36,000 nt of DNA from Flavobacteriales bacterium (GTDB lineage Bacteria; Bacteroidota; Bacteroidia; Flavobacteriales_D; Crocinitomicaceae): positions 1 through 36,000 of the forward strand of contig JABXHO010000049.1 in assembly GCA_013373595.1 (NCBI GenBank). Reading direction: 5' to 3'. Below, one piece after another: positions 1-36,000 of the stretch; positions within the stretch are counted from its first letter, which is position 1; each line of letters starts with the position of its first letter. The notes under the pieces are model-generated. The model did not search any database. It worked only from the letters and a program-made list of their open reading frames with translations, and had not been told where the DNA came from. A program made the position numbers and the translations under genes.

Positions 1-720
1 GATGCATCGGGTGATGGATGGGTTGCTCCGTTGGATGCTGTCGCTGGTGAAACCTATGTCTTGGCATTTAATATTTTCCAAAATGGGAATCCCCAACCAA
101 TTATTGATGCTACATTTGGTGGAACAGGAACGCTTGATTGTACGCCTGTTTTCTTGCCAATTACTCTGGAATCGGTTGACGCTATAAATCAAGGATCAAA
201 AAACCTGATTACTTGGATTACGAATTCTGAACAAAACAACGATTTCTTCACCCTAGAGCGAAGTCGAGACGTTGAAAATTGGACGGAAGTAGGCAAGTTG
301 CCTGGGGCTGGAAACTCACAAGTATCGTTGATGTATTCGATGGAGGATTACGAATTTTATTCCCCAATCACTTACTACCGATTGAAACAAACCGATTACG
401 ATGGTAAGGAGACTTATTCTGAAGTTGTGTCGGTAAATACTTCAAAAGGAGATGGCGATCAATTCGTTTCAGAAATTTACCCGAACGTAACAAGCGAAAA
501 TTTCAATTTTAAAATCGAAAGCAATGAGACTTCGACTCCATTGAGTGTGACCATACTGGATTCTTACGGTAAAATCGTGTTCGAGGAAAATTATACTCAT
601 CTCGGAAAAGGATTTGAAAAAACGGTTGACGTTTCCCACTTAGCGCTAGGAGTGTACGAAGTGATTTTCACTCAAGGTTCAACGCAAGTGGTTCAAAAGT
701 TGGTTGTAGCGAACAATTAG
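1..720 (+). CDS. T9SS-exported protein, C-terminal part (5' end outside window)
   Basis: The reading frame is open from base 1, so only the last 239 codons are seen. The visible part has three pieces: a short beta-rich tail of an upstream domain; a module of the common Bacteroidota type 'ITW.TnsEqNNdfFtlERS...YYRLKQtDyDG..tYSEvvsV' (about residues 65-145 of the fragment), typically just before sorting domains; and a final ~80-residue type A sorting domain beginning at 'SEIYPN', with 'VTILDSYGKIV' and 'LALGVYEVIFTQG' and ending 'QKLVVANN'. By family knowledge the last domain directs export through the type IX system and anchoring or release at the outer membrane. The cargo function lies upstream of the window. 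A hairpin at 772-807 follows. Confidence 0.88.
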   Translation, partial: DASGDGWVAPLDAVAGETYVLAFNIFQNGNPQPIIDATFGGTGTLDCTPVFLPITLESVDAINQGSKNLITWITNSEQNNDFFTLERSRDVENWTEVGKLPGAGNSQVSLMYSMEDYEFYSPITYYRLKQTDYDGKETYSEVVSVNTSKGDGDQFVSEIYPNVTSENFNFKIESNETSTPLSVTILDSYGKIVFEENYTHLGKGFEKTVDVSHLALGVYEVIFTQGSTQVVQKLVVANN

Positions 721-1025
721 ATCATCCATTGTTTCTCATCTAACCAGAACTGTATGATCTAACAGCAGATCAGAAATTCAGGGCATTCATGAATGTTCTG
801 AATTTCTAGTTCAATCTTATTTTTTTACATTTGCCCGCATAGTCTTTTTTAAGTGTTGAATTCTTTCAGTGGATTCCTAAAGGAGTTTTAGCCTTTATCG
901 TAAACACATTGTCTCTACTAGTTTTGATCATAAAAACCGCGAGTAGATTCCTTCATAGTTGACTATAATTTTACAGACTTTCTAGATCGAATTCTAGAGG
1001 GTTCGAATGATAAAAATGATATGGT
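721..1025. other. Intergenic region with no gene
   Basis: This 305-base stretch holds the hairpin at 772-807 and a TACATTTG box at 826-833 that fits the Bacteroidota -7 consensus TAnnTTTG but has no TTG 19 bases upstream. If that box is used, the transporter mRNA would have a leader of about 185 bases. No coding potential was seen. Confidence 0.5.
772..807 (+). terminator. Hairpin terminator-like structure after T9SS gene
   Basis: AGAAATTCAG (772-781) pairs perfectly with CTGAATTTCT (798-807). The inner CATTC/GAATG arms extend the stem through two G-U pairs, leaving a 2-base loop. A T-rich stretch (818-826) follows after about 10 bases rather than at once, so termination is likely but not textbook. 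The stem would also work on the other strand. Confidence 0.55.
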
Positions 1026-3041
1026 ATGAGGATCGCAAAAGGAATTAGAACCACGCTGAGTAAAGGGGTGATTATTCCAAGTTTAGTTTTCATTCTAAGT
1101 ATTTGTTTGCTTTCAGCCATCTTTCCGAAAGACACTGAAAATGTATTGAATACGATTAAGCGCTTCATTTTTGAGAACCTTAACTACGTTTATGTTTGGT
1201 CGGTGACCATTTTTGTATTGTTTCTCATCTATCTGATGTTCAGTAAATATGGAAACATCCGACTGGGTAGAAATAACAGTAAACCTGAGTATTCTTTCTT
1301 TTCGTGGATTTCCATGCTCTTCGCTGCTGGAATGGGAATTGGACTGATGTATTTTAGTGTTGCGGAGCCAATGCAACATTATTCGAACGAAGTATTCGAG
1401 GGAAATACGGCAGTTCAACGCGCGAAGGATGCTCAGTTATATACTTTTTTTCACTGGGGGATACATGCGTGGGCGATATACGGAGTAGTTGGATTGTCAC
1501 TATCTTATTTTGCCTACCGTTACCGATTGCCACTTTCGTTAAGAAGTTGTTTTTATCCCTTGTTGAAAGATAAAATAAAAGGACGCTGGGGAAACGCCAT
1601 TGATGTATTCGCACTGTGCAGTACCTTTTTTGGAATCACGACAACCCTGGGATTTGGAGTGGTCCAAATTAACTCAGGATTAGAAACACTTAACGTTGTT
1701 CCAGAGAGTAACTTCACCACACAAATAGCAATTGTTGCAGTGCTCGTTTTACTTTCGATTGTGTCCGCTGTAAGTGGAGTGGACAAAGGTGTGAGGATTT
1801 TAAGTAACATCAATATTGTAAGTGTTGTTATTCTGCTGTTGTTTGTTCTCTTACTTGGTCCAACGGTTTACTTAATTGGAAGCTTCACGGATGGGATCGG
1901 AAATTACATAAACAACTTCTTTAGTCTCACCTTTAACACGCACGTCTATGAAGAAAACATGCAGCCATGGTTCCACGACTGGACGATATTGTATTGGGCA
2001 TGGTGGATTTCATGGTCGCCTTACGTTGGATTATTCATTGCGAAGATTTCAAAAGGCCGTACAATACGCGAATTCATTGCTGCGGTTTTAATCATTCCGA
2101 CGCTGTTTAATTTTATTTGGATGGCAGTCTTCGGAAATAGCGCAATTTGGTTCGATTCAAATGTGGCTGATGGCGCTTTAAGTCTTTTGGCTGACAATCC
2201 TGATGCATTGATGTTCGGCTTTTTGGAATATTTACCGTGGACGGAAATCACAAGCTTTTTGACAATATCGATTATCATTATTTTCTTCGTTACTTCAGCT
2301 GATTCGGGAATGTTTGTGATGAATAGCATTGCAACAAAGAACGCTCGTGTTTCTCCAAAATGGCAAACGATTGGCTGGGGGATTTTGTTGGCAACGCTCG
2401 CATTAATATTGTTGAATGCTGGCGGACTTGATGCTTTGCAGAGTATGACATTGATCACGGCATTACCATTTTCCATTATCATGCTGCTCTTCATTGTGAG
2501 TTTGGTGAAGGCGCTCTCAATCGATAAGAACTATTACGAAAGAGACTTTTCCGCGAGCACGATTCCATGGTCTGGTGAGTCTTGGAAAGAGCGTTTAAGC
2601 CAAATTGTTTCATATAACGATAAAAAGGCAACCAATGAATACATCAGCACTACGGTGAAGGAAGCATTGTTCGAGCTTCAACAGGAATTTGTCAAAAATG
2701 GTATTGACGCAAAGATTAATTCCTATCGAAATCCTCAAAAAGTAGAGCTTGAAATTCAATATGACGTTGTAAACAACTTCATCTATGGTGTAAAGAATGA
2801 GTCAAAAATAGTGTCGGATTATCTACTGAACGAGCAGAGTCTAAAAGAGATGGATGATAATAGAACCTTTTTTCCGAAATCCTACTTTGGTGATGATCGC
2901 GAGGGGTACGATGTACAGCTCTTTACCAAGAATGAACTAATATCGGATGTGTTAAAGCACTACGAACGATTCTTGGAGATTGTTTCCGAGGAACAAAACG
3001 AAATGTTTGTGAGTAGCAATAACAACCGAAAATTGAGGTAA
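1026..3041 (+). CDS. BCCT family betaine/carnitine/choline transporter
   Basis: 671 residues, about 12 membrane segments. BCCT hallmarks are clear: the glycine-rich 'AAGMGIGLMYFSVAEPM' stretch in TM3 (residues ~100-116), the tryptophan-rich segment 'ILYWAWWISWSPYVGLFIAKIS' followed by 'KGRTIREF' (321-350), and 'TSADSGMFVMNS' (~423-434). The family imports quaternary ammonium osmolytes; the GMGIG form matches Na+-coupled betaine carriers such as BetP rather than CaiT-type exchangers. Residues ~500-671 form a long hydrophilic cytoplasmic tail, as in BetT-like members, which often senses osmotic state. The gene is alone on this strand and converges with the acetyltransferase 11 bases downstream without an obvious terminator between them. 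Substrate cannot be fixed from sequence. Confidence 0.93.
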   Translation: MRIAKGIRTTLSKGVIIPSLVFILSICLLSAIFPKDTENVLNTIKRFIFENLNYVYVWSVTIFVLFLIYLMFSKYGNIRLGRNNSKPEYSFFSWISMLFAAGMGIGLMYFSVAEPMQHYSNEVFEGNTAVQRAKDAQLYTFFHWGIHAWAIYGVVGLSLSYFAYRYRLPLSLRSCFYPLLKDKIKGRWGNAIDVFALCSTFFGITTTLGFGVVQINSGLETLNVVPESNFTTQIAIVAVLVLLSIVSAVSGVDKGVRILSNINIVSVVILLLFVLLLGPTVYLIGSFTDGIGNYINNFFSLTFNTHVYEENMQPWFHDWTILYWAWWISWSPYVGLFIAKISKGRTIREFIAAVLIIPTLFNFIWMAVFGNSAIWFDSNVADGALSLLADNPDALMFGFLEYLPWTEITSFLTISIIIIFFVTSADSGMFVMNSIATKNARVSPKWQTIGWGILLATLALILLNAGGLDALQSMTLITALPFSIIMLLFIVSLVKALSIDKNYYERDFSASTIPWSGESWKERLSQIVSYNDKKATNEYISTTVKEALFELQQEFVKNGIDAKINSYRNPQKVELEIQYDVVNNFIYGVKNESKIVSDYLLNEQSLKEMDDNRTFFPKSYFGDDREGYDVQLFTKNELISDVLKHYERFLEIVSEEQNEMFVSSNNNRKLR

Positions 3042-3052
3042 ACTGTTCTTAT

Positions 3053-3592
3053 TTACGTTGTTTTTAGTTTTGAATAAATGTCCAAACTGATAAACTCTCC
3101 ATTTTTAACTTCGCAGTCTTTCATGGTTCCTTCGTGTTGAAAGTCGAGTTTCGCCATGGCGTTTTTACAATTTATATTCCCCGACTCTACAAATCCTTCT
3201 ATTCTGTGGAGACCTAAATTTTCAAAACCGTAGTTGCAGATGAGTGGCATGGCTTCTTTCATGATTCCTTTACCCCAAAAGTCTGTTAGTAGCCAAAAGC
3301 CAATCTCCGCTTTTTTATGTTCTTTACTCAAGTCGTTGAGTCCACCTGCGCCGTAAAAGGTTTCGTTGTCTAGCGAACAAACGGCAAACCACATTCCGGT
3401 TTCCTCTTTCTCAAGCTTCGCAAACCAATTCATTTGCTCTTTTGTTGCTTCGATGCTGTCGAAACTAATTCCGTAGTGTTTGATGATGTCAGGATGCGAA
3501 AGTCCTTTGAAGACATGTTCAATATCACTTTCCAAAAATGGTCTGAGTAAAAGTCTGCTGCTCTGTATCGTTTTGTTGTTGAAGGTATTCAT
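3053..3592 (-). CDS. GNAT family N-acetyltransferase (RimJ/RimL type)
   Basis: 179 residues matching the acetyltransf_3 group. The start 'SSRLLLRPFLESDIEHVFKGLSHPDI' gives beta-1/alpha-1. 'EIGFWLLTDFWGKGIMKEAM' (about residues 96-115) is the acetyl-CoA pyrophosphate-binding loop (Q/R-x-x-G-x-G/A equivalent). 'LHRIEGFVESGNINCKNAMAKLDFQHEG' is the usual beta-6/alpha-4 region. The family acetylates protein N-termini, antibiotics or small amines; the acceptor cannot be predicted. It is transcribed alone, tail to tail with the BCCT transporter, and no promoter of strong consensus was seen in the 97 bases before the YihY gene's end. Confidence 0.88.
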   Translation of the reverse strand: MNTFNNKTIQSSRLLLRPFLESDIEHVFKGLSHPDIIKHYGISFDSIEATKEQMNWFAKLEKEETGMWFAVCSLDNETFYGAGGLNDLSKEHKKAEIGFWLLTDFWGKGIMKEAMPLICNYGFENLGLHRIEGFVESGNINCKNAMAKLDFQHEGTMKDCEVKNGEFISLDIYSKLKTT

Positions 3593-3689
3593 TAGGGTTA
3601 AATTTTATTCTTTTACGACTTTTTAGAGTCGCCATTTAGCGGTTTCGACTGCTACGTTCGATTAGTAATCACGCGAATAGACTGATTTT

Positions 3690-4619
3690 CTAATACATCA
3701 TGGATTCATATTCATCGTAATCCATTTCTTGTATTTTGATTTTCTTGGCTCCATCTGATGGGCGAATAGGCACTCTTCGATAGAGCATAATGGCCCGAGT
3801 AATTTCTGCTCCCATCAGCAAAACAAGCGTGGAATAATATACCCACATCAAGATGACAATCACTGAACCTGCTGCATCATATGTTTGGGAAAAATCACTG
3901 CTTCTCAAGTACTGGCCGATGAGGAACTTACCCAAAAATAGCATCGCTGTGGTAATCAATGCAGCTAATGAAATATCTTTCCACTTTAATTTCACGTCGG
4001 GTAACATTTTAAAAATGAGGTAGACGACTAAAAACATAATACCTAAACCAACGACATTATTAATGACTTCCAACCAAAATACGGGCTCACCTCCAGTCGC
4101 TTTTTCAATGCTATCAAAAAACATCTGAAGAAGTGAATCTAATAATAGAGAAACAAGCAAAACGAAGCCGAGGGAAAGCATCATTCCTAAGGACAATATG
4201 CGATTAATCAAATACTTTACATATCCGCGTTTGGGCGTAGCACGTACGTCCCAGATTCGGTTCAACGCCTCTTGGAGCGTAACGAAGATAGTGGTTGCTG
4301 AGAATATCAAGGTTCCCACACCGAAGGCGGTTTTCCAAAAGGTGTCCTGCAATGGTTCTACCTTGTTCAGTACTTCTCCAACTGTTTCAGCTGGCCCCTT
4401 TCCAATGAAACGCTGCAACTGTAAAATTAATTCCGTCTCTAGCTGCGCTTGATCAATAAATAAACCTCCAATGACCGTTACGGTTATTAGCAGACCTGGC
4501 AGGGCAAAAATGGTATAAAATGCCATCGATGCGGCAAAATTAAAGACACCATGATTACTCATTCCATCAATCGCGGTGCTGCCAACAGCAACTATAGACT
4601 TAAAGACTTTCTTTATCAT
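3690..4619 (-). CDS. YihY/virulence factor BrkB family inner-membrane protein
   Basis: 309 residues with about six membrane spans. Features of the family are 'NFAASMAFYTIFALPGLLITVTVIGG' near the N-terminus (the usual 'aaalaYytllSlaPlLll'), 'FWKTAFGVGTLIFSATTIFVTLQEALNRIW' (the conserved 'LN.iw' motif, ~115-140), a long hydrophobic middle, and 'QTYDAAGSVIVILMWVYYSTLVLLMGAEITRA' near the end ('Yg.aGs.i.lLlWlYysa.illlGAE'). The biochemical role of the family is unsettled; once called ribonuclease BN by mistake. The short charged C-terminus ends 'YDEYESMMY'. It is monocistronic as far as can be seen. Confidence 0.92.
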   Translation of the reverse strand: MIKKVFKSIVAVGSTAIDGMSNHGVFNFAASMAFYTIFALPGLLITVTVIGGLFIDQAQLETELILQLQRFIGKGPAETVGEVLNKVEPLQDTFWKTAFGVGTLIFSATTIFVTLQEALNRIWDVRATPKRGYVKYLINRILSLGMMLSLGFVLLVSLLLDSLLQMFFDSIEKATGGEPVFWLEVINNVVGLGIMFLVVYLIFKMLPDVKLKWKDISLAALITTAMLFLGKFLIGQYLRSSDFSQTYDAAGSVIVILMWVYYSTLVLLMGAEITRAIMLYRRVPIRPSDGAKKIKIQEMDYDEYESMMY

Positions 4620-4757
4620 TAGTTTAAAATATGATGAAACTAGCTGTAAAAACCAGTTTGAACATTGCTAAAGACTAAAACTCTTCCCAAAATATCAATT
4701 ATGAATGACTTTGATTCTATTAGAGTAACCTTCCTTGGAAAAATTGGGCTTTTTGTT

Positions 4758-4774
4758 GCGGAGAGACGAGGATT
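4758..4774 (-). repeat. Copy of the tRNA-Ser(GCU) 3' end
   Basis: Seventeen bases here repeat the last 17 bases around the 3' end of the downstream tRNA-Ser gene (4896-4912) with one mismatch, in the same orientation. After that the T-arm similarity fades ('atcaaacc' against 'cgaacccc'). It is not a complete tRNA: no anticodon arm can be drawn. It could be the remnant of a tandem tRNA copy or an att-type duplication left by an excised element. Confidence 0.5.
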
Positions 4775-4824
4775 ATCAAACCGTTCAGCAAGGCTGAAGT
4801 TTGTGGGCTCCACTTCGTTCCGGC

Positions 4825-4840
4825 TCGAACCGTGGTTCGA
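4825..4840. repeat. Short perfect inverted repeat
   Basis: TCGAACC and GGTTCGA face each other across 2 bases. It sits in a GC-richer patch between the tRNA 3'-end copy and the tRNA terminator and resembles the short 'TTCGA'-rich intergenic repeats seen elsewhere in the window (about 10,385 and 3,640). Confidence 0.4.
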
Positions 4841-4858
4841 CTCCCTACTTCCGTAAAC

Positions 4859-4890
4859 GAAAAAAGGACAACCTTTCGGTCATCCTTTTT
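4859..4890 (-). terminator. Rho-independent terminator of tRNA-Ser(GCU)
   Basis: On the minus strand an 11-bp stem (AAAGGATGACC / GGTTGTCCTTT, two G-U pairs) closes on a GAAA tetraloop and runs into six Ts. It lies 6 bases past the tRNA 3' end, so it ends the single-tRNA transcript. Confidence 0.85.
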
Positions 4891-4896
4891 ATCGTG

Positions 4897-4983
4897 CGGA
4901 GAGACGGGGATTCGAACCCCGGGTACCCGTTAGAGTACGCTTGTTTAGCAAACAAGTCCTTTCGGCCACTCAGGCACCTCTCC
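4897..4983 (-). tRNA. tRNA-Ser(GCU)
   Basis: 87 bases with the long variable arm of a class II tRNA. The acceptor GGAGAGG pairs with TCTCTCC (last pair G-U), the discriminator base is G, as is usual for serine tRNAs, the anticodon loop is TTGCTAA with anticodon GCT, and the T-arm is GGGGTTCGAATCCCC. CCA is not encoded. It reads AGC/AGU codons. A TAnnTTTG-type -7 box lies at 5002-5009 on the same strand. Confidence 0.95.
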
Positions 4984-5001
4984 GTTCGCTTGGAGCGAGG
5001 G

Positions 5002-5009
5002 CAAAGTTA
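5002..5009 (-). promoter_or_regulatory. -7 box upstream of tRNA-Ser(GCU)
   Basis: TAACTTTG on the minus strand fits the Bacteroidota -7 consensus TAnnTTTG. A start about 6 bases on would leave a leader of roughly 12 bases before the tRNA. No TTG is found at the 19-base spacing, so the upstream half is not supported. Confidence 0.5.
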
Positions 5010-5085
5010 AAAAATCAAAAACAATTCGGAATAAAAAAATGAACTTTTTTCCCTTTTTTTAAGTGATTTTTTTGAGCACCTTGAA

Positions 5086-5643
5086 TCACAGAACCAAGGT
5101 GAGCCATTCACTCGTTTCTAAAGCAAAGAGTAAGATCCATAAAAGATGATAAGGTGTGTACACTTTTTTGACTTGGGTAGACGCCACCATCAGTCCATAA
5201 GCGAGTAACAGAAAGAGTGAATTATTTGTCCACGCACCAATAAGAAAGGGGGCAAGGGCTATAATGCTCAAAAGAAGGGCAATGCCACTTTTCTGTTTGA
5301 GTATGCTAGCAACAATGGCTATCAATACGAGGAAGAAATAAGTTATTTGGAAATAGTCAGTGGTTAAACCAGACATAAACTTTTCCATTTCCACTGGTGC
5401 GTAAAAGAAGGTCCAAAAAAATTGTGTGCCCATAACACCAACAATTCCCGCAGAGATCGCTAAAATACCTGCAAGCACATTGCTTTTCGAGTGCCAAACA
5501 AAAAACTGAATGGTTACGGCGAGTAGAATAAACTCGTTTAATGGAAAAGGAAAAATGAATGAACCCTGATTAAGGAAAATACTCGTAGCAAAAATCACCC
5601 AAGTGAGAATGCTCAGAAAAATCGTACGTGCCTCGCGTGTCAT
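5086..5643 (-). CDS. Small integral membrane protein of unknown function
   Basis: 185 residues, almost entirely hydrophobic, with about six predicted membrane helices (roughly residues 10-30, 33-50, 55-75, 95-115, 118-140 and 145-180) and short basic or polar connectors such as 'KQKSG' and 'TQVKKVYTPYH'. I recognise no motif or family. Its ATG overlaps the stop codon of map by one base (TAATG), so the two are almost certainly translationally coupled and co-transcribed. That does not by itself imply a role in methionine removal. The gene is last in this short operon. Confidence 0.75.
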   Translation of the reverse strand: MTREARTIFLSILTWVIFATSIFLNQGSFIFPFPLNEFILLAVTIQFFVWHSKSNVLAGILAISAGIVGVMGTQFFWTFFYAPVEMEKFMSGLTTDYFQITYFFLVLIAIVASILKQKSGIALLLSIIALAPFLIGAWTNNSLFLLLAYGLMVASTQVKKVYTPYHLLWILLFALETSEWLTLVL

Positions 5644-6419
5644 TATTTTTTGCTCAACGCTTCTTCCACGTAATCAAAAGTAGAGAGAATAACAGGTTTG
5701 CCGTCTACAACAGCGATATCGTGTTCGAAATGTGCGCTTGGCAAACCATCTTCGGTAACAATCGTCCATTCGTCGTCCAATATTTTAACACGCTCTGTTC
5801 CCAGATTGATCATCGGTTCGATAGCAATTGTAAGACCATTTTCGATTTTCTTTCCACGACCTCTTCGTCCGTAGTTAGGAACTTGTGGATCTTCGTGTAA
5901 TTTCGTTCCGAGCCCATGTCCAACCAAATCACGAACAACACCATATCCTTGTTTTTCTGCGTGTTGTTGGATGGCAAAACCAATATCACCAATGCGATTT
6001 CCTGCTTTTGCTGCTGCAATTCCTAGCATAAGACATTCGTGGGTTACATCAAGTAATTTTTTTACTTCTGGTTTCACTTCTCCAATTTGGAAAGTGTAGG
6101 CATGGTCACCATAATAACCTTTGTAAACCGCACCACAATCTACCGAAACAACATCTCCTTCTTTGAAAGGAATATCAGAGGGAAGTCCGTGAACAACCTG
6201 CTCATTTACCGAAACAAGTACCGTACTTGGGCAACCGTACAAACCTTTAAAACCTGGAGTGGCATCTTGAGAAAGGATATATTCTTCAGCGAGTGTATCG
6301 AGTTCTTTCCCTGTTACACCTGGACCAATACGCTCCGCAATTTTCCCCAAGGTTCTACTTACCACTTGCGCGGCATCACGCATGATTTCAATTTCGTCGG
6401 CTGTTTTGTACTTGATCAT
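5643..6419 (-). CDS. map: Type I methionine aminopeptidase
   Basis: Removes the initiator methionine from nascent proteins. From the chosen start the protein has 258 residues. All five metal ligands are present: D94 and D105 in 'VDCGAVYKGYYGDHAYTF', H168 in 'VGHGLGTKLHEDPQ', E201 in 'AIEPMINLGT' and E232 in 'SAHFEHD', plus the substrate-contacting H77. An upstream in-frame ATG at 6440 would add seven residues, but it lies where transcription from the -7 box at 6446-6453 should begin. The internal ATG giving 'MIKYKTADEIEIMRD' also matches the usual family N-terminus, so I prefer it. The membrane-protein gene downstream is coupled to it by a one-base overlap. Confidence 0.95.
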   Translation of the reverse strand: MIKYKTADEIEIMRDAAQVVSRTLGKIAERIGPGVTGKELDTLAEEYILSQDATPGFKGLYGCPSTVLVSVNEQVVHGLPSDIPFKEGDVVSVDCGAVYKGYYGDHAYTFQIGEVKPEVKKLLDVTHECLMLGIAAAKAGNRIGDIGFAIQQHAEKQGYGVVRDLVGHGLGTKLHEDPQVPNYGRRGRGKKIENGLTIAIEPMINLGTERVKILDDEWTIVTEDGLPSAHFEHDIAVVDGKPVILSTFDYVEEALSKK

Positions 6420-6445
6420 CTTTGCTTTCAATAAATTCATTGCGC

Positions 6446-6453
6446 CAAAGATA
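6446..6453 (-). promoter_or_regulatory. -7 box of the map promoter
   Basis: TATCTTTG on the minus strand is an exact TAnnTTTG match. Transcription would start near 6440, which argues for the ATG at 6419 as the map start, giving a leader of about 20 bases. No clear TTG lies at the expected -33 distance. Confidence 0.55.
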
Positions 6454-6523
6454 GTGAACTACGGGGAATAATGTAGATAGAAGAATCAGGTTCAATTACT
6501 TTTTCTTACTTCGTTCGGCCAGG

Positions 6524-7639
6524 TTACAGTTTCTGGAAAACTTCATAGCTTTCTCCAACCTGAATAAAATACATGCCAGTCTCAAGTTGAGAGACGTCAA
6601 TTTCAGGACCTATTCCTGATTGAATAGTGTTCCCGAGATAATCATAAATTGAATAGTTCATGTCCGAATCTGTTACATTCGATAGGTGCAGAACAGTCGA
6701 TGCTGGATTTGGGTGAATGAGAAATGAAGTATTTTCCTTCTCTGCAACGGATGAGGTGCTGTCAGTGATTCCCGTTCGGTCATAATTTGTTACTTCCTCC
6801 CAAACAATTGTTTGAATATAGTGCGCCAATGATGGGCTCGGATATTGAAAACCTTGTGGAGGATTGGTCATCAATTGTGCGGGCAATCCAACTGGACTTT
6901 CATTATAAATACACGCATAATGAATCATAGCAATGGCGTAGTCACCCAATGAGTTTGTATGAATGTTATCTCCGAATAATTCGTCAATGGATGTGATATC
7001 TGGAACCTGTCCAAGTTGAATATCATCGTAAATACGTCTCATCATTCGATGCCCTGGAATAATATACACAGGAGTCGCACCAGCTGGACGATTGGCATTG
7101 GAATAATCCATTAACTCTTCCCAATAGGCTTCGTACTCATCTAATGTTGGTCGCCAAGGGCCTTCAGTTCCATCAAGACTCGTCCAGGTTGTCCAAAGTA
7201 GAGTTGGGGTACCATTTCCCATGTTTCCGTTTTGCCATGCATTGTTTACATAGAGGGAAAGATAGGTATAGGAATCGGTCAAATCCACTGGGGAGGATTG
7301 AGCACCAGGAATAGGAATTCCTTCCGTAATAATTTGCAATTCCCAATCTGCGATGTCGAATCGTGCAGAGGGAGAGATAGTGCTATCGTGATCCCAACGC
7401 CAAAAGATCGGAGAACCCGGAATTGTTGATTTACCGATGTCATCACCTGCCCAAACGCCGCGAACGTCCGTCATTAAGTTGACATATTGGCCAGGCCAAG
7501 GTTGACCAAATAAGGGATCAGTTAAACTATGTCCACTATGAATTTGGCGAATATCGTAAGGATAAGCTTGCTTCGGTGGTAATTGAGTGAATCCATGTAT
7601 GCTGACAAATAGCAGGAGTAGAAAGGCTAAATTTCTCAT
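6524..7639 (-). CDS. SGNH-hydrolase-like protein with T9SS type A sorting domain
   Basis: 371 residues from the chosen ATG, which begins a clean signal peptide (MRNLAFLLLLFVSIHGFTQ); the upstream ATG would put seven residues before it. 'IHSGHSLTD' (residues 34-42) resembles block I of the GDSL/SGNH fold with S38 as likely nucleophile and His replacing Asp of GDSL. 'FGDNIHTNSLGDYA' (222-235) fits the D-x-x-H of block V, with D224 and H227 completing a triad. Residues ~295-371 form the sorting domain ('FLIHPNPASTVLHL', 'YSIYDYLGNTI', 'LETGMYFIQVGE'). The family hydrolyses esters, often on polysaccharides or lipids; the substrate is unknown. It should act outside the cell. It is transcribed alone, after the sucC terminator. 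Confidence 0.78.
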   Translation of the reverse strand: MRNLAFLLLLFVSIHGFTQLPPKQAYPYDIRQIHSGHSLTDPLFGQPWPGQYVNLMTDVRGVWAGDDIGKSTIPGSPIFWRWDHDSTISPSARFDIADWELQIITEGIPIPGAQSSPVDLTDSYTYLSLYVNNAWQNGNMGNGTPTLLWTTWTSLDGTEGPWRPTLDEYEAYWEELMDYSNANRPAGATPVYIIPGHRMMRRIYDDIQLGQVPDITSIDELFGDNIHTNSLGDYAIAMIHYACIYNESPVGLPAQLMTNPPQGFQYPSPSLAHYIQTIVWEEVTNYDRTGITDSTSSVAEKENTSFLIHPNPASTVLHLSNVTDSDMNYSIYDYLGNTIQSGIGPEIDVSQLETGMYFIQVGESYEVFQKL

Positions 7640-7703
7640 AATGTGTATGGTTATATACATTCAACGAGAACAGATAAAAAAGGGTTGCCGTACAGAAACA
7701 AAA

Positions 7704-7748
7704 AAAACGCCCTGACTCCCGATAGTTATCGGGACGTCAGGGCGTTTT
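7704..7748 (-). terminator. Strong terminator of sucC
   Basis: AAAACGCCCTGAC (7704-7716) pairs with GTCAGGGCGTTTT (7736-7748). The loop contains a second small palindrome (CCCGATAG/TTATCGGG). The A/T flanks make it work in both directions. It lies 21 bases past the sucC stop. The inner CCGATAG-TATCGG motif recurs as a perfect palindrome at 26402-26419. Confidence 0.88.
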
Positions 7749-7769
7749 AGATATCTCGTTTGGCTTTTC

Positions 7770-8981
7770 TTAAGCCAATACTTCACTTACTTTATCAGCT
7801 GCTTCTTGCAATTGAACCACTGAAATCACATCCAATCCAGATGCATCAATCAATTCTTTTGCTTCAACTGCGTTTGTTCCTTGCAAACGTACGATCAATG
7901 GAACTGGGAATTTACCGAATGCTTTGTAGGCATCAACAACTCCTTGTGCAACACGATCACAACGAACGATTCCTCCGAAGATGTTGATCAAGATTGCTTT
8001 TACGTTAGGATCTTTCAAAATGATTCCGAATGCTTTTTCAACACGCTCAGCATCTGCAGTACCACCTACGTCCAAGAAGTTCGCTGGGCTACCACCAGAC
8101 AATTTGATGATGTCCATTGTTGCCATCGCAAGTCCAGCACCGTTTACCATACACCCAACGTTTCCGTCAAGCTTCACGAAGTTCAATCCAGCTTCGTCTG
8201 CTTCTACTTCTGTTGGATCTTCCTCTGTTTTGTCGCGCATTGCAGCGTAATCTGGGTGGCGGAACAATCCGTTTCCGTCCAAAGTCACTTTTGAGTCAAC
8301 AGCAATGATTTTATCGTCAGACGTTTTCAAAACTGGGTTGATCTCAAACATGGCAGCGTCACATCCTTCGTAAGCAGCGTATAAACTCGCAACGAATTTT
8401 GTCATTTGCTTGAACGCTTGTCCAGACAATCCAAGGTTGAATGCGATTTTACGCAATTGGAAACCTTGAATTCCAACACGTGGATCAATTTCTTCTTTGA
8501 AAATCAAGTGAGGAGTTTCTTCCGCTACCGTCTCAATGTCCATTCCACCTTCTGTAGAATACATGATTGTGTTACGTCCAGACTCTCTGTCCAACAATAC
8601 AGACATGTAGAACTCTTCTGGCTCAGAATCTCCAGGGTAGTAAACGTCTTGAGCAATCAACACCTTGTTTACCTTTTTCCCTTGATCGTTTGTTTGAGCT
8701 GTTACCAAGTGTCCGCCCAAAATTCCGTTAACGGTATCTTCAACTTTATCAATTCCTTTCGCCAAGACAACACCGTGAGATCCTGTTTCCGTAACAACAC
8801 CTTTACCACGACCACCAGCGTGAATTTGCGCTTTCACCACGTACCACTCAGTACCTGTTTCTTCCGTTAATTCCTTCGCTGCAGCAACTGCGTCTTCCAC
8901 TTTGTCAATAACTTTTCCCTCTTGGATAGCCACTCCAAAGCTTTTTAAAATCGATTTTCCTTGATATTCGTGTAAGTTCAT
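7770..8981 (-). CDS. sucC: Succinyl-CoA synthetase beta subunit (ADP-forming)
   Basis: 403 residues, near the family's usual ~390-400. It begins '[22 protein letters not shown]', the classic SucC start, followed by the ATP-grasp lysine/glycine loop '[16 protein letters not shown]' (~48-63), '[26 protein letters not shown]' (metal-nucleotide binding) and the C-terminal CoA-ligase domain with '[18 protein letters not shown]' and '[21 protein letters not shown]'. With SucD it converts succinyl-CoA, phosphate and ADP to succinate, CoA and ATP in the TCA cycle. sucD is not adjacent, which is common in Bacteroidota. It is monocistronic, ending in the strong hairpin at 7704-7748. Confidence 0.97.
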
Positions 8982-9404
8982 CTATTCTCGTTTTGAGCCG
9001 TAAAAATAACAGGAATTTTGGAGAAAGGAGAACGAAATGGCGATTAGATTTAGAGTTTTTATCAGATTGGATTGATTGGGTAGTTGGATGGTTGGATTTT
9101 TACATTGTTTGACATGAAAATCACGAGAAACAGAATGCTTGAGGAATGTGAGAATCCTAGAGAACTCATTCAAAAAACTGGATTCATCCAAAATTAGATC
9201 GTCTCAAAATCAAACAATCCACCAAAGCTTATCGTACAAAAGGATTTAGCGCCAACGCATTGCTACCGACCACCTACAGACTTTAGTGCTTCACATGCCG
9301 CGTGCGATTCAGTTCCTTGCCTTCTCCCAATAGCGATCAGGGCAAGCACTTCTCTGCAACGAGGCATTTGCTCGCAGCTGCCGTCTTTCCGTGGGGCGTG
9401 CTTG
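8982..9404. other. Intergenic region with no supported gene
   Basis: 423 bases between divergent-looking but same-strand genes. The sucC-proximal half has a degenerate GGAT/GGTT-rich stretch (about 9,065-9,100). The 9,250-9,400 half is GC-richer than its surroundings and has scattered stops in all frames. No RNA gene, promoter of strong consensus or hairpin with a T-run was found. Confidence 0.5.
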
Positions 9405-10355
9405 TTAGTAAAAAGTCAATCTCAGTCCTCCCCACAAATGTTCTGTTCCTGCACGAATTTCCTTCGAAACGAAGCCCAAATCTGTAGCGATCGAAAAATG
9501 GGGCGCCGCGAAAACCAACCCAAAATGCATACGCATCACCAATGGATTGATCTCCGAATACCGCAAATAGTAGCCATCCCGATTGATAATTCCGCCCATT
9601 AAACTGGCATCGTAGCCCACCGCAGTGACGTACCCTTGATAGTAGGCGTAATATTCAAATCGGTGATTTTCGGAGGGAGAGAAGGCGTTATTTTTTCGCC
9701 CGATGGAAAGGTTCATTCCGGTGGATAGATTTGTTTGGAAGGTTCCCGCTTTTAACGCGTAAAACCACGAGGCATCAAACCACGACCGTTGAGTTAGAAG
9801 TTCAAAATCCATGCGGAGCAAGTAATTAACAATGGGGGAATTCTTGATCTGATGTTGCCAGCCCAACGGTAAATCGTTACCTGTAATTTTATGGATTTCT
9901 GTTTGGATTTCCTTACCGAGTGCGGCAGGACCAATCATTCCAATGTCTAGGGAAGAGGTCAAGCGTTGATGTTTGTCCGTTTGTTGACTGGTTCTAACGA
10001 TTCCAAATGTAAAAACTCCTGCATACGGTCGATCTCCAATCAAAACACTATCGGATAAAATAGAAGTAGGGGTGCATCCGTGCGTTCTAAATTGAATTCC
10101 GAAGCGATCTCGATCTGAGTTTTTTAATCGAAACAATACTTTATTGAGTGGATTCTTTCTCAGTTTGTACGAGAAAACATCAATTCCGATTCCTTGGGTG
10201 TAGTAGCGATCCGTTCCAACGAACAAATCATTATCGTACGATATCCGCGTAAATGAACTGTCGCGAACATCAAATAGCGTCGAATAGTTATTGATTTCTT
10301 GAGCGACCGAAAATAGACTTGAACACAGCGTAAAAATCAGAAAGAGTAATCGCAT
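9405..10355 (-). CDS. Lipid A deacylase LpxR family outer-membrane protein
   Basis: 316 residues with signal peptide MRLLFLIFTLCSSLFSVAQ and a beta-barrel pattern throughout, ending in an aromatic residue (LRLTFY) as outer-membrane barrels do. Family marks are 'SYDNDLFVGTDRYYTQGIGIDVFS' (~38-61; the N-D pair and downstream T/Y), 'DRPYAGVFTFGIVRTSQ', 'DIGMIGPAALGKEIQTEIHKITGNDLPLGWQHQI' (conserved Q and catalytic H) and a late 'SIGRKNNAF'. In Salmonella LpxR, the same asparagine-aspartate and histidine positions carry out 3'-O-deacylation of lipid A. Members in Bacteroidota are mostly uncharacterised, so the activity is by homology. The gene stands alone. Confidence 0.85.
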   Translation of the reverse strand: MRLLFLIFTLCSSLFSVAQEINNYSTLFDVRDSSFTRISYDNDLFVGTDRYYTQGIGIDVFSYKLRKNPLNKVLFRLKNSDRDRFGIQFRTHGCTPTSILSDSVLIGDRPYAGVFTFGIVRTSQQTDKHQRLTSSLDIGMIGPAALGKEIQTEIHKITGNDLPLGWQHQIKNSPIVNYLLRMDFELLTQRSWFDASWFYALKAGTFQTNLSTGMNLSIGRKNNAFSPSENHRFEYYAYYQGYVTAVGYDASLMGGIINRDGYYLRYSEINPLVMRMHFGLVFAAPHFSIATDLGFVSKEIRAGTEHLWGGLRLTFY

Positions 10356-10374
10356 AAGATATCAATATTATGGG

Positions 10375-10650
10375 CTTCGAGTAAGTGGGCTTCGACTGCG
10401 CTCAGCCCACACCACACCACATGGTATTTCTCTAAACTACCTTGGTGGAATGAACGAAACCGAAAATAGGTAACTGAGTAATGTCGAAATGGGCAACAGG
10501 TTGAAACCGAAATAGGTAATAGACGCAAATAGGAATAGCTAGCTAAGTAATATCGAAATGGGCAACAGGTCGAAGTCTGACTAGGTAGCTCAGCGAAATC
10601 AGACCAGGTAGCTGAGCGAAGCCGGAATAGGTAGCTGAGCGAAGCCGAAG
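10375..10650. repeat. Block of short degenerate repeats
   Basis: The whole accC-lpxR gap is built from variants of one motif. Near accC there are three tandem copies of a 23-base unit, 'ggtagctgagcgaagccgga' plus 3 bases, within about 10,575-10,650. Further out are two copies of 'tcgaaatgggcaacaggt' (about 10,481 and 10,553) preceded by 'gtaatg/gtaata', and at 10,389 'cttcgactgcgctcagcc', which is the inverse of the same core (GGCTGAGCGcAGTCGAAG). The last copy runs up to the accC stop. This is a repeat-born spacer with no reading frame. Confidence 0.75.
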
Positions 10651-12108
10651 CTACTTCTTCCGCGAAGCGAACTCCGCATTTTTCATCTCTGTCACATCAT
10701 TCCAAATAGCCTCCAAGGAATTCACCAAAGCGCGCTTTTCGTCTTCCATTGCTTCGTGCATCACAGTTGGATCAGAGAAGTAATGTTTTACAAAGTTCGT
10801 ATCGAAATCTCCAGAAACAAAGGCTGGATGCTTCAACACATACTTTCCGAAATCAAGAGTTGTTTTTACACCAGAGATTTGGTAATTGTCAATCGCTTCG
10901 ATGCATTTTTCAATGGCTGCATTTCGATCTTTCCCCCACGTCACCAATTTGGCAATCATCGGATCGTAGTAAATCGGAATGTCCATTCCTTCCGCAAAAG
11001 CATCATCCACGCGGACATCTGCTCCTGCAGGAATACGGTAACGGTTCAACGTTCCAATGTCAGGGGTAAATCCGTTCAAGGTATCTTCAGCGTACACACG
11101 TACCTCCATCGCGTGACCGTTAATTTTCAATTCATCCTGCTTCAACGGCAATTCTTCTCCGCGAGCTACACGAATTTGCCATTCAACGAGGTCTAGTCCT
11201 GTAATTTCTTCCGTTACTGGGTGCTCAACCTGAAGTCGCGTGTTCATCTCAAGGAAGAAAAAGTCCAAGTTGGCATCCACCAAGAATTCCACTGTTCCTG
11301 CTCCTTCGTAGTTGCATGCTTTACACACATTTACGGCAGCTTCACCCATGCGTTTTCTCAGCTCAGGTGTCAAAAGGGCAGAAGGAGCTTCTTCCACAAC
11401 TTTTTGGTGACGACGTTGAATCGAACACTCACGCTCGAATAAATACACATCGTTTCCATGTCGATCGGAGAACACTTGAATTTCAATGTGTCTTGGCTTG
11501 CTGACAAACTTTTCAACGAAAACAGCATCATTTCCGAACGAAGAACGTGCTTCGTTTTGTGCAGAGCGCATGCTTTCTTCGAAATCCGCATCATTTTCAA
11601 CGAGTCGCATTCCTTTTCCACCTCCTCCGGCAGATGCTTTGATCAAAACGGGATATCCAATTTGATTGGCAATTTCTTTCGCTTCTTCGACACTGGTTAC
11701 AGCACGATCAATTCCAGGTACTAACGGGACGTTGTACTCCTTCACGGCTTGCTTGGCAGTGAGTTTATCTCCCATCAAATCCATTGCTTCTGGAGAAGGA
11801 CCGATAAAAGTGATTCCTGCTTCGCTTACTTTTCTGGCAAAAACGGCATTTTCGGATAAGAATCCGTAACCAGGGTGAATTCCGTCTACATTGAGTTTTT
11901 TACAATAATCGAGGATGAGGTCTTGTTTCAAATAGCTTTCAGCAGAAGGTCCAGCTCCAACGTATACCGCTTCGTCAGCTTCCATCACGTGTGGTGCAAA
12001 TTCATCTGCATCGGAGTAAATCGCAACGCTCTGAATTCCCATTTTCTTCAATGTTCGAATAACTCTACGTGCAATTTCACCACGATTTGCAATCAATACC
12101 TTTTTCAT
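10651..12108 (-). CDS. accC: Biotin carboxylase subunit (acetyl-CoA carboxylase type)
   Basis: 485 residues. It has the three biotin-carboxylase domains: an N-terminal 'KKVLIANRGEIARRVIRTLKKMGI' Rossmann part; the ATP-grasp core with 'LIKASAGGGGKGMRLV' (~158-172), 'KFVSKPRHIEIQVFSD' and 'FLEMNTRLQVEHPVTEEITGLDLVEWQI' (catalytic Glu/Asn/Arg, ~285-312); and the C-terminal 'HAMEVRVYAEDTLNGFTPDIGTL'. It carboxylates the biotin carrier using bicarbonate and ATP, the first step of malonyl-CoA synthesis. It is about 35 residues longer than E. coli AccC because of an acidic/basic C-terminal tail. No accB is adjacent, so it could instead serve a propionyl- or other acyl-CoA carboxylase. Confidence 0.92.
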   Translation of the reverse strand: MKKVLIANRGEIARRVIRTLKKMGIQSVAIYSDADEFAPHVMEADEAVYVGAGPSAESYLKQDLILDYCKKLNVDGIHPGYGFLSENAVFARKVSEAGITFIGPSPEAMDLMGDKLTAKQAVKEYNVPLVPGIDRAVTSVEEAKEIANQIGYPVLIKASAGGGGKGMRLVENDADFEESMRSAQNEARSSFGNDAVFVEKFVSKPRHIEIQVFSDRHGNDVYLFERECSIQRRHQKVVEEAPSALLTPELRKRMGEAAVNVCKACNYEGAGTVEFLVDANLDFFFLEMNTRLQVEHPVTEEITGLDLVEWQIRVARGEELPLKQDELKINGHAMEVRVYAEDTLNGFTPDIGTLNRYRIPAGADVRVDDAFAEGMDIPIYYDPMIAKLVTWGKDRNAAIEKCIEAIDNYQISGVKTTLDFGKYVLKHPAFVSGDFDTNFVKHYFSDPTVMHEAMEDEKRALVNSLEAIWNDVTEMKNAEFASRKK

Positions 12109-12174
12109 CTTTTGTCAATTATAGAAGCGCCTAAGTTACCAAAATTGAAAGTTATTATAGTTACAATTTTGCAA

Positions 12175-15100
12175 TCAATTATCACCTTCGGTTGTTATTT
12201 CCCCTTCTTTCGGAGGAACAGGAACTTGTTGTTTTTTGCGCTTGTTTTTATTTCGTTTGTTCCCTTTCTTTCGGAAAATATCCAAGAAGGCTTGCAAGGC
12301 CTTGAAATCATGTGCTCCATTGAAATCTTCCTGGTAGTGTATCCCGGCGCCTTGGGTAAAGTTCCCTTTTTGTTGATCTTGAATAATCGTCTTATTGTTC
12401 GATTCGTTGAAGATGTTCACGCGGAATGTTCCACTTTCGTTTAGGAGGTATTCTAAATTTACGTCTCCAATAATGGAGCTATTGCTGTTCGCTTCTGTTT
12501 CAACACCGAACGTCCCTGAGACAATGAGACGATCGTCGAGGAAGCCTTTTCTCAATCCAACTTCTACTGTATTGTCTTGCGTTATTTGATCGTTGTCAAT
12601 GTTCAGGTTGAGTTTGTAGTCACTCGAAATTTTCCCGAGCAATGCATTGATCTGATTTTCGAGCAAGTCGATGGCGGCTCCTCCTGTCGCTGTTCCTTCG
12701 CCATCTCCAAGAGGTTGGAAGGTATTGGCTAACATGAGCGAGAAGAATTGTCGGTTCAATTCGTCTTTGTCTTTTCGGACGCGTTCGATTAAGGTTTTTC
12801 CTTCGCTGTTAGCATTCGGTGCAGTGATATCGAATGAAATCGCTGGTTTCAGCAAGGTTTCTGTCAAAATCAAGTAACAGCGAATTTGCTCATGCGCATT
12901 TGTTCCACCACTAAACTGATCGGCACTCAATGCGGCAAGGTTTGCACTTACATTTTTGTACGTTTTGAGGTTCAATTGGGCGTTGTACGGATTTCCTGTC
13001 CAGGCAATATTTCCTCCTTTCTCAATAATAAATGGCTGCTTAACAGGTCCCATGGCGAAGTCGTAGACTCCTTGAGAAATGGTGTAAGTTCCATCCATTC
13101 GAATGTCACCTAGGTTGTCGAGTCGAATCACCAAGTTCCCATATCCATTGGCAGAAATAATATCTCCGAGTTCTTCGTTGAAGATGATTTGAAGATCGGC
13201 ATTGTTTGTTACATCAAAATGGAGATCCAAATCAACTCCGGTAAAGTCAATTTTGCGATCGCGTTGACCATTCATATCGCTCGAATCTTGAATGAAGGTA
13301 ATAAAGTCAAACTCTTCATCAATTTCTCCTGCTCCGTACATTGGGAACTTCACATCTGTTCCTTTTTCCGTTTTGATGTTCACTACAACCGATAAATTAT
13401 CGGCATATCCAGAAATGTTGGCATCTCCCGTGGCGTAGGCTTTACCGTAATAGATGGCATCTGGAGAATATTCAGAGTTCATTACAAGGAAGCGTTCAAG
13501 CGGTTCTCGAATCCATGGTTTTTTCGGATTACGTGGAACGCCTTCTAGCTCTAAATCAACAAGTAAGTCAAAGTTGAATCCTTCGAAGTTTTCATGATAC
13601 ACAGCTCCCACCAGCGAACCAGAATTTCCTTCTTCATCAAAAATTGGAATCGCATCGATGTAGAAACCGTATTTGTCCACGCTAATGGGACCTTCAACAC
13701 CAAATCGTGCACCGAGCAGTCCGACATTGGCGGTAGCATTATCCAATCGAACTTGTCCTTTCAATTCAGGCTCTGCAGGTGAACCAAGAATAGCGAGTCT
13801 TCCGTTCAAGACACCTTCGATTTCATCGACAACATCAGGGTCCATGAAAGAATTGGTGAAGGAAATGTCGGTATTTTCAAATACAAGATCGAAGTCCAAA
13901 TAATTCAACTCGCCTTTGGTATTTCGCTTTCCTTCGGTGTAGTAAGCTCCTTCAAAATCGAATGTTCGGAAGGCTTTGTACATCAAATCACCACTTAATT
14001 GAACACTTTGGCTAGGTTTGTCCCATTCGGTGTGTGCAAAGATGTCTCCAATTTCATTGCCGCTAATATTGAATCGCATGATGTGCGCATCCCCGACAAA
14101 ATCAATGTTTTTATACGGATTGGAAATGTATCCCCAAGAATTGAGCAAACCTTTTAGTTGGAAGTCGCCTCCTAAGAATGGATCAAGCTGACTCAAATCG
14201 ATGTTTTTCAAACTATAGTTTAGTTTGTCTTTGTCGTAACTGGAAATTTTTCCATCCATGGAGATGAGCTGTTTCCCGTTTTCAATTTTTAGTTCCGTTA
14301 CGCTGATAGTGTCTTTTGAAACCTCGATGTTGGATTCTTTCGCAATTTCCCAACGTTGATCGTTGATGTTAAAATAGGAAGGATCAAGGACAAAGTTGAA
14401 GTGATTTTTGTCGCGCACAGAAGTTTCCCATCGAATGTGCGAGGCGTAGGGCGTTCCATCGTCCCATGAAAGATCGGAAACGAGATCATCATTTCCTCCG
14501 ATGGTCTTAAAAAAGAGGTCTTTGAATTCCGTAGAGTCCTTGTAAATTAACTTTTGTATGTCGACGGTTGATACAACGCTATTCGAGTCAAGCACCTGGT
14601 CTACTTTCACATCTTTCAGTTCGATGCCTTGATAAGAAAGTGAGTTTGATTGCAAGGTCATTGCAAAATTAGAGGATTCTCCCCAGTAGTGTCCACTTAA
14701 CTTTGTTTCATTCGAGATGCTGAGCTCAGGAGCGAAAATAGCGAGGAAATCATCCGGTTCTTTTACTTGTAACGTAAAATCGAAATGATCCTCAGTATGC
14801 GTACGGTCTAATTTAACGTCTCTCTTAAATAATGCGGGTAAAATTCGACTCAGTTGATAGTCTAAATTGCTGATTAGATGATCGAAATTTACTTTTCCAA
14901 CTACCGATGCATCAGCAATGTTACTTGTCAAAATATAACTGTCTGAACCTTCTGGATCATTGCTTCTTTCGATGTCGATATTCAATGCAGGAATGTGCAA
15001 GTCGCGTCCGTTTTCACAGTAATGGAATCCTTCTGCTGTGATGCTACCTGTTAGACTTTCTGGGTTTGTTCCGTGTAAATCAACCGTAAAGGTCGACATC

Positions 15101-16761
15101 AACTCGGCTTTTTCTGTGGTTAGATTCAAACGATCCAAAAAGGCTCTTCCGATATCTGTAGTAAAGTGGAGTTTTTGTTCTCCTCTGAAGTCGATATAAC
15201 CATCGTAAGTCAGGTTTAGGTTGTCATCAATAACCTTAATCTTTCCATCGAATCGACTGTTCTTAAATGACCCGTCATTGATGTTGATCCCTGAATAGGC
15301 GTATTGCATGAAGTCGAATCGATTGACATCTCCTTCAATTTTATTGAAATGAATGTTGGAGGTAGAGAAGGCTTCTCCTTTAATGCTAAACGTTCCGTCG
15401 ACAATTCCCAGATCTTTGTTTTGCAAGAACGTTCCCAAATCAAATTCTTCTACTTTGAAGTTGTACTTACTGTCATTTGTTGATTTGAATGCTAAGGATT
15501 CCTCAAGCTGTTCGAATGCTACTCCATTATCGAGTCGGGCTGAACCGAGTTGGGTATTCACAACGTTGGTGGAGAGAACAAACTGCGAACGAAGACCTGC
15601 AACTTTCACGTCTTCCGCCTCAAAGTAACCCAGTCGATTTGTGTAAGGATCTAATTTGAGATAGTTGCTGCTGGAAGAGTTAGGGAGACGAATGTTTTGG
15701 ACTTCCTTTAAGTCGATGTATGCGTAACTCACATTGTCATCGAATTTCATATTGTCTAAATCGCGGAAGTTGGGAAGGTTTACTCGCTTCGCAACGATGT
15801 GCGTTTTCTCCTTGACTCTAAGGTCTAAATCGCGAATCTTTAATTGATTCACAACATCAAAAACACGACCGCTAATCAGCACCTTTTCGTTCATTCCTTC
15901 CAGCGCGGTCGCAAACATGGAAACATCTTTCATGGAAACGTTGCTTTCCGATAGTTCACCATCAAATTTTACGCTGTCCACAAAGTGAGTGAAGTCATCA
16001 AAGCCAGAATAAATAAGGTTGAATTTAGGGGCAGAAAGTTGGGATTCATTCACATCGATCGATACATCGGATAAATAGATGCCATTTTTTCCGACTTCAG
16101 CCAATGAACTCACTTTTTTCAAGTCAAGACCCGATTTTTCATTGGCAGTTAAGTTGGTCACTTTTGCCTTTACATTCGATCCAACAATTGAAATATCATT
16201 GAAGCTACCATTGATTTCTGAGACATCGAGGTGGGCAAAATCAACGCCAAAATCTTTCGGTTCTTTGCGGGCATCATCATATCGAAATCGCGTATTGCTT
16301 AATTCAACCGTGTGCACGGCTAATTTCAATTGTTTTCCAGAAGGTGGTTTATCCGATTTGAAGTAATCAACAATGAATTGCAAATTGCTCTTGCCTTCCT
16401 TATTGCGTTTGATATGGCCGTATCCTTTATCTAATCGGACCTTACCTACGGTAAAATTCAGGTCGGATAAACTGTAATCGTCGAGTGTGGCAAATACGGT
16501 TTCAGCGGCAAGCAAGGTATCCTTCTCCAAGTCTAAAATGAGAAAACCATCCAACGCCACCTGGTCGAAAAAAACGATGTCAACCTTGTCGATTTTCACC
16601 TTCGTTTTTAACTCTTTGGAAAGGTAGTTGGTCGCCTTCTGAGCAAGAAACGTTTGCACGGGAGAAGTCCGAACGAGAAAAGCAAATACAATAAGGAAAA
16701 CCAGCGACCATTCTAAGATGATCCCGATCGTTCTTCCTAATATTTTCAGTAGCTTTGCCAT
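12175..16761 (-). CDS. TamB-like translocation/assembly protein (DUF490)
   Basis: 1,528 residues, the largest gene here. One N-terminal membrane anchor (about residues 11-30, 'TIGIILEWSLVFLIVFAFLV') is followed by about 1,100 residues of repetitive beta structure typical of AsmA/TamB-type bridges, with phrases such as 'KVKIDKVDIVFFDQVALDGFLILDLEKDTLLAAETVFATL'. The DUF490 C-terminal domain (~1,100-1,460) contains 'GNLVIRLDNLGDIRMDGTYTISQGVYDF' and 'VEVGLRKGFLDDRLIVSGTFGVE'. A Lys/Arg-rich then acidic tail ends the protein. Such proteins span the periplasm and are linked to lipid transport or outer-membrane protein assembly. It diverges from tsaD with 22 bases between the start codons. Confidence 0.93.
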   Translation of the reverse strand: MAKLLKILGRTIGIILEWSLVFLIVFAFLVRTSPVQTFLAQKATNYLSKELKTKVKIDKVDIVFFDQVALDGFLILDLEKDTLLAAETVFATLDDYSLSDLNFTVGKVRLDKGYGHIKRNKEGKSNLQFIVDYFKSDKPPSGKQLKLAVHTVELSNTRFRYDDARKEPKDFGVDFAHLDVSEINGSFNDISIVGSNVKAKVTNLTANEKSGLDLKKVSSLAEVGKNGIYLSDVSIDVNESQLSAPKFNLIYSGFDDFTHFVDSVKFDGELSESNVSMKDVSMFATALEGMNEKVLISGRVFDVVNQLKIRDLDLRVKEKTHIVAKRVNLPNFRDLDNMKFDDNVSYAYIDLKEVQNIRLPNSSSSNYLKLDPYTNRLGYFEAEDVKVAGLRSQFVLSTNVVNTQLGSARLDNGVAFEQLEESLAFKSTNDSKYNFKVEEFDLGTFLQNKDLGIVDGTFSIKGEAFSTSNIHFNKIEGDVNRFDFMQYAYSGININDGSFKNSRFDGKIKVIDDNLNLTYDGYIDFRGEQKLHFTTDIGRAFLDRLNLTTEKAELMSTFTVDLHGTNPESLTGSITAEGFHYCENGRDLHIPALNIDIERSNDPEGSDSYILTSNIADASVVGKVNFDHLISNLDYQLSRILPALFKRDVKLDRTHTEDHFDFTLQVKEPDDFLAIFAPELSISNETKLSGHYWGESSNFAMTLQSNSLSYQGIELKDVKVDQVLDSNSVVSTVDIQKLIYKDSTEFKDLFFKTIGGNDDLVSDLSWDDGTPYASHIRWETSVRDKNHFNFVLDPSYFNINDQRWEIAKESNIEVSKDTISVTELKIENGKQLISMDGKISSYDKDKLNYSLKNIDLSQLDPFLGGDFQLKGLLNSWGYISNPYKNIDFVGDAHIMRFNISGNEIGDIFAHTEWDKPSQSVQLSGDLMYKAFRTFDFEGAYYTEGKRNTKGELNYLDFDLVFENTDISFTNSFMDPDVVDEIEGVLNGRLAILGSPAEPELKGQVRLDNATANVGLLGARFGVEGPISVDKYGFYIDAIPIFDEEGNSGSLVGAVYHENFEGFNFDLLVDLELEGVPRNPKKPWIREPLERFLVMNSEYSPDAIYYGKAYATGDANISGYADNLSVVVNIKTEKGTDVKFPMYGAGEIDEEFDFITFIQDSSDMNGQRDRKIDFTGVDLDLHFDVTNNADLQIIFNEELGDIISANGYGNLVIRLDNLGDIRMDGTYTISQGVYDFAMGPVKQPFIIEKGGNIAWTGNPYNAQLNLKTYKNVSANLAALSADQFSGGTNAHEQIRCYLILTETLLKPAISFDITAPNANSEGKTLIERVRKDKDELNRQFFSLMLANTFQPLGDGEGTATGGAAIDLLENQINALLGKISSDYKLNLNIDNDQITQDNTVEVGLRKGFLDDRLIVSGTFGVETEANSNSSIIGDVNLEYLLNESGTFRVNIFNESNNKTIIQDQQKGNFTQGAGIHYQEDFNGAHDFKALQAFLDIFRKKGNKRNKNKRKKQQVPVPPKEGEITTEGDN

Positions 16762-16783
16762 CCTAGTTGCAATAATACGGATT

Positions 16784-17833
16784 GTGAGTCAAAAAGAGAC
16801 GATAATATTGGGCATTGAGTCCTCCTGTGACGATACTTCAGCTGCCATCCTCAAAAATAACGCCATTTTAAGCAATCTTATTGCGGGGCAGAAAGTGCAT
16901 GAATCTTACGGTGGTGTTGTGCCAGAACTGGCGAGTAGAGCGCATTTGCAAAACATTGTTCCTGTGGTGGATGATGCCATGAAAAAAGCAGGGGTTACAA
17001 TTGATCAATTGGATGCGATCGCATTCACGAAAGGCCCAGGTTTGTTGGGCTCGTTGGTGGTTGGAACTTCTTTTGCAAAGTCGATGGCATTGGCTCTTGA
17101 TATTCCCTTGATTGATGTAAATCACATGTACGGTCACGTGTTGGCTCATTTTATTGATGACGAGGATAAGCCAAAACCATCTTTTCCATTTTTGTGTTTA
17201 ACCGTTTCGGGCGGACATACTCAAATTGTATTGATTCGGGATCACCTCGATATGGAAATCATTGGAACAACCATCGATGATGCAGCAGGTGAAGCTTTTG
17301 ATAAAACGGCCAAATTATTAGGATTTCCGTACCCTGGAGGACCATTAATCGACAAGCATGCGAAGAATGGAAATCCTGAAGCATTCGAATTTGCAAAGCC
17401 GAACATGAAAGGGTATGACTATAGCTTTAGCGGACTGAAAACATCCATTTTGTACTTTCTTCAGAAACAAGAAAAGGAGAATCCGAATTTCATCAAAGAA
17501 AACTTGGATGATTTGTGTGCTTCTGTTCAACGTTCTATTACCAATATCCTTTTCAAGAAGGTGGTTAAAGCAGCAAAAGATTTGGGAATCTCCGAAGTTG
17601 CCATTGCGGGAGGTGTTTCAGCGAATAGTGAGGTACGTTCGCGCTTACAAGAAGAAGGGAAGAAGCGGGGTTGGAATGTGTATATTCCGAAGTTCGAATA
17701 TTGCACAGACAATGCAGCGATGATAGCCATTGCAGGGTTGTATATGCACAAAGCAGGGTTGCACTCCGATCAAAAAGTGAGCGCGCAAGCGCGGATTCCA
17801 TTCTCGCCAATTTTGCGAACTTCTGAGAAGTAA
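16784..17833 (+). CDS. tsaD: tRNA N6-adenosine threonylcarbamoyltransferase
   Basis: 349 residues from a GTG start giving 'MSQKETIILGIESSCDDTSAA', which matches the family N-terminus. An in-frame ATG at 16718 would run 44 bases into tamB and is unlikely. Metal-binding histidines are H114 and H118 in 'HMYGHVLAHF', with 'VSGGHTQIVLI' (141-151), 'GEAFDKTAKLLGFPYPGGP' and 'AIAGGVSANSEVR' further on and a closing 'CTDNAAMIA' supplying the aspartate. With TsaB/TsaC/TsaE it makes the t6A modification at position 37 of ANN-decoding tRNAs. Its promoter must overlap the tamB 5' end. Confidence 0.96.
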   Translation: MSQKETIILGIESSCDDTSAAILKNNAILSNLIAGQKVHESYGGVVPELASRAHLQNIVPVVDDAMKKAGVTIDQLDAIAFTKGPGLLGSLVVGTSFAKSMALALDIPLIDVNHMYGHVLAHFIDDEDKPKPSFPFLCLTVSGGHTQIVLIRDHLDMEIIGTTIDDAAGEAFDKTAKLLGFPYPGGPLIDKHAKNGNPEAFEFAKPNMKGYDYSFSGLKTSILYFLQKQEKENPNFIKENLDDLCASVQRSITNILFKKVVKAAKDLGISEVAIAGGVSANSEVRSRLQEEGKKRGWNVYIPKFEYCTDNAAMIAIAGLYMHKAGLHSDQKVSAQARIPFSPILRTSEK

Positions 17834-17982
17834 GGCGCTTTTAATCAAACTTTTTAGGGTGGGTTGGTCGTAACGGAACAATAAAAAGTTCGGACATTTC
17901 GCATATTATTTCCGCTTAAAATTGCATTCTAACGTCGAATGAATACTTTTTTTTATTAAATTTTAGTTCTAAACATTGAACT

Positions 17983-18264
17983 ATGCAAGCATCATTAACC
18001 CCTGAATTGATCGAAAAAGAGTTGATTTCGACGCTGTCTTTCGAGAAAAAAGATAAAATTGAGCAGCACCCAAACCTGATGGAGCAAATCAAGAATGCAA
18101 CACGTTTGGGAAATGCGTACCACACCAAGGTGTCTATTTATTTCAATGATGATCTTGGGTTGAAGCGTGTGGATACTACGATTTGGGCTTTCGGTGCGAA
18201 ATATATTTGTCTGAAAGGAGGAGTTTGGTTACCGATCAGTAGAATTGTGGAAATCAAATCATAG
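17983..18264 (+). CDS. Small conserved-looking protein of unknown function
   Basis: 93 residues, no signal peptide. The N-terminal half is charged and helical ('TPELIEKELISTLSFEKKDKIEQHPN'); the C-terminal half is beta-rich with the compact string 'VSIYFNDDLGLKRVDTTIWAFGAKYICLKGGVW' and 'LPISRIVEIKS'. The latter looks like a small barrel-type domain in which a Thr-Thr-x-Trp and Cys-Leu-Lys-Gly-Gly are likely fixed points. I recall similar short proteins in Bacteroidota but no assigned function. The start fits an AT-rich upstream region of Flavobacteriales type. Not obviously in an operon with either neighbour. Confidence 0.75.
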   Translation: MQASLTPELIEKELISTLSFEKKDKIEQHPNLMEQIKNATRLGNAYHTKVSIYFNDDLGLKRVDTTIWAFGAKYICLKGGVWLPISRIVEIKS

Positions 18265-18367
18265 TTTAGTTCATTCATTTACTATATCTAATTTTCTTCA
18301 AAAAAGTCGCTTGATGGGATTTCAAGGATATTTTGATTTGCGGCGTCTAAATTGTCAAACGATTGCG

Positions 18368-18375
18368 TAAGTTTG
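18368..18375 (+). promoter_or_regulatory. -7 box of the dsbD operon
   Basis: TAAGTTTG matches TAnnTTTG. It lies inside the region that would be coding if translation began at the TTG at 18363, which supports the ATG at 18393 as the real start, with a leader of about 12 bases. A TTG at the ideal spacing is not present. Confidence 0.5.
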
Positions 18376-18392
18376 GGAAACAATTCTGTTCG

Positions 18393-18836
18393 ATGCCAAA
18401 AAGTCTATTAATTCTATCCATTTTGTTCCTTTCATTTTGTTCTTTCGGACAAAACGAAGTCGTTTGGGACGTTCAATACGATTCCGAAACCGAAACGATT
18501 TTGTTCAATGCGCAAATTCAAGAAGGGTGGCACCTGTACAGTCAACACATCAATGAAGGAATTGGTCCAGTTGCGACATCATTCACCATTGAACCGAATA
18601 AATCAGTGTTCAAGTTGATCGATAGCACCACAGAGCCAACACCCATTACCGAGTACGATCCGAATTTTGACGGCGAACTGTCTTATTTCAAAGACTCCGT
18701 TCAATTCAAACAAAAAATAAAAGCAAAATCAGCCGGTGAGATAAAAGGCTTCATCACCTTTATGGTATGTGATGAAACAAAATGTCTCCCTCCTGTAGAT
18801 GTAGAATTTAATATAATGATAGGGAATGATGAATAA
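18393..18836 (+). CDS. Periplasmic DsbD-alpha (DsbC/N-terminal) domain protein, copy 1
   Basis: 147 residues from the preferred ATG; an upstream TTG start would add ten basic residues in front of a clear signal peptide (MPKSLLILSILFLSFCSFGQ). The rest is one immunoglobulin-like domain of DsbD-alpha type: 'VQYDSETETILFNAQIQEGWHLYSQHIN', then near the end 'FMVCDETKCLPPVDVEFNI', where the CX4C pair corresponds to the redox cysteines that pass electrons from the membrane domain to periplasmic partners. In E. coli this domain is fused to DsbD; here it is a separate protein. Its stop overlaps the start of the next gene by 11 bases, showing one operon with the two following genes. Confidence 0.87.
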   Translation: MPKSLLILSILFLSFCSFGQNEVVWDVQYDSETETILFNAQIQEGWHLYSQHINEGIGPVATSFTIEPNKSVFKLIDSTTEPTPITEYDPNFDGELSYFKDSVQFKQKIKAKSAGEIKGFITFMVCDETKCLPPVDVEFNIMIGNDE

Positions 18837-19488
18837 AAAAATGATGGGATTACTGACCTTGGTGTTTGTTTTCTCAGGAATGGTTTCTCAGGCCTTTGGG
18901 CAGGTAGAGTTGGGTAAAGATAAGGTAAAAGCAACCTTTAGTATTCAACAAGATGGTTGTGAGGCTACAATTATCGCGAAGATTGTGATGGATGAACATT
19001 GGCACATTAACTCAATAACATTGCCAGAAGGGAGTTTTGGATATGCCACTAAGTTTGACTTGACTTCGTCGCCTTCCTTTAAAACAAAAGGAGGTGTAGT
19101 TGAGCCAAAACCTCACGTGTACATGGATGAGATTGCGGGTGAAATGCTTTCTACCCACGAAGGCACAATTACGATGAAGCGTAAAATTAAGGTGGTATCC
19201 GAGAAGGATTTTACATTAAATGGAATATTTGATTTTCAGACGTGTGACGAAGCGCGTTGTTTGCCGCCAGCTCAATATGAGTTTTCATTAAAAGTTAAAG
19301 GCTGTGCTTCGAAGGATGAATCAACGGAAGAGGATGATATCGAAAAGACGTTTACCTCAATCAATGGAGACGAGGCGAAAAACAAAGAAGGGACAAACTT
19401 TGTTAAAGTAAACAATGAGTGGCACGAGGTCCCAGCTGGAAATAGTGTTGCGTTCTACAAGAAATATTTAACTCTAGTATCTAAGTAA
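18826..19488 (+). CDS. Periplasmic DsbD-alpha domain protein, copy 2
   Basis: 220 residues: signal peptide to about residue 26 ('MGLLTLVFVFSGMVSQAFGQ'), a second DsbD-alpha domain ('EATIIAKIVMDEHWHINSITLPEGSFGYATKF', then 'GIFDFQTCDEARCLPPAQYEFSL' with another CX4C pair), and a C-terminal extension of about 55 residues that is acidic and ends 'KVNNEWHEVPAGNSVAFYKKYLTLVSK'. The extension has no counterpart in copy 1. Copy 1 ends inside this gene's first codons, and the dsbD gene begins one base past its stop. It is likely an alternative electron acceptor for the same membrane reductase. Confidence 0.86.
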   Translation: MMNKKMMGLLTLVFVFSGMVSQAFGQVELGKDKVKATFSIQQDGCEATIIAKIVMDEHWHINSITLPEGSFGYATKFDLTSSPSFKTKGGVVEPKPHVYMDEIAGEMLSTHEGTITMKRKIKVVSEKDFTLNGIFDFQTCDEARCLPPAQYEFSLKVKGCASKDESTEEDDIEKTFTSINGDEAKNKEGTNFVKVNNEWHEVPAGNSVAFYKKYLTLVSK

Positions 19489-19489
19489 G

Positions 19490-21256
19490 ATGAATAAATT
19501 TGTTGCCCTTGTCCTTATGATTTTTGCGTTTGGGGCTTTCACAAACGCGGCAACTCTTAATGAGGGAGATGCTAAGGAATTGTTGAATCTGATTGAAACC
19601 GAAAAGGATTACTCAGATGCTATAGATTTGATTCAGAGTTCGGATAATGCCGACGAATTGAAGTCGAATGATGAAATAACTAAACTGATCACTGAAATAT
19701 CGGAGAAGAAAAGTTTTGAAGCTCCTGAATGGACATTAACTGATGAATCTGAAGGTGGAATTGTTGAAAAAGGAGATGGGGAAGGTGATACCGATGATCC
19801 TACAGAGGATAAGTCTCTTTGGGCAATTTTCTTGTTGTCATTCGCTAGTGGTTTGGCTGCAATTTTGACACCATGTGTCTTCCCGATGATACCAATGACA
19901 GTGAGCTTCTTTACAAAGCAAAGTAAGACACGAGCGAAGGGTATTCGCAATGCCATTCTGTATGGTATTTCTATCATTGTTATCTACATTGTACTCGGAA
20001 CAGTCGTTACGGCTATTTTTGGAGCAAATGTCTTAAACGAGATGTCGACGAACCCTTGGTTTAACCTTGTATTTTTTGTAATTCTTGTTGTATTTGCAGT
20101 TTCATTTATGGGAGCTTTCGAAATTCGATTACCTAGTAAATGGGTGAACAAAGCAGATGAAAATGCGGACAAAGGTGGTGTTATCGGAATTTTCTTCATG
20201 GCACTTGTGCTTGCGTTAGTTTCTTTCTCGTGTACTGGACCAATTGTGGGTTCTTTAATTGTTGAAGCGGCGTCGGAAGGAGGTATTGCTCCAGTAGTAG
20301 GAATGTTTGGTTTCTCACTTGCATTAGCACTTCCCTTTACATTATTTGCTGTTTTCCCAGGATGGATGAATTCACTTCCTCAATCAGGAGGATGGCTAAA
20401 TACGGTAAAAGTTTTTCTCGGATTCCTTGAGTTGGCACTAGCGTTCAAGTTCTTATCAAATGCTGATTTGGCTTGGGACGCACACATGCTAGAAAGAGAA
20501 GTATTTATCGCTATTTGGATTGCTATTTTTGGAACACTTGTACTTTATCTTTTTGGCAAGGTTCAATTACCGCATGATAGCCCCATCGAGCGAATTTCTG
20601 TTGGAAGAGCAATGTTGGGTATCACAACTCTAGCTTTGGTGGTTTATATGATTCCAGGTCTTTGGGGTGCGCCATTGAAGTTGATTAATGCATTCCCTCC
20701 TCCAAGTCAGTATGCTGAATCACCTCTCGGTTTTGGTGGAGGAGGTTTGACCAAGGCTTCTTCTGAGATTCACAATGAGGACATGCATTTGGGACCTCAA
20801 AAACTAATGGTTTTCCATGATTACGACAAAGCTTTAGCATATGCTCAAAAAGAAGGGAAACCTTTGTTTGTTGACTTCACAGGAGTGAATTGTGTAAATT
20901 GTCGAAGAATGGAGGAAACGGTATGGGGAGAGCCAGGAATTATAGATAAATTGAAAGATGATGTAGTAATTGTCTCTCTCTATGTTGATAAGAAAATTCC
21001 TCTTCCAAAAGAGGAACAGACTACAACAATCATAAATGGAGAAAAAAGCGTTGCGGAAACGGTTGGAGAGAAATGGATGAATATGCAAATTGACCGATAC
21101 AAAACGGCAACTCAACCTTATTATGTGATGCATGGACCAAATGGGGAAGATTTAGGAAACAATTCCGCGGACTATTTGAATCATAGAAACCCTGATGATT
21201 TCAAAGATTGGCTCGAAGAAGGACTTGATTTGTTCGAAAAAGCAAAAGAAAAGTAA
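19490..21256 (+). CDS. dsbD: Thiol:disulfide interchange protein DsbD (membrane plus thioredoxin domains)
   Basis: 588 residues. A signal peptide (to ~21) and an acidic linker (~22-108) replace the usual alpha domain. The eight-helix beta domain has its two redox cysteines, C129 in 'LTPCVFPMIPMTVSFF' and C248 in 'SFSCTGPIVGSL'. The C-terminal gamma domain is thioredoxin-like with C468-V-N-C471 in 'FVDFTGVNCVNCRRMEETVW'. It carries electrons from cytoplasmic thioredoxin to the periplasm for cytochrome c maturation or disulfide repair. The alpha function is supplied by the two genes just upstream, the nearer only 1 base away. A terminator follows at 21277-21316. Confidence 0.95.
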   Translation: MNKFVALVLMIFAFGAFTNAATLNEGDAKELLNLIETEKDYSDAIDLIQSSDNADELKSNDEITKLITEISEKKSFEAPEWTLTDESEGGIVEKGDGEGDTDDPTEDKSLWAIFLLSFASGLAAILTPCVFPMIPMTVSFFTKQSKTRAKGIRNAILYGISIIVIYIVLGTVVTAIFGANVLNEMSTNPWFNLVFFVILVVFAVSFMGAFEIRLPSKWVNKADENADKGGVIGIFFMALVLALVSFSCTGPIVGSLIVEAASEGGIAPVVGMFGFSLALALPFTLFAVFPGWMNSLPQSGGWLNTVKVFLGFLELALAFKFLSNADLAWDAHMLEREVFIAIWIAIFGTLVLYLFGKVQLPHDSPIERISVGRAMLGITTLALVVYMIPGLWGAPLKLINAFPPPSQYAESPLGFGGGGLTKASSEIHNEDMHLGPQKLMVFHDYDKALAYAQKEGKPLFVDFTGVNCVNCRRMEETVWGEPGIIDKLKDDVVIVSLYVDKKIPLPKEEQTTTIINGEKSVAETVGEKWMNMQIDRYKTATQPYYVMHGPNGEDLGNNSADYLNHRNPDDFKDWLEEGLDLFEKAKEK

Positions 21257-21276
21257 GAATACAAAAATCAAATATC

Positions 21277-21316
21277 AATCCCGCTTTGAAGTGTATCAAG
21301 GCGGGATTTTTTTTAG
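21277..21316 (+). terminator. Terminator of the dsbD operon
   Basis: AATCCCGCTTTGA pairs with TCAAGGCGGGATT through a 13-bp stem (one G-U) and a 7-base loop, directly followed by a run of Ts. It separates the dsbD operon from recG, which starts 10 bases later. Confidence 0.88.
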
Positions 21317-21325
21317 CTTTACTCC

Positions 21326-23416
21326 ATGAATAATTTCTTGATCACGCCAATCGAATACTTGAAGGGAGTGGGGCCGCAGCGGGCTGAAGTTCTCAAGAAA
21401 GAACTCGGTATTTACACGTTTCAAGATTTAATTGAATACTATCCCTTTCGATACGTAGATCGCTCGGAACATCACAAGATCCGCGACTTAGTTGGATTGG
21501 ATGGCTTCGCACAGTTGCGCGGTCGAATTACACAGATTCTTGAATCAGGGACGGGGAGAAGTAAACGCTTGACAGCAAAGTTTGAGGATGAAACAGGAAT
21601 GATTGATCTTGTTTGGTTCAAAGGGGCGTCGTGGATCAAGAAGTCGATTGAAATCAACAAGAAAATTCAGATTTACGGAAAGCCTAAACTGTATGCGAAT
21701 AAGTGGAATATTCCTCACCCGGAAATTTCATCGATCAATGAAAAGGAAGTAGGGTTTCAGCCAGTATATTCAAGCACCGAACGACTCAATTCGATGAACT
21801 TGAATACCAAAGGAATTGAGAAAATTGTTCGAAACCTACTCAAGGAAAACGCAGCAAAATTTGACGATTTATTACCTGAACGGTTTCGAGAAAAGTACCG
21901 ATTGGTGCCCAGAGATACGGCCATTCGAGGAGTACACTTACCGAAATCAGAGCAGCAAGTTCAAGCGGCACGTTTTCGCTTGAAATTTGAAGAGTTGTTC
22001 TTTCTGCAGATGGAATTGCTGATGCGCAAGAAAATTGCCATGCAGAAGTCGAAAGGATTTGTTTTTGAGAAAGTTGGAAGTCACTTTAATACCTTTTATT
22101 CGGATGTGCTTCCATTCGATTTAACTGGTGCTCAGAAACGTGTACTGAAGGAAATTCGTCGCGACATGAATACAGGGCATCACATGAATCGGTTGTTGCA
22201 GGGGGATGTTGGTTCAGGTAAAACGCTTGTCGCACTTTTGTCGATGCTCATCGGAATTGACAATAAATTTCAAGCGGCATTGATGGCTCCAACGGAAATT
22301 CTAGCGATTCAACATTTCGAATCAATATCTGAATTTTTGCAGTCGATGGACGTGAAAGTCGCGTTGCTCACAGGATCAACAAAAAAGAAGGATCGCGTTG
22401 TGTTGCACGAGCAATTATTGAATGGAGAAATCGATATTTTGATTGGGACGCACGCCTTGTTAGAAGATACGGTACAGTTCAAGAATTTGGGAGTCGTGAT
22501 TATCGACGAACAACATCGTTTTGGAGTGGCACAACGGGCAAGGATGTGGAAGAAAAATACGATTCCTCCGCATGTGCTCATTATGACGGCAACACCCATT
22601 CCACGGACATTGGCCATGACATTTTACGGAGATTTGGACGTGTCGGTTATCGACGAATTGCCACCTGGAAGAAAGCCCATTACCACGATGCACAAACGTG
22701 AAGCGAACCGACTGCGTGTATTTGGATTCATGAAAGAAGAAATTGCCAAAGGACGACAAGTGTACATCGTTTACCCTTTAATTCACGAGTCGGAAACCTT
22801 GGATTTCAACAACTTGATGGATGGCTACGAAGCTATTTCGCGTACATTTCCACTTCCAGATTATCACGTAAGCATTGTCCATGGTAAAATGAAACCCGAA
22901 GACAAAGAGTTTGAAATGAATCGTTTTGCGAACGGTGAAACGCAAATCATGGTGGCAACAACGGTGATTGAAGTAGGAGTGAACGTTCCGAATGCATCAG
23001 TAATGATTATCGAAAGTGCTGAACGATTTGGCTTGTCGCAATTGCATCAGTTGAGAGGTCGTGTAGGTCGAGGAGCAGAGAAATCTTACTGTATTCTCAT
23101 GACGGGAGATAAAATCTCTGAAGACACGAAGAAACGAATCAGCACGATGGTGCGCACGAATGATGGCTTTGAAATTTCAGAGGTGGATTTGCAATTACGC
23201 GGACCTGGTGATTTACTCGGGACACAACAAAGTGGTTTGCTCGATTTGAAAATTGCTAATCTCAGTCGGGATGGACAAGTTGTTGCGCTCGCACGAGATG
23301 CTGCGAAAGAAGTTCTTACGGAAGATCCAACCTTAGAGAGACCAGAAAATGCAGGAATTCGCTCGAAATTAACTTCGATGTTGCGCTCACGCCCGAATTG
23401 GGGGAAGATTGCATGA
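21326..23416 (+). CDS. recG: ATP-dependent DNA helicase RecG
   Basis: 696 residues, the family's normal size. The N-terminal part has the RecG start 'LITPIEYLKGVGPQRAEVLKKELGIYTFQDLIEYYPFRYVDRS' and an OB-fold wedge domain (~60-170) that splits replication forks. Helicase motifs follow in order: motif I 'LQGDVGSGKTLVAL' (~291-304), Ia 'MAPTEILAIQH', II 'VIIDEQHRFG', III 'LIMTATPIPRTLAMT', V 'MVATTVIEVGVNVPNASVMII', VI 'LHQLRGRVGRG' and the TRG-like 'FEISEVDLQLRGPGDLLGTQQSG'. It regresses stalled forks and branch-migrates Holliday junctions. It converges with the glycosyltransferase gene, 49 bases apart, over an inverted repeat. Confidence 0.97.
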   Translation: MNNFLITPIEYLKGVGPQRAEVLKKELGIYTFQDLIEYYPFRYVDRSEHHKIRDLVGLDGFAQLRGRITQILESGTGRSKRLTAKFEDETGMIDLVWFKGASWIKKSIEINKKIQIYGKPKLYANKWNIPHPEISSINEKEVGFQPVYSSTERLNSMNLNTKGIEKIVRNLLKENAAKFDDLLPERFREKYRLVPRDTAIRGVHLPKSEQQVQAARFRLKFEELFFLQMELLMRKKIAMQKSKGFVFEKVGSHFNTFYSDVLPFDLTGAQKRVLKEIRRDMNTGHHMNRLLQGDVGSGKTLVALLSMLIGIDNKFQAALMAPTEILAIQHFESISEFLQSMDVKVALLTGSTKKKDRVVLHEQLLNGEIDILIGTHALLEDTVQFKNLGVVIIDEQHRFGVAQRARMWKKNTIPPHVLIMTATPIPRTLAMTFYGDLDVSVIDELPPGRKPITTMHKREANRLRVFGFMKEEIAKGRQVYIVYPLIHESETLDFNNLMDGYEAISRTFPLPDYHVSIVHGKMKPEDKEFEMNRFANGETQIMVATTVIEVGVNVPNASVMIIESAERFGLSQLHQLRGRVGRGAEKSYCILMTGDKISEDTKKRISTMVRTNDGFEISEVDLQLRGPGDLLGTQQSGLLDLKIANLSRDGQVVALARDAAKEVLTEDPTLERPENAGIRSKLTSMLRSRPNWGKIA

Positions 23417-23417
23417 T

Positions 23418-23465
23418 TCGGTTAGCTTGTTGAATACTACTTGCTTAATCGAAGCATCTAACCGA
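23418..23465. terminator. Inverted repeat between converging recG and glycosyltransferase genes
   Basis: TCGGTTAG (23418-23425) and CTAACCGA (23458-23465) face each other; inside is a second hairpin TGCTT-AATCG-AAGCA. There is no T-run, so termination is only a guess, but the position between two converging genes is where a shared terminator would sit. Confidence 0.4.
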
Positions 23466-24491
23466 CTAGTGAAACAAGCGCTTATTCAAATTCGAATACT
23501 TCTTCACACCTTTTACATAGTAATTCCACAGTAAATTTCCGCGAAATAATCCAGCTTGATTAAAGGTGGAAGAGGACTTTTTTAAGGCTTTGCGCTTTTT
23601 TAGAAAGCTTCCCAATTTTCGGTAGAATGCTCCATGTGCTTTAAAGACAGCTCCAAACTGCTTGAATTCTCCTTTAGCAAGGAAACTTATTGCTGCCACA
23701 CCATCAATCACCATTCTCCAAACCAATTTCGGGAACAATACGCCCTGATGGTTTTTGGTGAGCATGAATAAACTATTTCTAAAATTCAAGAAGGTTTTTC
23801 GGGGCGAGTTATACGGAAGTGTTCCTCCGCCAACGTGATAAACAATGGATTTTGGCTCGACCAAAAAACGGTAATTTTTCCGTTTCAATCGCCAGCATAG
23901 GTCAATTTCCTCCATGTGCGCAAAGAAATCTTCGTCAAACCCTTCCACTTCATGAAAACAATTTGCTCGGATCATCAAACAGGCGCCCGTCGCCCAAAAA
24001 ATTTCGTGCTGACCGTCATATTGTCCTTGGTCTTCTTCCACACTCGTTAGGATGCGTCCACGACAAAAAGGAAAATAATTGATATCCATGAATCCACCCG
24101 ATGCACCAGCGTGCTCGAAGTGTGTTTTTTGATTGTAGGCTAACACTTTCGGTTGACATCCCGCTACCGTTTCGTCTTTCATTACCTCCAATAACGGTTG
24201 AAGCCAATTTTCTTCAGGTTCGATATCACTATTCAGCAATACGTAGTATTCCGCATCCACCTGTTTCAGCGCTTCATTGTAGCCCTTTGCAAAACCACCA
24301 TTGGATGAATTCTGAATGATGTGAATTTCAGGAAAGTTAGCCTTAAGATACGAGACAGAGTCATCCGTTGAGGCATTATCGGCTACAATCACTTGCGCGC
24401 CATTTGCCGTTCGAATCACACTTGGAAGGAAGCGCTCTAGAAAGCTTTTTCCGTTCCAGTTTAGAATTACTATTGCCGTTTCATTCAACAC
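23466..24491 (-). CDS. Family 2 glycosyltransferase (rhamnosyltransferase-like)
   Basis: 341 residues with a GT-A fold. 'TAIVILNWNGKSFLERFLPSVI' is the start strand; 'VIVADNASTDDSVSYL' binds the nucleotide; 'NSSNGGFAKGYNEAL' and 'YYVLLNSDIEPEENWL' contain the metal-binding Asp pair; 'GACLMIRANCFHEVEGFDEDFFAHMEEIDLCWRLKRKNYRF' contains the probable catalytic 'EE/D' (ED-like) site near residue 190. A hydrophobic and basic C-terminal region from ~235 likely rests on the membrane. These enzymes add deoxysugars or hexoses to cell-surface polysaccharide or O-antigen. No other surface-sugar genes are nearby. It is 30 bases downstream of the GWxTD gene on the same strand, so the two may be co-transcribed. 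Confidence 0.9.
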   Translation of the reverse strand: MLNETAIVILNWNGKSFLERFLPSVIRTANGAQVIVADNASTDDSVSYLKANFPEIHIIQNSSNGGFAKGYNEALKQVDAEYYVLLNSDIEPEENWLQPLLEVMKDETVAGCQPKVLAYNQKTHFEHAGASGGFMDINYFPFCRGRILTSVEEDQGQYDGQHEIFWATGACLMIRANCFHEVEGFDEDFFAHMEEIDLCWRLKRKNYRFLVEPKSIVYHVGGGTLPYNSPRKTFLNFRNSLFMLTKNHQGVLFPKLVWRMVIDGVAAISFLAKGEFKQFGAVFKAHGAFYRKLGSFLKKRKALKKSSSTFNQAGLFRGNLLWNYYVKGVKKYSNLNKRLFH

Positions 24492-24521
24492 GGCTCGAAG
24501 ATAGTTGAAATTGAAATAGAA

Positions 24522-25967
24522 TCAATATTGTTGATAATATTCATTGGCATTTCCTCCATACTGATCGATAACATTTCCATTCGGATCGTCTACGTTTCCT
24601 GATTTTGTGTTTCGTTTGGTGAGTTCTTGCTGCCACCCTGGATTCTTTAATTCTCCCACCATATCTGAGTGGAGTAGGCGGTAAGCATTGTTTACCAAAT
24701 CGGGGTTGTAGAAGATGAAACGCTTGTTAGAGAATTTCCCAATTTCATTGTATACCCAAATCTCAAATGGATATTCACTTGTCGAGTTGTCGCGCTTGAT
24801 AATATTTGTCGGCGCACCGTATTGAAGGTAAACACGACCGCGATCGGTTTCAAATCCTTCTTGGAAATTGTTCGCATATACGCGCTCAACTAGTTGAACT
24901 TGCTTCTTGTACTTTATCCACGATTCGTACATATTGTTAGGGTCGGTTGCCATCCAATACAATTGAATGTGTTTTCTGGCTTCCTCTCCATTTCTTGATT
25001 TTGCCACAGCGAGGATGTTTTTTATTCCAGTAGCACTCGAAATAGGAATGAGTGATTCGAGGTAGTAGCCTACGCTGTCATCAGTAATGGATTCTTGAAA
25101 TGCCGGGTCGATTACGACATCCGCTGTATTCATATCATAAGGATTGTCATTGCTACGCTCAAACTCGTACGACTCCGTAGCCAATTCCAACATATTTCTG
25201 TTTAAGAGTGTGTATGAAGCAATGTATTTTCCACTTGGAACCTGTGCGATGTCCAATTGACGTAAAAATGGAATAACAGGTCCAGTAGTGTGACGTGATG
25301 TTTGTCGAAGTTCTGCTATTTCTTGTCCCGTTGCAGCGTTTGTAACTGTTTGTCGAACGGCGAAGACACTATCAGGCAATAAGTTTGTGTTGTACAACTC
25401 AAAATAAACTGGAATTGTATTCAGTTCCTTCGGGTAGAAAGTGGCCAAACGAGGTATAATGTCGTATCCAGATTTGAAAAATGGAGAGCTTCCATCACCT
25501 TTTGAGGCATATTCCGCTACTTCGATGTCAGAAAAAGACAACGCGTCGCTCATTTCTCGTACAACCAACATCTGTGAAGTGGTGATTGGCGTATTGTCGC
25601 TATTCAAGTCCATTAACTCCAATTCGAATTGGTAGCTTCCAGGATCAAGTCTGAAGCGGCGAACGTCATAGAAATCTTCTACAATACTATCCTTCATGAA
25701 TGGCGTCTCAAGTCGATACGCATCTTGCTGCACAATACTATCACTATTTTTAATTGTCATGCGGACTGCCAAGTCACCCATTAAACCATCGTCTTTTCCT
25801 TTGTAATTAATTGAGTGTCCAATGAATTGTAAGTGAAATTCGATGTAGTTTCCCACTTCTGGGGCATAAAACTGTTTGTTGTCGAGATATGCTCGAAGTT
25901 GACGTTCTTGGGCCTGCGTTGTGGCACAAATAAAAAAGATCAGGAAAAATGTACTCAGCCTCTTCAT
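24522..25967 (-). CDS. GWxTD domain-containing secreted protein
   Basis: 481 residues with signal peptide MKRLSTFFLIFFICATTQAQ. About 300 residues of beta-rich sequence follow, including Ig-like segments ('LDPGSYQFELELMDLNSDN', 'QVPSGKYIASYTLLNRN'). The last third is the GWxTD domain: 'WIKYKKQVQLVERVYANNFQEGFETDRGRVYLQYGAPTNII' (here G-F-E-T-D), 'YPFEIWVYNEIGKFSNKRFIFYN' and 'YRLLHSDMVGEL'. The C-terminus is Asn/Gln-rich. The domain is common in Bacteroidota and related phyla, but its function is unknown. A TATCTTTA box (25988-25995, minus) lies just upstream, one base off the -7 consensus. Confidence 0.88.
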   Translation of the reverse strand: MKRLSTFFLIFFICATTQAQERQLRAYLDNKQFYAPEVGNYIEFHLQFIGHSINYKGKDDGLMGDLAVRMTIKNSDSIVQQDAYRLETPFMKDSIVEDFYDVRRFRLDPGSYQFELELMDLNSDNTPITTSQMLVVREMSDALSFSDIEVAEYASKGDGSSPFFKSGYDIIPRLATFYPKELNTIPVYFELYNTNLLPDSVFAVRQTVTNAATGQEIAELRQTSRHTTGPVIPFLRQLDIAQVPSGKYIASYTLLNRNMLELATESYEFERSNDNPYDMNTADVVIDPAFQESITDDSVGYYLESLIPISSATGIKNILAVAKSRNGEEARKHIQLYWMATDPNNMYESWIKYKKQVQLVERVYANNFQEGFETDRGRVYLQYGAPTNIIKRDNSTSEYPFEIWVYNEIGKFSNKRFIFYNPDLVNNAYRLLHSDMVGELKNPGWQQELTKRNTKSGNVDDPNGNVIDQYGGNANEYYQQY

Positions 25968-26117
25968 ACTGCACGTATTTATTTCGATAAAGATACGAAA
26001 TCCATGACTGAGAAACAGTAAAACCCTGTTGTCATTGATTGTGAGGTAGTTCTGAGCTGATTATCGGAAAGTTAAATTCGATATGAAAAAAAATCAGAAA
26101 TTTTTTTTTGAAAAGCC

Positions 26118-26147
26118 TTGCGGATGACTAAGAAATGAGTACTTTTG
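26118..26147 (+). promoter_or_regulatory. Promoter of tRNA-Ser(UGA)
   Basis: TTG at 26118-26120, a 19-base spacer, and TACTTTTG at 26140-26147 together match the Bacteroidota primary-sigma consensus TTG-N19-TAnnTTTG exactly. The expected transcription start falls at or within 1-2 bases of the tRNA's first base. This is the clearest promoter in the window and supports the phylum assignment. Confidence 0.82.
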
Positions 26148-26151
26148 GCGC

Positions 26152-26236
26152 GGAGAATTGCCAGAGTGGTCGAATGGACCGGTCTTGAAAACCGGCGTAC
26201 TTCACGGTACCGGGGGTTCGAATCCCTCATTCTCCG
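26152..26236 (+). tRNA. tRNA-Ser(UGA)
   Basis: 85 bases, class II with a long variable arm. GGAGAAT pairs with ATTCTCC, discriminator G, anticodon loop CTTGAAA with anticodon TGA, T-arm GGGGGTTCGAATCCCTC. CCA is not encoded. It reads UCN codons (mainly UCA/UCG). A terminator follows 4 bases later, so it is a single-gene transcript. Confidence 0.96.
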
Positions 26237-26240
26237 CAAC

Positions 26241-26272
26241 AAAAAGCCGAGCACGAAGTGTTCGGCTTTTTT
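26241..26272 (+). terminator. Terminator of tRNA-Ser(UGA)
   Basis: AAAAAGCCGAGCAC pairs with GTGTTCGGCTTTTT (one G-U) around a GAA loop and ends in Ts. It begins 4 bases beyond the tRNA. Confidence 0.9.
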
Positions 26273-26342
26273 CATGGAAACAACTGAAGCGCGCTTCAAG
26301 TTGGGGCTATGGAAAAAGCGGATCAATGACAAAAGTTGTGGA

Positions 26343-27352
26343 TTAGGCATAAATTTGAGTCAAACGGTACAGAAAGTATTCTTTGTTTCTTACGCCTCTA
26401 AATCCGATAGCTATCGGATGAGTTCGGAACGCCTTGATTTTCGCATTGAATGATTACCTGCGGTGCTGCTACGCGGTCGGCAGCAGCATTTGTACTCCTG
26501 TTCTCAAAGTAATTCACTATTCCATCATAATTGATTTTGACAGTATTCATTATTGTAGCAAAACTTTTCAAGCCAGAATCTTCAACATCCTTGTACCAAT
26601 GAGCAAGTTTAGTTAGAGCGAGTCCTTTTCCTTGTTTTGTATTAAAGAACTCTCTTAATTGTTGAGATAGATCGTATGCTTGTTTTATTTCGGGATATTC
26701 TTTGAATAACACTTGTGCTCGTAGCTGTTGTTTGATTGTCCATTTCTCCCGACTTTTATAGAGTAAATAACGACTTCGAGCAAGTAGCTGCCTTCTTGTA
26801 TCCCCTGTCAACAAAGTTTTTGGAGTGTAATCATCACCTTTCTTCTTGGCTGCTAGAATAGCTTCATTTTCTTGATCAATGGCTTCCCAACGATGTTTGA
26901 TTCTGACTTCTTGCAATGCTTCTATAGCAAGCTTTTGTACATGAAAACGATCGATTACTTGTGTGGCTTTTACAAAACAGGTTTTAGCAATCAGCTTCAT
27001 GTTTGGAGCCATATCCAAGGTGATTTCCTTGACCTTTCTTCTGATATGAGAAGGGATTTGCAGTAAACAGTTGATGACCTTATCTGCTTTAGTTCCTTCG
27101 ATAATCGCGACAATGGATCCCGCTCTACCTTTAGCCTGTTTGTTGGTGATCACTGTGTATAATTCTCCTTGAGAAAGAGCTACTTCATCAATAGACAAAC
27201 GCTTTCCGATATTCTTCTGGAATAGAAGCCAGTCCTCAGCGTGATCTAGTTGATCCCAGTCTTTAAAGTCACTTAGATGATTTTTATGTTGTCGTTGGAG
27301 GCGATCTCCTCGGACACCGTACAGGCGACCAATGGTACGAATATCGGTTGCA
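26343..27352 (-). pseudogene. ISAon1-type transposase catalytic part, disrupted
   Basis: Read from just after the first ORF, this frame gives 'NATDIRTIGRLYGVRGDRLQRQHK', then the DDE core: 'KRLSIDEVALSQGELYTVITNKQAKGRAGSIVAII' (first Asp), 'VKEITLDMAPNMKLIAKTCF' (second Asp) and 'VIDRFHVQKLAIEALQEVRIKHRWEA'. The third acidic residue should come in 'NRSTNAAAESFNAKIKAFR'. Here 22 extra bases (within 26451-26478) interrupt it and shift the frame, so the uninterrupted ORF ends wrongly at 26398. In the shifted frame the true end is readable: 'FNAKIKAFR', an 18-base palindrome in frame, then 'FRGVRNKEYFLYRLTQIYA' and stop at 26343-26345. The 5' part overlaps the first ORF in the +1 frame and normally needs frameshifting to be expressed. 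Confidence 0.82.
26402..26419. repeat. 18-bp perfect palindrome inside the transposase gene
   Basis: ATCCGATAGCTATCGGAT is fully self-complementary. It sits between the codons for 'KAFRT' and 'FRGVR' of the decayed transposase, adding five codons that I do not expect in the family. The core CCGATAG-TATCGG also makes the tip of the sucC terminator (7719-7733). Confidence 0.6.
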
Positions 27353-27679
27353 TTAGTATTGACTAATCTCTGTTAAAAAATCAGCAAACTCGTTCACCAT
27401 ACGCGTTCCCTGTCCTATTAACTCCCAGTTCCGTTTAACAACTTGTTTGCTAGTTCTTTCTTGCCAACGACGACGTTTTATATGAAGATAGACTTTCTTT
27501 CCTCGCAGTGGAAAGTCCTGGACTGTAATCTCAGCAAAAAAGCCCTTCGAAACTAACTCAACATCTCTAAATTCTTTGGGATGAATGTTTTTCTCCGAAA
27601 AATAGAAGTGCAGAATCTCCTTTTCTGAACGAGTATCTGTTAAATCAAAGTGTTCCAAGAGAACTTCGGGGAACACCAA
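27353..27679 (-). CDS. ISAon1-type transposase N-terminal-region protein
   Basis: 108 residues from a TTG codon; the frame is open to about 27740 without an ATG, so the start is uncertain. Sequence such as 'LLEHFDLTDTRSEKEILHFYFSEKNIHPKEF', 'DVELVSKGFFAEITVQDFPLRGKKVYLHIKRRRW' and 'LIGQGTRMVNEFADFLTEI' is what I know as the short first ORF of ISAon1-type elements. It ends in TAC-TAA; a +1 slip there joins it to the catalytic frame as '...EISQYNATDIRTIGRLYG', which is the natural fused sequence. It probably carries the DNA-binding part. Confidence 0.72.
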   Translation of the reverse strand: MVFPEVLLEHFDLTDTRSEKEILHFYFSEKNIHPKEFRDVELVSKGFFAEITVQDFPLRGKKVYLHIKRRRWQERTSKQVVKRNWELIGQGTRMVNEFADFLTEISQY

Positions 27680-27770
27680 CTTGAATAAATCATTGTGAAA
27701 TCCAAAACGCTGTTTTTCGACAAAAATCAGAATTTTTCAAATATTCCTCCACAGGTTTTAACGTTGATCC

Positions 27771-28318
27771 CTTCTCTTTCTCTGTTGGGAATAGCTAAAT
27801 AAGCAATCTCATGGCTTTATTTCATGATAAGTTATCACCTATCTTTTTAGAAGAATGGCTTTAAATTCACTAGAAATTTTGTTTTCAATGTTTTACAGAA
27901 TTCCTTCATTGCAGCGGCGCTACTGATTTTTGATTCATGTTTCACCCATTAATTTTTAGCTACGATCCGTCGTATTTATTTAGAGAGCGGGGCATTCGCT
28001 TAAAAATCAAGAGTGTATAAAATATTTTTACTTTCAAAAAGTAGTGTTCCCAACACTCCGATATTCAATATTTTTTAATATGTTTATGTAATTAATGATT
28101 GATTAACCACAATTAACTGAATTCCAAAGATAATCTATAGTGCAATAAACACTGTATTTGAGGATTGGTCTCTATTTTAACGTTTGTTAAAATGGAGTGC
28201 CTTAAAGAGCAAGAAAAAGCCGTCCAAAATTACTTTTGATTGTTTTGTAGGTCGCTCTTAGCCAGTTGGTTGGTTTATTTATCCTTGTTTTAATTTTTTT
28301 AACCTAAAACAGTATACT
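27771..28318. other. AT-rich leader region upstream of the isoprenoid operon, no gene
   Basis: 548 bases with no supported ORF. It contains an 8-bp perfect inverted repeat at 28174-28193 and a TACTTTTG box at 28231-28238 that fits the -7 consensus but lacks an upstream TTG at 19 bases; used as a promoter it would give a leader of about 75 bases. Numerous A/T runs and no terminator-like hairpin. The operon's promoter and any regulator site must be in here. Confidence 0.5.
28174..28193. promoter_or_regulatory. Possible operator: 8-bp inverted repeat
   Basis: ATTTTAAC and GTTAAAAT are separated by four bases (GTTT). It lies about 40 bases ahead of the possible -7 box at 28231 and 125 bases before the first gene of the operon. 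A dimeric regulator site is possible; no regulator gene is in the window. Confidence 0.35.
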
Positions 28319-28768
28319 ATGAGCATGCCATCAATTTCTGGTCCTATCACGCTTAACACAGACTTATCGGGAGGTTTAGACACAGGTCTAGACCTAAGCG
28401 GAGGAATAACGACGAACCTCGCAGGGGGATTAAACACAAATCTTAGTGGTGGTGTAGAGACGGACAATGTCTTAACGTTGAAAGGCGATCCAGCAGCACC
28501 CGTTTCTACGGATAGTAAGATGGAGATCCTGAACCTTCCGAGGTTTACATTGACGGACATTAAAGACATGATGAAAGTGCGCGTTCGCATGCCGAATTAT
28601 TCAAATGTGTGTCTGAAAATTCTTGGGGTAGAGTTAATGAGCGTTTCTATGGGCGGTGAAAGTCAGGTGATTACTGAGCCATACGTGCCAACTTCTGTTG
28701 AAACCTGCGAAGTTGACTGCTGCGAACCTGATGTTCGGCCGTTTCCAGGAAAAAAGGTGAAAGAGTAA
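28319..28768 (+). CDS. Small repeat protein, first gene of the isoprenoid operon
   Basis: 149 residues, no signal peptide. Residues 12-50 are four imperfect copies of an 8-10-residue unit, L-S/A-G-G-L/I/V-x-T ('LSGGLDTGLD', 'LSGGITTN', 'LAGGLNTN', 'LSGGVETD'), suggesting a short beta-helical or adhesive segment. The rest, from 'LNLPRFTLTDIKDMMKVRVRMPNYSNVCLKILGVELMSV', looks like one folded domain, with 'GGESQVITEPYVPTSVETCEVDCCEPD' near the end; the CX3CC cluster may bind metal or form disulfides. I do not recognise the family. The next gene begins 76 bases on and the string continues on the same strand to 34174, so it is probably co-transcribed. A structural or targeting role is an inference from its neighbours. 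Confidence 0.72.
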   Translation: MSMPSISGPITLNTDLSGGLDTGLDLSGGITTNLAGGLNTNLSGGVETDNVLTLKGDPAAPVSTDSKMEILNLPRFTLTDIKDMMKVRVRMPNYSNVCLKILGVELMSVSMGGESQVITEPYVPTSVETCEVDCCEPDVRPFPGKKVKE

Positions 28769-28844
28769 CTGCTTGTAACTAAGAAATAAAGGTCTTGGGC
28801 CTATTCGTTCAAGACGAGTCCATTCATTTCTAAAAAATACCTCC

Positions 28845-29621
28845 ATGATTACGATAACGGCAGATGCAAATCAAGAAAAACTGAGTATCCTAGATAAGGA
28901 AATTATTCTCAATGGTCCACCGTCTCATTTACAAGGAAAGATCCAATTTGCGAATCGGCAAGAGGAAACGTTGCGGGTAAAATCAATTGGCTTGACGGAC
29001 AAAGCGACCAAAGGTGAAGCGAAGGAGATCCTTCAATTGTTTTTTCGATTGCGGCCAGGAGAAGAAGCAGTGAAACGGGTTCGTCACAACTTGCCAATCG
29101 CAACTGCACCAGGGACTTATCAAAAGTATATTTCAGTCGGAGATAACAGGCTTCCTGTAAAAGTGATCGTTCAACCCAGCATCAAAATTTCATTGAGTCC
29201 AAGTCGATTTTCGTTTCAAGGGACGGCTCCAGGAACAATTCATAAGATCACGTTAACCCTTGAGAATTTAGGGAATCTGCCGTTTAAAATACCCGCTTTA
29301 AGGCATGCATCCATGTTGGATATGGACCTGATGTGTAGAGCTTTCGGAACTGGATTTAGATCGGTAAAAGATGAAGGCGTTTTAAGTACTTTGGATGTAG
29401 TCACTGAAAACATCAAATCAAATATGGTTGATTGGGTTTCCATCAAGTTAAAGGAGGCAGGTCAAACGATTGAACCAGGGGCGCGTCAATTGTTGAATAT
29501 TCGATTTACGGTTCCCAAAAACGCGGATAAAAATAGAGATTACAGTGGGAATTTCAGATTTTGGAATCGAGAAGTAGCCATTGAGATTAAATCGCATGTA
29601 GTTGAAAATGTAGCACTTTAA
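28845..29621 (+). CDS. Cytosolic protein with two Ig-like modules
   Basis: 258 residues with no signal peptide, membrane segment or cysteine pair for export. It reads as two beta-sandwich modules: residues ~1-112 ('ITITADANQEKLSILDKEI' ... 'LFFRLRPGEEAVKRVRHNLPIATAPGTYQKYISVGD', where 'APGTY' is typical of the G strand turn in such folds) and ~113-258 ('SIKISLSPSRFSFQGTAPGTIHKITLTLENLGNLPFKIP' ... 'IEPGARQLLNIRFTVPKNADKNRDYSGNFRF'). The same 'PG...l.i.f.vP..a....Y' pattern returns at the ends of the next three proteins, so all four probably share one Ig-like domain family. Function unknown. It is 2 bases ahead of the next start. Confidence 0.72.
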   Translation: MITITADANQEKLSILDKEIILNGPPSHLQGKIQFANRQEETLRVKSIGLTDKATKGEAKEILQLFFRLRPGEEAVKRVRHNLPIATAPGTYQKYISVGDNRLPVKVIVQPSIKISLSPSRFSFQGTAPGTIHKITLTLENLGNLPFKIPALRHASMLDMDLMCRAFGTGFRSVKDEGVLSTLDVVTENIKSNMVDWVSIKLKEAGQTIEPGARQLLNIRFTVPKNADKNRDYSGNFRFWNREVAIEIKSHVVENVAL

Positions 29622-29623
29622 GT

Positions 29624-30310
29624 ATGGAAAAAAATAATAACGGAGTATCCGAAATGCAGCGAACACTAACAGATTCGCTTCAACGAATGACGGATTTGTC
29701 AATGGAAACAATGAAGCCGCTGGTAGAGAATATGTTTGGTAGCTTGTCGCAAATGAATAAGCGTATGGTAGATGGTAAGATGCCAACCTTAAACCTGTCA
29801 AATATGACATTTAAAACAAATAGTTGTTATCCACCAGAACAAACATGTCCACCACATTGCATTGCAGCAATTACCAAACATGCGATTGCAGGTGAGCGGA
29901 TTGTCGTTCCTTTTATAGTTAAAAACGAATGTTTTTTAACTAAAACGTATCGAATCGGGGTTAGAGAGTTGAAGGATATTGATGGAAAACTCGCTCCTTC
30001 GGAACCAACGCTGAGCAAGTCAGTAGTAACACTTGAACCGGGGAGGTCGGAGCGCGTTTCGCTTAGTATTGATCTCGTGAGATACAGTAATGGGACAGAA
30101 TACATGACTGAAATTGTATTGCGTGAAAATGAATTCAATCAAAACATTTGTTTCCGATTGATCGTGAATTTCTATGGTGAGATAACAGCAATACCGTTTA
30201 GCGAGTCAAAATATAAGACGAAGTGGCAAGGTTGGCAATCGCATTTTTACTGTGAACCCAAGAAGAAAAAGGGTCTAAATGCGACAGGTTCCGTAATCGC
30301 CATTAAATAA
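29624..30310 (+). CDS. Helical N-terminus plus Cys motif plus Ig-like domain protein
   Basis: 228 residues, no signal peptide. Residues ~1-50 form an amphipathic helix ('EMQRTLTDSLQRMTDLSMETMKPLVENMFGSLSQMNKRM') of the kind found in granule-binding phasins. Residues 68-79 hold C68-x6-C75-x3-C79 with Pro-Pro pairs and a following His ('CPPHC'), a possible metal site. Residues ~83-185 read as an Ig-like module ('AGERIVVPFIVKNECFLTKTYRIGVREL' ... 'VTLEPGRSERVSLSIDLV' ... 'YMTEIVLRENEFNQNICFRLIVNFY'). The end 'WQGWQSHFYCE' followed by a Lys-rich tail may be another contact site. I cannot name the family. Confidence 0.72.
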   Translation: MEKNNNGVSEMQRTLTDSLQRMTDLSMETMKPLVENMFGSLSQMNKRMVDGKMPTLNLSNMTFKTNSCYPPEQTCPPHCIAAITKHAIAGERIVVPFIVKNECFLTKTYRIGVRELKDIDGKLAPSEPTLSKSVVTLEPGRSERVSLSIDLVRYSNGTEYMTEIVLRENEFNQNICFRLIVNFYGEITAIPFSESKYKTKWQGWQSHFYCEPKKKKGLNATGSVIAIK

Positions 30311-30331
30311 AATTCTAAAATTTATCGATCG

Positions 30332-30991
30332 ATGAGTGAAGAGCAAAATGTTTTTACCAAGGATATTGAAGGGATCATCAAAAAAACAATTGAAATTAAC
30401 AAAGCTTATTTTGAAAAAGGTTCAGAGTTGATTCGTCAATTTCAACATTCGGATAAAAAAGTAACGGATTTTAAAGCCCCAGATTCGGGTGCAATCATGG
30501 GAGCACTGTCCACATTTGCCGAATTGAATTTGGAACACTATAAGAATGTATTGGAACTTGGACTTGAGTACACAAAAAAGGCCTTTTCAGGTGCGGAAAC
30601 AGCTGAGGATGCTGAAGAGGTTGTGGCGGAGCCGGAGGACTATGCGGACGAACCTGCGTTTATTCTGAATGGAACTGGAAGCAAAGGTGATACGGTAAAA
30701 TTGCAGTTTCTACTGGACAACATTAAAGAGGAAAAAGTGCTTTGCAAATTCGTCAATTTTGATTTCGTCAATGTGGACAATCCTTCAGAAACGTATGCTC
30801 TAACGACGACATTTGAGCCGCAATCCTTTGAATTGGATATGAACGCATCGCAGCCAGTATTAATAAGTGTGATAATCGATCCAAATGCGAAACTAGGAAC
30901 TTACCAAAGCAAGGTTCAAGTAGAAGGGTTTGAGCCAATCTTTTTCCTTATTCGTGTAACTATTACTAGAAAAACGACCGCCAAAAAATGA
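30332..30991 (+). CDS. Phasin-like N-terminus fused to Ig-like domain
   Basis: 219 residues, no signal peptide. Residues ~5-86 are helical: 'DIEGIIKKTIEINKAYFEKGSELIRQFQ' and 'MGALSTFAELNLEHYKNVLELGLEYTKKAF', the second closely resembling the phasin pattern of hydrophobic residues spaced on a long amphipathic helix. An acidic linker (~87-106, 'AETAEDAEEVVAEPEDYADE') separates this from an Ig-like domain (~107-212, 'GDTVKLQFLLDNIKEEKVLCKFVNFDFVNV' ... 'MNASQPVLISVIIDPNAKLGTYQSKVQVEGF'). Its stop overlaps the next start (ATGA). A role at the surface of a lipid-like inclusion is inference from the helix alone. Confidence 0.75.
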   Translation: MSEEQNVFTKDIEGIIKKTIEINKAYFEKGSELIRQFQHSDKKVTDFKAPDSGAIMGALSTFAELNLEHYKNVLELGLEYTKKAFSGAETAEDAEEVVAEPEDYADEPAFILNGTGSKGDTVKLQFLLDNIKEEKVLCKFVNFDFVNVDNPSETYALTTTFEPQSFELDMNASQPVLISVIIDPNAKLGTYQSKVQVEGFEPIFFLIRVTITRKTTAKK

Positions 30992-31647
30992 CAAATAAGG
31001 AAACGAAGGAAAAAACGGAGGAAATTTTTTCTGGAGCACAGCGACTAATTAGCTCTGCGGTAAATGTTTTGGAAGAAGAAATTGCTGCCGGAATTTTGGC
31101 TGCAAAGAAGATTGAAAAGAAAGTTATTGATGTTGAAGATATTCGAAGCGATCCAAGTGATTTATTAAATAGAATTCGGAGAGACACCCACGAAGCGGTA
31201 GATCTTTTTCTGGATGCTTTTACGGCCATTTCCAAACAAGTGCAGAATCTGGCATCACTCAATACCGACAAAGAGACCAAAAAAGAAGAAGCTCCTGTTT
31301 CGAAAGCAACAGCAAATAATGGTGCCATTGTTTTGGAAGCCGATCATCCCGTTAAACCGGGAGAAACTGTTTCGTTTTGCTTTTCCTTGCTAGAAGATAC
31401 CGAAGAAGTGACCAAATTAGAATTAAAAAAGACAAACCTCATTGGACAGTCCAACCACACGATTCATTCAAGAGCGCTGAAGATTACACCGCGTAAAGTG
31501 CAGCTAATACCAAACGAAGAACAAGAAATTACGATTGATTTAGTCGTACCAAAAAATGCAGTGCCAGATCAGTACAATGCCTTCATTACCTCGGCTTCTC
31601 CACATGCCATTAAAGTTGTTTTACATGTTGAAGTAACAAACGACTGA
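30988..31647 (+). CDS. Helical N-terminus fused to Ig-like domain, second of pair
   Basis: 219 residues, the same length and layout as its neighbour. Residues ~8-90 are helical and highly charged ('LISSAVNVLEEEIAAGILAAKKIEKKVIDVEDIRS', 'RIRRDTHEAVDLFLDAFTAISKQVQNLASL'); a Lys/Glu linker follows, then an Ig-like domain (~112-215, 'HPVKPGETVSFCFSLLEDTEEVTKLELKKTNLIG' ... 'LIPNEEQEITIDLVVPKNAVPDQYNAFITSASPHAIKVVLHVEV'). Translationally coupled on both sides: ATGA with the gene before, TGATG with the polyprenyl synthase after. Such tight coupling suggests defined stoichiometry with the synthase. Family unrecognised. Confidence 0.75.
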   Translation: MTNKETKEKTEEIFSGAQRLISSAVNVLEEEIAAGILAAKKIEKKVIDVEDIRSDPSDLLNRIRRDTHEAVDLFLDAFTAISKQVQNLASLNTDKETKKEEAPVSKATANNGAIVLEADHPVKPGETVSFCFSLLEDTEEVTKLELKKTNLIGQSNHTIHSRALKITPRKVQLIPNEEQEITIDLVVPKNAVPDQYNAFITSASPHAIKVVLHVEVTND

Positions 31648-32675
31648 TGAGTAATTCCTTGATGAAATCTATGCTAGCCGAATATGGAGCAGCGACATTG
31701 GAAGGAATCAATAAGTACATTCCAGATAAGGAACCACGGAAATACTTATACGATTTGGTGGCCGATTATCCGAATCGAGGAGGTAAAGGATTTAGACCTG
31801 GTTTGTGTATCGCTGCCTGTAAAGCTTACGGCGGAAAACAAAGTGATGCAATGGATTCTGCAATTTGCTTAGAATTATTACACAATGCCTTTTTAGTGCA
31901 TGATGATATTGAGGATGAAAGCTTTTTCAGAAGAAATAAACCAACGCTTCACGAGGCGAATAATAGTGCCATCGCAATAAATGTAGGTGATGCTATGCAG
32001 GTATTGAGTCTTTCCCCTCTGTATAGAAACCGAGAAATTTTAGGCGATCGCGTAGCAACAAAAGTTTATTTGGAAGTACAGCGGATGATTCTTGAATCGG
32101 TTGAAGGGCAAGCGATGGAATTAGGCTGGAGAAAAGACAATATGTGTGACCTCAAAGAAGCAGACTACCTGCGGATGATTCTAAAAAAAACCTGTTGGTA
32201 TACGTGTATGCAACCACTCAGAATTGGAGCTATCATTGGAACTAGAGGGCAAATTGATCCCGATACTTTTGACAGATTGGGTTATTTCATGGGAACTTCT
32301 TTTCAAATTCAAGATGACATCTTGAATTTGGTTGGGGAGGAAGATAAATATGGAAAAGAGGTTTGTGGCGATATCATAGAAGGAAAAAGAACCTTAATGC
32401 TGATTCATTTACTGGGAAATTGCAAACCTGCAGAATTTCGAGATGTACGCTCTTTTTTAGCGAACCCAATTAAAGATCGCTCGATTGAAGATGCACGGTC
32501 TATTCTGGAACTAATGCACCAATATGATTCGATCGAACAAGCCAAAAAAACAGCGCAATATTTAGCAGGCGGCGCCTTGAAAGAATTCTACAGCATCTTT
32601 TCCAAATGCCATGAAACCCAAGATAAAGCTCTGATTGAAAATATCATTTTGTACATGATTAACCGAGAATACTGA
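31647..32675 (+). CDS. Polyprenyl diphosphate synthase (trans-isoprenyl type)
   Basis: 342 residues, all-helical fold. First Asp-rich motif D86-D87-I-E-D90 in 'LVHDDIEDESFFRRNKPTLH'; the following R95-R96 bind pyrophosphate. Second motif D223-D224-I-L-N227 in 'FQIQDDILNLVGEEDKYGKEV', with Asn at the last position. The usual 'GGKRxRP' is 'GGKGFRP' (45-51). It condenses allylic diphosphates with isopentenyl diphosphate; the residue five before the first motif is Ala81 (small) but residue four before is Phe82, so product length (C20 or longer) cannot be settled. The next gene, a geranylgeranyl-reductase relative 5 bases downstream, suggests a C20-type or longer product that is then saturated. 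This motif set recalls polyprenyl synthases found as cargo of family 2 encapsulins. Confidence 0.9.
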   Translation: MSNSLMKSMLAEYGAATLEGINKYIPDKEPRKYLYDLVADYPNRGGKGFRPGLCIAACKAYGGKQSDAMDSAICLELLHNAFLVHDDIEDESFFRRNKPTLHEANNSAIAINVGDAMQVLSLSPLYRNREILGDRVATKVYLEVQRMILESVEGQAMELGWRKDNMCDLKEADYLRMILKKTCWYTCMQPLRIGAIIGTRGQIDPDTFDRLGYFMGTSFQIQDDILNLVGEEDKYGKEVCGDIIEGKRTLMLIHLLGNCKPAEFRDVRSFLANPIKDRSIEDARSILELMHQYDSIEQAKKTAQYLAGGALKEFYSIFSKCHETQDKALIENIILYMINREY

Positions 32676-32680
32676 GTAAT

Positions 32681-34174
32681 ATGATACGTGTAACACCGAA
32701 AATAAAGTACGATTGTGATGTCATGATTGTTGGAGCAGGACCGGCAGGAAGTGGTCTAGCTTTTCATTTAGCTTCTAAGGGAATCAAGGTGACCGTGGTT
32801 GAATCAGCTGTTTTTCCAAGGGACAAAATTTGTGGTGACGGGGTGAGTCCTATTGCATTGGCGGAGCTAGATAAAATGGGGATTACACACACAAAAGAGT
32901 TTGATCAAACAAATGAAATTAATAAAGTCGGGCTCTTTCTAAAAGACGACAAAGTCTTTATTGATCTGTCCAAACCTGATCATTTGCCCTATCACGCACG
33001 AATTATCCCGCGGATAGAATTGGACAATTGGATTTACACAGCAGCTAAAAATGCAGGTGCGACGTACATCGAAGGCACTTCTGTTACTGAATATTTAAGT
33101 TCTGAAAATGGAGTAGTGGTGCATCTGAAATCTGGAGAGAATAAGTCTACCCTAAAAACAAAATTGCTCGTTGGCGCTGATGGAGGGAACTCCACAATTG
33201 CAAGACAATTGCACGGACGTAAACCGAATGATGAGTTCCAACTTTTAGGATTACGCGCATACTATGACAATGTGAATGGTCCAAATGATCGGGTTGATAT
33301 CTATTTTAATGAAGACGGATTTCCAGGCATCTTTTGGATGTTCCCCGTGGGAGAAAAAGGGGCGAATGTTGGAATTGCGATGATTTCAAAAACGTTCCCC
33401 TCAAAGCCGGATCACGTAAAAAAGATCTTATTGGCTCATATAGAAAATAATAAGGATATCAAAGAGCGAATCGGAGAGGGAGAACTTTCTGATAAAATTA
33501 GAGGTTGGCCGATTACCTTTTTTAATCCCAAGCAAAAATTAAGCGACAACCGAATCATACTGATTGGTGAAGCGGCTGGACTCATTAATCCATTGAGTGG
33601 CGACGGTATTCAATACGCCTTATTGAGTGCGCGCTGGGCTTCGGAAACGATTGAAGAATGCGTGAAGGAGAATCGTTTTTCTGCACAAGACTTGAATAAG
33701 TTTACACTAAAAGTAAAGGAAGAAGTAGCGTATGATTTTTCCTTATCCAATTTATTGGTTCAGTTTCCACGCAATAAAACCTTTACCAAAATGTGGATTA
33801 AAATCCTGACTGTCATGATTGCTAAGGCGAAGGAAGATAAAGAATATGCCGATACGATCGCTGGAATTTTTGAAGGAACGTATCCTTCCTATCATGCGCT
33901 AAACCTTTCGTTTATTCTTAAAACCCTAAAGCAAGGTGGTGTCGAGTTGTCGAATTCTTTTCAAGAGCATTTAACTGATCCCCAAAAATCGATCACGACA
34001 GGAGCGGAGATGATGGAGTTATTCACGAAAATCATGTCCGAAGTAAAAGACAATCCAAAGCAGCATTTAAAATGGATTGCAGATACCGTGTTAAAAACGG
34101 GAACTGTCGCCAAACATGTTGTTAAAACGGTTGATCTGGAAAGCCTGAGCGGAGTTTTTCGTACTGAAAAATAA
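32681..34174 (+). CDS. Geranylgeranyl reductase family FAD-dependent oxidoreductase
   Basis: 497 residues. FAD binding: 'CDVMIVGAGPAGSGLAFHLASKGIKVTVVES' with GxGxxG at 18-23 and the ribose-binding Glu41; 'PRDKICGDGVSPIAL' (46-60) is the family's CGDG motif; 'LLVGADGGNSTIARQL' and 'IILIGEAAGLINPLSGDGIQYALLSARWASE' complete the p-hydroxybenzoate-hydroxylase-type fold. 'WMFPVGEKGANVGIAMIS' is the usual substrate-domain strand. Members reduce double bonds of geranylgeranyl chains in chlorophyll, tocopherol or archaeal lipids. The C-terminal ~100 residues ('LSNSFQEHLTDPQKSITTGAEMMELFTKIMSEVKDNPKQHLKWIADTV') are an extra helical tail absent from the short archaeal forms. Last gene of the operon. 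Confidence 0.9.
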   Translation: MIRVTPKIKYDCDVMIVGAGPAGSGLAFHLASKGIKVTVVESAVFPRDKICGDGVSPIALAELDKMGITHTKEFDQTNEINKVGLFLKDDKVFIDLSKPDHLPYHARIIPRIELDNWIYTAAKNAGATYIEGTSVTEYLSSENGVVVHLKSGENKSTLKTKLLVGADGGNSTIARQLHGRKPNDEFQLLGLRAYYDNVNGPNDRVDIYFNEDGFPGIFWMFPVGEKGANVGIAMISKTFPSKPDHVKKILLAHIENNKDIKERIGEGELSDKIRGWPITFFNPKQKLSDNRIILIGEAAGLINPLSGDGIQYALLSARWASETIEECVKENRFSAQDLNKFTLKVKEEVAYDFSLSNLLVQFPRNKTFTKMWIKILTVMIAKAKEDKEYADTIAGIFEGTYPSYHALNLSFILKTLKQGGVELSNSFQEHLTDPQKSITTGAEMMELFTKIMSEVKDNPKQHLKWIADTVLKTGTVAKHVVKTVDLESLSGVFRTEK

Positions 34175-34182
34175 GGAGGTGA
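34173..34182 (+). other. Perfect Shine-Dalgarno-like decamer after the operon
   Basis: AAGGAGGTGA starts inside the reductase stop codon region. It equals the complement of the usual 16S rRNA 3' end, yet no start codon lies 5-10 bases downstream and the phylum rarely uses such sites. Probably chance. Confidence 0.3.
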
Positions 34183-34287
34183 ACGGCAAAATAGTAAAGC
34201 AATTGGGGTTCTAATTAAAATGGGACTCAGTGGGAGTCGTAGGGCAGCCGTGTCGGTTCTATTTCATATAGTTTTGCCATAGTACTA

Positions 34288-34301
34288 GTACAAATTTGTA
34301 C
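34288..34301. repeat. 14-bp perfect palindrome
   Basis: GTACAAATTTGTAC, directly preceded by another self-complementary stretch (TAGTACTAGTA). It lies in the 200-base gap between the operon and the broken peptidase-like gene. Could be an operator or a small-RNA-type feature; nothing supports a specific role. Confidence 0.35.
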
Positions 34302-34376
34302 GTTTCACGTTCTTTTTCCCAAAAAAATCCATATTCGTAGCAAAATAGATAGACTTCACCTCTTTAATTTTTCGAA

Positions 34377-34817
34377 TTGCTTGGTGATGGAACACCTACT
34401 GTGGCAGAGCACAATTTGGCGTCAAACATAAGTACAAAGGTAGTACCGAGATTATTCAGGGAGTTACTCGGATTTGAAGAAGTTGATATGAGGTATTACT
34501 TAACAGCTTCCGATAGAAACTCTATGAGTGCAACTAGTATATTAACAGGCTTGCAAGCAAATGTTGATAATGGCTATTCAGTGATACTTGATGTAAAATC
34601 CGAGATGTTCGGGATTCCAAATGGCGGACACGGCGTAACATTCCTTGGGAATTACAGAGTGGAGAGTACTGGTGATGTATCTTTTGATGTGCAATCATGG
34701 GGCGAAGTTATGCCTTTAACAATGAGTGAAGATGAATTTGAGAAAAACTATAATGGCGCTGTTTGGGGGCGAAGTACCAATGATGGTATTAAAAATGGGG
34801 CTGATGCTGGTAATTAA
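34377..34817 (+). pseudogene. 5'-truncated papain/C39-like domain remnant
   Basis: 146 codons from a TTG; an in-frame stop lies 12 bases upstream and no ATG exists before codon ~38, so the N-terminus is missing. The readable part resembles the C-terminal half of papain-like folds: 'NGYSVILDVKSEMFGIPNGGHGVTFLGNY' (candidate catalytic His in GGHGV) and 'VSFDVQSWGEVMPLTMSEDEFEKNYNGAVWG'. There is not a single cysteine, so the nucleophile is lost with the N-terminus. Such domains often form the C-terminal tip of polymorphic toxins, and the lipoprotein overlapping its 3' end could be its immunity partner. Both readings are inference. Composition is AT-rich compared with the housekeeping half of the window. 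Confidence 0.6.
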
Positions 34818-35298
34818 TCTAAGCTGTAATTCTGGGCATGTCACCAAAGCTAGAAGTGTTAGTAAAGCTAGAAGTGTTAGTAAATCGGATGTTAATTATG
34901 AATTTGATTCCGAAATAGACAGCAATATTATATTAACTAATACTGCGATAATTCGGCTAAAGGGATTTATGGAAAGTGATAATATTGAACTTTTAGAATA
35001 TGAAAATTCTAAACAAAAATCAAAGAATGTAACTTTATCAGAAAGATCAAATTCCGATGAAGGGGTAAGAGAGTTTTCGATTTACACTACACTAGATCGT
35101 TCAATTAGTTATGTTAAATTTACTTTTCAAAATGGCGATACCGTTTTTTCGAGAAAATTCACCGATTTAAAATTCGAAATAAAACCAGTTTATCCCTATG
35201 GTAACTTTCTTTTAAATTTGAAAAGTTATACCTATAACGGTAACACCCTGCTAAGTGATCCTTTTTTCGCTAATCCTGTATTTCAAATTATTAGGTAG
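34780..35298 (+). CDS. Putative small lipoprotein (possible immunity protein)
   Basis: 172 residues from the ATG-ATG at 34780. 'MMVLKMGLMLVINLSCNSG' reads as a short lipoprotein signal peptide with the lipobox L-x-x-C ending at Cys16. A GTG at 34726 would give 18 more residues, but these run inside the preceding frame and would bury the signal. After the cysteine is an exact duplication, ARSVSK twice, from an 18-base tandem repeat (34849-34884). The remainder is beta-rich with Asn/Ser-rich charged patches ('SYVKFTFQNGDTVFSRKFTDLKFEIKP'). It overlaps the 3' end of the papain-like remnant by 38 bases in another frame. I do not recognise a family. Confidence 0.6.
   Translation: MMVLKMGLMLVINLSCNSGHVTKARSVSKARSVSKSDVNYEFDSEIDSNIILTNTAIIRLKGFMESDNIELLEYENSKQKSKNVTLSERSNSDEGVREFSIYTTLDRSISYVKFTFQNGDTVFSRKFTDLKFEIKPVYPYGNFLLNLKSYTYNGNTLLSDPFFANPVFQIIR
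34849..34884 (+). repeat. Perfect 18-bp tandem duplication
   Basis: GCTAGAAGTGTTAGTAAA occurs twice head to tail with no mismatch, in frame, just after the lipobox cysteine. Being perfect, it is likely recent and may vary in copy number. Confidence 0.85.
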
Positions 35299-35737
35299 TG
35301 TATCAAATTAGCTTCGCTGCTACTTCGTTGTACCCAGCTGCGCAGTATTTGCAATGCTGCGTATGTAAAATTGAAACGGGAAATAGAGTTTCAGCAACAT
35401 GAAGAACTTTAGCTGTTTAGCACACTCCTCATAAACTCGTCGTCGCGCGGTTTATAAGGTCTTCGTCCTAGTTCTCACAGCTTCAAAAAGACATAAAAAC
35501 AAGGTTGCCCCGACAGTAAACGTCGGGGCAACCTTGTTTTAGTGCTTTTTTCGCCTGTTGCGTCCTTCGTCCTCAGTCACAGCTACTTTGTCCGTTAACA
35601 CGTCCATCGCTGTTTGTGTTAGGCTCGCCGCTAGGGTCTTTCGGGCTTCGCTTAGTGTCATCATTTTTGCCAACCTACCTCGTTCCTCAGTGTCCGCGCA
35701 CTCAAAAATGCCGCCACACGCTTGTGTGGTGCACCGC
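35299..35737. other. Intergenic region without a supported gene
   Basis: Contains an 11-bp-stem hairpin at 35339-35363 (TGCGCAGTATT / AATGCTGCGTA, two G-U pairs, loop TGC), the strong terminator at 35496-35540, and a GC-rich stretch with a CCACAC-GCTT-GTGTGG hairpin (35714-35729). The short minus-strand frame here (ending near 35539) has odd composition and no recognisable motif; I do not call it a gene. Confidence 0.45.
35496..35540. terminator. Strong bidirectional terminator, 19-bp perfect stem
   Basis: AAAACAAGGTTGCCCCGAC pairs without mismatch with GTCGGGGCAACCTTGTTTT around a 7-base loop; both strands end in T-runs. It lies 197 bases after the lipoprotein gene and ahead of the transposase fragment's 3' side, so it can end transcripts from both. 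Confidence 0.88.
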
Positions 35738-36000
35738 ATGCAATTTTCCGAAATTCTCAATTTTCTGAAGGTACAAGAAACTGTATTTCGTGGTTTTGTA
35801 AAATGCCTCCATCATCGAGTTGGATTGAACGATGTCGCGCAAAGCTATCGTTTGGTGAATCGTCCTAGAATTCTGCTTCATGAAGTTCTTTAAAGTGTTG
35901 TTCGCATTTTCAGAGCCGCCATCGGTTACCAGTTGAACGGAAGCGCTCGTATGTTTGAACCCAGAACGTCATTTACAAGTAAATATACAATAATAGAGTA
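35738..36000 (-). pseudogene. Integrase-core (DDE) transposase fragment, runs off the window
   Basis: On the minus strand one frame (about 35738-35950) reads 'LVTDGGSENANNTLKNFMKQ', 'TIHQTIALRDIVQSNSMMEAFYKTTKYSFLYLQKIENFGKL'. 'TDGGSEN' gives the second catalytic Asp and 'SNSMMEAFYKTTKY' the Glu of an rve-type integrase core, as in IS3- and IS481-like transposases. Upstream the frame hits a stop (TGA, about 35964) and the readable sequence seems to shift frame; downstream it ends without the usual RPH.../TP.E tail. So it is truncated at its 3' side and probably frameshifted. The rest lies beyond base 36,000. Confidence 0.72.

Follow-up and report, generated by a model that had tools for sequence, protein, structure and literature searches.

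Seven genes occupy positions 28319..34174 of the window, the whole 36,000-nucleotide stretch of Flavobacteriales DNA that was analysed, and all lie on the plus strand. P1 (28319..28768) encodes a protein of 149 aa whose N-terminus is made of [LI]xTxLxGG-like repeats and whose C-terminal part is conserved around LGVEL..GESQVITEPY. P2 (28845..29621; 258 aa) is probably composed of two Ig-like domains, judging from its sequence. P3 (29624..30310; 228 aa) comprises a helical N-terminus, a Cys-rich middle and a probable Ig-like C-terminal part, with a conserved HFYC. P4 (30332..30991; 219 aa) joins a helical N-terminus to an Ig-like domain and has a sub-threshold match to Phasin_2, and P5 (30988..31647; 219 aa) has a helical hairpin (residues 11–47 and 56–92) and an Ig-like (ASH/PapD-like) domain (residues ~106–216). 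The last two genes are PPS (31647..32675), a trans-prenyl diphosphate synthase, and GGR (32681..34174), a geranylgeranyl-reductase-family flavoprotein. Remains of an ISL3-type transposase, in two open reading frames on the minus strand (26398..27679; PF01610 at 157.5 bits, and a zinc-ribbon frame at 22.3 bits, below the cut-off), lie upstream and are not part of the operon.

The seven reading frames and, as a whole, the observation made in an earlier sequence-only reading of this DNA were confirmed. Spacers of 76, 2 and 21 bases separate P1–P2, P2–P3 and P3–P4, P4 and P5 overlap by 4 bases, P5 and PPS overlap by 1 base, and 5 bases separate PPS from GGR; the one-base overlaps and 5-base gap described earlier thus apply to the last two junctions. 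The genes are found together elsewhere, with the same order in four other genomes (L014, L015, L047 and L108), one of which carries the synthase broken into two reading frames. Against L108, dN/dS is 0.03–0.15 for all seven genes (P1 0.14, P2 0.12, P3 0.15, P4 0.11, P5 0.10, PPS 0.03 and GGR 0.07), values that are rough because dS is 1.4–2.3. DNA similarity to the nearest copy stops at the operon edges. The recurring order and the purifying selection seen in the low dN/dS indicate that the arrangement is more than chance and, together with the ending of the DNA match at the edges, that all seven are genuine genes which function as a single unit. Gene calls in the high-GC loci compared below are heuristic, and several loci (L024, L038, L045, L060, L065, L081 and others) end at contig edges. 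No description of this operon was found in the open-licence PMC literature.

The prenyl synthase clade and its P5-like partner

Both enzymes belong to the families first named for them, with PPS above the cut-off of PF00348 (190.7 bits, cut-off 27) and GGR, as the sole protein of its genome, above that of TIGR02032 (200.7 bits, cut-off 158.8). PPS scores 156.6 bits with the NCBIfam GGPP_syn model (cut-off 500), and its nearest solved relatives are GGPP synthases, the closest being that of Thermus thermophilus (1wmw, E 1.1e-47). PPS would be expected to make a prenyl diphosphate in the C20 range, which GGR may saturate in this operon.

Among the best 80 of at least 578 confirmed matches of the genome scan, on which all clade counts rest, the window PPS sits in a 52-row clade spanning seven phyla, and the catalytic DDxxD is kept in 52/52 rows. 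This clade is separate from the two other PPS of the genome, with which the window enzyme does not cluster, and a housekeeping identity is ruled out by this placement; the tree is midpoint-rooted and both paralogues are on long branches, so their own exact place is unsure. All 37 rows of clade I, the larger half of the 52, have a protein resembling P5, with a helical hairpin, an Ig domain or both, and 13 of these rows came from outside the P5, c11 and c46 clusters used to build those models. Its gene lies within 200 bases of PPS in 34 of these 37, and no P5-like protein was detected in the 33 outgroup loci. In many members of the clade, PPS and P5 are present with no P1–P4 within the flanks retrieved. 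In clade II, P5-like HMM matches occur in 4/15 rows, three of the four being P2 or P4 of the P1–P4 set. The window enzyme thus belongs to a distinct, horizontally spread PPS clade with a P5-like partner adjoining. Even if no granule is formed, the constant pairing of a prenyl-synthase clade from seven phyla with a structural partner is a rule that has no explanation so far and is directly testable.

PPS and GGR might instead work in a conventional pathway, to an archaeal-type ether lipid or to a quinone or carotenoid tail, with P1–P5 as neighbours that have a separate job. The genome does contain a PcrB/GGGPS (GGGP synthase) gene (108.3 bits), and FCB-group bacteria are proposed as makers of archaeal-type ether lipids in PMC7852524. 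However, that gene lies on a different contig (C174), two other PPS are already present, the window PPS has its own clade, to which P5 keeps, and GGR falls far under the cut-offs of the digeranylgeranylglycerophospholipid reductase (114.1 versus 580 bits) and menaquinone reductase MenJ (126.9 versus 700 bits) models, which makes this pathway quite unlikely. A self-assembling particle or signalling device, with the PPS product as signal or ligand and no lipid storage, is very unlikely: adenylate/guanylate-cyclase-AAA-TPR proteins (k4) accompany 17 other clade I loci, but no such gene is present in the window operon and nothing else here suggests signalling.

Folds and location of P1–P5

None of P1–P5 reaches a curated cut-off in Pfam or NCBIfam. 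They have no transmembrane- or signal-like stretch in a crude 19-residue Kyte-Doolittle scan of the window copies (maximum mean 1.29, in P5), in agreement with the original description of five unassigned proteins lacking signal peptides. A PADLOC search at E ≤ 0.01 matched neither P1–P5 nor PPS; a role in anti-phage defence was set aside, the one match being a weak one of GGR (E 0.0045 over 35 residues).

The Ig domain of P5 is well modelled by AF2 (block-mean pLDDT 81–97 from residue 111 onward), with the helices at low confidence (block pLDDT 47–72). The modelled domain passes the ASH/PapD-like fold match, and its nearest folds are predicted to be cytosolic domains of the ASH/PapD/MSP type, including those of VAP and OCRL. 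In profile comparisons P4 resembles P5 clearly (96.9%, E 1.5e-10); the other profile matches are weak (P5–P2 56.8%, P5–P3 23.7%, P4–P3 76.7%). The earlier proposal of one Ig-like fold in four proteins therefore holds for P5, by model, and P4, by profile, and a fold common to P2, P3, P4 and P5 is likely, rather than proven, since P2 and P3 match weakly. PDB sequence searches gave two weak matches for P2 (best E 0.0029) and none for P3, and the AF2 model of P1 is poor (pLDDT 41). Homologues of P1 occur in 8 loci, its conserved motif also being found in L108, L116 and L121–L124; HMM homologues of P2 are present in Bacteroidota, Rhodobacterales and Actinomycetota, and P3 is present in 3/399 genomes of the order.

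The term phasin-like, which the sequence-only reading had used, has as its support the match of P4 to Phasin_2, at 14.5 bits against a Pfam cut-off of 24.9. Phasin_2 is matched at E ≤ 0.5 in only 2/36 and 1/17 relatives, all sub-threshold, and NCBIfam phasin models have no match among the 17. Phasin membership was consequently rejected, as Pfam and NCBIfam searches of the window proteins and of the 36 and 17 relatives gave only sub-threshold matches.

The P5 fold bears on the possibility of a soluble lipid-carrier complex, in which the Ig and helical proteins would shuttle single isoprenoids between enzymes and membrane with no granule. The predicted nearness to VAP and OCRL domains is consistent with such a carrier, as is a weakly SCP2-like protein in clade II clusters (19.2 bits, cut-off 21.3). 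ASH/PapD-type folds are generic, however, and five proteins, the repetitive P1 included, resemble an assembly more; we regard the carrier as unlikely.

Exchange of partners and encapsulin loci

The P1–P4 set occurs with the PPS clade of the window in Bacteroidota, Alphaproteobacteria and Actinomycetota. By fewest changes on the tree, there were at least three separate gains of P1–P2 beside the clade, and the loci concerned are from Bacteroidota, Roseobacter and actinobacteria; P1–P4 is thus an exchangeable cell-interior set of helix-plus-Ig and repeat proteins that was added to the clade several times. The set is also found with other enzymes: a methyltransferase together with c7 and c50, a polyketide synthase-like gene, and DUF362 proteins. 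The protein c7 was presumed to be AttH/CrtC-like, a label that is unproven because two relatives scanned have no Pfam family and PDB matches are at best at E 0.02 for one, with none for another. GGR adjoins this PPS only in the Bacteroidota type A and type B maps, and P2 is absent from four of nine carrier genomes searched. A tblastn search of window P1 and Roseobacter P1 and P4 against 72,556 plasmid records, made for plasmid spread, gave no match. A pattern search for P2 in 2.9 million viral contigs picked up four stretches, none of which encodes a relative. A separate match in G068 was dismissed, as it covers 34 residues with two stops.

Seven loci were found through P2 or P3 alone, and PPS is present in three and absent from four. 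P1–P3 are therefore not specific to prenyl lipid, and the finding that was to count against the original interpretation, upstream genes occurring without the enzymes, is partly borne out. The same four loci weigh against an explanation in which the structural proteins, for example the Cys-rich P3, are themselves lipidated or anchored by prenyl groups from PPS and GGR. Conserved Cys motifs in P3, and the position of PPS with P1–P4 while accessory enzymes change, are in its favour, but no protein prenyltransferase is seen in the operon, and we consider it the least probable of the explanations weighed here.

A family 1 encapsulin gene (PF04454 shell protein) is present in the same cluster as PPS in six related loci, one of which has a natural FAD oxidoreductase–PPS fusion. 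These loci may show a second, parallel arrangement built on this clade of enzymes. A TQK[GA] tail ends three of the five separate FAD proteins of encapsulin loci and is lacking in two, a hint only of a cargo tag. The window genome has no match to the PF04454 family 1 shell, and none of the seven window proteins is an encapsulin, family 2 included, by Pfam.

Interpretation and comparison with known systems

The operon is best explained, at somewhat less than an even chance, as a protein-organised isoprenoid system, in which P5 is the dedicated partner of PPS and P1–P4 form an exchangeable assembly that holds a hydrophobic product. P5 would bind PPS, and P1–P4 would together form a coat, a scaffold or a carrier for that product. 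The coat or granule first proposed for this locus is partly supported. It is favoured by the constancy of P5 in clade I and its lack in the outgroup, by the repeated joining of P1–P2, by the lack of obvious export signals in the window proteins, by the separation of PPS from the housekeeping enzymes of the genome and by the six encapsulin loci; it is weakened by the failed phasin cut-off, the loci with P1–P3 and no PPS, the clade members with no P1–P4 in their flanks, the limited range of GGR and the absence of P2 from some carriers, and the granule, the product and the binding stay conjectural. A further counterweight is that Ig and hairpin folds are common. Use of the set with other enzymes suggests that P1–P4 may be a general lipid-holding module. 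In a wider version, possible but on the doubtful side, P1–P4 would be the building blocks of a mobile inclusion or organelle module loaded with different hydrophobic products, and P5 the adaptor docking PPS; the products would be isoprenoids through this PPS clade, and polyketide or other lipids elsewhere. The operon may point to an undescribed bacterial lipid-handling structure. If true, this would be a further class, next to encapsulins, microcompartments and granules coated by phasins, built from helix-plus-Ig proteins and passed between phyla, a place to seek saturated isoprenoids and a ready scaffold for terpene engineering.

The 1wmw synthase and the window PPS have in common the DDxxD and the DDxLNL second motif, but are only about a third identical over the aligned part, as estimated by eye. 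The Thermus GGPP synthase is not known to have a structural-protein operon. As in phasin systems, small proteins of the cytosol whose N-termini are helical and partly amphipathic appear to stand beside the synthase of a hydrophobic product, here as judged from genes; unlike in phasin granules, the proteins score below phasin cut-offs and carry Ig domains, and no polyester synthase is among the seven genes by Pfam. PMC8346489 gives polyprenyl transferases as Family 2B encapsulin cargo, likewise grouping a prenyl synthase with protein-compartment genes, and places 'Minor' Family 1 operons in a supplementary figure, in which the related encapsulin clusters may already be listed. Family 1 encapsulins are similar in that their shell gene occurs in related loci of the PPS clade; the window system differs in its genome lacking that shell, in P1–P5 not being encapsulins and in PPS falling below the cut-off of the Family 2 cargo polyprenyl transferase model NF041169 (155.4 versus 450 bits). 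For the modelled fold of P5, the known relatives would be the cytosolic Ig domains of the ASH/PapD-like/MSP type, as in CEP192, HYDIN, VAP and OCRL.

Operon layout and distribution

Seven plus-strand open reading frames lie head to tail at window positions 28319 to 34174, encoding five presumed cell-interior proteins (P1–P5), a prenyl synthase (PPS) and a geranylgeranyl-reductase-family flavoprotein (GGR). The junctions, in order from P1 to GGR, are 76, 2, 21, −4, −1 and 5 bases, which confirms the seven-gene operon described in the sequence-only reading. Family searches assign PPS to the polyprenyl synthetases (PF00348) and GGR to TIGR02032. None of P1–P5 reached a curated family cut-off; P2 and P5 weakly match the Ig-like domain fn3_5, and P4 weakly matches Phasin_2, below cut-off. 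Upstream, a split ISL3-type transposase (two ORFs, 26398–27679) adjoins a tRNA-Ser gene (26152–26237), and directly downstream, at 34377–35298, are two ORFs without a Pfam family, possibly remnants. Elsewhere in the window, positions 9405–10355 encode a homologue of the outer-membrane protein LpxR (191.5 bits).

Among 99 relatives, a real match to P3 was found only in the own genome and in G064, from another family of the same order; P3 was detected in 0 of 33 genomes of the same genus and in 3 of 399 genomes of the order (the own genome, G658 and G064). G658 has the entire seven-gene order, with 88% identity to the window for PPS and 83% for GGR. When the 36-kb window was compared with a 20-kb stretch of G658, the sole DNA match at E ≤ 1e-5 was 28424–34142, corresponding to the operon. 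Its rarity, its absence from close relatives and the unrelated sequence on either side suggest that the block was acquired by horizontal transfer. The seven genes are a selected unit, with dN/dS values against G658 of 0.14 (P1), 0.12 (P2), 0.15 (P3), 0.11 (P4), 0.10 (P5), 0.03 (PPS) and 0.07 (GGR), at dS of 1.4–2.3.

The prenyl synthase clade and its P5-like partner

Window-type PPS was found at E ≤ 1e-60 in three of 395 Bacteroidota genomes, the own genome included. When 84,980 species genomes were scanned, the best 80 of at least 578 confirmed matches were kept; a tree was built of 87 sequences, 85 from gene loci (window included) and the two other PPS of the own genome. Among the sequences listed in this tree, the window PPS falls inside a 52-member clade (support 100/99), which divides into clade I (37 members, 98/99) and clade II (15 members, 99/98). 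The record titles of these 52 name Bacteroidota, Pseudomonadota, Myxococcota, Actinomycetota, Cyanobacteriota, Thermodesulfobacteriota and Bacillota; the remaining 33 locus sequences are archaeal, Poribacteria, Deinococcota and similar. The DDxxD motif is present in all 52 clade members; for the second motif, DDxxN with its terminal N, the pattern used matched 38 members and failed to match 14. The nearest solved structure is the Thermus GGPP synthase 1wmw (E 1.1e-47), and window PPS is expected to be an active enzyme because it has the same DDxLNL motif.

Partners of PPS were sought within each locus with profile models of P2–P5 and of protein clusters c11 and c46 (E < 1e-3). In clade I, all 37 listed members have a partner match, 34 within 200 bases and the other three 2.2, 4.3 and 6.6 kb away; 24 of these 37 had also supplied part of the sequences for the P5, c11 and c46 models, and the other 13 are independent finds. 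Four of the 15 listed clade II members have a match (one within 200 bases), as do 0 of 33 outgroup loci. The predicted P5 model comprises a helical hairpin (residues 11–47 and 56–92, low confidence) and, from about residue 111, a high-confidence Ig domain, whose nearest folds are GH123 N-terminal domains and cytosolic ASH/PapD/MSP domains. Read from the sequences, the P5 relatives of Micromonospora and Kitasatospora keep only the helical part, and that of Ruegeria mainly the Ig part. In profile comparisons P4 matches P5, and P2 and P3 do so weakly.

An encapsulin (PF04454, Family 1) scores above cut-off in six loci (L007, L031, L034, L037, L046 and L054), which also hold a clade I PPS, a DUF3237 protein, an FAD amine-oxidase-like protein and a cyclase-AAA-TPR protein. 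In L046 (8042–11005), a single 987-residue ORF fuses the FAD amine-oxidase-like protein with PPS; of the five separate FAD proteins of encapsulin loci, three carry a cargo-tag-like TQK[GA] tail after a linker and two lack it. Because same-clade synthases adjoin a true shell protein, these neighbours support, though only by analogy, a structural role for P1–P5. The FAD amine-oxidase-like cluster c3 occurs in 18 clade I loci (L021–L030, L032, L033, L039, L042, L045, L053, L056 and L081), where c8 (saccharopine-dehydrogenase-like) and c40 (ADC-like) proteins frequently accompany it.

Exchange of the P1–P4 set

The P1–P4 set is present in five Bacteroidota loci (window, L108, L014, L015 and L047). 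In L047 (G795 C11:620635-621658), from Dyadobacter, PPS lies in two overlapping frames, through decay or sequencing error. P1 and P2 stand beside a clade II PPS in L009 (G064), Roseobacter L059 and L062, Cellulomonas L057 and actinobacterial L121, where a methyltransferase, c7 and c50/c47 proteins take the place of GGR; the SCP2 likeness of c47 is below threshold. P3 is called in L009, weak in L059 (E 0.0079) and L062 (E 0.0012), and uncalled in L057 and L121, though each has a gap of fitting size. P4 of L059, L062, L057 and L121 was assigned by position, helix-plus-Ig make-up, mutual BLAST and alignment A2 (18–19% identity to window P4); the Roseobacter proteins escaped detection by the P4 profile model. 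At least three changes are needed to place the P1–P2 set on the PPS tree. In type B Bacteroidota loci (L016, L017, L019 and L020), P5–PPS is adjoined by a small c51 protein and by a c52 protein of 1,167–1,252 residues, whose L016 copy has PKD domains and a hydrophobic stretch; a small k87 protein of L016, L017 and L020 has P1-like features by eye.

P2 was found in two of 295 genomes from the family of a Roseobacter carrier (one being the carrier), one of 385 from its class (the carrier) and five of 386 from the actinobacterial phylum (one being the actinobacterial carrier). Seven loci were initially found by way of P2 or P3: three have a clade PPS beside the set (G064, G658 and G1710) and four do not (G878, G1763, G1559 and G1827), the best PPS matches in these four genomes scoring 107–124 bits compared with 380–575 bits for complete clade members. 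Here the neighbours of the set read by eye as a thioesterase and a ketosynthase (G878, adjoining P1-P2-P3), or include DUF362 proteins (G1763 and G1559, the second below cut-off) or an epimerase together with a weak polyketide-cyclase-type protein (G1827). P2 is absent from four of nine carrier genomes, which exclude that of L015: G260 (L095), G799 (Chitinophaga L016), G800 (Ruegeria L034) and G801 (Marinilabilia L019). Thus P1–P4 are an exchangeable set and P5 is the constant companion of PPS. The loci without PPS are evidence against a prenyl-only role of the set; the sequence-only reading, a possible granule or scaffold system tied to isoprenoids, is partly supported.

Proposed assembly and comparison with known systems

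P5 would dock PPS, and P1–P4 would assemble; PPS would make a C20-range prenyl diphosphate, GGR would saturate the product, and the assembly would retain this as its coat, its core or a lipid that it carries. We hold such a protein assembly around an isoprenoid product tentatively, at somewhat below even chances. A soluble carrier, lipidation of the structural proteins and a particle unrelated to storage are rivals, as is a conventional pathway to a lipid or quinone tail for PPS and GGR; bearing on the last, the 4.69-Mb own genome, probably of Bacteroidota type to judge from its tree neighbours and gene content, has a PcrB gene outside the operon, and the operon GGR is its only protein above the GGR family cut-off. 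No description of the seven-gene operon was found in the open-licence PMC literature. Compared with phasins, encapsulins and the other families tried, the module failed each membership test, and because of this we rank it as a putative new kind, one that on sequence and genome context appears to fall outside the known ones.
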